This document shows positions 1 through 64,000 of a stretch of DNA of 64,000 bases, in pieces (positions within the stretch are counted from its first letter, which is position 1; each line of letters begins with the position of its first letter). The notes beneath the pieces are model-generated. The model was not told the origin of the DNA. It worked only from the letters and a program-made list of their open reading frames with translations, and did no database searches. The DNA comes from Candidatus Rikenella faecigallinarum (GTDB taxonomy: Bacteria; Bacteroidota; Bacteroidia; Bacteroidales; Rikenellaceae). The translations under genes and the position numbers were made by a program. The stretch lies in NCBI GenBank assembly GCA_019113395.1, contig DXHL01000019.1, positions 96,811 through 160,810 of the forward strand, read 5' to 3'.

Positions 1-2
1 AA

Positions 3-1994
3 GAGGCCAAAGCTCCCGACCCCGTCTATCCCATCCCGACCCAGGCACAGATAGATTGGCAAAAGATGGAGACCTATGCTTTCGTGCACTTTGGTCTGAA
101 CACCTTTAACGACCTCGAATGGGGCTACGGCGACACCCCGGCCGAGACCTTCAACCCGACCGACCTCGATGCCGAACAGTGGGTTCGCATTATTCAGGCA
201 GCCGGATTCAAAGGAGTTATCCTCACGGCCAAACACCACGACGGTTTCACCCTCTGGCCCTCGAAATACACGGAGTACAGCGTCAAGAACTCCCCGTGGC
301 GCAACGGCGAGGGGGATATGGTACGCGACCTGGTGAATGCCTGCCGCAAATACGGGCTGAAGTTCGGCCTGTACCTCTCGCCGTGGGACCGCAATCACGC
401 GGAATACGGACGTCCCGCCTACACAGAGTACTTCCAGAACCAGATTCAGGAGTTGATAAACGGCTACTGCGACAGCATCGAACTCTTTGAGTATTGGTTT
501 GACGGAGCCAACGGCGGGGACGGCTATTATGGCGGAGCGCGCGAGAAACGTTCGATTGACCCTAACAGCTACTACCAGTACGAACGGGCTGTGGCCACGA
601 TTCACGCCAAGTTCCCGAATGCCATGATTTTCGGGGGCACCGAACCCACCATCCGCTGGGTCGGCAACGAAGAGGGGTGGGCCGGGCAAACCGACTGGGC
701 TCCCTACAAAACGGGCGACAACCCCCACTACGGTTCGCCGAACGGAACGGAGTGGCTGCCGGCCGAGTGTGACGTGTCGATACGCCCCGGGTGGTTCTAC
801 CACCCCCGCGAAGACCAGGCCGTACGGTCACTCTCCCACCTGGTCAATATCTATTACCAGAGTGTCGGTCGCAATGCCACGCTGCTGATGAATTTCCCCG
901 TAGCGCTCAACGGCAAAATCCATCCGCTCGATTCGGCACGCATCATGGAGTGGCGGCAGGTGCTCGACGAACAGTTCCAGACCAACCTGTTGGCAGGCAT
1001 TGAAGCAGAGGCCGGCAATGTGCGCGGCTCGAACTTTGCCCCCGAGGCGCTGACCGATGGTGATTGGGACACCTATTGGGCCACGGACGACAGCGTCACC
1101 CGCACTGCCGTAACCTTTACCTTCGACAGCCTCACCCCCGTCAATCGTCTCCTGCTGCAGGAGTACATTCCGCTGGGACAGCGCGTATCGAAATTTGCGG
1201 TCGAATACCTCGACTCGCTGAACCAATGGCAGCCGATTCAGACCGAGGATACCATGACCACCATCGGATACAAACGCATTATCCGTTTCGAGACGGTGGC
1301 CACCGAAGGGTTGCGCGTACAGTTCCAGGAGGCTCGCGGACCGCTCTGTATCAACAACATCGAAGCTTACCTGGCTCCGGTGCTGATGGTCGAGCCGTCG
1401 ATACGGCGCAATGCGGCAGGAACGGTCTTCCTCAGCGCACCGATAGGGGCGGAAATCCACTACACAACGGATGGCAGTACCCCTACACCGCAATCCAAGC
1501 TCTTCACCGAGCCTTTTGAGATGCCTTACAAAGGGACAGTTCAGGCCATCTCCTACGACCCGACCTTCCACAAGAGCAGTGCCGTAGCTTCGCACACGTT
1601 CGACATTCCGACCGCAGCCTTCAGCGTGGTTACCCCCGAGGGCGAAAAGGCCTCAGCCGCTTTCGACGGCAACCCCAGTACGGCCTGGTACCTGCTGCTC
1701 TCCAAGAGCCGCGAGTTGGAGTTCGACCTCGGCGGCACCTACACCCTCACCGGGCTGACCTACGCCCCCGATGCCAACCGCTGGGGGATGGGTCCCGTCT
1801 CGAAATACCGCATTTTTGTGGATAACCGGGAGGTAGCGCACGGCGAATTCTCGAACATCAAAGCGAGCCCCATTGAACAACTCGTGACCTTCCCGCAACC
1901 GATTGAGGGACGTCGCGTACGCTTTGTGGTCGAAGCCACGGCCGACGATGCCGCCAGCGCCTCGTTCGCCGAAATCACCGTCCTCACCCGATAA
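3..1994 (+). CDS. alpha-L-fucosidase, GH29, with C-terminal F5/8-type (CBM32-like) and chitobiase-like domains; 5' end truncated by window edge
   Basis: Reading frame is open from nt 3 (EAKAPDPVYPIPTQAQIDWQKMETYAFVHFGLNTFND), upstream of the listed ATG at 66; WFDGA motif typical of the GH29 nucleophile region; C-terminal IHYTTDGSTPT repeat and discoidin-like segments. Confidence 0.9.
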   Translation, partial: EAKAPDPVYPIPTQAQIDWQKMETYAFVHFGLNTFNDLEWGYGDTPAETFNPTDLDAEQWVRIIQAAGFKGVILTAKHHDGFTLWPSKYTEYSVKNSPWRNGEGDMVRDLVNACRKYGLKFGLYLSPWDRNHAEYGRPAYTEYFQNQIQELINGYCDSIELFEYWFDGANGGDGYYGGAREKRSIDPNSYYQYERAVATIHAKFPNAMIFGGTEPTIRWVGNEEGWAGQTDWAPYKTGDNPHYGSPNGTEWLPAECDVSIRPGWFYHPREDQAVRSLSHLVNIYYQSVGRNATLLMNFPVALNGKIHPLDSARIMEWRQVLDEQFQTNLLAGIEAEAGNVRGSNFAPEALTDGDWDTYWATDDSVTRTAVTFTFDSLTPVNRLLLQEYIPLGQRVSKFAVEYLDSLNQWQPIQTEDTMTTIGYKRIIRFETVATEGLRVQFQEARGPLCINNIEAYLAPVLMVEPSIRRNAAGTVFLSAPIGAEIHYTTDGSTPTPQSKLFTEPFEMPYKGTVQAISYDPTFHKSSAVASHTFDIPTAAFSVVTPEGEKASAAFDGNPSTAWYLLLSKSRELEFDLGGTYTLTGLTYAPDANRWGMGPVSKYRIFVDNREVAHGEFSNIKASPIEQLVTFPQPIEGRRVRFVVEATADDAASASFAEITVLTR

Positions 1995-2031
1995 GACACA
2001 TTCCGAAATTCAATATCTTACATCAGCATAA

Positions 2032-3654
<1,623 letters not shown>

Positions 3655-3699
3655 CTGCTATATTTGTTTGGGCGACACACTACGGCCCAATAATAACAG

Positions 3700-3734
3700 A
3701 ATGGGTAGAGAAACCTTGTGTTTCTCCACCCATT
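3700..3734. terminator. hairpin terminator between convergent genes
   Basis: aatgggtagagaaac / gtttctccacccatt, 15-bp stem with one mismatch, 5-nt loop, T-rich flank. Confidence 0.7.
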
Positions 3735-3764
3735 ATACTTTTATACGAACCAGAGGTACCCCCC

Positions 3765-4268
3765 CTACAACAGTTTCATCGCAATTCTGGCGCACCCCTC
3801 GGCATCAGCCAGCGCATCGTGGTGGTGGTCAAACGGAATACCCAGATAAGCGCAAACCGTCGGCAAGCGGTGATTTCCAATCACCGCTTTCGGAATGGCC
3901 CGCCGAGCCGCCACCAACGTACAGTAGAAACGATACGAAGCGGGATACTCCATCCCATAGGCCGCATGCGTAGCCCGCAGCACCCCCTCATCAAAAGCCG
4001 CATTATGGGCCACCATCGGAATCCCCTCGACCCACGGGGCCACCTCAGCCCATATTTCGGGGAAAAGCGGCGCATCCTCTGTATCGGCCGCACTGATGCC
4101 GTGAATCTGTTCCGTAAAGTAACGATAGTAGTAGTTGGGTGTCGGGTGTACCAGGCGGTGCAGGCGGCGCACAATCTCCCCGCTCCGAACCACCACCAAT
4201 CCCACCGAGCAGATGCTCGACCGCTGGCCATTGGCCGTCTCAAAGTCTATGGCTGCAAAGTCCTGCAT
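3765..4268 (-). CDS. DnaQ-like 3'-5' exonuclease (DNA pol III epsilon-type)
   Basis: FAAIDFETANG ExoI motif, MVAHNAAFDEGVL ExoII, HDALADAEGCARI ExoIII. Confidence 0.9.
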   Translation of the reverse strand: MQDFAAIDFETANGQRSSICSVGLVVVRSGEIVRRLHRLVHPTPNYYYRYFTEQIHGISAADTEDAPLFPEIWAEVAPWVEGIPMVAHNAAFDEGVLRATHAAYGMEYPASYRFYCTLVAARRAIPKAVIGNHRLPTVCAYLGIPFDHHHDALADAEGCARIAMKLL

Positions 4269-4321
4269 GGCCTTGGTTCGTAAAAATTCGGGGTCGACCT
4301 CCTCCCAATGCCCATCCTGCC

Positions 4322-5992
4322 CTATGCCGCGGCAAAGAGTATCAGGAGCTGCGCCGTCAGAATCCGCAGAAACATCGTCAGCGGGTAAACCGTCGCATAG
4401 CTCACGGCAGGCAGGTCATTACCTGCCACGGCATTGGAATAGGCCAGCGCGGGCGGGTCGGTCATGCTCCCGGCCAGCAGCCCGGCCAGGGTAAAGTAGT
4501 TAATCTTGTAGAAGAGTCGGCCGATAATCCCGACCAGCAACAGCGGCACCATCGTAATAATCACCCCGTAGCCAACCCACTTATAACCGCCGCCATCGAC
4601 AATCGTTTCGACAAATCCTTCGCCGGCACCCAATCCCACACCGGCCAGGAAGAGTGCAATCCCGATTTCCCGCAGCATCAGGTTGGCACTCATGGTGGTG
4701 TAGGTCACCACCTTGTATTGGGGTCCGAAGCGGCTGATAAGAATCGAGACAATCAACGGTCCGCCGGCCAGCCCCAGTTTCAGAGGCTGAGGTATCCCCG
4801 GCAACAGAATCGGGATACTGCCCAGGAAGACACCCAGGAAGATACCCACAAAAATCGGTATCAGGTTGGGTTCGCGCAAGCGCCGCATGGAGTTCCCCAG
4901 CACTTTGGTAGCCTCAGCCACCCCTGTCTCGGTCCCTACGACCGTCACCCGGTCACCCATCTGGAGCTGCAAACTGCGGTTCGCCACCAAATCCACCCCG
5001 GCACGATTCACCCGCGTAATGTTAATCCCGTAGGTGCTGCGCAACCGCAGGTCTCCCAGCCGTTTACCGTTCAACTCGGGTTTCGTAATCATTACCCGAC
5101 GGGCGATAAACTGACTGTCCAGTTTCTCCCATTCGGAGAAGTCCATGTCAATCTTATGCCCCAGAAAAGCCACTAACGCCTCCTCATCCTTATGCGCCGC
5201 AATGACAAAGAGTTTGTCGCCGAGGTTCAGCTGTGTCGTGTTGCTGGCAATCTCAATACGCCCATCGGCGTGGCAGACCCGCGACAGCACAAACGTCCGG
5301 TCAATCAGTCCCGAGATATCACCCACGGTACGCCCGGCAATCGCCGGATTCTCCAGCACTATCGAGATACGCTGCGCCCCGCTGTCATCCGAGTCACCAC
5401 CGCGTGCCGCTTCGGCCTCCTTGTCGAGTTTGATGCGGAAGAAGACCCGCATCGCCATAATCGACACGATAATCCCGATAACCCCTAACGGATAGGCCAC
5501 GGCATAACCGAGCGGTATCGAGGGGTCGTTAATGCCCGTCATGTCGCTGTAAGCCTGTTGCGCCGCCCCAAGACCCGGGGTGTTGGTCACCGCTCCCGAG
5601 AGGATACCCACCATGGTGGTAATCGGAATGCCCGTCACCACATGCAGGACGTAGGTAATCGCCACCCCCAGAAAAACAATGGCCGAGGCCAGCATATTGA
5701 GCGTCAGCCCCCCTTTTTTGAGTGAAGAGAAGAAACTGGGCCCCACCTGCAGACCAATGGAGTAGACGAAGAGTATCAGGCCGAACTCCTTGACAAAATG
5801 GAGGGTCGAGGGGTCGATGCGCATACCGAAGTGGCTCAGGGCAATCCCGACGAAGAGAATCCAGGTGATACCGAGCGAGATTCCGGCAATTTTGATTTTC
5901 CCGAGGGCAATCCCCACGGCAATCACCAGGGCGATAAGCAGGATTGAGTGTGCGACACCGCCTCCGAAGAAGAGGTTGTTAATCCATTCCAT
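4322..5992 (-). CDS. AspT/YidE/YbjL-family putative transporter with two RCK_C (TrkA_C) domains
   Basis: 556 aa; two hydrophobic blocks flanking two RCK_C-like regions ([28 protein letters not shown]); [14 protein letters not shown] typical of the AspT family. Confidence 0.88.
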
Positions 5993-6132
5993 AGCTTACT
6001 ATACTACGAGCAATCGTTAAGAAAGGACAAAGGTACTCTTTTCCGCGCGATTGAAAAAGCGGCAGCGGTCGTTGTATTTTTTCAAAATCGGAACAAGGGT
6101 GTTCTTTTTACGTCCAGTCCCGGAAAAAGAGC

Positions 6133-6163
6133 GGCGGTCGGAATGGGTTACATTCCGACCGCC
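6133..6163 (-). terminator. intrinsic terminator downstream of the 6231-6992 OMP gene
   Basis: ggcggtcggaatg / cattccgaccgcc perfect 13-bp stem, 5-nt loop, nested inside gaaaaagag/ctctttttc; U-rich on the minus transcript. Confidence 0.75.
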
Positions 6164-6230
6164 ATCCAACTCTTTTTCAACTATCTACTGCTACACCACC
6201 CCTACACAACGTTCCACCTGACAGCCGCAG

Positions 6231-6992
6231 CTAATAGAGGTACTTGTCATACCAGTTCACCTGTCGTCCGGTACTGGTACGTCCGTCCTTGAGGACCTTA
6301 CCGACCTTCAGTTTCAGTCCGGCTGTCACATAACCCGTGAAGCCGTATCCGCCTTCCACAAAGAAACAGAGCTTGCCTTTCCCCATCTCCACTCCAAGCG
6401 GAGAGATTTGGTATCCCAAGAGCGCTTTGGTTGTTTGGTCAGCGTCGCACGCCACCCACCGGCTGCCAATGCCCAACCCAATCCCCGCACGGGTATAGAG
6501 CGACAACCAGTTGTTCCGCATCCAGTTGATGCGGAGCGAAGGCAGCAGTGTCAACCAGTCATCCACCTGTCTGCCGGAGTTGTCCTGCGTATCCGTAATA
6601 CGACACTCCTGCCATCCTTTGTTGTGGGAATAGACAAACGGAATATTCAACTCCAGCCAGGGAGTAATTTCGTAATTGAACCCAATGCTGACTGTCCCGA
6701 AATTGCTGTTAATCCGCCCGGCCGGGAAAGGTTCATTGGGCAACGGATTGTAATGGAACGGAAAATGTTTGTTCGCATAGCTGTCGAACGAGGTCACCGC
6801 CCCGTAGCCGTAACTGAAAGTCACCGCAATACGGCTCTGCCGTTCGCGCTGAGGCTGTACGTAAACCTTTTTGCCGGTCGAATCAATCTCCCTCGGTGTA
6901 AAGGGCGTCACAATACGCCCACTCTGCGCCCACACCCCCGTCACGGACATCACCCCTACAACACAAAAACCTAAAAATTTATACACGTTCAT
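6231..6992 (-). CDS. secreted outer-membrane beta-barrel-like protein, unknown function
   Basis: In-frame start MNVYKFLGFCVVGVMSVTGVWAQ gives a signal peptide; the ORF-track start at 7286 is an upstream extension. Barrel-like alternating pattern. Confidence 0.7.
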   Translation of the reverse strand: MNVYKFLGFCVVGVMSVTGVWAQSGRIVTPFTPREIDSTGKKVYVQPQRERQSRIAVTFSYGYGAVTSFDSYANKHFPFHYNPLPNEPFPAGRINSNFGTVSIGFNYEITPWLELNIPFVYSHNKGWQECRITDTQDNSGRQVDDWLTLLPSLRINWMRNNWLSLYTRAGIGLGIGSRWVACDADQTTKALLGYQISPLGVEMGKGKLCFFVEGGYGFTGYVTAGLKLKVGKVLKDGRTSTGRQVNWYDKYLY

Positions 6993-7111
6993 AATCGAGT
7001 TGGTTAGGTTAGCAATGAAGAAGAGAATAGGGATTTTCTCAAAGATAAGAAAAATTTGAAATTCCAAGCCAAAATTCGTAACATTGTCCAATGAATTTCG
7101 TCTGCCCGTCC

Positions 7112-8395
7112 ATGACAAAAACCATACTCCCGGGTCTGTTTTTCTCGCTGTGCATCCTGACCGCAACGGCTCAGGAGTACCCCCTGACCCTCGACGAGTG
7201 TCGCAGAGCAGCCGTCGAACATTCACCCCTGACGGTTCGCCAACGCCTGGCCGCCGACAAACGCGAAGCGAAAGACCGGGCCACATCGGCAGCCCTTATT
7301 CCCCAGTTCGAAATCAATGCTCAGGCCAGTTACCAGAACCAGACCGTGGAACTGCCCGGCGAGCTGAATCTCCCCTTCTCCATCGACCTTCCGCTCGACC
7401 AATATCGTGCCACGGTAGATTTCAGTCAGGTGATATACGGGGGCAACAGTGTCCGCAACACCAAAAGGGTCAATGCCGCCACCGAGGAGGTCGAAACGCT
7501 GTCACTGGAGGTGCAACTCGACCGCCTGCGCGACCAAATCAACGAAATTTACCTGAACATCCTGCTCACCAACCGTCAGTTGGATGTCAATCAGCTGATG
7601 CGCCAGACCCTCGCGGCCGACATGAAGGCCGTATCGGCACAAGTGAAACACGGCACCACCACAGGCGGCACACAGGCTGCTCTGGCGGCACGGATGCTCG
7701 AACTGGAGCAGGAAAAGACCTCGCTTCAGGGGACTCGCGAGAAATTGTTGCAAACGCTGCGTACGCTGACCGGGCTTAGCGTAACCGAAAGCACGCCGCT
7801 GGTGCTGCCTGAAGTGCCCTCGGAAGCCCCCACCACCGACAATCGTCCCTTCCAACGCACCGAACTCAAACTCTACGACAGCCAACGCGAACAACTCGAC
7901 ATGCAAAACCGACTGCTCAACAGCCGGGCTAATCCGCAGTTGTCGTTGTTTGCCAGCGGCGGGTACGGACGACCGGGATACAACCCCCTGGAGTCGAACT
8001 TTTCGCTGATGGCCATTGGTGGAGTGCGGTTTCGGCTGCCGCTGACCGCCTGGGACGCCACCCAAAAGGAGAAACAGGCCAATCGATTGCTGAGCCGTGA
8101 CATCGACCAGCAACAACGCGATTTCGAGCGGAACACATCCATCGAAATCGCCCAATATGCCACCGACATTCAAAACCTTCAGGAGATAATCACCCTCGAC
8201 CCGCAAATTGTGGTAGCCCGCACCATTATCCGTGAACAGGCACTCGCCCAACTTAAAGGGGGCGTTATCACGGAATCGGAATACCTGACCGAATTCAACA
8301 ACGAAGCGACGGCACGCATCCAGGCCGAGACCAATGCCCTGCTGTTGATACAGGCCTGGATACGCTATAACGCTGCACGCGGCATTTACGAATAA
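7112..8395 (+). CDS. TolC-family outer membrane efflux protein
   Basis: Signal peptide MTKTILPGLFFSLCILTATAQ then YPLTLDECRRAAVEHSP; OEP repeat organisation. Confidence 0.9.
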   Translation: MTKTILPGLFFSLCILTATAQEYPLTLDECRRAAVEHSPLTVRQRLAADKREAKDRATSAALIPQFEINAQASYQNQTVELPGELNLPFSIDLPLDQYRATVDFSQVIYGGNSVRNTKRVNAATEEVETLSLEVQLDRLRDQINEIYLNILLTNRQLDVNQLMRQTLAADMKAVSAQVKHGTTTGGTQAALAARMLELEQEKTSLQGTREKLLQTLRTLTGLSVTESTPLVLPEVPSEAPTTDNRPFQRTELKLYDSQREQLDMQNRLLNSRANPQLSLFASGGYGRPGYNPLESNFSLMAIGGVRFRLPLTAWDATQKEKQANRLLSRDIDQQQRDFERNTSIEIAQYATDIQNLQEIITLDPQIVVARTIIREQALAQLKGGVITESEYLTEFNNEATARIQAETNALLLIQAWIRYNAARGIYE

Positions 8396-8430
8396 CTCCA
8401 CTCAACTCCCCGGACAACACACCCACCTTC

Positions 8431-9345
8431 ATGAACAGACTGCTCACCCTCGGAACCGCTCTCGTGATGACCGCCACGGTCGGCACCTCCTGCACACGGG
8501 GCCCGCAACCCGACGCCTACGGCAACTTTGAAGCCGTCGAAGTCCTCGTCTCGGCCGATGCCAACGGGAAACTGTTGGAATTTAACGTGGACGAGGGATA
8601 TCGTTTTCATCGAGGGGAGATTGTCGGCTGGGTGGACACCACGCAGTTGGTGTTGCAACGCAATCAGTTGCAGGCCGAGTTGGCCGTATGCCGGGCCCAG
8701 CTGCCCGACAAGCAGAAGCAGCTCGAGGTCATCCGCGAGCAACTGGCAAAGACCATGCACGAGTTGGCACGATTCAAGGCGCTGGCCGAGGCCGACGCCT
8801 CCACCGAACAGCAGGTCGATAACCTCTCCTACGATGCGGACATTTTGCAGCGGCAGCTGGACGCCTCGGAATCCGACCTGAACATTCGGACACGGACGCT
8901 TCTGGCGCAAATGGAACCGATTCGGCAGCAGATACTGCAAATACAGGACCGCATCGACAACGCGTATGTGGTCAATCCGGTCGAGGGGACCGTACTGGCC
9001 AAATATGCCGAACAGTATGAGTTGGCAGCTATTGGCAAACCGCTCTACAAGGTAGCCAATCTGGATACGTTGATTTTGCGCGCCTATGTCGAAGAGCCGC
9101 AGTTGGCCGAGGTACAGTTGGGACAGGAGGTTGTGGTGGCGGTGGACAGCACTTACGCCGGGCAGACCCGCTTCACGGGGCGCATCGGATGGATTGCCGA
9201 CAAGGCCGAATTTACCCCCAAAGTGATTCAGACGCGCAACGAGCGGGCCAATCTGGTCTATGCCCTGAAGATATATGTAGCCAATCCGGGCTTATTGAAG
9301 ATTGGCATGCCGGCCGAGGTCTATTTCAACCGACAAGAGCAGTAG
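8431..9345 (+). CDS. HlyD-family periplasmic adaptor lipoprotein
   Basis: Lipobox-like VGTSC; biotinyl-lipoyl-like VLVSADANGKLLEFNVDEG; coiled-coil hairpin; follows tolC. Confidence 0.9.
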   Translation: MNRLLTLGTALVMTATVGTSCTRGPQPDAYGNFEAVEVLVSADANGKLLEFNVDEGYRFHRGEIVGWVDTTQLVLQRNQLQAELAVCRAQLPDKQKQLEVIREQLAKTMHELARFKALAEADASTEQQVDNLSYDADILQRQLDASESDLNIRTRTLLAQMEPIRQQILQIQDRIDNAYVVNPVEGTVLAKYAEQYELAAIGKPLYKVANLDTLILRAYVEEPQLAEVQLGQEVVVAVDSTYAGQTRFTGRIGWIADKAEFTPKVIQTRNERANLVYALKIYVANPGLLKIGMPAEVYFNRQEQ

Positions 9346-9374
9346 GAGACCGTTATACGCAGGACTTTTAGGGC

Positions 9375-9406
9375 TTTGGGACGTTTCCCTGCCTTTTGTA
9401 TTTTTT
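9375..9406 (+). promoter_or_regulatory. candidate Bacteroidota-type promoter in front of the embedded GH20 gene
   Basis: TTTG (9375-9378) - 20 nt - TATTTTTT (9399-9406), close to consensus TTTG-N19-21-TAnnTTTG; ATG at 9429. Confidence 0.45.
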
Positions 9407-9428
9407 TCACTTTTTCGGTACAACCACT

Positions 9429-11444
9429 ATGTTTCGTCGATTGTCTCACATCGTTTGTATCGTCCTGCTCGTCTGGGGAATCGGTAGCGCAGCAGCGGCT
9501 ACCGTATCGAAGCCTTTCACCATCCCCGAAATCCGCGAATGGAGTGCCGGGAAAGGGTATTTTCAACCGCGTGAAACTACGCGCATTGTCTGCAGCAGTT
9601 CGGCCTCGGCCGAACTGCTGCAGGTGGCCGAGCGTTTTGCCGAGGATTATGAGGTGATGTTCGGACAGCGGCTGCCCGTGGTCCAGGGACGGGGAACGAA
9701 GGGAGACTTTATTTTTGCTCTGGCCGATGACAAGGGACTGGGCGAAGAGGGTTACGCCGTGCGCATCACGGACCGTGTGCAGCTTACGGCTCCGACCACC
9801 CGCGGACTCTACTGGGGGACCCGCACGCTGCTCCAACTGGCCGACCAGAACGAAATGCAGACCCTGCCCAGCGGCACCATCCGCGACTGGCCCGACTACG
9901 CTTTTCGGGGGTTTATGCTTGACTGCGGACGAAAGTTTATCCCGCTCGACTACCTGCGGAAACTGGTCCGCATCATGGCCTACTACAAGTTGAACGTCCT
10001 CCAAATCCACCTCAACGACAACGGCTTCAAACAGTACTACGAACACAACTGGGACAAGACCTACTCGGCCTTTCGCCTCGAATCGGAGACCTTCCCGGGG
10101 CTCACGGCCCGCGACGGGTCGTACTCCAAACGGGAGTTCATCGACCTGCAGCAAGAGGCGGCAGCCTGCGGCGTGGAGATAATCCCCGAGATTGACATTC
10201 CGGCTCACTCCTTGGCCTTCACACAATACATGCCCGAAATCGGCAGCCGTGAGTACGGCATGGACCACCTCGACCTTTTTGCGCCGGAGACCTACCGTTT
10301 CGCCGATGCCCTCTTTCGGGAGTACCTGACGGGCGACGAACCGGTCTTTATCGGCCCGCGCGTCCACATCGGAACCGACGAATATTCGAATGCCCGCAAA
10401 GAGGTGGTCGAACAGTTCCGCGCCTTTACGGACCACTACATTCGCCTGGTCGAAGAGCTGGGGAAACAGGCCGTGGTGTGGGGAGCGCTGACCCATGCGG
10501 CGGGAGAAACTCCCGTAAAGGCCGACAGCGTGATTATGAGCGCCTGGTACAACGGATATGCCGACCCGGCGGCCATGATGGAGGCGGGCTACAAACTGGT
10601 AAGCATTCCGGACGGGATGGTTTACATTGTGCCTGCAGCGGGCTATTACCACGACTATCTGAACGAAGCCTACCTCTACGACCACTGGACACCCGCACAT
10701 ATTGGACAGGCCGTTTTTGAGGAGCGACACCCTTCGATACTCGGCGGCATGTTTGCCGTGTGGAACGACCATGTGGGGAACGGCATCTCGGTCAAAGACA
10801 TCCATCATCGGCTTTTCCCTGCCCTGCAGACCCTGTCGGCCAAGATGTGGGACGGAACCCATGTTTCATTCGCTTATCCCGTGTTCAACAGCCTCCGCCA
10901 GCCGCTGGCCGAAGCCCCCGGGATTAACGAACGGGCACGGATTGGGCTGACTCCGACGTGTGTCTACACGCAGGCCGAGGTGCAGCCCGGCGACACACTC
11001 CCTTTTGCGGAGATTGGCTACGACTATACGGTCAGTTTCGACATCGAGGGAGGCCATGAAAGTCTAGGAGCCGTTCTGTTCCGCTCGCCGAACGCCACCT
11101 TCTACCTGAGCGACCCCATTGGCGGGATGATGGGCTTTGCACGCGACGGATACCTCAACACCTTCCGTTATCGGGTGCTGCCGGGCGAAAAGGCACACAT
11201 CCGTATCGAGGGTGACAACCGCAGCACATCCCTCTATGTCAATGACCGCCTGGTCGAGGAGATGAACATCCAGCGGCGCTACTACAACAGCGGCCGCGAC
11301 TCGATGAACTATGTCCGCACGCTGGTCTTCCCGCTGGAGGTGGCGGGTCGTTTCAACAGCCGCATCCACAACCTCACAATAGAGAACTACCGGGTGAGCC
11401 GCTCTGCGTCTCCCGCCCGAAAAGAGGAGACCCCCGCCCGATGA
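9429..11444 (+). CDS. GH20 family beta-N-acetylhexosaminidase, secreted
   Basis: Start MFRRLSHIVCIVLLVWGIGSAAA (signal peptide); catalytic HIGTDEYSN pair; C-terminal lectin-like region. Confidence 0.88.
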   Translation: MFRRLSHIVCIVLLVWGIGSAAAATVSKPFTIPEIREWSAGKGYFQPRETTRIVCSSSASAELLQVAERFAEDYEVMFGQRLPVVQGRGTKGDFIFALADDKGLGEEGYAVRITDRVQLTAPTTRGLYWGTRTLLQLADQNEMQTLPSGTIRDWPDYAFRGFMLDCGRKFIPLDYLRKLVRIMAYYKLNVLQIHLNDNGFKQYYEHNWDKTYSAFRLESETFPGLTARDGSYSKREFIDLQQEAAACGVEIIPEIDIPAHSLAFTQYMPEIGSREYGMDHLDLFAPETYRFADALFREYLTGDEPVFIGPRVHIGTDEYSNARKEVVEQFRAFTDHYIRLVEELGKQAVVWGALTHAAGETPVKADSVIMSAWYNGYADPAAMMEAGYKLVSIPDGMVYIVPAAGYYHDYLNEAYLYDHWTPAHIGQAVFEERHPSILGGMFAVWNDHVGNGISVKDIHHRLFPALQTLSAKMWDGTHVSFAYPVFNSLRQPLAEAPGINERARIGLTPTCVYTQAEVQPGDTLPFAEIGYDYTVSFDIEGGHESLGAVLFRSPNATFYLSDPIGGMMGFARDGYLNTFRYRVLPGEKAHIRIEGDNRSTSLYVNDRLVEEMNIQRRYYNSGRDSMNYVRTLVFPLEVAGRFNSRIHNLTIENYRVSRSASPARKEETPAR

Positions 11445-12412
11445 TTGAAGCCAAAGGGATAACCAAACGCCGAGGGCAGACGCTGGCACTGGAAAACGTA
11501 TCGCTCAGCGTTCCCGCAGGCTCCATCCACGGCCTGATAGGGGCGGTGGGAGCGGGGAAAAGTACGCTCTTCGAGATACTGGTGACCCTGCTTCGTCCCG
11601 ACAGTGGAGAAGCTACGGTGGGAGGGTACGACATTGCCCGGGAGTGGCGCGCAGTGCGACGGACGGTGGGGTATATGCCTGCTGTCTTTTCGCTTTACGG
11701 AGACCTCACAGTGGCTGAAAATCTGCGCTTCTTTGCCCGCATCTACCATCAGGACCCGACTCACATCCGAAAATTGGTGGGCGAGATTTGGTCGCAAATC
11801 GAGCCCTTCTCGAACCGCCCCGCAGCACACCTCTCGGGAGGCATGAAACAGAAACTGGCTCTCTGCTGCGCCATGGTACACGACCCGCAGGTGCTGATGC
11901 TCGACGAACCCACCACGGGCGTAGACCCCACCTCGCGCCATGAGTTTTGGACGGCGCTGCACCGATTGGCCGACCAGGGAAAGACCATCCTGGTCTCGAC
12001 CTCCTACATGGACGAGGCGGCACAATGCGACCGCATCACCCTGCTGCACGAGGGGAGTACGCTGGCCACGTTGGCTCCGCACGAAGCTCCGGACCTCTAT
12101 CACGGCACCCTGTACGAAATCACGCTGCAGGAGGGGAGCCTCGGGAGTGAGAGACTGCTGCCGCTGCTGCGCGACTGGTCGCTGAGCCGCGGCTGCTACT
12201 CCTTCGGCGACCGCATCCACCTGAGCATCGCCCTGCCCGATATCCGCACCGAAACCGTCGAGAGCTACCTCCGCGGACAGGGTGTTTCCGTAGAGGGCCT
12301 GCATATTGTCCCCGTCCGTCCATCGGTCGAAGACCTCTTTATACAACTCGCCTCGAAGGGCGAAACCACCGACTCGCTGAACCCCGATACAACAAACGCC
12401 TTGCATGCCTAA
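11441..12412 (+). CDS. ABC transporter ATPase (YbhF N-half-like)
   Basis: GAVGAGKST, LSGGMKQKLAL, VLMLDEPTTGVDP; ATGA overlap with the GH20 stop. Confidence 0.92.
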   Translation: MIEAKGITKRRGQTLALENVSLSVPAGSIHGLIGAVGAGKSTLFEILVTLLRPDSGEATVGGYDIAREWRAVRRTVGYMPAVFSLYGDLTVAENLRFFARIYHQDPTHIRKLVGEIWSQIEPFSNRPAAHLSGGMKQKLALCCAMVHDPQVLMLDEPTTGVDPTSRHEFWTALHRLADQGKTILVSTSYMDEAAQCDRITLLHEGSTLATLAPHEAPDLYHGTLYEITLQEGSLGSERLLPLLRDWSLSRGCYSFGDRIHLSIALPDIRTETVESYLRGQGVSVEGLHIVPVRPSVEDLFIQLASKGETTDSLNPDTTNALHA

Positions 12413-13175
12413 TTCCACCATTACCGCTCAAGCCCTCACGCGTCGTTTCGGCAGCTTCACGGCTGTGGATGCGCTCACCTTTTCGGTCGAGCGGGGGGAG
12501 GTATTCGGCTTTTTGGGAGCAAACGGAGCCGGGAAAACAACCGCCATCCGGATGTTGTGCGGTTTGCTGAAGCCGACCTCGGGGAGCGCTCTGGTGGCAG
12601 GGTATGACGTAGCCCGACACCCCGAACAGGTCAAACGACGCATCGGGTACATGAGCCAACGGTTTTCGCTCTACGACGACCTCACCGTACACGAAAACCT
12701 CCAAACCTTTGGCACCATCTATGGGTTAGGGCGTTCGGCTCTGCGCGAACGAATCGCGGAGATGTACCGCCGACTCGAGATGGAGCCGCTCCGAGGCCGA
12801 ATGGTGGGGAGTCTGCCCCCGGGGTGGAAACAGAAAATTGCGTTGGCAGCGGCCATGCTGCACCGCCCGCAGGTACTGTTTCTGGACGAGCCGACCGGCG
12901 GCGTGGACCCGCTCGGACGGCGCAACTTTTGGGAGTTGATATTGGATGCAGCCGCCGAGGGGACTACCGTACTGGTCACCACTCACTACCTGGACGAAGC
13001 CCTCTACTGCCACCGTACGCTTATCATGGCCGACGGACAGATGAAAGCGCTCGACTCTCCGCGCCGCCTGATGGAGCAGCACGGGGTCAGCACCATGGAT
13101 GAACTTTTTGGCCGCCTCATACGACCCCAAGACTCGGCCGCAAACCACGCTACACCCTCATCGGAACAACCATAG
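12405..13175 (+). CDS. ABC transporter ATPase (YbhF C-half-like)
   Basis: GANGAGKTT, degenerate signature LPPGWKQK, VLFLDEPTGGVDP; 8-nt overlap with the previous gene. Confidence 0.92.
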   Translation: MPNSTITAQALTRRFGSFTAVDALTFSVERGEVFGFLGANGAGKTTAIRMLCGLLKPTSGSALVAGYDVARHPEQVKRRIGYMSQRFSLYDDLTVHENLQTFGTIYGLGRSALRERIAEMYRRLEMEPLRGRMVGSLPPGWKQKIALAAAMLHRPQVLFLDEPTGGVDPLGRRNFWELILDAAAEGTTVLVTTHYLDEALYCHRTLIMADGQMKALDSPRRLMEQHGVSTMDELFGRLIRPQDSAANHATPSSEQP

Positions 13176-13177
13176 CC

Positions 13178-14308
13178 ATGCAGAGCAGTTTTGTCACATT
13201 CATGAACAAAGAGTGGCGCCACATCCTGCGGGAGCGGCGAACACTGGTGATGATTTTTGCCATTCCGCTGGCCCTGGTGCTGCTTTTCGGCTACGTGATT
13301 TCGACCGACATCGACCACACGCCGATTGCCGTATTGGACTCATCGCACGGCGACCCCCTGGCACGAAAACTGATGCACAAACTCTCGGCAGCCGACCAGT
13401 TTCACATTGTGGACCAGGTGAATTGCGAAGCCGACATCGACCGCGCCTTCAAACGGGGAGTGGTGAAGATGGTGGTGGTCATTCCGTCGGACATCGGTTC
13501 CGACGCACGCCGATACGGAGGAGCAGAGGTGCAACTGGTGACTGACGCTTCGGACCTGAATGTGGCAACCACCGTGATTAGCTATGCCACGGCCATTATC
13601 TCCGACCTCAACGCCGAACTCAATACCCAGGCGGGTCATTTGACGGCTGACCAGCCCGTGCTGCGAACCAACGTGCGGATGATGTACAACCCGGAACTCA
13701 AATCGGCCTATATGTTCGTCCCGGGGGTGATTGCCCTGATTGTGATGATTGTGGCCGCCATGATGACCTCCGTGACACTGGCACGCGAAAAAGAGAGCGG
13801 TACGCTCCGCCTGCTGACCGTGTCGCCGCTCAAGGCGCACACGATTGTACTGGGGAAAATGGTCCCCTACTTTATCCTCACCGCCGTCATTACCGGGCTG
13901 ATTATGGTGCTCGGCACGTGGGTCTTCGAGGTGCCGTGCTACGGCACGCTGTGGGGAGTGGCGCTGCTCTGCTCGCTCTTTATCCTCGCAGCCATCGCCC
14001 TCGGCATCCTCATCTCGTCGCTGGTCAAAACCCAACAGTCGGCCCTCACCTCGTCGCTGCTTGGGCTTTTCCTGCCGACTATGCTCCTCTCGGGCTTCAT
14101 CTTCCCCATCAGCAACATGCCGCAGGTGATGCAGGGACTTTGTCAGGTGGTGCCCGCCACCTGGTTTATCGAAGGCATCAAGGGACTGATGCTCAAGGGA
14201 CAGACCGTCACAGAACTCTGGCTGCCGATGACCGTGCTGGGCGGAATGACCCTCGTACTGGGCGGAGGGGCACTCTGGATGTTCGCCCGCCGTACACGAC
14301 CCCGATAG
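13178..14308 (+). CDS. ABC-2 type permease (YbhS/YhhJ-like)
   Basis: 376 aa; N-terminal TM, periplasmic loop, then 5 TM; LAREKESGTLRLLTVSPLKAHTIVLGKM motif. Confidence 0.9.
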   Translation: MQSSFVTFMNKEWRHILRERRTLVMIFAIPLALVLLFGYVISTDIDHTPIAVLDSSHGDPLARKLMHKLSAADQFHIVDQVNCEADIDRAFKRGVVKMVVVIPSDIGSDARRYGGAEVQLVTDASDLNVATTVISYATAIISDLNAELNTQAGHLTADQPVLRTNVRMMYNPELKSAYMFVPGVIALIVMIVAAMMTSVTLAREKESGTLRLLTVSPLKAHTIVLGKMVPYFILTAVITGLIMVLGTWVFEVPCYGTLWGVALLCSLFILAAIALGILISSLVKTQQSALTSSLLGLFLPTMLLSGFIFPISNMPQVMQGLCQVVPATWFIEGIKGLMLKGQTVTELWLPMTVLGGMTLVLGGGALWMFARRTRPR

Positions 14309-14361
14309 ACGATGCTACACAACATACTATTTGGCGTATAATCACGTTAGAAAATAAAAAC

Positions 14362-14709
14362 ATGGACAGAGAAGAATCAACCCGGCAACAGAAAGTCGGA
14401 CGACAGATACAGAAAGACATCAGCGACATTTTTCTGAAGGAGGCGCGACACCTCGTACAGGGAGTTATGGTTACCGTTTCGAAGGTGCGGGTCAGCCCCG
14501 ACCTGACCTTTGCGAAGGTCTATCTGAGCATCTTCCCCTTCGACAAGGGCGAAACGACTCTCGCCACCCTCAAGGAGAACATCCCGATGATACGTTACGA
14601 ACTGGGGAAACGCGTGCGGAACCAGTTGCGGACAGTGCCCGAAGTGGCTTTTGCCCTCGACGATTCGCTGGAATACGTAGACCGCATCGAAAAACTGATA
14701 AAAGCGTAA
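14362..14709 (+). CDS. rbfA: 30S ribosome-binding factor A
   Basis: 115 aa MDREESTRQQKVGRQIQKDISDIFLKEA...VSKVRVSPDLTFAKVYLSIF; the ORF-track start at 13918 is a read-through of an overlapping frame. Confidence 0.92.
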   Translation: MDREESTRQQKVGRQIQKDISDIFLKEARHLVQGVMVTVSKVRVSPDLTFAKVYLSIFPFDKGETTLATLKENIPMIRYELGKRVRNQLRTVPEVAFALDDSLEYVDRIEKLIKA

Positions 14710-14773
14710 CACACACCTCGGAGCCTCCATCGCTCTACACGAGGCTCCTCACCCGTCACACAAACCGACCCTT

Positions 14774-17080
14774 ATGCAACGCTCCCGCTCTTTCCTGCGC
14801 ATGGTGCTGGCCTTAGCCAGCGCGTGGACGGTAACCGCCTGCGGAACACAGGAGGTTACTCCGCCTGCCGTTCATATCATTCCCCAACCGGCCTCAATCA
14901 CCACCGGGCAAGGCGTTTTCAAACTCAAAAGCGGCATGACCATTGCCGCCGACTCCTCGCTGGAGCGGGTAGCCGACTACCTCGACCAGACACTGCGCAA
15001 CACCTCAGCCCTGCAAATGGAACGGGCAGAGGCGGGCGAGGCGGGCAACATCAACCTGCGGCTGGGGCTCGACCATCCGAGTCGGGAGGCTTATACGCTG
15101 ACGGTCGATGCCGACGGAATAACGATTCAGGGGGCAACGCCTCGGGGTGTGCAGATGGGTATTGCCACGCTGCGGCAGCTGATTCCGTTGGATTCGCGCG
15201 ACAGCCGTATTCCCTACGTGACGATAAGCGACGCGCCACGCTTCGAGTGGCGCGGCGCCCTGCTCGACGTCAGCCGACACTTCTACACGCCGGAGCAGGT
15301 CAAACGGTTCCTCGACCTGATGGCCCGCTACAAGCTCAACAAATTCCACTGGCACTTGACCGACGACCAGGGGTGGCGCATCGAAATCAAGCAATATCCG
15401 CTGCTGACCGAACGGGGCGCATGGCGAAAGTTGAACAGCCAGGACAGCACCTGCCTCGAGATGGCGGCACGGGAAGAGAACCCCGACATGCTGCTGCCGC
15501 AGGAGTTGATGCGGGTCGTGGATGGCGATACACTCTACGGCGGATACTATACCCAGCAGGAGATTCGCGACATTGTGGCCTATGCGGCCGAACGCGGTAT
15601 TGACGTCATTCCCGAACTCGATATGCCGGGACACCTGATGGGGGCCCAACAGGGCTACCCGTGGATAACCTGCACCGGAGAGTCGAGCTGGGGCAAGAGT
15701 TTCTCGTCGCCCTTGTGCCCGGGAAAAGACTCGGCTCTGATGTTCGTCAAAAATGTCTATAGCGAAGTCTTTTCGCTCTTCCCCTACCGCTACGTGCACC
15801 TGGGCGCCGACGAGGTCGAAAAGACCAACTGGAAACAGTGCCCCGACTGTCAGGCCCGTATCAAAAAGTATGACCTAAAGGACGAAAACGGTCTTCAGGC
15901 CTGGTTCGTGCACGACATGGAACGCCACTTCAACGCCAACGGCAAACAACTTATCGGCTGGGACGAGATTGTGGAGGGCGGTTTATCCCCGACGGCAACG
16001 ATTACGTGGTGGCGCGACTGGGCGCCGACCGCCGTCCCGACCGCAACGGCTCAGGGCAATCAGGTTATCCTGTGCCCCGATTTTCTGCTCTATCTGGACT
16101 TTATCGAGCAGCCGAACGACCTGCGGCGCATCTACGAAACCGAACCTACGACCTACCGTGCCGACTGGAATCTCACTCCCGAACAGCAACGGAACATTTG
16201 GGGTGTGCAGGCCAACATATGGTGCGAACGCATCCCGAGCGAACGGCGGATGCAGTATCAGGCGCTGCCGCGGCTGCTGGCCTTGAGCGAGATGGGCTGG
16301 AGTCGGCCCGAGGTGAAGTCGTGGGAAGATTTCGAGCAGCGTTTTGCGGTTCAGGTCGATTATTTTGACCGCCACGGCATCAACTACCGCATCCCGACGC
16401 TGACGGGTTTCAACGACCTGAATGTGTTTGTAGATACGGCGATTGTCGAGGTGAAGAGCCTGCTGCCGAACATCACCATTCGCTATACGACGGACGGAAC
16501 AACGCCTACGGCTGAATCGGCGGTATACCAGGAGCCGCTCACCGTTACCGAGAGCCGGACGCTGCAATTCCGCCCGTTCCGACCAGACGGCACGGCCGGA
16601 GAGACGCAAAAGGCCGAGTATCGCAAAGAACCGCTATCGGCAGCGCGGACACTGCCCGACGAGGAAGAGATGGAAACAGGAATTCGGATGATGTATCACG
16701 AGTTCAAGGGTCGGCGCTGCGAGGAGATTGCCGATGCCAAGGTTGTACGTCGTTATACGCTGGACAGCATTACCATTCCCTCACGGATTCATGAGTGGTT
16801 GGGCTTAATTTATAGCGGGTGGTTCGAGGTACCCACGGACGGGGTTTACACGTTTGCCCTGACCTCGAACGACGGGTCACGCCTCTGGATTGACGACCAA
16901 CTGATTATTGACAACGACGGCCCCCACAGCGAGATACGCAAAACGGGACAACGCGCCCTGGCCAAAGGGTGGCACGAGGTGCGGGTCGAATACTTCGACA
17001 TGAACAACGGCGGCATGGTTTCGCTGCAGTGGGCGCCTCCGGGCGAGGCATTGCGGACCATGACCGGTTTTATGCACTAA
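14774..17080 (+). CDS. GH20 beta-N-acetylhexosaminidase lipoprotein with chitobiase C-terminal and PA14 domains
   Basis: Lipobox-like VTAC; WHLTDDQGWRIEIK, HLGADEVEKTNWKQC; C-terminal PA14-like GWFEVPTDGVYTFALTSNDGSRLWIDDQLIIDNDG. Confidence 0.93.
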   Translation: MQRSRSFLRMVLALASAWTVTACGTQEVTPPAVHIIPQPASITTGQGVFKLKSGMTIAADSSLERVADYLDQTLRNTSALQMERAEAGEAGNINLRLGLDHPSREAYTLTVDADGITIQGATPRGVQMGIATLRQLIPLDSRDSRIPYVTISDAPRFEWRGALLDVSRHFYTPEQVKRFLDLMARYKLNKFHWHLTDDQGWRIEIKQYPLLTERGAWRKLNSQDSTCLEMAAREENPDMLLPQELMRVVDGDTLYGGYYTQQEIRDIVAYAAERGIDVIPELDMPGHLMGAQQGYPWITCTGESSWGKSFSSPLCPGKDSALMFVKNVYSEVFSLFPYRYVHLGADEVEKTNWKQCPDCQARIKKYDLKDENGLQAWFVHDMERHFNANGKQLIGWDEIVEGGLSPTATITWWRDWAPTAVPTATAQGNQVILCPDFLLYLDFIEQPNDLRRIYETEPTTYRADWNLTPEQQRNIWGVQANIWCERIPSERRMQYQALPRLLALSEMGWSRPEVKSWEDFEQRFAVQVDYFDRHGINYRIPTLTGFNDLNVFVDTAIVEVKSLLPNITIRYTTDGTTPTAESAVYQEPLTVTESRTLQFRPFRPDGTAGETQKAEYRKEPLSAARTLPDEEEMETGIRMMYHEFKGRRCEEIADAKVVRRYTLDSITIPSRIHEWLGLIYSGWFEVPTDGVYTFALTSNDGSRLWIDDQLIIDNDGPHSEIRKTGQRALAKGWHEVRVEYFDMNNGGMVSLQWAPPGEALRTMTGFMH

Positions 17081-17137
17081 CCTGCCTGTCCCAACGACTT
17101 TTCACCCAACACTCACTGACCCTAAAGACATACGGAG

Positions 17138-17797
17138 ATGAAATTCTTTTTGGACACCGCCAACCTCGAGCAGATACGTGAGGGGATGGCACTCGGCATT
17201 ATCGATGGCGTAACGACCAATCCCTCGTTGATGGCCAAGGAGGGTATTGAAGGTACGGAGGCCGTGCGGGCACACTATCGGCGCATCTGCGAACTGGTAC
17301 AGGGGGATGTGAGCGCCGAGGTGCTGAGCACGGATTACGAGGGGATGATTGCCGAGGGAGCCGCTCTGGCGGCGCTCGATGAACACATCGTGGTGAAGGT
17401 GCCCTGCACCGAAGCGGGGATTCGGGCTATCCGCCACTTTGCCAATCGGAATATCAGCACAAACTGCACGCTGATATTCTCGTTGGGACAGGCCGTACTG
17501 GCAGCTAAGGCGGGGGCTTCATACGTATCGCCTTTCGTGGGCCGGCTGGACGACATCTCGGAAGATGGCGTGGGGCTGGTAGCCTCGATTGTCGAGACAT
17601 TCCAGACTTACGGTTACGACCGAAACTGCCAGGTGCTGGCGGCCTCGATACGCCACACGCGCCACATCATCGACTGCATGGAGGTAGGAGCCGACGTGGT
17701 GACCTCGCCGTTGAAAGCGATTTTGGGACTGCTGCAACACCCGCTGACAGACAAGGGGCTGGCGCAATTTGTGCGCGACAGCGAAAAATTGCGGTAG
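17138..17797 (+). CDS. fructose-6-phosphate aldolase / small transaldolase (TalC/FSA family)
   Basis: MKFFLDTANLEQIREGMALGIIDGVTTNPSLMAKEG and VKVPCTEAGIRAI. Confidence 0.93.
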   Translation: MKFFLDTANLEQIREGMALGIIDGVTTNPSLMAKEGIEGTEAVRAHYRRICELVQGDVSAEVLSTDYEGMIAEGAALAALDEHIVVKVPCTEAGIRAIRHFANRNISTNCTLIFSLGQAVLAAKAGASYVSPFVGRLDDISEDGVGLVASIVETFQTYGYDRNCQVLAASIRHTRHIIDCMEVGADVVTSPLKAILGLLQHPLTDKGLAQFVRDSEKLR

Positions 17798-17841
17798 TTC
17801 CGCACGGGACAATACATTCGGGGCAATACCCCTCATACCGC

Positions 17842-17879
17842 AGCGGGGGCGATACACACTCTTGTGTATCGCCCCCGCC
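17842..17879. terminator. bidirectional hairpin between convergent genes
   Basis: gcgggggcgatacaca-ctct-tgtgtatcgcccccgc: 16-bp perfect stem (17843-17858 / 17863-17878), 4-nt loop. Confidence 0.85.
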
Positions 17880-17904
17880 ACTGTTTATGGCCTTCCACGG
17901 TAGG

Positions 17905-18348
17905 TTACGGCAGCGCCTCCTCCGATACCTTCACCACCTCGATGCCCGCACGCTCCAACAACTCCACCCCGTCCCGCGAATGGTAGTCGTCACAAAAGAC
18001 CACACGCCGTATCCCCGCCTGAATAATCAGTTTAGCACACTCGATACAGGGCGATGCCGTCACATACAACGTCGCCCCGAGCGAACTGTTGTTCGACTTG
18101 GCCACCTTGGTAATGGCATTGGCCTCGGCGTGCAGCACATAGGGTTTGGTGAGCCCCGTTGCCTCGTCCTCACACACGTTCTCAAAGCCCTGCGGCGTAC
18201 CGTTGTACCCGTCCGAGATAATCATCTTGTCGCGCACAATCAGTGCCCCCACCTGCCGCCGCACGCAATAGGAGTTCTCGGCCCATATCCGCGCCATGCG
18301 GATATAGCGGCTGTCGAGCAATCGTTGTTTCTGTTCCTGATATCCCAT
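17905..18348 (-). CDS. dCMP deaminase (ComEB-like)
   Basis: HAEANAITK and TASPCIECAKL zinc motifs. Confidence 0.92.
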   Translation of the reverse strand: MGYQEQKQRLLDSRYIRMARIWAENSYCVRRQVGALIVRDKMIISDGYNGTPQGFENVCEDEATGLTKPYVLHAEANAITKVAKSNNSSLGATLYVTASPCIECAKLIIQAGIRRVVFCDDYHSRDGVELLERAGIEVVKVSEEALP

Positions 18349-18399
18349 CTGTCAAGAAAAGGGTATTATATGCCCTGTCGTATCGTAAGGTCTCGCGGA

Positions 18400-19344
18400 T
18401 TACTGTTGATTCCGCAGCCTTTCGCCGAGCACCTTAATCATGTCGGTGGTCATTTCGGACAAGCCCCATTTCGGCGCCCAGTCCCATTCGGCCCGAGCCA
18501 CACTGTCGTCCATCAGATTCGGCCACCCTTCCGATATGGCATCCTTCACCGGGTCAATTTCATACACCATCTCGAGCGAGGGAATATGTTTTTTGATTTC
18601 GGCATAGATAATCTCAGGCGAGAAGCTCATCGAAGCCACGTTGTATCCGTTGCGATGAACAAGGCGCGTGGGGTCAGCCTCCATCAGCTGTACCATGGCA
18701 TTCAGCACATCGGGCATATAAATCATGTCCATGAAGCGGTCATGCGGCACGGGGCAGACAAATTTTTCGCCTTTGAGAGCCGCATAGAAGATTTCCACGG
18801 CATAGTCGGTGGTTCCCCCGCCGGGCAGTGCCTGCGACGAGATAACCCCCGGCAGGCGCACGCTGCGCGTATCGACTCCGAAGCGTTGATAGTAGTAGTT
18901 GCTCAGCAGTTCGCCCGTCACCTTGCAGACCCCGTAAATCGTATTGGGGTGCATGGGGGTGTCCTGCGGCGTTTTGTCTTTCGGGGCATCAGGGCCGAAA
19001 GCACCGATAGAGCTCGGCGTAAAGACCGCGCAGTGGTATTCGCGTGCAATTTCCAGCGCATTCATCAGCGCACCCATGTTCACCCGCCAGGCTTTCTGCG
19101 GATTGGCCTCACCCGTGGCGGAGAGCAGTGCCACAAGGTTGAAAATCGTATCGATTTTATCCTCCCGCACCACCTTGGCCACCGCCTCGGCATCCAGTGC
19201 ATCGAGTTGCACGAAGTCGTTATCCTCGCGGTCGCCGTGGATATCGGCAGCAATTACATTGTGTTGGCCGTAGATGCCCCGCAGGTGGGTGGTCAGTTCG
19301 GAGCCGATTTGTCCGCCGGCACCGACGATGAGTATTTTTTTCAT
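18400..19344 (-). CDS. NAD-dependent epimerase/dehydratase, L-threonine 3-dehydrogenase-like
   Basis: ILIVGAGGQIGSELTTHL Rossmann motif; YGVCKVTGE (YxxxK). Confidence 0.87.
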   Translation of the reverse strand: MKKILIVGAGGQIGSELTTHLRGIYGQHNVIAADIHGDREDNDFVQLDALDAEAVAKVVREDKIDTIFNLVALLSATGEANPQKAWRVNMGALMNALEIAREYHCAVFTPSSIGAFGPDAPKDKTPQDTPMHPNTIYGVCKVTGELLSNYYYQRFGVDTRSVRLPGVISSQALPGGGTTDYAVEIFYAALKGEKFVCPVPHDRFMDMIYMPDVLNAMVQLMEADPTRLVHRNGYNVASMSFSPEIIYAEIKKHIPSLEMVYEIDPVKDAISEGWPNLMDDSVARAEWDWAPKWGLSEMTTDMIKVLGERLRNQQ

Positions 19345-19447
19345 GGGTTGATACTGAATTTTCGTGACACAAATTTATCGGTTTTTCTTTACATTTGATA
19401 GTGGATTTGTTAAAAAAATCCCGACCCTACAACTCAACTACTAACCC

Positions 19448-20788
19448 ATGAAAACCAACGAATTACTGGCTCAGTTATCGGCCCGTCACCCGGGCGAGAC
19501 TGAGTATCTGCAGGCTGTCGGCGAAGTGCTGCACTCCGTCGAGGCTGTTTACAACCGCCATCCCGAGTTCGAGGCGCTCGCGATTGCCGAGCGGCTGGTC
19601 GAACCCGACCGCATCTTTACGTTCAAGGTGCCCTGGGTCGATGACCGCGGGCGCGTACAGGTCAATACGGGCTACCGCGTACAGTTCAACAACGCCATTG
19701 GCCCCTACAAGGGCGGACTGCGGTTCCACGCTTCGGTGAACCTGAGTATCCTGAAGTTCCTGGGCTTCGAACAGATTTTCAAGAATGCCCTCACGACCCT
19801 CCCCATGGGGGGCGCCAAGGGCGGGTCGGACTTCAGCCCCAAAGGGAAGAGCGACGGTGAGATTATGCGCTTCTGCCAGGCCTTTATGACCGAGCTGTGG
19901 CGGTACATCGGTCCCGAGACCGATGTACCGGCGGGCGACATCGGGGTCGGCGGACGCGAAATCGGCTACCTCTACGGGATGTACCGCAAACTGGCTCACG
20001 AAAATACGGGAGTGCTCACCGGCAAGGGGATGACCTATGGCGGTTCGCGCATCCGCCCCGAAGCTACGGGCTTCGGAGCGGTCTATTTCACGGCGCAAAT
20101 GCTGGCCGACAAAGGCGACACCCTCCCCGGGAAACGGATAGCTATCTCGGGATTCGGGAATGTAGCTTGGGGCGTAGCCCTCAAAGCAACCGAACTGGGT
20201 GCCAAAGTGATAACCGTATCGGGGCCCGACGGATATGTCTCGGTACCTGACGGGCTGACCCGGGAGATGATTGACTACCTGCCGGAGCTGCGGGCCACGA
20301 ACAACGACGTGGTGGCACCGTTCGCCGAGGAGTTTTCGGGGGCAGCCACCTTTGTGGCGGGACGCAAGCCGTGGGAGGTACCGTGCGACATAGCAATGCC
20401 GTGCGCCACGCAAAACGAACTGGAAGGGAATGACGCTGAAACACTGGCAGCCAACGGCGTGCGTTACGTGGCCGAAGTGTCGAACATGGGGTGTACACCC
20501 GAGGCTATCGAGACCTTTGCCCGCCACCGCATCCCCTATGGGCCGGGGAAAGCGGTCAATGCCGGCGGCGTGGCAGTCTCGGGGCTGGAGATGTCGCAGA
20601 ACGCCATGAAACTCAACTGGACCTCGGCCGAAGTCGATTCGCGTCTGCAGGAGATTATGCATGCCATTCATGCAGCCTGCGTGGAGTACGGCACGGAGCC
20701 CGACGGATTTATCAACTACATGAACGGAGCCAACATTGCCGGGTTCATGAAGGTGGCGCGGGCGATGGTGGAACAGGGGGTTTTATAG
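19448..20788 (+). CDS. gdhA: NADP-specific glutamate dehydrogenase
   Basis: 446 aa; GPYKGGLRFHASVNLSILKFLGFEQIFKNALTTLPMGGAKGGSDFSPKGKSD. Confidence 0.95.
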   Translation: MKTNELLAQLSARHPGETEYLQAVGEVLHSVEAVYNRHPEFEALAIAERLVEPDRIFTFKVPWVDDRGRVQVNTGYRVQFNNAIGPYKGGLRFHASVNLSILKFLGFEQIFKNALTTLPMGGAKGGSDFSPKGKSDGEIMRFCQAFMTELWRYIGPETDVPAGDIGVGGREIGYLYGMYRKLAHENTGVLTGKGMTYGGSRIRPEATGFGAVYFTAQMLADKGDTLPGKRIAISGFGNVAWGVALKATELGAKVITVSGPDGYVSVPDGLTREMIDYLPELRATNNDVVAPFAEEFSGAATFVAGRKPWEVPCDIAMPCATQNELEGNDAETLAANGVRYVAEVSNMGCTPEAIETFARHRIPYGPGKAVNAGGVAVSGLEMSQNAMKLNWTSAEVDSRLQEIMHAIHAACVEYGTEPDGFINYMNGANIAGFMKVARAMVEQGVL

Positions 20789-20812
20789 CGGAATACCTCT
20801 CCCCGATAACAG

Positions 20813-20852
20813 CAGCAGCGAGAAAGAGACTCTTTCTCGCTGCTGTGTATTT
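20813..20852. terminator. intrinsic terminator between gdhA and panD (convergent)
   Basis: cagcagcgagaaagag-a-ctctttctcgctgctg, symmetric about 20829, followed by gtgtattttt. Confidence 0.85.
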
Positions 20853-20880
20853 TTCAGAACAAGTCTTATCGACACATTCC

Positions 20881-21234
20881 CTATCGAATCAACCGATTGG
20901 TCTCCGTGTCCGGGAAAACCACACTCGGGCGAAAACGCTTCGCCTCCTCGAAATCCATCAACCCGTAGGAGATGATAATCACCACATCGCCCACCATCAC
21001 GCGCCGCGCCGCCGCACCATTCACACAGATACAACCGCTGCCCGGCTCGCCCTCAATCACATAGGTCTCGAAACGTTCGCCGTTGTTGTTGTCCACCACC
21101 TGCACCTTCTCGCCGGGAATAATCCCCGCCGCATCCATCAGTTCGCGGTCAATCGTGATGCTCCCCACATAATCGAGGTTCGCTTCGGTCACCCGCACGC
21201 GGTGTATCTTGGATTTGAGTACCTCTATCATCAT
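20881..21234 (-). CDS. panD: aspartate 1-decarboxylase
   Basis: 117 aa; YVGSITID self-cleavage site; [20 protein letters not shown]. Confidence 0.95.
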
Positions 21235-21287
21235 GGTCTGTCCGATTTTAATGTCCCTTATCGATATTCAGCCGGATATTCCGTCCG

Positions 21288-22112
21288 CTAAATCGCCACG
21301 TTGTCAATCAGGCGAATCGGTCCTGCATGCACCGCCACGAAGCAGCGCAAATCGCCTATCTTCTCGCCCCACGTCTCGGCCGGTTTCAAAGTGTCTGCCT
21401 CGGCAATCTCTACGTATTCGGTTTTCAGCAGAGGATTGGCATCGATGCGTCGGGCAATGATTTGCTTGGCCTCCGCCACGGTCACCGTACCGCGCAACGT
21501 ATCGACCGCTTCGCGCAAAACGGCATAGATATGGGGTGCCGCCTGACGATGTTCGGGTGTGAGCAGCATATTGCGCGAGCTGCGGGCCAGCCCGTCGCTG
21601 TCGCGCACTATCGGGCAGCCGACAATCTCAATCGGCAATCCCAACTGCTGCACCATATATCGAATAATGGCCAGCTGCTGAAAATCTTTCTCGCCAAAGA
21701 AAGCGCGGTTGGGTTTGACGATGTCAAACAGGCGCGAGACGACCTGTCCCACCCCGTTGAAGTGTCCGGGTCGGTGTGCCCCCTCCATGACGCTGTCCAG
21801 CCCCCCGAAGTCAAAGACCCGCGTGTCGGGCTCGGGATAGACCTCTTCGACCGACGGTGCAAAAACATAATCCACGCCGGCCGCCTCGAGCAGTTTGAGG
21901 TCCGCCTCTTCGGTTCTGGGATAGTTTTTCAGGTCGTTGGGGTCGTTGAACTGGGTGGGATTGACAAAGATGCTGACCACGACGGTATCACACGTTTTGC
22001 GACACTGTTCGACCAGTGAGAGGTGGCCGGCATGGAGGGCCCCCATGGTGGGGACGAAGCCGACCGTTCCCCGAAATCCTGCGAGCTCTGCGGCTCGTCT
22101 GCAAAGTTTCAT
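21288..22112 (-). CDS. panC: pantothenate synthetase
   Basis: VPTMGALHAGHLSLV, FVNPTQFNDPNDLKNYPRT, FGEKDFQQLAIIR. Confidence 0.95.
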   Translation of the reverse strand: MKLCRRAAELAGFRGTVGFVPTMGALHAGHLSLVEQCRKTCDTVVVSIFVNPTQFNDPNDLKNYPRTEEADLKLLEAAGVDYVFAPSVEEVYPEPDTRVFDFGGLDSVMEGAHRPGHFNGVGQVVSRLFDIVKPNRAFFGEKDFQQLAIIRYMVQQLGLPIEIVGCPIVRDSDGLARSSRNMLLTPEHRQAAPHIYAVLREAVDTLRGTVTVAEAKQIIARRIDANPLLKTEYVEIAEADTLKPAETWGEKIGDLRCFVAVHAGPIRLIDNVAI

Positions 22113-22208
22113 TGTAGTCGTAAGTTAATACCCATCGGCTGTTCAGAGCCTGAACGGTCGGTCGGAATAAAAGCGGACAAAAGTAAGTAATATCCACGAA
22201 ACGAAAAA

Positions 22209-22251
22209 ATCGTGCGGGTATCTTCCCGGCAGGGAAAAACACCCACACGAT
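22209..22251 (-). terminator. intrinsic terminator of the DUF805 gene (minus strand)
   Basis: cgtgcgggt...acccacacg stem with inner tcttccc/gggaaaa pairing; U-run on the minus transcript (attttttcg). Confidence 0.7.
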
Positions 22252-22301
22252 ATGAGAGCGTCATGCTGCGCGCTTACACCAGCGTGTCAGCGTCTGTGTG
22301 C

Positions 22302-22679
22302 TTACAGTCCTTTGGGGTTGTCGCCGAAGCGGTTTTGGCCGGGTTGTCCCTCCTGCGCCCACCAGATAATCAACAGGATGGCTCCTACCACAGGAATGAA
22401 CGAGATGAAATACCATCCGAATGCCCGTCCCGTGTCGTGCAGACGTCGCGATACGATAGCCAGATTAGGAATAAGCACAGCCACCCCAAACAACATCGCG
22501 AGAATGGGGATAAACGATAAAATAGAGCCCAAAATGAAGTTGAAAAGCATGGGCCACCAGAACTCACTGCGGCGGGCACGCCCCTGAAAGGTAGCGTAGT
22601 TTTTCCAGAAGAGTTTGTAGCATTCCAAAGCATCGTTCGGATGCACAGTGGGTGTAACGTTTTCCTCCATAGACAGCAT
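22302..22679 (-). CDS. DUF805 small membrane protein
   Basis: 125 aa; RRSEFWWPMLFNFILG, RRLHDTGRAFGWYFISFIPVVG. Confidence 0.85.
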   Translation of the reverse strand: MLSMEENVTPTVHPNDALECYKLFWKNYATFQGRARRSEFWWPMLFNFILGSILSFIPILAMLFGVAVLIPNLAIVSRRLHDTGRAFGWYFISFIPVVGAILLIIWWAQEGQPGQNRFGDNPKGL

Positions 22680-22951
22680 AGGTTAAAGGGTTAGTAATTG
22701 GGTAATGACACATACAAAGATAAATTCTTTCCTCGGATAAAAAAGCGAATACTCCTGTTTTTTGTCACTCTTTCATGGCAGTGTCGTAATCTTTACGAAT
22801 TTCGCATGTCGATGCGGAAACTGTGCCCGTTACCCCTTCAGCTGCTTATGATGTCGCTTGTCACAAGAGAATTTTTCCGTAATTCACACCGAAAGCTGCC
22901 CCCGCCGCTGAATAAATCACTATCTTTGAAGCGAATAATAGCGATGTATAG

Positions 22952-25333
22952 ATGTTAAAGAAGCTCAAGAAAAAACTGGGGCTGTCGGGTGACAGCCTCG
23001 AACCAACCGTAAACACAGAAAACGCTGCCGAAGCGCGCCCCAACATTCCGGAGGTGGCTGTCCGCGAAATCAAGCGGATGCTTTTCGAGGCCTTTGCCAA
23101 CCACCCCTCGCGCATCTACGACTCGAAGATGGCTGCCAAACAGATTGGCATCCAGGGGAACGACGGACGCAAGATGGTGCACGACCTGATGCGTGAAATG
23201 GCTGCGGAAGGCGTATTCGAAAAAGTAGGCGCGGGGCAGTACCGCCTTGTACGGAAACAACTCCCCACGCGCACGGGACACGTAGATATGACCGCCAGCG
23301 GCATGGCATACATTATCGTAGACGACGCTGCGGAGGGTGAAAAGGATATCATTGTCGAACCGCGCAACACCCACCACGCCATGCACGGCGACCATGTTCG
23401 GGTGGCAATTATCGGTCGCCGACGCGACGGGCGCATCGAGGGCGAGGTGGTCGAAACCCTTGAAGAGGGAAAACGCACCTTTGTGGGGCGCATTGAGGTG
23501 TCGGACAAATATGCCTTTGTCATCATCGACTCACGGACCATGCCGGCGGATATTTTTGTGCCGCTGCGGTCGCTGAACGGCGCCCAAAACGGGCAGAAGG
23601 TGATTGTGCGCATCACCGAATGGCCCGAAACAGCCAAAAATCCCACGGGCGAGGTGGTAGACGTGTTGGGGAACTCGGGAGACAACAACACCGAGATGCA
23701 CGCCATTCTGGCCGAATTCGACCTCCCCTATCACTTCCCCGAAGAGCTCGAAAAAGCCGCCGACAAGATTAAGGCCGGCATTACGAAAGCGGAAATCAAA
23801 CGCCGCAAGGATATGCGCGGGGTGACCACCTTCACCATCGACCCGGCCGACGCCAAGGACTTCGACGACGCCCTCTCCATTCGCCAGCTCCCCAACGGGA
23901 ATTGGGAGGTGGGGGTGCATATTGCCGACGTGACCCACTATGTGCGTCCGGGCGACGCGATTGACACCGAAGCGGTCAATCGCGCCACGAGCGTCTATCT
24001 GGTGGACCGCACCGTGCCGATGTTGCCCGAGAAACTCTCGAACGACCTCTGTTCGCTCCGCCCCAACGAAGAGAAACTCACCTTCTCGGCCATCTTCGAG
24101 CTGGACGATGAAGCGAAAGTCCTCAACGAGTGGTTCGGACGGGCCGTGATTCTCTCCGACCGTCGTTTTACGTACGAAGAGGCGCAAAACGTTATCGAAG
24201 GAAAAGATACGGACAACCCCTTGAAAGATGCCGTACTGACCCTCGACCGACTGGCCAAGAAGCTGCGAGCCGAACGGTTCCGCCACGGCTCCATCGGCTT
24301 CGAACGCGACGAGGCGAAATTCGTGCTGGACGAACACGGCAAACCGCTAAGCGTCTATTTCAAGGAGATTAAGGATTCGAACCAGCTGATTGAAGAGTTC
24401 ATGTTGCTGGCCAACCGCAAGGTGGCCGAGTTTATCGGTCGCAAACGCCCCGGACAACGCACCGAGCGGACCTTTGTCTACCGTGTTCACGACAAACCCA
24501 ACGAAGAGAAACTGGCCAACTTCAAATCCTTCATCACCCGTTTCGGCTACAACTTCAAGGCCGACAAGGGGCGTGCCGTGGCCAAGGAGATGACCCGCCT
24601 GCTCACCACCATCAAGGGGCGCAAAGAGGAGAACCTCATCTCGACCCTGGCCATCCGTTCGATGGCCAAAGCGGTCTACTCCACCACCAACATCGGCCAC
24701 TACGGGCTGGCTTTTGACTACTACACCCACTTCACCTCGCCCATCCGCCGCTACCCCGATATGATGGTGCACCGCCTGCTGCAACACTACCTCGACGGCG
24801 GCAAAAGCGAAGACAAAGAGACCTACGAAAAGCTGTGCGACCACTCCTCGGCCATGGAGATTCGGGCAGCCGATGCCGAACGGGCCTCGATTAAGTACAA
24901 GATGGTCGAATTCATGGAGGACAAAATCGGACAGGAGTTCGACGGGTCGATTAGCGGCGTGACCGACTGGGGTATCTATGTTGAGTTGGCCGACAATAAA
25001 ATCGAAGGGATGGTTGCCCTGCGGGACATGTCGGACGACTATTACGCTTTCGATGCCGAGAACTACGCCGTGGTGGGTCACACCACGGGTCGTCGGTTCA
25101 TGCTGGGCGACGAGGTGCGCATCCGCATCAAACGAGCCGACCTGAGCCGCAAACAACTCGACTTCGAGATGGTGGGAGCCATCGACTTCCACACCCGCAA
25201 GCTCGACCGTCTGCCCGAGCCGACCACCTCTGCTGGTGAGTTGGGGGCTACACCTGCGGAGGCACGGCGGGCGGCACAAGGGCGCAGCCGAAGCGGAAAA
25301 TCGCGTTCGCGCGGCGGAAAACGGAAACGGTAA
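22952..25333 (+). CDS. rnr: ribonuclease R
   Basis: RNB domain TIDPADAKDFDDALSI; S1 domain near the C-terminus; basic RSRSGKSRSRGGKRKR tail. Confidence 0.95.
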   Translation: MLKKLKKKLGLSGDSLEPTVNTENAAEARPNIPEVAVREIKRMLFEAFANHPSRIYDSKMAAKQIGIQGNDGRKMVHDLMREMAAEGVFEKVGAGQYRLVRKQLPTRTGHVDMTASGMAYIIVDDAAEGEKDIIVEPRNTHHAMHGDHVRVAIIGRRRDGRIEGEVVETLEEGKRTFVGRIEVSDKYAFVIIDSRTMPADIFVPLRSLNGAQNGQKVIVRITEWPETAKNPTGEVVDVLGNSGDNNTEMHAILAEFDLPYHFPEELEKAADKIKAGITKAEIKRRKDMRGVTTFTIDPADAKDFDDALSIRQLPNGNWEVGVHIADVTHYVRPGDAIDTEAVNRATSVYLVDRTVPMLPEKLSNDLCSLRPNEEKLTFSAIFELDDEAKVLNEWFGRAVILSDRRFTYEEAQNVIEGKDTDNPLKDAVLTLDRLAKKLRAERFRHGSIGFERDEAKFVLDEHGKPLSVYFKEIKDSNQLIEEFMLLANRKVAEFIGRKRPGQRTERTFVYRVHDKPNEEKLANFKSFITRFGYNFKADKGRAVAKEMTRLLTTIKGRKEENLISTLAIRSMAKAVYSTTNIGHYGLAFDYYTHFTSPIRRYPDMMVHRLLQHYLDGGKSEDKETYEKLCDHSSAMEIRAADAERASIKYKMVEFMEDKIGQEFDGSISGVTDWGIYVELADNKIEGMVALRDMSDDYYAFDAENYAVVGHTTGRRFMLGDEVRIRIKRADLSRKQLDFEMVGAIDFHTRKLDRLPEPTTSAGELGATPAEARRAAQGRSRSGKSRSRGGKRKR

Positions 25334-25406
25334 TCCAACTTTTGGAGGAGAGCACCGTTCCTTAGCGTCTTTCCGCAGCCTCCGCCATATCTCAGGAGGG
25401 GAGCCT

Positions 25407-26369
25407 ATGACCGACTACATTGCCCTTTTCGGACGTTACCTGTCGGCCGAGCGTCGCTGCTCGGCCGACACCGTAGATATATACACCCGCGACCTGCGGG
25501 ACTTCGAGCGCTACCTGCAACAGAGCGGCGACACGGACGACAACGACCGCTGTTCCGCTCCGATGGACCCTGCGGCCGTCTCGCTGAGGGATGTGCGCGG
25601 TTGGGTCATGCGCAACGTCGAACAGGGCATTGCCCCGGGCAGCGTCAATCGCAAAATATCCACCCTGCGCTCCTTTTTCCGCTACCTGATGCGCGAAGGT
25701 GTCGTTACGAAAAATCCCGTCCACGACATCAAGGCCCTGCGCCAGGGGCGTCACCTGCCCGTTTTCGTCGAAGAGAGCCGCATGGACCAACTGGTACGCG
25801 TACTCGAAGAACCCTCCGAAGAATTTTCCGTCGAACGGGATGCCGTTGTCATCCTGCTGCTCTACGCCTGCGGCCTGCGGCGCTCCGAATTGGCCGGACT
25901 GACCCTCAACGGATTAGACCTGACAAATCACACCCTGCGCGTTATGGGGAAAGGGGCCAAAGAGCGTATTCTGCCGCTGCTGCCCGCCGTGGCCGAACGT
26001 TTGGAACACTATTTGCAGCTCCGAACACAAGAAAAGATTTGCGAAAACGATAAAGATTTTTTATTTTTAACCAACAAAGGGAGACGATTGACCGATGCAG
26101 GTGTTTACCGCATCGTACGGATGTACCTCTCGTCGGCCGGGGTGCAGGGCAAACGCTCGCCACACGTGCTGAGGCATACCTTTGCCACCCACCTGATGCA
26201 ACACGGCGCCTCGTTGCGCGTGGTACAGCAACTGTTGGGACACGCCTCGCTCGCCGCCACGCAGATTTACACCCACAACACCATCGAATCCCTCAAAAAA
26301 ACCTATTTCCAGGCTCATCCCAGAGCCCATACGAACCATTACCAATCTAAGAAGGAGGACAAGGTATGA
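25407..26369 (+). CDS. tyrosine recombinase XerC-like
   Basis: MTDYIALFGRYLSAERRCSADTVDIYTRDL; HVLRHTFATHLMQHGASLRVVQQLLGHASLAATQIYTH; AGGAGG upstream of ATG 25407. ORF track starts too early (25236, inside rnr). Confidence 0.92.
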   Translation: MTDYIALFGRYLSAERRCSADTVDIYTRDLRDFERYLQQSGDTDDNDRCSAPMDPAAVSLRDVRGWVMRNVEQGIAPGSVNRKISTLRSFFRYLMREGVVTKNPVHDIKALRQGRHLPVFVEESRMDQLVRVLEEPSEEFSVERDAVVILLLYACGLRRSELAGLTLNGLDLTNHTLRVMGKGAKERILPLLPAVAERLEHYLQLRTQEKICENDKDFLFLTNKGRRLTDAGVYRIVRMYLSSAGVQGKRSPHVLRHTFATHLMQHGASLRVVQQLLGHASLAATQIYTHNTIESLKKTYFQAHPRAHTNHYQSKKEDKV

Positions 26370-26653
26370 ACATCCAGATTCAATCCGTGAAATTCGACGC
26401 CGACCAAAAACTGCTCGATTTCGTACAACATAAAGTGGGAAAACTCGACCGAATGATTGACAACAGCACCGGAGCCGAAGTAACCCTGAAACTCGACAAG
26501 GACGATGCCGCAGGGAACAAGGTGGTGGTACTGAAACTCTCGGTGCCGGGAAATGAACTGGTGGCCGAACGCCGCAGCAAAACGTTCGAGGAATCGGTAG
26601 ACCTGTGTGTGGATGCCATTAAACGGCAGATTGAACGCTACAAGGAACGATAG
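26366..26653 (+). CDS. hpf: ribosome hibernation-promoting factor, HPF/YfiA family
   Basis: 95 aa MNIQIQSVKFDADQKLLDFVQHKVGKLDRMID; ATGA overlap with xerC-like gene. Confidence 0.92.
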   Translation: MNIQIQSVKFDADQKLLDFVQHKVGKLDRMIDNSTGAEVTLKLDKDDAAGNKVVVLKLSVPGNELVAERRSKTFEESVDLCVDAIKRQIERYKER

Positions 26654-26699
26654 ACTCACTCCCGGCTGCTATCGCCTCCGTTTTTTCACCTTTACGTAT

Positions 26700-26734
26700 G
26701 TGCTCAGGTACGCTGTGTGCCTGAGCACTTTTTT
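26700..26734 (+). terminator. intrinsic terminator of hpf
   Basis: gtgctcagg...cctgagcac followed by TTTTTT (26729-26734). Confidence 0.88.
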
Positions 26735-26818
26735 ATCCTGCCAGCGGCACTGACAAGGAAGGCGTATTCATTGCCTCCTTCCCTTCCCTCTCCGCAGCCC
26801 ATAAACGTCCAACAAAAC

Positions 26819-26866
26819 AGGCGAGGGGCGAAAAAGAAAACGGATTTTCTTTTTCGCCCCTCGCCT
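26819..26866. terminator. 22-bp perfect inverted repeat, probable terminator of the minus-strand OMP gene
   Basis: aggcgaggggcgaaaaagaaaa-cgga-ttttctttttcgcccctcgcct; minus strand continues into ctgttttgttgg. Confidence 0.75.
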
Positions 26867-26929
26867 TGTCTTGCACCACGGTCTGTTGCGGCAGCCGTTG
26901 GCCTGCCGCAACAGGCCCGACCCCGCCGA

Positions 26930-29836
26930 CTACCTCGGTCCGCGGCCGCCGCCGGGCCGCGGACCGCCGCCCATAGGGCCCGCCGGACGGTCTTCCGTAC
27001 CATAGTTGTCCGCATTGCGCCCTTTACGCGTATCGAACTTGTAAGTGAAGCTCACCATAAAGTAACGCTGCAACACATTCGACAACGTCGTCTGGATATA
27101 GCTGCTCTGGGTCGACTGGCGGAACGCACGGTTCTGGTTCAGCAGGTCATAGCCCGAGATACGCACCTCGGCCTGACGATACTTCAGGAACTTATACCCG
27201 ATACCCGCATTGAGCAGTGCATAGTGCTGCGAATAGGAGGCCTGCGTCCCGAAGGAGTTGCGCCACGTGGCATCGAGGTTGATAAAGAGCCCCTTCCACA
27301 AATAGAGGTTCAGGAAGGCCGACAGGTCACTGCGGATGTAGCGGTCGAAGGTACGGCTTTGGGTCTGTTGGTCACGGCCCGTGGTAAAGGTGATACCCGG
27401 ACGGTAGGCCACCGTGAAATCGACCGCCTCCGAGATGTTACTCGTCAGCGACAGGTTCAGGTTCACCCGGTTGCTGTTGGTACGATATTCGATATTGTCC
27501 TCGATGGAGGGAGTGCGCGTGTACATATACATCAACCCGATGTTCAGGTTACTGCGGATGGGGTTAATCGAGAAACCGTACATCGAGAAGAGGTTGGCGC
27601 TGATATACCCGTTGAGGTTCACCGGACTGGAGAGTTGAGCCCCCTTGACAATCGTCGTTCCGTCCACCACCATATCCTCCGTCAGGAAACGACGGTGGGT
27701 CGAGATATAATTCTGAATGAAGTTCACCCGTCCGAAGAGGTGGAAATAGTTGGACTTTTCGGGGTTCGCACGGTTGTAACGGATGTCAATGCGGTCCGTG
27801 TAGCTCTGTTTCAGGTTCGGATTCCCCACCGAAACATTCAACGGGTCGCTGATGTCATACAAATCCTGCAACTGATTGACCGTCGGCGTCGAAGTCGTCC
27901 GGCGATACTCGATGTTGAGGTGTTCCATCTGGCTGGGGTTGAACTCGAACCGCACGCGAGGCAACCAGGCATCAAAGTTGTACTGACTGGTCAGCATACG
28001 CGGATAGGTCTCATCGTCATTCAGCGTCGAGTACTGATAACTGATGGAAGCATTCAGATTCATCTTTTTTTGTTTCACCCAGTTGTACCCGATGGTCCCC
28101 ACGTGACGCGTCTGGTCACGATTAAAGAGGTTCGAGGTGGTCGGGTCGGGGTCCAGTCCCAACTCCGTAATCAGGTCCCGAATGGCATCCAGCGACGCCA
28201 GTTCATCCGTCAGGTTGTAGCTCAACTTTTTGGAGTCGCTCTGGTCGTAGCTGAAACGGTAGCTGAACTGCAGACGCGACGATTTCGACAGCGGTTCGGA
28301 GTAACTGATACGCCCCGACAGGTCATACCCCGGCGCATCGAGAATCCCGATTTGGTTCAGTTCGTTGTAGGTCAGCCCGATGGTCTGCGCCACACTCTGG
28401 TTCAGCGACTCGTCGTCGGAAATCGAACCGTAGACCGACTCCTGGGTGCGTTCCCCCCAACCGTTCGTCCCGCCGCCCGAACCGCCGATAGAGAGCGTCC
28501 GTCCCGCCTTCTCGAAACGGTGCATCCAGAAGAGATTGGCCGAAGCGTCGTAAGTCCCTAACTGAGTCGCATAACGGTTGTTACCCGAAGTGTTCGGCAT
28601 TCCGTTGAGCAGGCTCAGCGACATGCTGCTGCTGTTCCCGTGGTTGGTGGAGTAGGTAATACGCGGAGTGAAGAAGATGCGGTTCGTCTCGTTGGGGTTC
28701 CACTCGATGCGCAGATTGGCCCGATGCTGGTAGTTGTACCCCTGCGAACGGGTCGTGTCGTTCTGCAACAGGTCCTGAGACTGATACTCGCGACCCACAA
28801 TCTGCCAAATATTGGCATTCACATTGTTAAAAAAGTAACTCCCGCTGATTTTGACCTTTTCGAAATCTCCCTGATAGTTCAAACCCGCCATCGTCGTGGT
28901 CTGAATCCCCCCGCGGACATTGGTCGTAAACTGGCTCGCGTCGATACCGCCCCCCATGCCGCCGCGGCGACCCGTCATCGCACCCGCAATGTCATTCAGC
29001 GTAAAACCCTGGTTATTCACATTGTTGCTCGAGGCCAATACGGTCCACCGCTGGTCGGCATTGAAAATATTGGCCGCCACACCGGCCGAGTAGCGGTTGT
29101 CGGTACCGTAACCGGCATAAGCCTTCCCGAAAACACTGTTGCTCACCCCGTTCTGGGTCACGATATTAATGGCCTTGATGCGTTCGCCGTCGTCGAAACC
29201 CGAAAACTTCGACTCGTCGCTCTTGTCGTCAAAGACCTGAATACTGGCAATCACGTCGGCCGGCAGCGTCTTCAACGCCACGGCCGGGTCGTCGGCAAAA
29301 AACTCTTTCCCGTCCACATAGACCTTCCCCAGCGTCTCACCATGCACCTCGACCGCCCCGTCGTCATTGGTCGTCACCCCCGGCATCTTCTTGAGCAGGT
29401 CCTCGCTCGAGGCATCGGGGTTGGTCTTGAAAGCCGCCGCATTGTACTGCAACGTATCCCCCTTGACCACCGCCATCGGCGCCTTGGCCGTCACCGTCAC
29501 CGCCTGGGTCACCTGCGCCTCCGGCGACAGACGAATCGTCCCCAGGTCTACGGTCTGCTTCGCCTCGCCCACTACCCGGTAGTAGTTCTGATAACCGATA
29601 AACGTAATGGTCACGTTGGTGTTCTTCTCACGGCTCACCACCTGGAAATTCCCGTCGAAATCCGTCAGGCTCGTACGCTTGGCCGCATCAGGCTCCGATG
29701 CGTTGATAATCACATAAGCCCCCGTAATGGGTTTTCCGTCGTCACTGCCGATAACACGGCCTTTGATGGTCACTTGCGCCGTGGCTGCCGCCGTGGTCAG
29801 CACCAGAAGGGTGAAGAGTCCGATTACCCGTTTCAT
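26930..29836 (-). CDS. TonB-receptor-like / OMP_b-brl_3-type outer membrane protein with CarboxypepD_reg-like N-domain
   Basis: MKRVIGLFTLLVLTTAAATAQVTIKGRVIGSDDGKPITGAYV signal plus regulatory domain; VTVTAKAPMAVVKGDTLQYNAAAFKTNPDASSEDLLKKMPGV plug-like motif. Confidence 0.88.
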   Translation of the reverse strand: MKRVIGLFTLLVLTTAAATAQVTIKGRVIGSDDGKPITGAYVIINASEPDAAKRTSLTDFDGNFQVVSREKNTNVTITFIGYQNYYRVVGEAKQTVDLGTIRLSPEAQVTQAVTVTAKAPMAVVKGDTLQYNAAAFKTNPDASSEDLLKKMPGVTTNDDGAVEVHGETLGKVYVDGKEFFADDPAVALKTLPADVIASIQVFDDKSDESKFSGFDDGERIKAINIVTQNGVSNSVFGKAYAGYGTDNRYSAGVAANIFNADQRWTVLASSNNVNNQGFTLNDIAGAMTGRRGGMGGGIDASQFTTNVRGGIQTTTMAGLNYQGDFEKVKISGSYFFNNVNANIWQIVGREYQSQDLLQNDTTRSQGYNYQHRANLRIEWNPNETNRIFFTPRITYSTNHGNSSSMSLSLLNGMPNTSGNNRYATQLGTYDASANLFWMHRFEKAGRTLSIGGSGGGTNGWGERTQESVYGSISDDESLNQSVAQTIGLTYNELNQIGILDAPGYDLSGRISYSEPLSKSSRLQFSYRFSYDQSDSKKLSYNLTDELASLDAIRDLITELGLDPDPTTSNLFNRDQTRHVGTIGYNWVKQKKMNLNASISYQYSTLNDDETYPRMLTSQYNFDAWLPRVRFEFNPSQMEHLNIEYRRTTSTPTVNQLQDLYDISDPLNVSVGNPNLKQSYTDRIDIRYNRANPEKSNYFHLFGRVNFIQNYISTHRRFLTEDMVVDGTTIVKGAQLSSPVNLNGYISANLFSMYGFSINPIRSNLNIGLMYMYTRTPSIEDNIEYRTNSNRVNLNLSLTSNISEAVDFTVAYRPGITFTTGRDQQTQSRTFDRYIRSDLSAFLNLYLWKGLFINLDATWRNSFGTQASYSQHYALLNAGIGYKFLKYRQAEVRISGYDLLNQNRAFRQSTQSSYIQTTLSNVLQRYFMVSFTYKFDTRKGRNADNYGTEDRPAGPMGGGPRPGGGRGPR

Positions 29837-30164
29837 GTTCCTTTTCCTTCGCTTAAAATATGTATCACTCAAGTTTTAATACTGTGGTGTGAGAGAACCG
29901 CCGCCGGAAAGAGGCTGCCAGCCGGTCAGCGCGTCCCTCCGTGCGGTTTGCCTATTTATGACGCCTGCGAGGGAAAAAGTTTAATCGACTGTGGATATTT
30001 TTCCGAAGAAAACCGTTTTTTGGCACGAAAAATTGAACCGAAAGCCATTTTTTCGGAAATAAACCCCTAACTTTGTATGAATCTGTTATTGAATTCACAG
30101 TGCACCGACTACGGGTACACACACAGATTATTCACGAATAAATAACCCAAATACACTCACCATC

Positions 30165-32063
30165 ATGGCAGAAGAAAAAGCGAACAAGCTGATGGCCGAA
30201 TTTCCTCCTGTTACCACCCGGGAGTGGGAAGAGGCGATTGCCAAAGACCTCAAAGGAGCCGACCGCACCAAAAAACTGGTGTGGCGCACCCTCGAGGGAT
30301 TCAACGTGGAGCCCTACTACCGGGCTGAGAACCTCAAGGAACTCAAACACCTCGACTCGAAACCGGGCGCATTTCCGTATGTGCGCGGCGTGAAGGCCGA
30401 CAACGTGTGGCGCGTGCGCCAGACCCTCGAAGTGGGCGACGACGTGGCCACCGCCAACCAGGCTGCACACGATGTGCTGATGAAAGGAGTCGATTCTCTC
30501 GGCTTCGTCATCAAAAACAAAGAGTTCTCGGCAGCAGACCTCGACACCCTGCTCAAAGGCATTACCATTACGGCCGTCGAACTGGCCTTCAGCGGCTGCG
30601 GCGCCGCCCGAGTGGCCGAACTCTTCCTCGACAAGGTCGCGGCCGAAAAACTCGACCCCGAACAGGTCTTTGCCACCTTCGGCATCGACCCCCTCATGAA
30701 ACTCTCCAAAAAAGGCTCCTGGGGCTGCTCTGCTCCCGACGGCGCCAAGCAGTTCGAACGCATCAAAGCCCTCCTCGAAAAAGCACCCCAGTACAAACGG
30801 GTACGCCTTATCGCTGTCAATGCCACGCTGCTCCACAACTGCGGCGCTTCGATTGTCCAGGAACTGGCCTTCGCCCTGGCCATGGGACACGAATATGTGG
30901 TTCGCCTGACCGACATGGGGCTGGATGTAGACCAGGTGGCTCCGGCCATTAAGTTCAACTTCTCGGTCGGCACCAACTACTTCATGGAAATCGCCAAACT
31001 GCGTGCCGCACGGCTCCTCTGGGCCAATGTGATGGCCCCCTACAACCCCAAACGGGGCTGCAGCTCCAAACTGCGGGCGCACATCCAGACCTCGGCCTGG
31101 AACCAGACCGTCTACGACCCCTACGTCAACATGCTGCGCGGGACAACCGAAGCCATGAGTGCCGCCATTGCGGGGGTAGACTCCATCGAAGTACTCCCCT
31201 TCGACCACGCCTACGAAAAACCGACCGAATTCAGCAGCCGCATTGCCCGTAACGTGCAACTGCTCCTGAAGGAAGAGTCGCACTTCGACCAGGTGACCGA
31301 CCCGGCTGCCGGCTCCTATTATATTGAAGAGCTGACCGCCTCGATTGCCAAAGCAGCATGGGACCTCTTCAAAGCTGTCGAAGAGAAGGGCGGTTATGTG
31401 GCCGCCTTCGAAGCCGGGTTCATCCAGGACCAGGTCGAAGAGACCGCCAACAAACGCGACCAACATATCGCTACGCGGCGTGAAATTCTGCTCGGGACCA
31501 ACCAATACCCGAACTTCAACGAAGTGGCCCCGGCCGAGATTACGGAGGCTACCGTGACCCGTGGCGGTCAGGCGTGCCACTGCGGCTGCAAACACAGCGG
31601 CCAAACGCCCGAATACCGTCCGCTGAAGCCCTATCGCGGGGCGATGGCCTTCGAAGCGATGCGCCTGCGCACCGACCGCAGCGGCAAAGAGCCGAAAGCC
31701 TTTATGCTCACCTGCGGAACCCTCTCGATGGCCCGGGCACGGTCGCAATTCGCCTGCAACTTCTTTGCCTGCGCGGGGATTCGCGTAATCGACAACACCT
31801 TCTTCCACACCGTGGCCGAAGGTATCGAAGCCGCCAAAGCCTCCGGAGCCCAAATCGTGGTGGTCTGCGCCTCGGACGACGACTACGCGGCAGTGGCTCC
31901 CGAAGTCTACGCGGCATTCAAAGGTACCGATGTCATTGTGGTGGTGGCCGGCGCTCCCGCCTGCCAACCGGACCTCGAAGCCGCGGGTATCTCGCACTTC
32001 ATCAGCGTCCGAAGCAATGTCCTCGAAACGCTCGAAGCCTACCAAAAAGAGCTGGGCATCTAA
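30165..32063 (+). CDS. mutA: methylmalonyl-CoA mutase small subunit
   Basis: 632 aa; GTLSMARARSQFACNFFACAGIRVIDN; precedes mutB. Confidence 0.93.
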   Translation: MAEEKANKLMAEFPPVTTREWEEAIAKDLKGADRTKKLVWRTLEGFNVEPYYRAENLKELKHLDSKPGAFPYVRGVKADNVWRVRQTLEVGDDVATANQAAHDVLMKGVDSLGFVIKNKEFSAADLDTLLKGITITAVELAFSGCGAARVAELFLDKVAAEKLDPEQVFATFGIDPLMKLSKKGSWGCSAPDGAKQFERIKALLEKAPQYKRVRLIAVNATLLHNCGASIVQELAFALAMGHEYVVRLTDMGLDVDQVAPAIKFNFSVGTNYFMEIAKLRAARLLWANVMAPYNPKRGCSSKLRAHIQTSAWNQTVYDPYVNMLRGTTEAMSAAIAGVDSIEVLPFDHAYEKPTEFSSRIARNVQLLLKEESHFDQVTDPAAGSYYIEELTASIAKAAWDLFKAVEEKGGYVAAFEAGFIQDQVEETANKRDQHIATRREILLGTNQYPNFNEVAPAEITEATVTRGGQACHCGCKHSGQTPEYRPLKPYRGAMAFEAMRLRTDRSGKEPKAFMLTCGTLSMARARSQFACNFFACAGIRVIDNTFFHTVAEGIEAAKASGAQIVVVCASDDDYAAVAPEVYAAFKGTDVIVVVAGAPACQPDLEAAGISHFISVRSNVLETLEAYQKELGI

Positions 32064-32093
32064 CCCGATACGCGAACCCTTAACTGACCAATC

Positions 32094-34241
32094 ATGAGAG
32101 CTAAATTTTCAGATATAAATTACACCTCCGCAGCGTCGGCAGGCAGCTGCGGATGCTCCGCCAAGAAAGAGTGTGGCGAAGCCCCCGTGTGGATGACCCC
32201 CGAGCACATTGCCGTCAAAGGGTCCTACTCGGCCGATGACCTGCTCGGCATGGAACACCTCAACTATGCCGCCGGGCTGGCACCCTACCTGCGTGGTCCG
32301 TACAGCACCATGTACGTGATGCGCCCGTGGACCATCCGCCAGTATGCCGGCTTCTCGACCGCCGCCGAATCCAACGCCTTCTACCGCCGCAACCTCGCGG
32401 CCGGACAGAAAGGACTCTCGGTGGCCTTCGACCTGGCCACACACCGCGGCTACGACGCCGACCACCCCCGTGTCGTTGGGGACGTCGGAAAAGCCGGCGT
32501 GTCAATTTGCTCGGTCGAAGACATGAAAGTCCTCTTCGACGGTATCCCGCTCGACAAAATGTCCGTCTCGATGACCATGAACGGTGCCGTGCTGCCCGTA
32601 CTGGCCTTCTACATCGTCGCCGGGCTCGAACAGGGATGCACCCTCGACCAACTCAGCGGAACCATCCAAAACGATATCCTCAAGGAGTTCATGGTGCGTA
32701 ACACCTACATCTACCCGCCGGAATTCTCGATGCGGATTATCGCCGACATCTTCGAGTACACCTCGAAAAACATGCCCAAATTCAACTCCATCTCCATCTC
32801 GGGCTACCACATGCAGGAAGCCGGCGCCACGGCCGACATCGAAATGGCCTACACCCTGGCCGACGGGCTCGAATACCTCCGCACGGGGGTCAATGCAGGG
32901 ATGGACATCGACTCGTTCGCTCCGCGGCTCTCGTTCTTCTGGGCCATCGGCATGAACCACTTTATGGAGATTGCCAAAATGCGTGCGGCACGTATGCTCT
33001 GGGCCAAGATTGTCAGCCAGTTCAACCCGAAAAATCCCAAATCGCTGGCCCTGCGTACCCACTCGCAGACCTCGGGATGGTCGCTCACCGAACAGGACCC
33101 GTTCAACAACGTGGCCCGCACGGCTATCGAAGCGATGGCCGCTGCCCTGGGACACACCCAGTCCCTCCACACCAACGCCCTGGACGAAGCCATTGCCCTG
33201 CCGACCGACTTCTCGGCACGTATTGCACGTAACACCCAAATCTACATCCAGGAAGAGACCAACATCTGCCGCGGTATTGACCCGTGGGCCGGCTCCTACT
33301 ACGTGGAATCGCTCACCAACCAGATTATGCACAAGGCGTGGGCGCTGATTCAGGAGGTGGAATCGCTCGGCGGGATGGCCAAAGCCATCGAAACCGGTGT
33401 GCCGAAGATGCGTATCGAAGAGGCTGCTGCCCGTACCCAAGCGCGTATCGACTCGGGCGAACAGACCATCGTCGGCCTCAACAAATACCGTCTCGAAAAA
33501 GAGGACCCGATTGACATTCTGGCCGTGGACAACACGGCCGTACGGGAATCGCAGGTGGCTCGTCTGAAAGAGCTCCGCGCCAACCGCGACGAAACCGCCG
33601 TACAACGTGCCCTGGCTGCCATCACCGAATGTGTCCGCACCAAGAAGGGCAACCTGCTGGAACTGGCCGTCGAAGCGGCCAAGGTTCGGGCTACGCTCGG
33701 CGAAATCTCAGATGCCTGCGAAGCGGTCGTAGGTCGATACAATGCGGTTATCCGCTCCATTTCAGGTGTATATTCGGCAGAAGTGAAAGACGATGAAAAA
33801 TTCGCAAAAGCCAAGGCGCTCTGCGAAAAATTTGCCAGGAAAGAGGGGCGTCAGCCTCGTATCATGATTGCCAAACTGGGGCAGGACGGTCACGACCGCG
33901 GTGCCAAGGTCGTAACGACCGGGTATGCCGACATCGGTTTCGACGTCGATATGGGCCCGCTGTTCCAAACCCCGGAAGAGGCTGCCAAACAGGCCGTCGA
34001 AAACGACGTACACATCGTTGGGGTATCGTCGCTCGCAGCCGGCCACAAGACCCTCGTACCGCAAATCGTGGCCGAACTCAAACGCCTTGGCCGTGAGGAT
34101 ATTGTGGTCATCGTGGGGGGTGTTATCCCGCACCAGGATTACGACTTCCTCTACCAGAACGGTGCTGCGGCCATCTTCGGACCGGGGACACCCGTGACCG
34201 ATTCGGCCATCAAGATGCTTGAAATCCTGCTGGACGAATAA
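32094..34241 (+). CDS. mutB: methylmalonyl-CoA mutase large subunit
   Basis: [27 protein letters not shown]12-binding [14 protein letters not shown] (DxHxxG). Confidence 0.96.
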
Positions 34242-34270
34242 AACCGAGTCCAGTATAGAGCAGACGCGTA

Positions 34271-34309
34271 ACGGCGGCCGGAAGGGATGCGTTCCCTTCC
34301 GGCCGCCGT
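34271..34309 (+). terminator. mutB terminator hairpin
   Basis: acggcggccggaaggga-tgcgt-tcccttccggccgccgt: 17-bp perfect stem, 5-nt loop. Confidence 0.8.
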
Positions 34310-34374
34310 CGCTATACACAGAAACTATCCCCCGTCGCACAATAAATTCCCGATTTATCCCGTATCTTTGCCGT

Positions 34375-35322
34375 ATGATGACCCTGAAAGAGAAAATCGA
34401 AGCGCTCAAACGCCAACGAAATGCCGTAATTCTGGCACACTACTATACCGAAGCCGACGTACAGGATGTGGCCGACTTTGTGGGGGACAGCCTCGCCCTG
34501 TCGCAACGCGCCGCCACGACCGACGCCGATGTGATTCTCTTTGCCGGCGTCCACTTCATGGGCGAAACGGCCAAAATCCTCTCGCCGCAGAAAACCGTCC
34601 TGATGCCCGACATGGCAGCGGGATGTTCGCTGGCCGACTCGTGTCGGGCAGAGGATTTCGCCGCATTCATCGCCCAACACCCCGGCCACACCGTTATCTC
34701 GTACGTCAATACCACGGCCGAGGTCAAAGCCCTTACGGACATTGTCTGCACCAGCAGCAACGCCGTACAAATCGTTCAGTCGCTGCCCGAGGATGAACCG
34801 ATTATCTTCGGTCCCGACCGCAACCTCGGCAACTATATCAAAAACGTCACGGGACGCCAAAACATGGTGATTTGGGACGGTGCCTGCCACGTGCACGAAG
34901 AGTTCTCGCTCGAAAAGATTCTCGAGCTCAAGAAAGAGCATCCCACGGCCAAAATCCTCTCGCACCCCGAGTGCAAACGGCCGATTATCCTGATTTCGGA
35001 CTACGTGGGTTCGACAGCCGGCCTGCTCCACTACGCCGCCACCGACACCACGACCGACACCTACATTGTCGTGACCGAGCCCGGCGTGCTGCACCAGATG
35101 AAAAAAGCGGCTCCCGACAAGACCTTCATCCCGGCGCCGCCGATGGACTCCACCTGCGGGTGCAACAACTGCAGCTACATGAAACTGGTGACCCTCCAAA
35201 AGATGGCCGACGCGCTGGAGCAACTGGAACCGCAGATTGTGATTCCCGAAGAGACGCGCGTTCGGGCGGAAAAATCCATCCGCCGCATGCTGGAGATTTC
35301 GTCGCGGCTGGGGCTGGTATAG
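34375..35322 (+). CDS. nadA: quinolinate synthase
   Basis: [51 protein letters not shown] cluster ligands. The ORF-track start at 34219 lies upstream of the mutB terminator. Confidence 0.95.
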
Positions 35323-35466
35323 CGTTCTCTCCTCTGCATTACACATTATTCCGACCGCCGCAAGTTCCCGCTTCGTCGCCTCTCACAGGGACAGACAGCA
35401 CCAGACCTGAAAAAGTATTTTGAAGATTTTTTATTTTTGCCGCGGCAAAAAATAAGAAATCTCTAC

Positions 35467-36639
35467 ATGCGAAAAAGCCTGATTGCCCTCGCCTTTGGAA
35501 CCCTCGGACTGGGGATTGCCGAATTTGTGATGATGGGCATCCTGCCCGACGTGGCCGCCGAAATGGGAGTAGACATCGCCACGGCCGGACAACTCATCTC
35601 CGCCTATGCCATCGGAGTCTGCGTGGGCGCTCCGATGCTGATTCTCGCCCGTAAATTCCCGCTGAAAAACATCCTGCTGGTGCTCGTAGCCCTGATGATG
35701 GCCGGAAACCTCTTCGCCGCTGCGGCTCCCAACTTCTGGACCCTCTTCGCCGCCCGCTTTATCTCGGGACTTCCCCACGGAGCATACTTCGGGGTCGGCT
35801 CCATCGTCGCCGCCAAACTCGCCGACGAAGGCAAAGGCTCCTCGGCCGTCTCCATCATGATTGCCGGCATGACCGTAGCCAACCTCTTCGGCGTACCGCT
35901 CGGGACCTCGCTCAGCAACACCATCTCGTGGCGACTCCCCTTCCTGCTGGTCGGCATCTGGAGCGTCGTCACCCTCTTCTACATCTGGCGCTGGGTACCG
36001 CAGGTCGAAGGACTCCCCGACACCGGTTTCCGCGGCCAGTTCCGTTTCCTCAAACACCTCGCTCCGTGGCTCGTCCTCGGAGCCACGATGTTCGGCAACG
36101 GCAGCGTCTTCTGCTGGTACAGCTACATCAACCCCCTGCTCACCCAAGTCTCGGGATTCTCGGCCGAGGCCGTCTCGCTGCTGATGATTATGGCCGGAGC
36201 CGGCATGGTCGTGGGCAACCTCCTCGGCGGACGCCTCTCCGACCGCTACATGCCCGGACGAGTGGCCATGGTCACCCAAGGGAGTATCATGGTGCTGCTG
36301 CTCGCCATTTTCTTCGCTGCCCCCGTCGGCTGGCTCACGGCACTGCTCATGTGCTGCTGCACCGCAGGACTCTTCGCCATCTCCAGCCCCCAACAGCTGC
36401 TCCTCATCCGCTACGCCCCGGGCGGAGAAATGCTCGGGGCCGCCAGCGTACAGGTAGCCTTCAACCTCGGCAATGCCCTCGGCGCATACGTCGGCGGGCT
36501 GCCGCTGAAAGCCGGACTGGGATACCAATACCCGGCTCTCATTGCGGCACCCGTTGCGCTGATAGGCTTCACGCTCCTGCTGGCGTTCTATCGCCGCTAC
36601 GAACGCAAGCCCCTGCTGCCCGCCAAGGTCGCTAAATAA
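35467..36639 (+). CDS. MFS transporter (AraJ/sugar-efflux-like)
   Basis: MRKSLIALAFGTLGLGIAEFVMMGILPDVAAEMGVDIATAGQLISAYAIGVCVGAP. Confidence 0.9.
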   Translation: MRKSLIALAFGTLGLGIAEFVMMGILPDVAAEMGVDIATAGQLISAYAIGVCVGAPMLILARKFPLKNILLVLVALMMAGNLFAAAAPNFWTLFAARFISGLPHGAYFGVGSIVAAKLADEGKGSSAVSIMIAGMTVANLFGVPLGTSLSNTISWRLPFLLVGIWSVVTLFYIWRWVPQVEGLPDTGFRGQFRFLKHLAPWLVLGATMFGNGSVFCWYSYINPLLTQVSGFSAEAVSLLMIMAGAGMVVGNLLGGRLSDRYMPGRVAMVTQGSIMVLLLAIFFAAPVGWLTALLMCCCTAGLFAISSPQQLLLIRYAPGGEMLGAASVQVAFNLGNALGAYVGGLPLKAGLGYQYPALIAAPVALIGFTLLLAFYRRYERKPLLPAKVAK

Positions 36640-36648
36640 TGAAAGGAT

Positions 36649-37497
36649 TTAGTGGGTCAAGACCTTGACCCCCTGTTCGGTCATTACGAACGTGTGTTCC
36701 CACTGCGCCGAAGGCAGACCATCGCGCGTGCGCACCGTCCATCCGTCCCGCGCATCAATCTTCACCCGCCAGTCGCCCTGATTAATCATCGGCTCGATGG
36801 TAAAGACCATGCCCGGCACGAGCAGCATCCCCGTCCCACGATGCCCGTAGTGGGCCACCTCGGGCTCTTCGTGAAACGCCAGCCCCACCCCGTGGCCGCA
36901 CAAATCGCGCACCACCGAATAGCCGTTCTTCTCGGCATGGTGCTGGATAGCTGCCCCGATATCGCCCACAAAGCCATAAGGTTTAGCCGCTTCGGCTCCA
37001 ATCCGGAGGCACTCGCGCGTCACCTCGACCAGCCGTCGTTTTTCGTCCGAGACCTCCCCTATCAGGAACATGCGGGAGGCATCGGAGTAGTATCCGTCGA
37101 GGATGGTCGAGACATCGACATTCACGATATCCCCTTCGCGCAAAATATCCTTCTCGCTGGGAATCCCGTGGCACACCACCTCGTTAATCGAGGTGCAGAC
37201 ACTCCTGGGGAACCCCTCATAATTCAGCGGCGCCGGCACAGCCCCGTGCGACACCGTATAGTCATAGACCAGGCGGTCAATCTCGGCCGTGCTCATCCCC
37301 GGCCGAATCTCCGACGCTATCAGGTCCAACACCCCCGTATTCACCACCCCGCTGCGACGAATCCCCTCAATCTGTTCGGGACTCTTGAGCAGTCGGCGCG
37401 ACGGCACCTCGTGCCCCCGCTGACGATACCAGGCGATGCGTCGCTCCACCTCGGTCGAGGGGAGCGACGCCGCCCGCTCTTTCGGTTCAATTTTCAT
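36649..37497 (-). CDS. map: type I methionine aminopeptidase
   Basis: CGHGVGLAFHEEPEVAHYG, LVPGMVFTIEPMI; start at MKIEPKERAASL (alternative MPKMK at 37506). ORF-track start at 37746 overlaps ssb and is spurious. Confidence 0.93.
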   Translation of the reverse strand: MKIEPKERAASLPSTEVERRIAWYRQRGHEVPSRRLLKSPEQIEGIRRSGVVNTGVLDLIASEIRPGMSTAEIDRLVYDYTVSHGAVPAPLNYEGFPRSVCTSINEVVCHGIPSEKDILREGDIVNVDVSTILDGYYSDASRMFLIGEVSDEKRRLVEVTRECLRIGAEAAKPYGFVGDIGAAIQHHAEKNGYSVVRDLCGHGVGLAFHEEPEVAHYGHRGTGMLLVPGMVFTIEPMINQGDWRVKIDARDGWTVRTRDGLPSAQWEHTFVMTEQGVKVLTH

Positions 37498-37579
37498 TTT
37501 CGGCATACACGAAGGTATGAAAAATTCCCACCCGTTATCCCAAGCCGCTCTGCCTGACAGGCGACCCTGAAACAGCTCG

Positions 37580-38050
37580 TCAGAAAGGCAAATCCTCCAC
37601 CTCCGCGGGCAGCGGCGGCGTCTGAGGCGCCGACGACTGCACCGGAGCCGACGGAGCCGGCTGACCCGTCGGGACCGACGACACGCGAGACTCCCCATAC
37701 CCCGTTCCCTCACTGCGCCGGGCACCGCCCAACAGGCGCACCTCATCGGCCACTATCTCCACCACGGTGCGCCGCGCACCGCTGCTCTCGTCGGTCCACT
37801 CCCGCGAGCGTATCTTACCCTCGACATACACCTGACTCCCCTTCCGAATATATTTCTCGGCAAAATCCGCCTGACCCCGCCACAAAACGACCGTATGCCA
37901 TTCGGTATGTTCACGGCGCTCGCCGGTCGAGGCGATATAAATACGTTCGGTGGTGGCAAGGCGCAAACGCGCCATCTTCACCCCGCTCTCCAAGGCTCTG
38001 ACCTCCGGGTCCATACCCACATTCCCTATCAAAATCACTTTGTTCACCAT
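37580..38050 (-). CDS. ssb: single-stranded DNA-binding protein
   Basis: MVNKVILIGNVGMDPEVR OB-fold; acidic C-terminal tip EVEDLPF. Confidence 0.95.
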   Translation of the reverse strand: MVNKVILIGNVGMDPEVRALESGVKMARLRLATTERIYIASTGERREHTEWHTVVLWRGQADFAEKYIRKGSQVYVEGKIRSREWTDESSGARRTVVEIVADEVRLLGGARRSEGTGYGESRVSSVPTGQPAPSAPVQSSAPQTPPLPAEVEDLPF

Positions 38051-38264
38051 AACGCTGATGTTTTAATAAACGTCACTTATTCTCTCTTTGCGAGTGACTA
38101 CAAGATAGAAATAATTTTGCAGACGCGGCAATACTCTCCCGAAAAAATCGTATCTTAGCGCAAATTAGCACATTAAGCGCCCCGCACACCGCGAAACCTC
38201 ATTTCACCCACAGCCAAACGGCATCAGGCTTCGCCGCGACATAAGGCGCTCGAGACAACGGATA

Positions 38265-40082
38265 ATGAATCACTTTTTCAAGACATTTTTTGCCTGTCTG
38301 CTGGCACTCTTCGTTGGAAGCATCGGTTTTGTGATGGTCAGTTTCATCGTCCTGGCCGGCATTATCGCGACCCTCGGCTCACTGGGGCAAAGCAAATACA
38401 TCGGCAGCGTTGAACCCCACACCGTGCTGCAAATCGACCTCGCACAACCCATCGTCGATAAACCCAACGGCAGCGCCATCGACCTGTTCGACTACAACGA
38501 CTTCACCTTCCGCGACCAACTGACCCTCTTCGAAGCCGTCACGCTGATTGAAAAGGCCGCCGACGACCCCCGCATCGACGGCATTTACCTGAACATACCG
38601 ATGGGGATACCCTCCTCCATCTCGACACTTTATGAATTACGGCAGGCGCTGACCGCCTTTCGCGAGAGCGGCAAGTTCGTACTCGCCTATGCCGATGTCT
38701 ACTCGCAGGGGGGATACTATCTGGCATCGGCGGCCGACCGCCTCTACCTCAACCCGCAGGGGGGAGTAGCCTGGCAGGGGATGGCCTCCAACGTGATGTT
38801 CTACAAGGGACTGCTCGACAAACTCGGGGTACAGGCCGAGCTGGTGCGGCACGGGGCGTTCAAGGGCGCCGGAGAGCCTTTTGTACGGGAGAGCCTCAGC
38901 GAAGAAAACCGACTCCAGACCGAAGCCATGACCTCCTCCGTCTGGAACTTTCTGGTGAGCGAAATTGCCGAAAGTCGCGAAGTGGCGGCCGACAGCCTGC
39001 AGGCCTACGCCTCGCGGCTGGCCGTAGGCACGGCGGGTGATGCCCGACGGCTGGGACTGGTGGACAGCCTCTACTATCGGGACCAACTCTTGGCCGAACT
39101 CGCGCGTCTCAGCGGACAGGATTCGACGGAAGGACCGGAACTGCTGCCTCTGCAAAAGTACAAATATGCCGACTCGCATAACGGAGCGTTTACCGTGGCC
39201 GGAAACCCGATGGCCGACAACGAAATCGCCCTGCTCTATGCTGATGGCGATATAGTCGATGCCGGAGACCCCAACAAACAAATTGTCGGGAATGCACTGG
39301 CCGAAACCCTGGCCGATATTCGCAAGGATAGCACCGTTAAGGCGGTCGTGCTGCGCGTGAACAGCCCCGGAGGGAGTGCCCTGGCCGCGGAGATTATCTG
39401 GCGCGAAGTGCACCTCACCCAACAGGTCAAACCGGTTATCGTCTCGATGGGCAATTATGCCGCTTCGGGCGGATACTACATCAGCTGCGGCGCAGAATAC
39501 ATTGTCACGGCCCCCACCACCCTGACCGGGTCGATAGGGGTATTCGGACTCTCCTTCAACGTAGGAGAAGGAGCACGCAACCACCTTGGCATCACCACCG
39601 AAGTGGTCAAAACCAACCCCTCGGCCGACATGGGAAACATCTTCCGTCCGATGAGCCCCGCCGAACGGCTCTACATGCAGAATGGCGTCGACTCGGTCTA
39701 TGCGCGATTCGTATCCGTGGTAGCCACAGGACGTAACCTGAGCCGCGACAGCGTGGACCACATGGCCGGCGGGCGCGTCTGGACCGGAACACAAGCCATG
39801 GAAAACGGACTGGCCGACTGCACGGGCACCCTCAGCGATGCCATACGCATTGCGGCCGACCATGCTGGACTCATGACCGGAGATTACTACGTAGGGCAAC
39901 ATCCCACGCCCGAAAGTTCCTCGTTTGCCGCCATCCTGGGAGCACTGACCCACGCCGCCGTGGCAAAAGTGACCGCCTCGACCCCCACCCTGCTGACCGA
40001 CGAGGCTCAACGGCTACGGGCGCTCATCGACCGACACGGCATCCGAACGGAAATGCCACTCCGAATAGAAATGCAATATTAA
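38265..40082 (+). CDS. sppA: signal peptide peptidase SppA (67 kDa type)
   Basis: 605 aa; duplicated S49 domains; TGSIGVFG catalytic Ser motif. Confidence 0.93.
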   Translation: MNHFFKTFFACLLALFVGSIGFVMVSFIVLAGIIATLGSLGQSKYIGSVEPHTVLQIDLAQPIVDKPNGSAIDLFDYNDFTFRDQLTLFEAVTLIEKAADDPRIDGIYLNIPMGIPSSISTLYELRQALTAFRESGKFVLAYADVYSQGGYYLASAADRLYLNPQGGVAWQGMASNVMFYKGLLDKLGVQAELVRHGAFKGAGEPFVRESLSEENRLQTEAMTSSVWNFLVSEIAESREVAADSLQAYASRLAVGTAGDARRLGLVDSLYYRDQLLAELARLSGQDSTEGPELLPLQKYKYADSHNGAFTVAGNPMADNEIALLYADGDIVDAGDPNKQIVGNALAETLADIRKDSTVKAVVLRVNSPGGSALAAEIIWREVHLTQQVKPVIVSMGNYAASGGYYISCGAEYIVTAPTTLTGSIGVFGLSFNVGEGARNHLGITTEVVKTNPSADMGNIFRPMSPAERLYMQNGVDSVYARFVSVVATGRNLSRDSVDHMAGGRVWTGTQAMENGLADCTGTLSDAIRIAADHAGLMTGDYYVGQHPTPESSSFAAILGALTHAAVAKVTASTPTLLTDEAQRLRALIDRHGIRTEMPLRIEMQY

Positions 40083-40103
40083 CCACATATCAACCTCGCT
40101 GTT

Positions 40104-41186
40104 TTGGGACTGCTCGGAAAAATACTCGCTGCACCACTGGCATGGATATATGGCGGTATCATTGATATTCGCCACAAGCTCTTCGACTGGGGCGTCCTCA
40201 AAAGTCAGGAGTTCGACATCCCGATTATCTGCGTGGGTAACCTCACCGTCGGAGGAACGGGAAAAACGCCCCACACCGAACGACTTATCGAACTGCTCGA
40301 CGGAGAATTCCGCGTAGCGGTGCTCTCGCGCGGATACAAACGCAAAACCAAAGGCTTTGTGCTGGCCACCACCCACACCTCCTTCAAGAAAATCGGAGAC
40401 GAGCCCAAACAAATCAAACTCAAATATCCGCACATCCCCGTAGCCGTCTGCGAAAAACGGGTCGAAGGCATCCAACGGCTGCGCGAGGCTCACCCCGAAG
40501 TGAACCTGATTATCCTGGACGACGCCTTTCAGCACCGATATGTAGAGCCGTGGGTAAACATCGTGCTGATGGACTACCACTGCCCGGTGTACGAAGACCA
40601 CCTGCTGCCTCTGGGGCGCCTGCGCGACAGACGCTCCCAGCTCTCCCGCGCCCAAATGGTCATCGTCACCAAATGTCCGGACGACATGAAACCGCTCGAC
40701 TTCCGGATTATGAGCAAGCATCTTGACCTCTACCCCTACCAGAGCCTCTACTTCACTCGCATGACCTCACTGGCTCCCGTGCCGCTCTATCCCGCCTACG
40801 GGCAACCCGCCGTGCTGGAACGAGGCACCCCGGTAGTGGCCATGGCCGGTATTGCCAACCCGACACGCTTTGTCGAAGACCTGCGACAAAACTACGACGT
40901 GCTACAAACCGTCTTCTTCCGCGACCACTACACCTTCAAGATGAAGGATATCCATGCCGTTGAAGAGGCATTGAAACATCTGCCTCAGGAATGCATGGTC
41001 GTGGTGACCGAAAAAGATGCCGTGCGACTCATGAACAGCCGCAAAATCAGCGACGACTTCAAACGACGACTCTATTACAGTGCCATCCGGGTCGAATTCC
41101 TCGAAAATCGGGAGTGCGACTTCCACAGACAACTCGACCAGTATGTCAGAGAAAATCAAAAATACAACGTGCTTCATCCGGAATAG
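40104..41186 (+). CDS. lpxK: tetraacyldisaccharide 4'-kinase (TTG start)
   Basis: VGNLTVGGTGKTPHTERLI; start codon TTG at 40104. Confidence 0.92.
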   Translation: MGLLGKILAAPLAWIYGGIIDIRHKLFDWGVLKSQEFDIPIICVGNLTVGGTGKTPHTERLIELLDGEFRVAVLSRGYKRKTKGFVLATTHTSFKKIGDEPKQIKLKYPHIPVAVCEKRVEGIQRLREAHPEVNLIILDDAFQHRYVEPWVNIVLMDYHCPVYEDHLLPLGRLRDRRSQLSRAQMVIVTKCPDDMKPLDFRIMSKHLDLYPYQSLYFTRMTSLAPVPLYPAYGQPAVLERGTPVVAMAGIANPTRFVEDLRQNYDVLQTVFFRDHYTFKMKDIHAVEEALKHLPQECMVVVTEKDAVRLMNSRKISDDFKRRLYYSAIRVEFLENRECDFHRQLDQYVRENQKYNVLHPE

Positions 41187-42027
41187 GCTGAACCTCGCTC
41201 CGCGGCGGTTCTACACCGACATGCCCGGCGGAACCGTCGAAAACGGCGGCCTGCCCGCACCGGAGGTAGGTATCGTGCTGGGCTCCGGGCTGGGAGCACT
41301 GGCCGACACCATCGAAACCATCGGCACGCTCGACTATGCCGAAATACCGGACTTCCCGCGCTCGACCGTGGCGGGACACCGAGGGCGTTTCATCTACGGG
41401 CGGCTGGGCGGACGCTATGTGATTGCCATGGAGGGGCGCGTCCACTACTACGAAGGGTACCCGATACAGGAGGTGGTTCTGCCCGTGCGGGTCTTGTGCT
41501 GCCTGGGGATTGACACACTGATTGTGTCGAATGCCGCGGGAGGCATCTCGCCGCTCTTCAACACGGGGGACATCATGGTGATTGAAGACCACATCAACCT
41601 GTTGCCCAACCCGCTGGTCGGGCCCAATGACGAGGCGCTGGGAACGCGCTTTCCGGACATGAACGGCGCCTATGACCCGGCCTTGCGCGCCTTGGCACAC
41701 AGTGTCGCGGAAGAACAGGGGCTGACCCTGCGCGAAGGGGTTTATGTGGGGACCACAGGGCCCAGTTATGAGACAGCAGCCGAGATACGGTACATTCGAA
41801 CCCTCGGAGGCGATGCCGTCGGGATGTCTACCACACCTGAAGTGATTGTGGCACGGCATCAGGGGGTACGGGTCTTGGGATTTTCCCTGATTACCAACAC
41901 GCTGAGTGGCAATCCGGCACGCCTCGGACAACGCGCGTCCGTGAGCCACGAAGAGGTGGTCGAAGCGGGAGCGGCAGCCACGCCCAAACTCTGTGCCCTG
42001 GTGGAACAGGTTGTGGAACGACTCTGA
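41143..42027 (+). CDS. punA: purine nucleoside phosphorylase
   Basis: MSEKIKNTTCFIRNR...PEVGIVLGSGLGALAD; VSNAAGGISPLFNTGDIMVIEDHINLL. Overlaps lpxK by about 44 nt. Confidence 0.92.
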   Translation: MSEKIKNTTCFIRNRLNLAPRRFYTDMPGGTVENGGLPAPEVGIVLGSGLGALADTIETIGTLDYAEIPDFPRSTVAGHRGRFIYGRLGGRYVIAMEGRVHYYEGYPIQEVVLPVRVLCCLGIDTLIVSNAAGGISPLFNTGDIMVIEDHINLLPNPLVGPNDEALGTRFPDMNGAYDPALRALAHSVAEEQGLTLREGVYVGTTGPSYETAAEIRYIRTLGGDAVGMSTTPEVIVARHQGVRVLGFSLITNTLSGNPARLGQRASVSHEEVVEAGAAATPKLCALVEQVVERL

Positions 42028-42088
42028 CCCATACATTTACAGCACATCACCCCCAATCACAACGGAACAGGACAAAAACCGAACGGCC

Positions 42089-42949
42089 ATGACAACAGGG
42101 CTCTACATACAGAAAATCGACGTACACGGTCTGTGGAACATCTGCGACCTCACGTGGGAGCTGACCCCGGAGGTCAATGTACTGGCAGGGAGCAACGGAA
42201 GCGGGAAAAGCACCGTTCTGCGCTGCCTGAGCGACCTTTTCACGCAGGGGTCGCTGGCCAACGGACATCGCTGCCGCATACAGTCCATCGAGGTGACCTT
42301 TACGGACGGCACAACCGTCTCGTCGGAACAGCCGTTTGACCCGTCACGGTATAACGTGTCGGTTATCAGCACCTTCGATACCGTACTTCAGGAGAGCGAC
42401 GCCATCTACAAACTCTCGGACGGTACGGTAGCCACCTATCTCGACTGGATACTCTACAAACTCCAGAACCGATACCTCACCTACCAGCTGGAGGTGGGGA
42501 AAAAGGTGATTGCGGCTTTGCAGGCGGGGCGGAGTACGACCGAGGTGCAGGCTTTGACCCTGCGTCGGGTGCAATATTTCGACATCCTGGACGCCCTGCT
42601 GGAGGCGACCGGCAAACAGGTGGACCGCGAAAGCGACACCCTGCAGTTCAAGACCCGCTTCGGGGTAACGATTCAACCCTATCAGTTGTCCTCGGGCGAA
42701 AAACAGATTCTGATTATCCTCACCCAGGTACTGATTCAGGCGGGACGCAGTTGCATCATGATTATGGATGAGCCGGAGATTTCACTCCACTTCGACTGGC
42801 AGCGGCGGCTCATTGAAGATGTGCGGAGTTTGAACCCCAATCTGCAGTTGATTTTGGCCACCCACTCGCCAGCAGTGGTGATGAACGGCTGGACCGACCG
42901 TGTAGCCGAGATTAGCGACCTGCTGCGGCCGATGGCGCAGAAGGCATAG
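42089..42949 (+). CDS. stand-alone AAA/ABC-type ATPase (AAA_21, OLD/PtuA-like ATPase core)
   Basis: LAGSNGSGKSTVLRCL Walker A; QLSSGEKQILIIL signature; CIMIMDEPEISLHFDWQRRLIED Walker B; ATHSP H-switch. Confidence 0.85.
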   Translation: MTTGLYIQKIDVHGLWNICDLTWELTPEVNVLAGSNGSGKSTVLRCLSDLFTQGSLANGHRCRIQSIEVTFTDGTTVSSEQPFDPSRYNVSVISTFDTVLQESDAIYKLSDGTVATYLDWILYKLQNRYLTYQLEVGKKVIAALQAGRSTTEVQALTLRRVQYFDILDALLEATGKQVDRESDTLQFKTRFGVTIQPYQLSSGEKQILIILTQVLIQAGRSCIMIMDEPEISLHFDWQRRLIEDVRSLNPNLQLILATHSPAVVMNGWTDRVAEISDLLRPMAQKA

Positions 42950-42980
42950 CGATAGCATACGTTTTTTACTCGGGAAAAAC

Positions 42981-43022
42981 ATATAGGGGGAACATGATTA
43001 GCGTCATGTTCCCCCCTATATA
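42981..43022. terminator. bidirectional hairpin between convergent genes
   Basis: atatagggggaacatga-ttagcg-tcatgttcccccctatat, one-base bulge. Confidence 0.75.
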
Positions 43023-43084
43023 TTCTCTCAAATTATTTTTCCCTCATTGCACGCGTAACAGCATCACAACTCAGGGTCTAAAGG

Positions 43085-44056
43085 CTATTTAGCCTCCATC
43101 TGCTGCCAAATCAAGGCCGAAGCCCCCAACACCGCAGCATTCTTCCCGTCGATACCCGAGGGCAGGAGTTTCACCTTGTTGCGGAAGTTCGAGAGCATGT
43201 GCATCTCCATATACTTCTTGGTCGGTTCGAAGATATACTTCCCGGCCTTGGCCAGCCCCCCGAAGAGGAAAATCGCCTCGGGCGAAGTAATCGTCACGGC
43301 ATCGGCCAGCGCCTGACCCAAAATCATCCCCGTATACTCATAAGCCTCAATCGCCAGACGGTCGCCATTCAGGGCTGCCTTCGTAATCATTTCGGCCGTC
43401 AGTTCGTTGAAGCTGTAGTTACGGAATTCGCTGTCTTCAATATGGTCAGCCAGCAGTTTGAATGCCGTCCGCTTAATCCCGGTTGCCGAGACATAGGTCT
43501 CCAGACACCCTTTCCGACCACACCCGCAGACACGTGCACTGGCCGTCTTATTGACTATCACGTGGCCGAGCTCACCGGCAAAGCTGTCGTGGCCGTAAAT
43601 CAACTGACCGTTGGCCACAAAACCGCTGCCAAGCCCCGTCCCCAGCGTTACCACGATAAAGTCCTTCATCCCCTTGGCCGCCCCATACACCATTTCACCA
43701 ATAGCCGCTGCATTGGCATCGTTGGTTATCAGCACGGGAATCGTCGGGTAGTAGCGTTTCATCTTTTCGACAAACGGTATCACCCCCTGCCATATCAGGT
43801 TGGCAGCATGTTCGATGGTTCCGTTGTAGTAGTTGGCATTCGGCGCCCCGATACCTATCCCGATGATTTCAAATTCGCCGTCGAGGTTCTTCACCAGATT
43901 CTGAATGCCGATATACAACTCTTCGAGGTACTGGTCGAAATCCGGATAGTTCTTGGTCGGCACCACCCCTTCGCCATACATGTTCCCTTCACGGTCTACC
44001 AATCCGTATACGGAGTTAGTCCCCCCGATGTCGATACCTACTGCTAATTGCTTCAT
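43085..44056 (-). CDS. ROK family protein (glucokinase-like)
   Basis: VGIDIGGTNSVYGLVD; CGCGRKGCLETYVSATGI ROK zinc motif. Confidence 0.92.
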   Translation of the reverse strand: MKQLAVGIDIGGTNSVYGLVDREGNMYGEGVVPTKNYPDFDQYLEELYIGIQNLVKNLDGEFEIIGIGIGAPNANYYNGTIEHAANLIWQGVIPFVEKMKRYYPTIPVLITNDANAAAIGEMVYGAAKGMKDFIVVTLGTGLGSGFVANGQLIYGHDSFAGELGHVIVNKTASARVCGCGRKGCLETYVSATGIKRTAFKLLADHIEDSEFRNYSFNELTAEMITKAALNGDRLAIEAYEYTGMILGQALADAVTITSPEAIFLFGGLAKAGKYIFEPTKKYMEMHMLSNFRNKVKLLPSGIDGKNAAVLGASALIWQQMEAK

Positions 44057-44280
44057 TTGCTAACGGTTTATGTGTTTGTTTTCGTAACTCAAAGATAACG
44101 GTTTTTTATCAATGCCAAGCCTTCACGGCCTGCGAAATGTCATTTTTCTGGTCAAAACGGTATTTTTTTCCGAATGGCAGCCGCCCCCTCGACAGGATTT
44201 TCACGTCAGCAAACAAACTCTCTGCCCCGCGTCCCAAAAATTATCCGTATCTTCGTTTCGATTTGTACGGCAACTCGCGC

Positions 44281-46817
<2,537 letters not shown>

Positions 46818-46849
46818 CCCGACACCCACAACTCAGAACGCAACATACG

Positions 46850-47629
46850 ATGGATACCTTTCTGTTCGACAGCATCATCGTCGGCCCCATCCACAGCCGG
46901 CGGCTCGGCACCTCGTTGGGCGTCAATCTGCTGGCGCCCGACACCAAGTTGTGCAACTTCAACTGCATCTACTGCGAATGCGGTTGGAACGGGGCACACG
47001 GCAACGGAGGGTTCAACCCGTACGAGCGGGTGGTCACGGCGCTGGAGAGCCGGCTGCAGGAGATGGCCGCAACGGGAAAACTGCCCGATGTCATCACCTT
47101 TGCCGGCAACGGCGAGCCGACGATGCACCCCGACTTTGACCGGATTATCGATGCAACGATAGCCCTTCGCGACCATTACGCTCCGGAGACACAGGTCGCG
47201 GTGCTGAGCAACGCCACGATGATTGACCGTGACGCCGTGCGGCAGGCGCTGTTGCGTGTAGACCGCAATATTCTGAAGCTCGACTCGGGATTGGACGAGA
47301 CGGTGCTGCACATCAACCAGCCGCAACGTCCGCGCAGCGTAGCACAAACCATCGAGTTGATGCAGGAGTTCCAGGGATGCATGGTGGTACAGACCATGCT
47401 ACTGCGGGGCGATTACGGCGGGCACCACATCGACAACACCACACCCACCGAGGTGGCGGCCTATCTGGAGGCCATTCGGCAGATTCACCCCTCGGAGGTG
47501 ATGCTCTACACCATCGACCGCAACACGCCGGCCGACAACCTGCAGAAGATTTCGTATGAGGAGATGGAGGCCGTTGCCGAGCAGATTCGGGGGCTTGGGT
47601 TGGACATTACGGTATCGGTGGCACGGTAA
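46850..47629 (+). CDS. radical SAM protein
   Basis: LCNFNCIYCECGW CX3CX2C motif; GNGEPTMHPDF. Confidence 0.88.
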   Translation: MDTFLFDSIIVGPIHSRRLGTSLGVNLLAPDTKLCNFNCIYCECGWNGAHGNGGFNPYERVVTALESRLQEMAATGKLPDVITFAGNGEPTMHPDFDRIIDATIALRDHYAPETQVAVLSNATMIDRDAVRQALLRVDRNILKLDSGLDETVLHINQPQRPRSVAQTIELMQEFQGCMVVQTMLLRGDYGGHHIDNTTPTEVAAYLEAIRQIHPSEVMLYTIDRNTPADNLQKISYEEMEAVAEQIRGLGLDITVSVAR

Positions 47630-47671
47630 CCCTACGAGACTTCAGGGACGGTACATATCCGTGCAGGAACG

Positions 47672-47713
47672 ATTTGGGGGATAACACGAGCTCGCTCGTG
47701 TTATCCCCCAAAT
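47672..47713. terminator. bidirectional hairpin between convergent genes
   Basis: tttgggggataacacgagc-tc-gctcgtgttatcccccaaa, 19-20 bp perfect stem. Confidence 0.82.
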
Positions 47714-47742
47714 TATTTACAGCAGTTCACGCAGGATATACC

Positions 47743-48918
47743 CTACATCAGGCAGACCGCCATCGAGGCTCCCGCCATGGCCACCGCATACTCCAGGGCC
47801 ATGAGGCTGTCCCGCATGTCGTACCACTCGCTGAGCCCCAGCAACGCCTCGATGTCCGAGATACGTCCCGCCGCCACAGCCTCCTTGAGCAGTGCCGGAT
47901 AGTTGCCGACCTCTTCATCCCCGCTCCGCGCCTCGAGCGCTGCCACCAGCGACTGATAACGTCCGTAAAGCGCCTGCAGCCGGGCTTCGGTCTCGCTGCG
48001 TAACGCCTCGTGCTGCGCACGGGCCGCAGCCTGCTGCGCCTTGGCATAGCGCGTACGGCCGCTGTTCTGCCACAACGGCAGCGAAATGCCCGCCAGCAAC
48101 GCATTCGTGCCGCGCGTCCCCTCGATTTCCACCTTGTATCCCACTTTCAACTTCGGTATCCACTCGTTGCGGCTCAGCTTCAGTTCGCGTTGCGCTATCA
48201 GCGTATCCAACGCCACGGACTGCAACGCATAATCTACGGCCAATGCCGCCGAGACAAATTCATCGGCCGTACCCGTAAATCGAAACTGCGGATAGCCCTG
48301 CGCCTCTATCGCCACCCCTCCGTTGAGCTGGGTCAGCGTCGCAGCGGCTTCGTCCCGTTCAGCCTCGGTCAGCGTAATGCTGTTCTCATTCTCGGTCAGC
48401 AGCATTTGGGCATTGCGCAACTCCATCACCGTATGCTGCCCCGCCTCGACCCCCTCGCGATACATGGCCACCACCCGCTGCAGGTTGCTGTGGCGACTTT
48501 CCAAAATATCCAGCCGCGCCACCGCATAATTCAGAGCCAGATAGGCATCCGACACCTGCATCATGATGCTTCGTTTGGTCGCCTGGTACTCCTGCTCGGC
48601 TTTCGAGATACCCAGTTTGCTGATTTTATTGCGCTGGTGGTAGACCGTCGGAAAATCGAACGTCTGCTCCACGGCCAACTCATAGCGCGTCTCATCCGTA
48701 AAGTAATACTCCAGTCCGACCGACGGGTCATCGGGCGCCAGCCCCGTGCGCAAACTGCGCACCGTGGCGGTGTGGCTTTTCTGAGCCGCCGTCAGTTGGG
48801 GGCTGCGTTCGGCCACTGCATTCAGAAAGGCGGCATAGTCTGCCGTTTGGGCCGTCGCCCGGCCCGCGGCGCACCCCAGCACACCGCTCAGCAACAAACA
48901 ATATAGTTTTCGTGTCAT
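47743..48918 (-). CDS. TolC-family outer membrane component of an RND metal efflux pump (CzcC-like)
   Basis: 391 aa; signal peptide; OEP-type helices; ATGA-type overlap with the upstream RND gene. Confidence 0.87.
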   Translation of the reverse strand: MTRKLYCLLLSGVLGCAAGRATAQTADYAAFLNAVAERSPQLTAAQKSHTATVRSLRTGLAPDDPSVGLEYYFTDETRYELAVEQTFDFPTVYHQRNKISKLGISKAEQEYQATKRSIMMQVSDAYLALNYAVARLDILESRHSNLQRVVAMYREGVEAGQHTVMELRNAQMLLTENENSITLTEAERDEAAATLTQLNGGVAIEAQGYPQFRFTGTADEFVSAALAVDYALQSVALDTLIAQRELKLSRNEWIPKLKVGYKVEIEGTRGTNALLAGISLPLWQNSGRTRYAKAQQAAARAQHEALRSETEARLQALYGRYQSLVAALEARSGDEEVGNYPALLKEAVAAGRISDIEALLGLSEWYDMRDSLMALEYAVAMAGASMAVCLM

Positions 48919-51900
48919 GATTTTTTCGACTTGTCGTTAATCCAGGCATAGACCACCGGAACCACAAACAGATTCAGCAGGGTCGAGGTTAGCAGGCCGC
49001 CCAAAATCACAATGGCCATCGGACTTTGGATTTCGTTGCCGGGCAGGTCGCCGTTCAGGGCCAGCGGTATCAGCGCCAGCCCCGAGGTCAGGGCGGTCAT
49101 GATAATGGGACTGAGGCGGTCCATGGAGCCGTGGAGAATCTGCTCGCGCAAAGATAGAGCGGCACCCTCGGCTTCGCAAGCCAGGTGGCGATAACGCGAG
49201 ATAAGCAGGATACCGTTACGGGTGGCTATTCCGAAGAGGGAGATAAAGCCGATAATCGACGGGATGCTGACAATGCCCGATGTACACCATATCGAGACTA
49301 CACCGCCGATAATGGCCAACGGCAGGTTGAGCAGCACGACGCCCGTCAGGCGCATATCCTTAAACTCGTTGTAGAGCAGCATGAAGACCACCAGAATGGC
49401 CAGCAGGGAGGTGAGCAGCAGCGTTCGCGAGGCCGAAGCGGCACTCTCGAACTGACCGCCGTACTCGATGTGATAGCCTTCGGGCAGGGGGACCCGTTCG
49501 GCAATGCGTTGCTGTATCTGTTCGACCACGCTTCCCAGGTCGGCACCCTCGACATTCCCCGAAACGACCAGTTTACGGCTGACGTTTTCGCGGTTGATGG
49601 TGTTGGGTCCCGCCGTGGAGACCAACTCGGCCACATCGCCCAGCGGCACCTTCACCGCCTCGCCGGCCGCATTGCGTCCGTCGAGCAGAATCCCGGCAAT
49701 ACCCTCCATCGACGAACGGCTCACGGAGTCGAACTTCAGCGTAATGTCAAAGGTGCGTTCGCCCTCGTAGACCTCCGAAACCACGCTCCCGGCCAGGGCG
49801 GTTTCGACCGTTTGCGTAAACTGTGCCGGTGTGATACCCCATTGGCTCAGCAGCATGCGTCGCGGCTTGATTTGCAGTTGGGGGCGTTCGATTTGCTGTT
49901 CGACCATCACATCCACAAAGCCGGGCACATCGGCCGTAGCCGCTTTGATGCGGTTGCCCAGGGCAAAAAGCTCGTTCAGGTTGTCCCCGAAGACCTTGAT
50001 GGCAATGTTGGAGCGGGTCCCGGAGAGCAACAGGTCGATACGGTGCGAAATGGGCTGCCCAATTTCAAAGACAACACCCTGAATGTGACTCAACCGCTCA
50101 CGCACATCGGCAAAAACCTCGGCACGGCTCCGCTCCTTCAGCACAAACGGCACATCAATCTCCGAAGTTTCCGTCCCCAGGGCATGCTCGTCGAGTTCGG
50201 CCCGTCCCGTTTTGCGAGACACCACGGTCACTTCGGGGACCTGCATCAACTGCTCTTCGACCAGTTGCCCCAGACGAATACTCTCCTGGAGCGAAATGCC
50301 GGGCATGGCCGAGACATGAATGGCCATCGCCCCTTCGTTAAAGGGCGGCAGAAAGTTGCTGCCCAGGGTGCTGAACACCGCCACGGCACCGACAAACAAT
50401 GCGGCTGCCACACCCACCACCACTTTCCGATGGTTCAGCACCGCCCCCAGCATACGCCCGTAGAGGGCCTTCATTTTACGCACTACCCACGGTTCGCGTT
50501 CGTGGCGGCTCAACATCCGTTCGCCCGTCAGCAGGTAGCTGCTCAGGACCGGCGTCAGGGTAATGGCCACTACCATCGAGGCAAAGAGCGAGACGATAAA
50601 GGCGATACCGAGCGGTTGCAACATCCGTCCCTCCATGCCGCTCAGGAAGAAGAGCGGAACGAAGGTCACGATGATAATCAGCGTGGCATTCCAGATGGAG
50701 GCCCGTATCTCGGTCGAGGCTTCGTAGACCACTTTCAGGACAGGTCGTCGTTCGTGAGGCGGGAGGGAGTGGTTTTCGCGCAGCCGTTTGAAGACGTTTT
50801 CAACGTCGATAATGGCATCATCGACCAGCGACCCGATGGCAATGGCCATCCCCCCGAGGCTCATCGTGTTGAGGGTGAAGCCCAGGGCCTGCAGCACCAG
50901 CAGCGACACCAGCAGCGACAACGGAATGGCCAGCAGCGAAATGAGTGTCGTGCGGATGTTACCCAGGAAAATCATCAGAATCACCACCACCAGCACAGCA
51001 CCCTCGACCAGTGCCCGTTCGATGTTGCTGACGGAGCTTTCGATAAAGGTGGACTGGCGGAAGATTTCGGTTGTCATCTGCACGTCGGGCGGCAGGGTGC
51101 GCGCCAGGTCGGCCAGCGTGCGGTCGAGTTGTTCGGTCAGTTCGAGGGTCCCGGTCGAGGGTTGCTTGGTTATCGAGAGGCGCACCGCCCGAATCCCATT
51201 GACCGACGCATCACCCACCACGGGAGTTTTACCGCCTGTACGCACCTCGGCCACATCGGCCAGCGTAATGGGCGTTCCGGCTGCCGAGTGTTTTATGACA
51301 CAGGCAGCCATCTCTTCGGGCGAGGTGGTGCGCACCCGACCGCGGACAATGTACTCGTTGCCATACTGGTTCAGGATACCTCCCGCCGCATCGGCATTCA
51401 TGGTTTGGGTGGCCGCCAGCAGTTCGTCGAGGCTCACGCCGTAGTGGCGCATCAGTTGAGGCGAAGCAATAATCTGGTATTCATGGATATCTCCGCCGAC
51501 CACCGTGACCTGCGCGACGCCTCCCGTTGAGAGGAGTCGCGGCCGCAGGGTCCAATCTGCCAGCGTGCGGAGCTCTTCGAGCGAGGTGCTGTCGGCCGTC
51601 AGGCCGACCACCAGCACCTCGCCCAACAGCGACGACTGCGGAGCCAGCACCGGAGCCTCCGCCCCGTCGGGCAGCCGTTCGGCGATACCGGCCAATTTTT
51701 CCGTAACAATCTGTCGCGCGATATAGATGTCCGTTCCCCAGTTGAACTCCACCGTGACGGTCGAAAATCCGGTTGTGGAGGAGGAGCGGACTCGACGTAC
51801 ATCCGTTGCCCCGTTCAGGGCTGTCTCAATGGGGAAGGTCACCAACCGTTCGACCTCTTCGGCCGCCATCCCCGACGCTTCGGTCATCACCACCACCGTC

Positions 51901-52034
51901 GGCGAGGTGAGGTCCGGGAAGACATCGACCTCCATACGGGTTGCCGTGTATCCCCCCGCCAACAGCAGCAGAACCGCCACCAGCAACACACTCAGACGGT
52001 TATGGAGCGAGAATTGAATTATCTTGTTAATCAT
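48915..52034 (-). CDS. heavy-metal RND efflux pump inner membrane subunit (CzcA/CusA family)
   Basis: 1039 aa; VDVFPDLTSPTVVVMTEASGMAAEEVERLVTFPIE; GMAIAIGSLVDDAIIDVENVFKRL. Confidence 0.95.
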   Translation of the reverse strand: MINKIIQFSLHNRLSVLLVAVLLLLAGGYTATRMEVDVFPDLTSPTVVVMTEASGMAAEEVERLVTFPIETALNGATDVRRVRSSSTTGFSTVTVEFNWGTDIYIARQIVTEKLAGIAERLPDGAEAPVLAPQSSLLGEVLVVGLTADSTSLEELRTLADWTLRPRLLSTGGVAQVTVVGGDIHEYQIIASPQLMRHYGVSLDELLAATQTMNADAAGGILNQYGNEYIVRGRVRTTSPEEMAACVIKHSAAGTPITLADVAEVRTGGKTPVVGDASVNGIRAVRLSITKQPSTGTLELTEQLDRTLADLARTLPPDVQMTTEIFRQSTFIESSVSNIERALVEGAVLVVVILMIFLGNIRTTLISLLAIPLSLLVSLLVLQALGFTLNTMSLGGMAIAIGSLVDDAIIDVENVFKRLRENHSLPPHERRPVLKVVYEASTEIRASIWNATLIIIVTFVPLFFLSGMEGRMLQPLGIAFIVSLFASMVVAITLTPVLSSYLLTGERMLSRHEREPWVVRKMKALYGRMLGAVLNHRKVVVGVAAALFVGAVAVFSTLGSNFLPPFNEGAMAIHVSAMPGISLQESIRLGQLVEEQLMQVPEVTVVSRKTGRAELDEHALGTETSEIDVPFVLKERSRAEVFADVRERLSHIQGVVFEIGQPISHRIDLLLSGTRSNIAIKVFGDNLNELFALGNRIKAATADVPGFVDVMVEQQIERPQLQIKPRRMLLSQWGITPAQFTQTVETALAGSVVSEVYEGERTFDITLKFDSVSRSSMEGIAGILLDGRNAAGEAVKVPLGDVAELVSTAGPNTINRENVSRKLVVSGNVEGADLGSVVEQIQQRIAERVPLPEGYHIEYGGQFESAASASRTLLLTSLLAILVVFMLLYNEFKDMRLTGVVLLNLPLAIIGGVVSIWCTSGIVSIPSIIGFISLFGIATRNGILLISRYRHLACEAEGAALSLREQILHGSMDRLSPIIMTALTSGLALIPLALNGDLPGNEIQSPMAIVILGGLLTSTLLNLFVVPVVYAWINDKSKKS

Positions 52035-52071
52035 GCGTATCTCGGATTTATAGAGGGTTCAGCACTCCGTG

Positions 52072-53247
52072 TTAGTGAGAATGGCCGTGGGGAATAGCCG
52101 TAGACATTCCGGCAAGGCGCACGTAAGCGCCGCCGCGGGTGACTACCTCTTCGCCACCGACCAGCCCGCGGGTAATTTCAACCCGGCAGCCATCCGAAGC
52201 ACCCAGCTCGACGGCCTGTTTCCGGTAGTGTCCCGGCGCGGTACGCAGATAGAGATAATAGGTTCCCTGTTCTTCGGTGAGGGCTGTCTGCGGAACGGTA
52301 ATCACCCCTTCCCGCAACTCTCCCTTCAGAAAAACCTCCACCACCGTTCCGGGTGTCAGGCCGCTGCGGTTTTCAAATTCAAACCGCAGCGGCAGCGTGG
52401 GCGACCCGTCGGCAACAGCACGCGCCGTCCCCAGCAACCGTCCCTTCATAGCCGCCAAGTCGTGGCTGACACCGTCGTAAGGAGTGGTGAAGTTGGCCGT
52501 CGAGACCTCGGCCAGTTCATTCAGAAAACGTTGCGGCACATCGGCCCGCAACACCAGATTTCGGTTGGCCGAGATGGTGGCCAGGGGTTGTCCCGCCGTG
52601 ACATAGTCACCCTCACCGACCGACAACGTAGTCACATAACCGCTTATCGGAGCGACAATCCCTTTTCCGCCCTGAGTGGCATTTTCGGAGAGCACCGCCA
52701 CCTTTCGCCGCGCCACCTCGACAGCCAGTTGTGCGGCCGACAATTCGGCTCCGCTCACCGCCCCCTGGGGCGAGAGCCGCTTGGCCCGTGCATAATCGGC
52801 CTCAGCCTTCACCAGTTCAGCCCGTGCATCGGCCAACTGCTGGGGGTAGTTTCCTTCGGCCATTCCGGCGGAGCCCAAAACCAGGAAAGCGCCTCCACGA
52901 GCCACTGGAGAGCCTTCGGTCAGTTGTCGTCCGCCGAAGCTGACAATACCGGCCGTGGTAGCCGTCACCGTCGCCCGGTCACCGGGAGCCGCTTCCAGGG
53001 CCCCCCCCGTGCGAACCACGTTCGCAAAGGGTGCTGCGGTCACCGTTTCGACAGTGAGACCGAGCGCTTCGGCCTGATGGTCGTCCAGCACAATCGTCCC
53101 GGGTTCATCGACATGGTCATGTTCTTCGGCAGCCTGGGTTTCCGTCCCGTGGTCATGCCCATCGGACGCGGTATGGTCGGCGGAACGGCTGCAGCCCGCC
53201 ACGGTCAGCGCCACCAGCGCCGACAACAAAAAAATCGTAAATTTCAT
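52072..53247 (-). CDS. RND periplasmic adaptor lipoprotein (CzcB-like), His-rich N and C termini
   Basis: Lipobox TVAGC; DGHDHGTETQAAEEHDHVDEPG; ends PHGHSH. Confidence 0.93.
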   Translation of the reverse strand: MKFTIFLLSALVALTVAGCSRSADHTASDGHDHGTETQAAEEHDHVDEPGTIVLDDHQAEALGLTVETVTAAPFANVVRTGGALEAAPGDRATVTATTAGIVSFGGRQLTEGSPVARGGAFLVLGSAGMAEGNYPQQLADARAELVKAEADYARAKRLSPQGAVSGAELSAAQLAVEVARRKVAVLSENATQGGKGIVAPISGYVTTLSVGEGDYVTAGQPLATISANRNLVLRADVPQRFLNELAEVSTANFTTPYDGVSHDLAAMKGRLLGTARAVADGSPTLPLRFEFENRSGLTPGTVVEVFLKGELREGVITVPQTALTEEQGTYYLYLRTAPGHYRKQAVELGASDGCRVEITRGLVGGEEVVTRGGAYVRLAGMSTAIPHGHSH

Positions 53248-53319
53248 GGATGATATGTTTTACTTTTTCAACAACATGACGGCACACTACTCCCGTGTAT
53301 GTGGGAAGCCGTCCGAACG

Positions 53320-53775
53320 TTATGAAAAGAGTAAAACAGGAGGAGCGCGTCCTGCGAGCGCAGCAGGAGCGCATTGTGCGCGGAGATGACAGTCCGTTAT
53401 CCACCAGCCTGTCGTTCGCCGCGTCAAGGGATTTTCGCCGCCCTCTGCCATCCACCCGACCATCAGCAGCGCATGCTGCCAAAGAGGCTGAACCAGAGGC
53501 CTTACGGAGCGTTCTTCGTCCGCCGTGTCGCGCAGCGTAAAGGGGCGCGAGACGGCGCACGTCACGCCGTGGCACCCACAGCAGGAGCTGTCCAGTGCAC
53601 AGGAGCTTTCCGAAGCCGAGGAGGTGGTCAGAGCGTGTTCGCACGGGTGCAACGACTCCATGCAGACCGCCAGATCCGACGCCCGATGGTGGTGCGGCAC
53701 GACGGCGTGGACCATCATCACCAGGCAGGCAAAGAGCACGGCTGAGAAGGCAATATATCGGCGGAAGGCGGTCAT
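53320..53775 (-). CDS. small secreted Cys/His-rich protein (DUF6769-like), possible metal-binding accessory of the RND cluster
   Basis: 151 aa MTAFRRYIAFSAVLFACLVMMVHAVVPHHHRASDLAVCMESLHPCEHA...SSCCGCHGVTC; immediately upstream of czcB-like gene. Confidence 0.6.
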   Translation of the reverse strand: MTAFRRYIAFSAVLFACLVMMVHAVVPHHHRASDLAVCMESLHPCEHALTTSSASESSCALDSSCCGCHGVTCAVSRPFTLRDTADEERSVRPLVQPLWQHALLMVGWMAEGGENPLTRRTTGWWITDCHLRAQCAPAALAGRAPPVLLFS

Positions 53776-53848
53776 AAGGCATCAATCGGGTATCTCTCAA
53801 ACGGAGCATGTACCCATTGCGCCAAAAATAAGAATTTTATTGGAAACT

Positions 53849-55600
53849 CTACTCGTCGGCCGCCTCTTTCGGGAAAGGGAACTGCAACCCCATCCGACGA
53901 AACATCTCGACGTCGAGCGGTTTGAAGCCCACCTGGTCGAGCGTTTCGGGTTGGTTGTGGTCGTTGAGATAGTGTCGAGGGGTGACCGTAAAGCGCGCAG
54001 AGGTGACGGCCAGCGAATCGATTCGATAGGGTGTCTCGACCCCTGCCACCTCGAGCAGTGTATGGAAAATCACATTAGTGGTCATCGGCATCCCGCTATG
54101 TTCCCGAGCCTGGGCATAAGCCGTGGGGAAGAGGGTGTTGTACTGCGGCGAGAACCACATCAAACAGGGGATATGCAACTGATAGTAGGTCGGTACGGGC
54201 GAAGCGTGCAGGAAACGATTGCGGCGGTCGTCGTAGAGGTCTTCACCGTGGTCCGACGCATACACCACCACCGATGCCGTTTGGGGGAGCGCCTGCAACC
54301 GTTCGATAAGGTCGGCCAACAGTTTGTCGGTTTCGCGTATCGAGTTGTCGTAGGCATTGAGCAGAATATCGCGTTTATCGGGCCCCACCGACTCGTAGCT
54401 GGCCGGACGAAAGTAGATGTCATTCACCGGATAGCGTTCCTGATAGTCAAAGTGCGAGCCATAGGTATGGAGCACGATAAAGAGTTTTCGCAGCGACGTG
54501 TCGGCCAGCAGCCCATCGACTTTCCGCAACAAAACGCCATCATAGGGATTGTACTCTTCGCCTTTGGCCTGTTGATTGGCCTTCAGGAAGAGCGTCGTGT
54601 CGGCCTGAGCGCCGAAATAGTCGATAAAGGAGCGGTTGGGCAGCTGGTTCGAGAAAAAGGCAGTATAGAATCCCACCTCATGAAAGGCAGTGAAGATGCT
54701 TTTTTGGGAATAGATAATATCGAAGTTTTCGGCCGAAGCGGCACTCAACATAATGGGGACACTTTTATGGGTGGCATTGGCCTGTGTCAGCACATCCCGG
54801 AAGCAGACCAGCCTCTGCATATGGCTCAGGCGCGGATTTGTGGGACGGTCATAACCGTAGAGTTGCCAGTTGAGCGCCCGCGAGGTCTCCCCCACCACCA
54901 TCACATAGACCTCACGCACCGAGTCGGGGTGCTGCGCCTGGGCCTCGAAGGTGAAGTAGCGGGACGTCTCGGCATATCGGTCGCTGCGGTCCCAGCGTTC
55001 GACGGCGAGTTTGAGGTTATAGGCTACATTGGCGGGCCAGAGGTCGAGTTTGACCCGATAATGCGGGTCCTGCCAGCGTGCTCCGAGCACTGCGGCAGCT
55101 CCCACTGCAAAGAGTACGACAGCCCATCGCCATTGGCGACGGCGAAAAGCCGACGTCAAACGGTCTGCCGTCCGAATGGACATCACCCCGAGAATCAGGG
55201 TCGGAACATAAATCACCACCACGGCCGCGATGGCCGGCACCAGTTTTCCGAGCAGTTCCATAGCCTCGCCGGAGTTGGTGGTGGCCACGTTCAGGAACAT
55301 GTCCACGGCGATAATGGAGTTGCCGAAGAGGTAGAGCAGGACCAGTTGGAAGGCACCTAAAAAAAGTATCGGGAAGAGACACCAGAGGGAGATGCCGGGT
55401 CTCCGGCTGAGGGTGAGCACCACCATCCAGAGCGCCGCCGGCACCACCATCAGCGCCACACGCCCCAGCCAGGGCATCGGCTCCGTAAAGCAGAGAAAGA
55501 GATTGGGTATCAGCAGCACCGTCAGGAACAGACGGTAGTAGGTTCGCTGGTCGGCGAGCCTGGTTTTGAGGAGCTGTATGAGGTGACTAAAATGCTTCAT
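53849..55600 (-). CDS. phosphoethanolamine transferase (EptA/CptA-like, sulfatase fold)
   Basis: Start MKHFSHLIQLLKTRL; VMVVGETSRALNWQLYGYDRPTNP, NATHKSVPIMLS, VVVYASDHGEDLYDD. Confidence 0.9.
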   Translation of the reverse strand: MKHFSHLIQLLKTRLADQRTYYRLFLTVLLIPNLFLCFTEPMPWLGRVALMVVPAALWMVVLTLSRRPGISLWCLFPILFLGAFQLVLLYLFGNSIIAVDMFLNVATTNSGEAMELLGKLVPAIAAVVVIYVPTLILGVMSIRTADRLTSAFRRRQWRWAVVLFAVGAAAVLGARWQDPHYRVKLDLWPANVAYNLKLAVERWDRSDRYAETSRYFTFEAQAQHPDSVREVYVMVVGETSRALNWQLYGYDRPTNPRLSHMQRLVCFRDVLTQANATHKSVPIMLSAASAENFDIIYSQKSIFTAFHEVGFYTAFFSNQLPNRSFIDYFGAQADTTLFLKANQQAKGEEYNPYDGVLLRKVDGLLADTSLRKLFIVLHTYGSHFDYQERYPVNDIYFRPASYESVGPDKRDILLNAYDNSIRETDKLLADLIERLQALPQTASVVVYASDHGEDLYDDRRNRFLHASPVPTYYQLHIPCLMWFSPQYNTLFPTAYAQAREHSGMPMTTNVIFHTLLEVAGVETPYRIDSLAVTSARFTVTPRHYLNDHNQPETLDQVGFKPLDVEMFRRMGLQFPFPKEAADE

Positions 55601-56873
55601 TGATTTGGAAGAGGAATCCGCTCTGTCCCTTGCCGAAGCCGTAGTCCAGGCGGACATTCACACGTTTTTTGAATTCCCAGCGGTATCCGATACCGAAATT
55701 AGGTAACGTATGACCCCAGCGAAATGTTTTGAAGTCGTGGTACACATTTCCGGCACCGACCCATGCGGCGATGCCGTGGCGATGCCAGATGTGCTGCCGC
55801 AGTTCCATTTGGATTTCGCTCAGGTTGCGGTCGCGGTAGCGTCCCTGGTAGTAGCCGCGCATGCGGTACGAACCGCCCAGTTCGGCCATCATGGTCCAGG
55901 GCACATCGCCATAGTTATGCTGGGAGTGGAAGTCAAAGGCCAGCACGGCCCCTTTCCACAGTTGCTGGTAGTAGTCCACAATCAGGTCCGTACGGCCGTA
56001 GGCATATTTGTTCCCCAGCCAATGGGGATTGGCATACTGTTCGAGCCGTACGTACCACCCTTTGTAGGCATTGGTCATCACATCGCGCGAGTCGTAGTTC
56101 AGCACGAAACCCATCCCGAAACTCAGGATAGATTGCCGCTGTCCGTTGAGCAGTTCGGGGCGTTCGAAATGGATGCCGTCCACGTAGTCGAAACTGGCCA
56201 CGGGCCCCAGATAGAGGTTCGGAGCGATGCGGAATTGAAAATCGGCCTTGATTTGGTTTTGTTTTCGGGTGTATCCGCTGGCATTGGCATCGTCGCGTGC
56301 CAGGTCGTAGCCGATACCCCAGAAAGCGCTGGGGAACGAGTAGGTGTAGAGAACGTAATTGAGCCGATACCGCTCGCGAGGAAAGATATTGGTTCCGCGA
56401 ATCCCCACCACATAGAAGCCCGAGGTGGCCACCGAACTGAAGAGCGAGACATTGGAGGGTTGCAACAGCGTATCGCTGCGGTCGGTATAGTAAAGCCCGG
56501 AGGCCACGATACCCAGTCCGAACTGGATATCATTGGCATAGAACGGTCCCCCGATAATGCTGAAGTCGAATTTTTTGTCGCGTTTCTCCTGGTTGGACTC
56601 GGTGAAAAAACGCATGAAGCGTTGCCAGCCGGTGAGCCGCGCGGGCGTGGTATCCGCCCCCACAACGGTCAGGCTGTCAGCAACGGTCAGGGTATCGTTC
56701 GCGAAGTGTCTTTCGGCACCACGCTGCAGAGTATCGGTTCTGCGCCTCTCCTTTCCGGCCGGCTCCATGCCCACCGATTCCCGCGCCTCGGTCGGCTGCA
56801 GAGCCAGACCGACCGCAATGACCGTCAAGAAAAAGAGATGGCGGAATCGAATCATACGCATAAGGAGGTTCAA
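55587..56873 (-). CDS. Omp85/BamA-TamA-type outer membrane barrel without obvious POTRA domains
   Basis: Barrel pattern RMRGYYQGRYRDRNLSEIQMELRQHIW; terminal aromatic (INEAF). Confidence 0.82.
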   Translation of the reverse strand: MNLLMRMIRFRHLFFLTVIAVGLALQPTEARESVGMEPAGKERRRTDTLQRGAERHFANDTLTVADSLTVVGADTTPARLTGWQRFMRFFTESNQEKRDKKFDFSIIGGPFYANDIQFGLGIVASGLYYTDRSDTLLQPSNVSLFSSVATSGFYVVGIRGTNIFPRERYRLNYVLYTYSFPSAFWGIGYDLARDDANASGYTRKQNQIKADFQFRIAPNLYLGPVASFDYVDGIHFERPELLNGQRQSILSFGMGFVLNYDSRDVMTNAYKGWYVRLEQYANPHWLGNKYAYGRTDLIVDYYQQLWKGAVLAFDFHSQHNYGDVPWTMMAELGGSYRMRGYYQGRYRDRNLSEIQMELRQHIWHRHGIAAWVGAGNVYHDFKTFRWGHTLPNFGIGYRWEFKKRVNVRLDYGFGKGQSGFLFQINEAF

Positions 56874-56892
56874 GAATAAGCCCTGACAGGCA

Positions 56893-57855
56893 TTAATATT
56901 GGAGTTTCACGTTGTCCACCCACAAACTGTTGCCCACGGTTCCCACGTAGGCTCCGCCGTAGCTCGAGGTGATTTGGAGCATCAGGTGCGTGGGCTGCTC
57001 GTCAGCATCGGCCCACCCGACTTCGTGAATCGGAACCATCACTCCTTTGCTGTTGCGGCACCAGTTGGCCTGGGCGTCCGGCACCAGCCCCATCTGGGGT
57101 TGGAAATAGCTTTGCCCCGTGATATCCCCGTAGTGAATCGGTATGGCGTGTCCGTTTATCCAGTCGGCGGTATTTCGTCCGATTCGCTCGTTGGCCGTGG
57201 CCACCCGTTTGGCGTAGACGTTTCCGTCGGTATCTTCCCACCGTTTTTGGAGCATCAGGGTCACATCAGCATAGTCGCGCCCCGGCACCACCTTCTGGGA
57301 ACTGAAGCCGGTGGCCTTGATGCGGTTGGAGGAGCCGTCGGTATGGTATTTGTAATCCATCACCAGCGCCGTGGGATGTCCCGTGAAGGGAACCCCCTGA
57401 TTGAGTTTTGCCTGCGGGTTTTTGGTATCCTGGACCGGTTCGAGCATCTCGCCCAGGAAGATGCTCCCCGAAGCCAGAACCGAAATATTGATAACGCCCA
57501 ACACCTTGACCGTTTCCAGTTTGGTATCGAGTCGGGCACAGTAGCCGTTTCCGCGCCGTTCGGGCACCACCGTGACACTCCCTTTGGTAATGCCGCTCAC
57601 TTTGGCCAGCACGTTCGAGGTACGCCACGGCGAACGACTGCTGCGGCGATAGGGGATGTTGCCCCGAATAGTGTCGTGCGGGGCGATTTCATAGAGATAA
57701 CGGGTTTTTCCTCCGATAACGGAAGACTCTTCGATTTCACGCACGACCCACTGGTCGAAATTTCCGAACGAAAGGAGTGCGGTTTTTTGGGCACGCACAG
57801 GAACCGCTGCCAGCAGCAGCGTGACCGGGATAAGCCAAGGATAAGGTTTGTTCAT
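56893..57855 (-). CDS. secreted PCMD-like (putative carbohydrate metabolism domain) protein
   Basis: Signal peptide MNKPYPWLIPVTLLLAAVPVRAQ; FGNFDQWVVREI...GSIFLGEML...PFTGHPTALVMDYKYH...SLWVDNVKLQY. Confidence 0.75.
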   Translation of the reverse strand: MNKPYPWLIPVTLLLAAVPVRAQKTALLSFGNFDQWVVREIEESSVIGGKTRYLYEIAPHDTIRGNIPYRRSSRSPWRTSNVLAKVSGITKGSVTVVPERRGNGYCARLDTKLETVKVLGVINISVLASGSIFLGEMLEPVQDTKNPQAKLNQGVPFTGHPTALVMDYKYHTDGSSNRIKATGFSSQKVVPGRDYADVTLMLQKRWEDTDGNVYAKRVATANERIGRNTADWINGHAIPIHYGDITGQSYFQPQMGLVPDAQANWCRNSKGVMVPIHEVGWADADEQPTHLMLQITSSYGGAYVGTVGNSLWVDNVKLQY

Positions 57856-58245
57856 GGTCGGTTCCGTTTTTTTGTGAGGAGCGGCACCAAATTTTCCGCT
57901 TGGGTGCTGCAAGGTTCAGGTATGGTGTTGTCCTGCCGCTTGATGCACCCAAATAATTGTCAGAAAATCAGGCCACAAAGATAGCAATTCTTACACAACC
58001 TGCCACTGCGGTTGGTTTACCACTGCATAGGTAGTATTTTTTGTTGGCATTTGGTATAAATTTCGCATTTTTCACCCAAAAGCGACCACCACTGTCGCCA
58101 TTTTGGCCATTTTCACGGGTTCTGGCCATCTCCAATCCAACCTAAAAACGCCCACATTTCCCACGCAACAGCTACCACAGGTTTACCGCAGCAAAAGAGT
58201 TTTATCAAGAATTATGCCACATTTCCCCTGAAAAATGAAATAGTT

Positions 58246-58398
58246 ATGACAAAAAGGAAGATAGAGAAAACTTATTGCGAGACGATTGCAATGTTTCGCA
58301 CAATTCTTCGGCTCATGGAGTTGGGTTCCGAATCATCCTCTCCTTCTGCCCGCTTTCCCAAAAGTTCCCCTGAACTTCCGCTCACCGTATTCCGTTAA
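58246..58398 (+). CDS. candidate 50-aa small ORF in an otherwise unexplained intergenic region
   Basis: ATG 58246 to TAA 58398: MTKRKIEKTYCETIAMFRTILRLMELGSESSSPSARFPKSSPELPLTVFR. No homology check possible. Confidence 0.2.
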   Translation: MTKRKIEKTYCETIAMFRTILRLMELGSESSSPSARFPKSSPELPLTVFR

Positions 58399-58401
58399 GG
58401 G

Positions 58402-59043
58402 TTATTTCGCTTTGCTTTTCCGTTTGGCCAAACTATCCTCCACCCAGCGGTCAATCACCTCCTCCACGCCGCGGATGTACTCTTCCCACCCTGCCTGTGT
58501 CTGCAGGGCAATCCCGTTGTAGGTCGGGCAACTCTCCTCGAGTAGCGCCAGATAACTGACCGACGCCGCCACCAGCGTCGCCAGAGGAGCTACTTCGGCT
58601 GTCGGCCGCTCCGTCAGGGCGGCGACAGCCTCCACCAGCCGCACCCCCGTGGCTTCGCGCTGCTGCCGCAGCGCTGCCACCACAGCATTCGCTCCGCTCA
58701 ACTCCCACCGATAGAGCCGCCGCAACGTCACATCCTGCCGCAGGTGGTCCACCTGGGCGCGAAACAGGGCTTTCAGATAGGGTGCCAGTTGTTTCCGTTT
58801 GCCGGGGAACTCCGAACGATAGTTAATCCAGAAGTCATGCGCCTCGATATAGGCGGCTATCAGCCCATCGAGTGAACCGAAATAACGGTATATCAACACT
58901 TTTGATACCCCGGCCCGTTCGGCTACGGCATTTACTTTCAGTTGTTCGAAACCGCTCTCGGCCACCATCTCGCCCACCGCCTGCAACAGGGCCTTTTCGG
59001 TTGTCTGTCTGTCTTTTTCCGTCCGCAATTTTGCGTTTTCCAT
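58402..59043 (-). CDS. TetR-family transcriptional regulator
   Basis: Start MENAKLRTEKDRQTTEKALLQAVGEMVAESGFEQLKVNAVAERAGVSKVLIYRYFGSLDGL HTH. Confidence 0.92.
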   Translation of the reverse strand: MENAKLRTEKDRQTTEKALLQAVGEMVAESGFEQLKVNAVAERAGVSKVLIYRYFGSLDGLIAAYIEAHDFWINYRSEFPGKRKQLAPYLKALFRAQVDHLRQDVTLRRLYRWELSGANAVVAALRQQREATGVRLVEAVAALTERPTAEVAPLATLVAASVSYLALLEESCPTYNGIALQTQAGWEEYIRGVEEVIDRWVEDSLAKRKSKAK

Positions 59044-59055
59044 AAGCAAAAACAA

Positions 59056-59104
59056 AAGTTACCTTTCGGTTACAAAGATATGTAACCAAAAGGTAACTTC
59101 CAAA
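59056..59104 (-). promoter_or_regulatory. tetR promoter with overlapping TetR operator-like inverted repeat
   Basis: IR aagttacctttcggttac (59056-59073) / gtaaccaaaaggtaactt (59082-59099), 17/18 matches; -7 TATCTTTG on minus strand (59080-59073) and -33 TTTG (59104-59101), spacer 20 nt. Confidence 0.8.
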
Positions 59105-59127
59105 TCCAAACACATCCCCACTTCCGC

Positions 59128-60732
59128 CTACACCATGTCGTCGCCCGTTTTGGCGTATTTGACACGTATCGTCTTGTGGAACGGGATAAAACGCGAGACG
59201 ACGGCTATCACCAGCGACACCACGAACAACCATCCCAGAATCTCCTTCAGCGCCAGCAAGAGACTCTGCTGCTGGACAATCTGATGCAACTGGGTTATCG
59301 CCATTTGGTTGACCTCGGCATAGCCATGTCCCTGAGCCAGGGCACCGTTCAGCGCCGTTTGGTATCGTTCGGCGGCCAACGGGTCTAGCAGCGTAAAGTT
59401 ATCGGCCAGCGAGTGGGTATATTTTTGCTGCAGGTGGTAGAGCAGGTTGCTGTAGAACGATGTAGCCATCACGGGAGCCAGCGCCGAACGGAAGGTAATC
59501 AGGAAAAACGCGTTGTAAATCAAGAATTTCGGATTGAGTTCCTCGACAGCGAAGAGGGCAAAGGCAATAATCAGGGTCAGCATGCCGAGGCCTCGGATGA
59601 ATATGGGGAAGAAGAGGCTTTCGTAGGTGCTGTCAGGCGAAATGCCGAAGTAGAGCATTCCGAAAAAGAGGGCAAAACAGGCCATTCCACCGGCAATCAG
59701 GAATCGGAACCGCCACCGCTGCCAGCGGAACCACCAGAAACAGACGAATGCGGCCAGGCAGTAGCCCGGCAGGAGATAGATATAGAGCGTGTAGGTACGT
59801 GTGGGGTCTACCTGCAGGATGGAGGTCATGTAGTTGGTCAGCAGGGTAGTCGAGGTACTGAAGAACATGACTATCATCATGTAGAGATACCCGACAATGG
59901 CTTTGGGCTGGTAGAGGGGTTCGAGCCTCAGGTAGGGTTTGCGGGCGTGATACTGGTTCCAGACAAAGAGTGCGATAAGCATCGGTGCCAGTACGATGTA
60001 TAGCCGAATGCGGAACGACGACATCCAGTCGAGGAGTTTCCCGTAATTGATGACATACATCAGCATGAGCAGTCCGGCCGAGATAAGGAGCATTTCGCGC
60101 AGGTGGAGGTCAGAGAGGGGTATTTTCTCCAGCGCACGGTCATGACGAAAAAAGAGCGCCACCAGCAGAATAGCCACCAGCAGCAGTATCATCATGAAGT
60201 AATACATATACTGCCAGTTGTAGTAGTAGGCCAGTTCGGCGGTGATAATCATCGAGAGCTGCCCGCCGCAGAAGACCAGCGGGTAGAAGTAGGCATAGAA
60301 TTCGCTACGGACGTTGTTCGGGCTGAATATTTTTTGGAGGCGGTGGATTCCCCATAGCATCAGGAATGCCTTGAGGAATCCGATGGCGAAGCTGCAGGCA
60401 ATCAGCACATCGGCATTGTGTGAGCGGGCACAAATCCAGCTCAGCACGAGTTGCAGGAGCAGGTCGCCGAGCAACAAGACTTTCGAGGACAAGGCACGCA
60501 ACACCCTGGGGATAATGGGGTATGCTACCGCCATGCCTGCCGAGGCGGCATAGTAGCCCATGGTAATATCTTCGGTGTCGGTGCCGAGGGTGTTCGAGAC
60601 CTCGAGCATGCTCCCGGTGTAGGAGCCGTTGAGCATCGTGATGGGGATAATCACCACAAAGAGCGCGACCACCGCCACCCAGTCGGGCACCCATCGGCGC
60701 AGGGGTATTTCGAGGGTTTCGGCCGTAATCAT
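59128..60732 (-). CDS. MFS drug:H+ antiporter (EmrB/DHA2-like)
   Basis: 534 aa, about 14 TM; TLGTDTEDITMGYYAASAGMAVAYPIIPRVLR; next to EmrA-like gene. Confidence 0.85.
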   Translation of the reverse strand: MITAETLEIPLRRWVPDWVAVVALFVVIIPITMLNGSYTGSMLEVSNTLGTDTEDITMGYYAASAGMAVAYPIIPRVLRALSSKVLLLGDLLLQLVLSWICARSHNADVLIACSFAIGFLKAFLMLWGIHRLQKIFSPNNVRSEFYAYFYPLVFCGGQLSMIITAELAYYYNWQYMYYFMMILLLVAILLVALFFRHDRALEKIPLSDLHLREMLLISAGLLMLMYVINYGKLLDWMSSFRIRLYIVLAPMLIALFVWNQYHARKPYLRLEPLYQPKAIVGYLYMMIVMFFSTSTTLLTNYMTSILQVDPTRTYTLYIYLLPGYCLAAFVCFWWFRWQRWRFRFLIAGGMACFALFFGMLYFGISPDSTYESLFFPIFIRGLGMLTLIIAFALFAVEELNPKFLIYNAFFLITFRSALAPVMATSFYSNLLYHLQQKYTHSLADNFTLLDPLAAERYQTALNGALAQGHGYAEVNQMAITQLHQIVQQQSLLLALKEILGWLFVVSLVIAVVSRFIPFHKTIRVKYAKTGDDMV

Positions 60733-61796
60733 CGTCTGAGGGCTTCGGTTTCGACCATCATGCCGGCCCGCAGCAGCGCCATATCGTCATCCGATACCCC
60801 TTCGAAGTCGATGCGCACGGGGATACGCTGCTGGACCTTGACAAAGTTGCCCGCCGCATTGTCGGTCGGCACCAGCGAATATTTCGAGCCCGTGGCCTCC
60901 GAAATGGCCGTCACCCGCCCCCGAAAAATCCGTCCGGGCAGCGCATCCACCTTCACCCGCACCTCCTGTCCGAGGTAGATGTGTACGATTTGGGTCTCCT
61001 TGTAGTTGGCCGTAACCCACTTGTCGCGGCTGCGCACCAGATAGGAGATGGCCTGCCCCGCCTGCACGAACTGCCCCGGTTCGAGCGTCCGACGACCGAT
61101 GTAACCGTCGTAGGGTGCTGTCAGCACCGTGTACGAGAGGTTCAGCCGAGCCATATCCAGGTCTGCCTCCTGACGCATTACTCCTGCCTCGGCGCTCACC
61201 GTGCGTTTGTCGGCCTCGTGGTACTGCGACTCGGCCGCACGCTTCTGCTCGACAATGGCCTGATAACGCGCCCGTGCCGCTTCATAGGCCGCCTTAGCCT
61301 GTTCGTACTGCTGCTCGGGCACCGACTCCTCGCGCAACAACCGCTCGAAACGGTGGTAGTCCTGTTCGGTCTGCCACAGTTTGGCTTTGGCCTCGGCAAT
61401 GTTCGCATCCTGCACCGCCACGTTGGTTTGCGAAGTACGGACACCCGAATGCACCACGTCCTGTGCCCCCCGTGCGTCGAGCAGCGCCGCTTCGGCCTCC
61501 TTGACCCGAATGCGGTACTCGCGGTCGTCGAGCAGCAGCAACGTATCCCCCGCATGCACATACTGATGCTCCGTGAATCGCACCTCACGAATATAACCCG
61601 CCACCCGTATGTTCAGCGGGGCCACATACTGGTCGATATAGGCATCGTTGGTCACCTCGTAGTGGATGTAACGCCAGAAATAGGAGGCCGTAAACCACAA
61701 TCCCGACCCCGCCAGCAGAATACACACCGTGTTCAGCACGATGTTCCGCATGCGGTGTTTTCGCAGCCGCTGCTGCTGTTTTCTCCAATCGCCCAT
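60729..61796 (-). CDS. HlyD/EmrA-family membrane fusion protein
   Basis: NDAYIDQYVAPLNIRVAGYIREVRFTEHQYVHAGDTLLLLDDREY; overlap with the MFS gene. Confidence 0.93.
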   Translation of the reverse strand: MGDWRKQQQRLRKHRMRNIVLNTVCILLAGSGLWFTASYFWRYIHYEVTNDAYIDQYVAPLNIRVAGYIREVRFTEHQYVHAGDTLLLLDDREYRIRVKEAEAALLDARGAQDVVHSGVRTSQTNVAVQDANIAEAKAKLWQTEQDYHRFERLLREESVPEQQYEQAKAAYEAARARYQAIVEQKRAAESQYHEADKRTVSAEAGVMRQEADLDMARLNLSYTVLTAPYDGYIGRRTLEPGQFVQAGQAISYLVRSRDKWVTANYKETQIVHIYLGQEVRVKVDALPGRIFRGRVTAISEATGSKYSLVPTDNAAGNFVKVQQRIPVRIDFEGVSDDDMALLRAGMMVETEALRR

Positions 61797-61817
61797 AGTC
61801 GAAAATCCGTCTGATTC

Positions 61818-63137
61818 TTAGAGTCGTCCCGTGACCTCCAGAAGTTGATAATAGGTATAAATCACCCGTGTCCGCGCAGCGGTCAGTTGCAGTTCCACCT
61901 CCAGCAGCACGGCATTGGCGTCGAGCAGGTCGGTCAGGATGGCCAGTTGATTGAGGTATCGGTTCTGCATGATGCGGTAGTTTTCGCGCGCCTGCCGCGC
62001 CGAGAGCCGCAGGGCTTCGACCTCCTGCAACGCCTCTTCGTGGCGCAGATAGGCAGTCCGCACCTCCACCCGCAACTGTTGTATCCGCTGCTGCTCGGCA
62101 TTCTGCCGCAACGCCACTCCCAGCCCCGTCGCCCGGATGCGGTGGTTCTCCTTGTATAGGTTCGACAGCGGCATGGTCAGCGAAAGCCCAATGTTCCAGC
62201 CGTTGTTGTAGAGGTCCTCCTGTGTCCGCGCAATGGGCCTCGCCAGCGTGTTCGACGCATAGGCCGACAGGTCGGGCAGAAGCACCGACCGCGCCAGCGG
62301 AACCTCGTTCCGTGCCAGTTCGGTCTGCATCCGCAGTTGTGCGAGCGTCGGGTCGAGGTCACACGCCTCGGCCACATAGGATTCGTAACTGCCGACCGGC
62401 AGCGGTTCGGACAAGAGTGTCGTGTCGGGCACCAGCATCAGGGTCTCCTCCAGCCCCAACAGAATATCGAGTTGCTGAGAGGCAATCCGCAGGTTGTTGC
62501 GGGTCTGCTGCAGCGCCAACTGGTCGTCGGTCAGCTGCATCTCGCTGCGCAAGACGTCGTTCGTGGTTATCAACCCCTCACGCTTCATGCGCCGAATGTC
62601 CTGCAACCGCCGCTCCGACTCCTCGATGTTTCGGTTCAGCACCTGCTCCTGCCGATAGAGGTTGAAGAGTTCGAGGTACTGCCCCATCAGGCTCAGCTTC
62701 ACAGCCGAACGGTCACCGCCCGTCTGCAACGCCGCCAACGAAGCCTCCAACTCGGCCTTGCGCACGGTGTATTTCACTCTGCCTCCGCTGTAAATCTTTT
62801 GGCTGACATCGACGGCATAGTTTTGCGACCACCGCGGCACATCAGGATGATACGGGTCACTGAGTCCACGGCGGAAAATCACCGGCTGCCCCACATAGGC
62901 CCCCTGCAGCCCGACGTTCAAATCGGGCAGGCGGTCTGCGCGTGCCGTTCGCTGTTGCAGTCCGGCCACCTCCTCCTCCAAGGCATCGGCCTGGAGCACC
63001 AGACTGTTGGCCACCCCCAGTTCAAAGAGCTGCTCCACGGAGAGCTGCAGTGTATCGCCAGGCTGTGCTTGTACTCCGAGACAGTCTCCGATACCCAGCA
63101 GCACGAAACTCCATATTTTAAGCCTTCTGCAAAGCAT
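61818..63137 (-). CDS. TolC-family outer membrane efflux protein
   Basis: 439 aa; LQLSVEQLFELGVANSLVLQADALEEEVAGLQQRTARADRLPDLNVG; overlaps marR end by about 20 nt. Confidence 0.92.
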   Translation of the reverse strand: MLCRRLKIWSFVLLGIGDCLGVQAQPGDTLQLSVEQLFELGVANSLVLQADALEEEVAGLQQRTARADRLPDLNVGLQGAYVGQPVIFRRGLSDPYHPDVPRWSQNYAVDVSQKIYSGGRVKYTVRKAELEASLAALQTGGDRSAVKLSLMGQYLELFNLYRQEQVLNRNIEESERRLQDIRRMKREGLITTNDVLRSEMQLTDDQLALQQTRNNLRIASQQLDILLGLEETLMLVPDTTLLSEPLPVGSYESYVAEACDLDPTLAQLRMQTELARNEVPLARSVLLPDLSAYASNTLARPIARTQEDLYNNGWNIGLSLTMPLSNLYKENHRIRATGLGVALRQNAEQQRIQQLRVEVRTAYLRHEEALQEVEALRLSARQARENYRIMQNRYLNQLAILTDLLDANAVLLEVELQLTAARTRVIYTYYQLLEVTGRL

Positions 63138-63561
63138 CCTCTATCTCCATTAGTTCACGGGTCATCCGTTGTATCCGTTGCAGCCCGAGGTGCTGTTCCA
63201 ACCGGGCATACTGTTCGTTCAACAGGGGTAAAATCCGATGCCAGAAGGCCTCTCCCTCGGGCGTCATAAAGACCAGTTTGTTTCGTCGGTCGGCGGGGTC
63301 TTCCCGACGGTAGATATAGCCTTTGCGCTCCAGATTGTTCATCAGGCTGCTCAGGGTCGCTTTTCCCTTGGCGGTTCTCTCGGCCAGGACCTGTTGCGAG
63401 ACGCCCTGTTCGCGCCAGAGGCTGCTCATCACCTGCACCATTTCATACGAGATTCCGACCCCGTGATTTTTCAGCAGACGCATCACGCACTGTCGAAAAG
63501 CGATGCGCATCCGCACGATTTCGATTTGGAGCGTACGGAAGTCGTTACCGGGCATGTTCAT
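63118..63561 (-). CDS. MarR-family transcriptional regulator
   Basis: 147 aa; winged HTH VSQQVLAERTAKGKATLSSLMNNLERKGYIYRREDPADRRNKLVFMTPEGE. Confidence 0.93.
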   Translation of the reverse strand: MNMPGNDFRTLQIEIVRMRIAFRQCVMRLLKNHGVGISYEMVQVMSSLWREQGVSQQVLAERTAKGKATLSSLMNNLERKGYIYRREDPADRRNKLVFMTPEGEAFWHRILPLLNEQYARLEQHLGLQRIQRMTRELMEIEDALQKA

Positions 63562-63590
63562 GGGGTGGGTGTTTTATCAGATTCCGGATG

Positions 63591-63636
63591 CAAAGATACG
63601 GCACGGGTGCGGAATAGTCAAATATTTGACTATTCC
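63591..63636 (-). promoter_or_regulatory. promoter of the marR-tolC-emrA-emrB operon with overlapping palindromic operator
   Basis: Perfect 26-nt palindrome ggaatagtcaaatatttgactattcc (63611-63636); -33 TTTG on minus (63622-63619) inside it, 20-nt spacer, -7 TATCTTTG (63598-63591), ATG at 63561. Confidence 0.88.
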
Positions 63637-64000
63637 AACGCATTTTGCAGGAAACGGATATATTCCCGATTGTTTTTGACCAGCACCTATCCGAAAAAAT
63701 ACTACCGACAACAAACATTCAGACAAATAAACAACCGAATAGTAAATGTTTCAAAAGCAATTTAACAAGTTTCAGTTGGATCTCTAAAAACACCCCAAAA
63801 GCAGAAAAGAAAAAACTCTAAATTTAATTACTAAAATTTACAGAAGAGAGCACCATTGTATTTTTGGTTACTTTCTTTTCAATTATTCCAATTAGCAAAA
63901 TGCATAGTAATTTGTTAAGCTAGACTACTATTTAATACAACCAAATGTAATATATTGCATTTTCACAATATTAAATACTTTTTATACTTTTAGAAGTAAA

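Follow-up and report, generated by a model that had tools for sequence, protein, structure and literature searches.

A predicted MarR operator built into the promoter of an EmrAB-like efflux operon of a gut Bacteroidota

Introduction

Pseudomonas MexR and Staphylococcus MepR are local repressors of efflux genes, the former controlling an RND pump and the latter a MATE pump. In E. coli, EmrR represses the emrRAB operon through an inverted repeat reported near the −10 and is released by substrates of the pump, according to the published account (PMC6469979). For Bacteroides the consensus of the primary sigma factor is TTTG at −33 and TAnnTTTG at −7 (PMC7366714). The control of efflux in gut Bacteroidota is poorly characterised, and the literature that we searched describes no MarR operator for an EmrAB-like pump in these bacteria. 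Here we analyse such a locus in a 64-kb stretch of DNA (the window) and name a candidate operator, TAGT-N10-ACTA, together with its repressor, its promoter and a predicted transcription start site (TSS). The combined pattern of operator and promoter finds orthologous switches across the order.

Gene content of the operon

The operon consists of four genes:

63118..63561, minus strand, marR, MarR-family winged-helix regulator of 147 aa, proposed as the operon's own repressor and as responsive to a ligand (Pfam, AlphaFold/Foldseek)
61818..63137, minus strand, tolC-like outer-membrane efflux protein (OEP; PF02321, 165 bits)
60729..61796, minus strand, emrA-like membrane-fusion protein, an HlyD/CusB-type adaptor (TIGR00998, 236 bits; PF13437)
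59128..60732, minus strand, emrB-like MFS transporter, DHA2-like (PF07690; TIGR00711, 75.9 bits)

Overlaps or gaps between the genes are no more than about 20 nt; the start of tolC overlaps the end of marR by 20 nt and emrB overlaps emrA by 4 nt. A regulator, an adaptor and an MFS pump are found within one operon, as in the EmrRAB-TolC arrangement. The right end of the window is also the end of the contig and the gene upstream of marR is therefore out of view.

The marR product matches both PF01047 (38.3 bits against a cut-off of 24.6) and PF12802 (38.9 against 27). Its AlphaFold model, with a pLDDT of 93.1, has N- and C-terminal helices that are predicted to form the dimer region and a winged helix-turn-helix with its wing (H6-32 ... 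H67-79, E83-88/E91-99, H101-125, H127-146). The best 50 Foldseek matches of the model are MarR-family or MarR-like regulators. DNA complexes of MepR, HpaR, SlyA, HsmR and FabT are among these top matches, and MexR is matched as well. On the Pfam matches and this confident structural model, the protein is assigned to the MarR family. Its best sequence match in the PDB is HosA and its best NCBIfam match is HpaR, though it exceeds the cut-off of no NCBIfam equivalog (HpaR, 44.3 against 121.2 bits; MprA, 29.9 against 157). The emrA product is similarly below the equivalog cut-offs of TIGR00998 (236 against 391) and PRK15136 (163.6 against 563), as is the emrB product for TIGR00711 (75.9 against 230). 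Because the cut-offs for EmrR/MprA, EmrA and EmrB are all missed, we describe the system as 'EmrAB-like' and not as an EmrRAB orthologue.

The palindrome and the marR promoter

Three features lie upstream of marR:

63611..63636, no strand assigned, candidate MarR operator GGAATAGTCAAATATTTGACTATTCC, a 26-bp palindrome conserved at the marR promoters of relatives
63619..63622, minus strand, −33 element TTTG, part of the palindrome's second half (sigma-AB consensus, PMC7366714)
63591..63598, minus strand, −7 element TATCTTTG, separated from the TTTG by 20 nt and conserved amongst relatives

The 26 bp of GGAATAGTCAAATATTTGACTATTCC are their own reverse complement without a mismatch. The bases that flank it are C and A, so the symmetry ends at 13 bp per arm. 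The core that is conserved in other genomes, TAGT-N10-ACTA, corresponds to 63615-63632. That the palindrome might be due to chance and have no function is suggested only by the fact that A+T-rich DNA has other inverted repeats. It is, however, the longest spacer-less perfect palindrome of the window, the runner-up being 18 bp, and 26-bp palindromes are expected by chance at 0.0012 per window. No 26-bp palindrome arose in 60 dinucleotide shuffles of the window, where the longest was 24 bp, and the conservation described below spans genera and families. We reject chance on the strength of the shuffles and the conservation. Elsewhere in the window there is an 18-bp perfect palindrome, TTTTTGCCGCGGCAAAAA (35434-35451), ~20 nt ahead of an ORF that starts MRKSLIALAFGTLGLGIAEFVMMG... 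and looks MFS-like by eye; this is possibly another operator.

The 20-bp core of the palindrome is single-copy in the 2.07-Mb assembly with up to 3 mismatches allowed. As the site is unique in its own genome, the regulation would be local. Just one other sequence in the genome comes close, AGTCAAATCTTTGACC, with 2 mismatches (G000:C34:29502; L048, ~1500-1520), upstream of a MATE transporter. A terminator-like hairpin lies between this match and the transporter gene. A wider regulon through AGTCAAATCTTTGACC was rejected, since 0.2-0.5 such matches are expected by chance.

Read along the minus strand, the palindrome's second half provides the TTTG, which is followed by a spacer of exactly 20 nt (63618-63599), by TATCTTTG and, further downstream, by the marR ATG at 63561. 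The initial annotation had described both the fully symmetric palindrome and this promoter layout, and its coordinates and letters are exact. TTTG-N20-TATCTTTG has the form of a Bacteroidota sigma-AB promoter, in which TTTG at about −33 and TAnnTTTG at −7 are about 19-21 nt apart. Setting the −7 box at about −11 to −4, we infer a TSS near 63587, so that the palindrome would span about −49 to −24, with its centre at about −36.5. The pattern TTTG-N19-21-TANNTTTG occurs three times in the window, and two of these matches are the promoters of marR and of tetR, a gene beyond emrB. Both have the 20-nt spacer and TATCTTTG, in agreement with an earlier claim that the two promoters share their spacing and −7 box.

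With perfectly matched arms of 13 bp, the palindrome could also fold in a read-through transcript, in which case it would be an RNA hairpin, either a terminator or an attenuator, and not a protein site. Against this, it is A+T-rich and, being upstream of the predicted TSS, would be outside the mRNA of this operon. Moreover, the upstream ORF nearest marR is found in either orientation amongst relatives, with no constant neighbour, whereas the palindrome is nearly fixed relative to the marR −7 box. An Rfam search of 58000-64000 also gave no matches, and a hairpin seems highly improbable.

Conservation of the site amongst relatives

Across 200 family genomes a clear marR orthologue occurs in 13, not counting that of the window. 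The order marR-tolC-emrA-emrB is kept in all 13, with identities to the window of 39-67% for marR and 63-89% for emrA, and each has a dyad at the marR promoter, perfect or degenerate, that resembles TAGT-N10-ACTA. When the loci are aligned on the −7 box, information peaks in the dyad and in the −7 box while the flanking DNA has diverged. (For locus L034 this alignment used TAATTTTG; the correct −7 box, TACCTTTG, was used for the covariation and the register below.) The dyads of the closest relatives are TTAGTCAAAAATTTGACTAA and similar. In more distant relatives the inner ten bases differ while TAGT-N10-ACTA or a near match stays, as in AATAGTTTAATATCGAACTATT, TTTAGTATAATATTTTACTAAT and AATAGTTTGAAATCAAACTATT. 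Perfect symmetry over 26 bp is peculiar to this species. The dyads of most relatives are imperfect, and two loci from elsewhere in the order, L060 and L061, have longer perfect palindromes of 32 bp, whose outer bases vary between species yet remain symmetric.

At the level of the order 29 loci with MarR homologues were compared. The three in which a strong match to tolC or emrA lies downstream all carry the site, two exactly and one at 7/8 core bases; these are L059 (marR-tolC-emrA), L060 (marR-tolC) and L061 (marR-emrA-emrB). In the other 26, where there is no strong downstream tolC or emrA match, no site was seen. A Fisher test of this comparison counted L059, the 7/8 match, as a carrier, and we do not rely on it. 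One additional locus, L090, has the site. A search for related loci in a contig collection gave a single distant match, from Chloroflexi. In distant Bacteroidia (L101, L104, L105, L107 and L115) TAGTTG-N6-CAACTA is seen near the start of the local MarR gene, and similar sites lie just upstream of MarR gene starts in L093, L106 and L112. From these sequences TAGT-N10-ACTA looks like a broad word of a MarR subfamily in Bacteroidia.

The composite pattern GTCAAANNTTTGAC-N16-20-TANNTTTG was found in 9 of the 200 family genomes, with one match each, always directly upstream of this marR; a reversed-control pattern scanned through the same 200 genomes gave no matches. Put another way, ten genomes have a marR with 50% identity or more and nine of these contain the pattern, against 0 of the 190 others (Fisher P about 9e-15, with genomes treated as unrelated). 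When a variant, TAGTTGAATATTCAACTA, was scanned through 393 genomes of the order, it was found in two, in both cases at the promoter of this marR. A close emrA (at least 62% identity) is present in 15 family genomes, 14 of which have marR. The one that lacks it, G050, has emrA-emrB (locus L129, G050:C8:142500-151500), and the 9 kb analysed there contain no dyad of this kind. As this genome has the pump genes while lacking both marR and the palindrome, the site tracks the regulator and not the pump. At the same locus a TetR-type gene and an ORF resembling an efflux protein are found downstream of emrB, an apparent swap of regulator to judge from the genes present.

These comparisons bear on whether the palindrome could serve another regulator, such as the TetR whose gene follows emrB, or a global factor of the FNR/CRP type. 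The tetR gene is only ~72 nt beyond emrB and, as noted above, its promoter has the same spacer length and −7 box as that of marR. No tetR relative, however, lies beside the operon within the 5-10 kb covered in the 13 relatives from the family, all of which retain the palindrome, and tetR has an unrelated dyad of its own:

59056..59099, no strand assigned, tetR dyad, with 19-bp arms (59056-59074 and 59081-59099) that are complementary at 18 of 19 positions around the tetR −7 box

This is probably a TetR autorepression site, outside the conserved marR unit; it is centred on the −7 box and so differs in geometry from the marR operator. TetR was accordingly rejected as the binder of GGAATAGTCAAATATTTGACTATTCC, as the unit is conserved without tetR, which carries a separate dyad. 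For a global regulator a pattern other than a single copy in the genome would be expected, and the palindrome is absent from G050, where marR is absent. Some other dimeric regulator that travels with the operon could use the site, but overall we regard control by a protein other than MarR as very unlikely.

Covariation of the arms and promoter register

The arms were compared at 18 loci over half-positions 1-13, which gives 234 positions in all. Within a locus the arms pair at 189 of the 234, against a mean of 154 (SD 5.5) when arms are swapped between loci (P 0.0002, which is only indicative as the 18 loci are related). The excess comes from the inner end (positions 1-5; 77 of 90, against 58 after swapping) and the outer end (positions 10-13; 48 of 72, against 33), with plain conservation at half-positions 6-9. 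Such covariation is the pattern that a homodimer making symmetric contacts would be expected to give. In E. coli, template switching makes quasipalindromes more perfect (PMC7202029), and mutational template switching could contribute to the symmetry of the arms here.

The distance from the centre of the dyad to the −7 box is 24-26 bp in 14 of these loci; one locus has 28 bp and three have 16-17. Twelve of the 18 have a TTTG 18-20 nt ahead of the −7 box, supplied by the proximal half-site in ten and by the distal half-site in two (G066 and G061). The remaining six have no exact TTTG at a suitable distance, so the overlap with the −33 element is typical and not universal. In G066 and G061 the dyad centre is 16-17 bp from the −7 box, ~9 bp closer, and the TTTG of the distal half-site takes the −33 place. 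L061 has a similar register, with its centre 16 bp from the −7 box, and TTG rather than TTTG. The shift of register was seen in few independent cases. It is conceivable, though less likely than not, that one operator is used in two registers, with half-site and sigma element forming a shared word that fixes the spacing of the operator, and with the inner and outer bases drifting symmetrically, perhaps through template switching at the quasipalindrome. The marR frames of the G066 and G061 loci (L044 and L045), which are from one genus, stop early at different places, around residues 95-99, while the operator dyad is kept, perfect or nearly so. From the reading frames, loss of the repressor is possible at these two loci.

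Discussion

We propose, with a probability of about 0.9, that the palindrome is the operator of the operon's own MarR, which would exert local autorepression of marR-tolC-emrA-emrB by covering the −33 element. A MarR-type operator and autorepression of the whole operon had been suggested in the initial annotation, and the suggestion draws support from footprinting across relatives, co-occurrence with marR, covariation of the arms, gene order and the MarR fold. We infer the binding of MarR, repression as the direction of control and occupancy by a dimer from sequence. A MarR homodimer would sit on the palindrome, each half-site taking one winged helix, in the region from about −49 to −24 of the only recognisable sigma-AB promoter of the operon. 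The bound protein would mask the TTTG of the −33 element and exclude RNA polymerase, so that marR and the EmrAB-TolC-like pump would be repressed jointly. An exported or toxic small molecule, the ligand class being a guess, would bind MarR and release it from the DNA, and pump and repressor would then rise together in a negative feedback loop. Bile salts, phenolics and drugs are the possible inducers named in the initial annotation. An operator of this kind would be an ordinary mode of control, here with unusually good support from sequence.

MarR could instead act at the palindrome mainly as an activator, or as a dual regulator, and not as a simple repressor. A site centred near −36 also fits recruitment of RNA polymerase in some systems, and EmrR is reported to activate some genes (PMC6469979). 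In the same source, however, EmrR represses its own operon. The site also overlaps the −33 element itself, and that box is intact in close relatives, where a helper is not obviously needed. It would seem very improbable, then, that activation is the main role, and we favour repression.

The proposed switch can be compared with several known systems. HpaR and HosA are the top NCBIfam and PDB sequence matches of MarR, but the score of 44.3 bits is far under the HpaR equivalog cut-off and the operon has no genes for aromatic catabolism. MexR (4zzl) and MepR in complex with DNA (4lln) share the MarR fold, with a Foldseek probability of 1.00, at only 18-23% identity. The promoter has the TTTG near −33 and the TAnnTTTG at −7 of Bacteroides sigma-AB promoters; unlike these promoters generally, its −33 TTTG is built into the predicted half-site of a repressor. 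With E. coli emrRAB there are clear differences. The operator of emrRAB is reportedly centred near the −10, whereas here the centre would be at about −36.5, covering the −33 element; tolC is inside the operon here, and the promoter and sigma factor are those of Bacteroidota; MarR reaches 29.9 of 157 bits for MprA and EmrB is below the TIGR00711 cut-off. The likeness to emrRAB is in the arrangement, with a MarR-family gene first, followed by an EmrA-like adaptor and an EmrB-like MFS pump, and with an inverted repeat on the operon's own promoter. On the best reading by analogy, the proposed switch would work like E. coli emrRAB, the closest studied system, and with the same logic.
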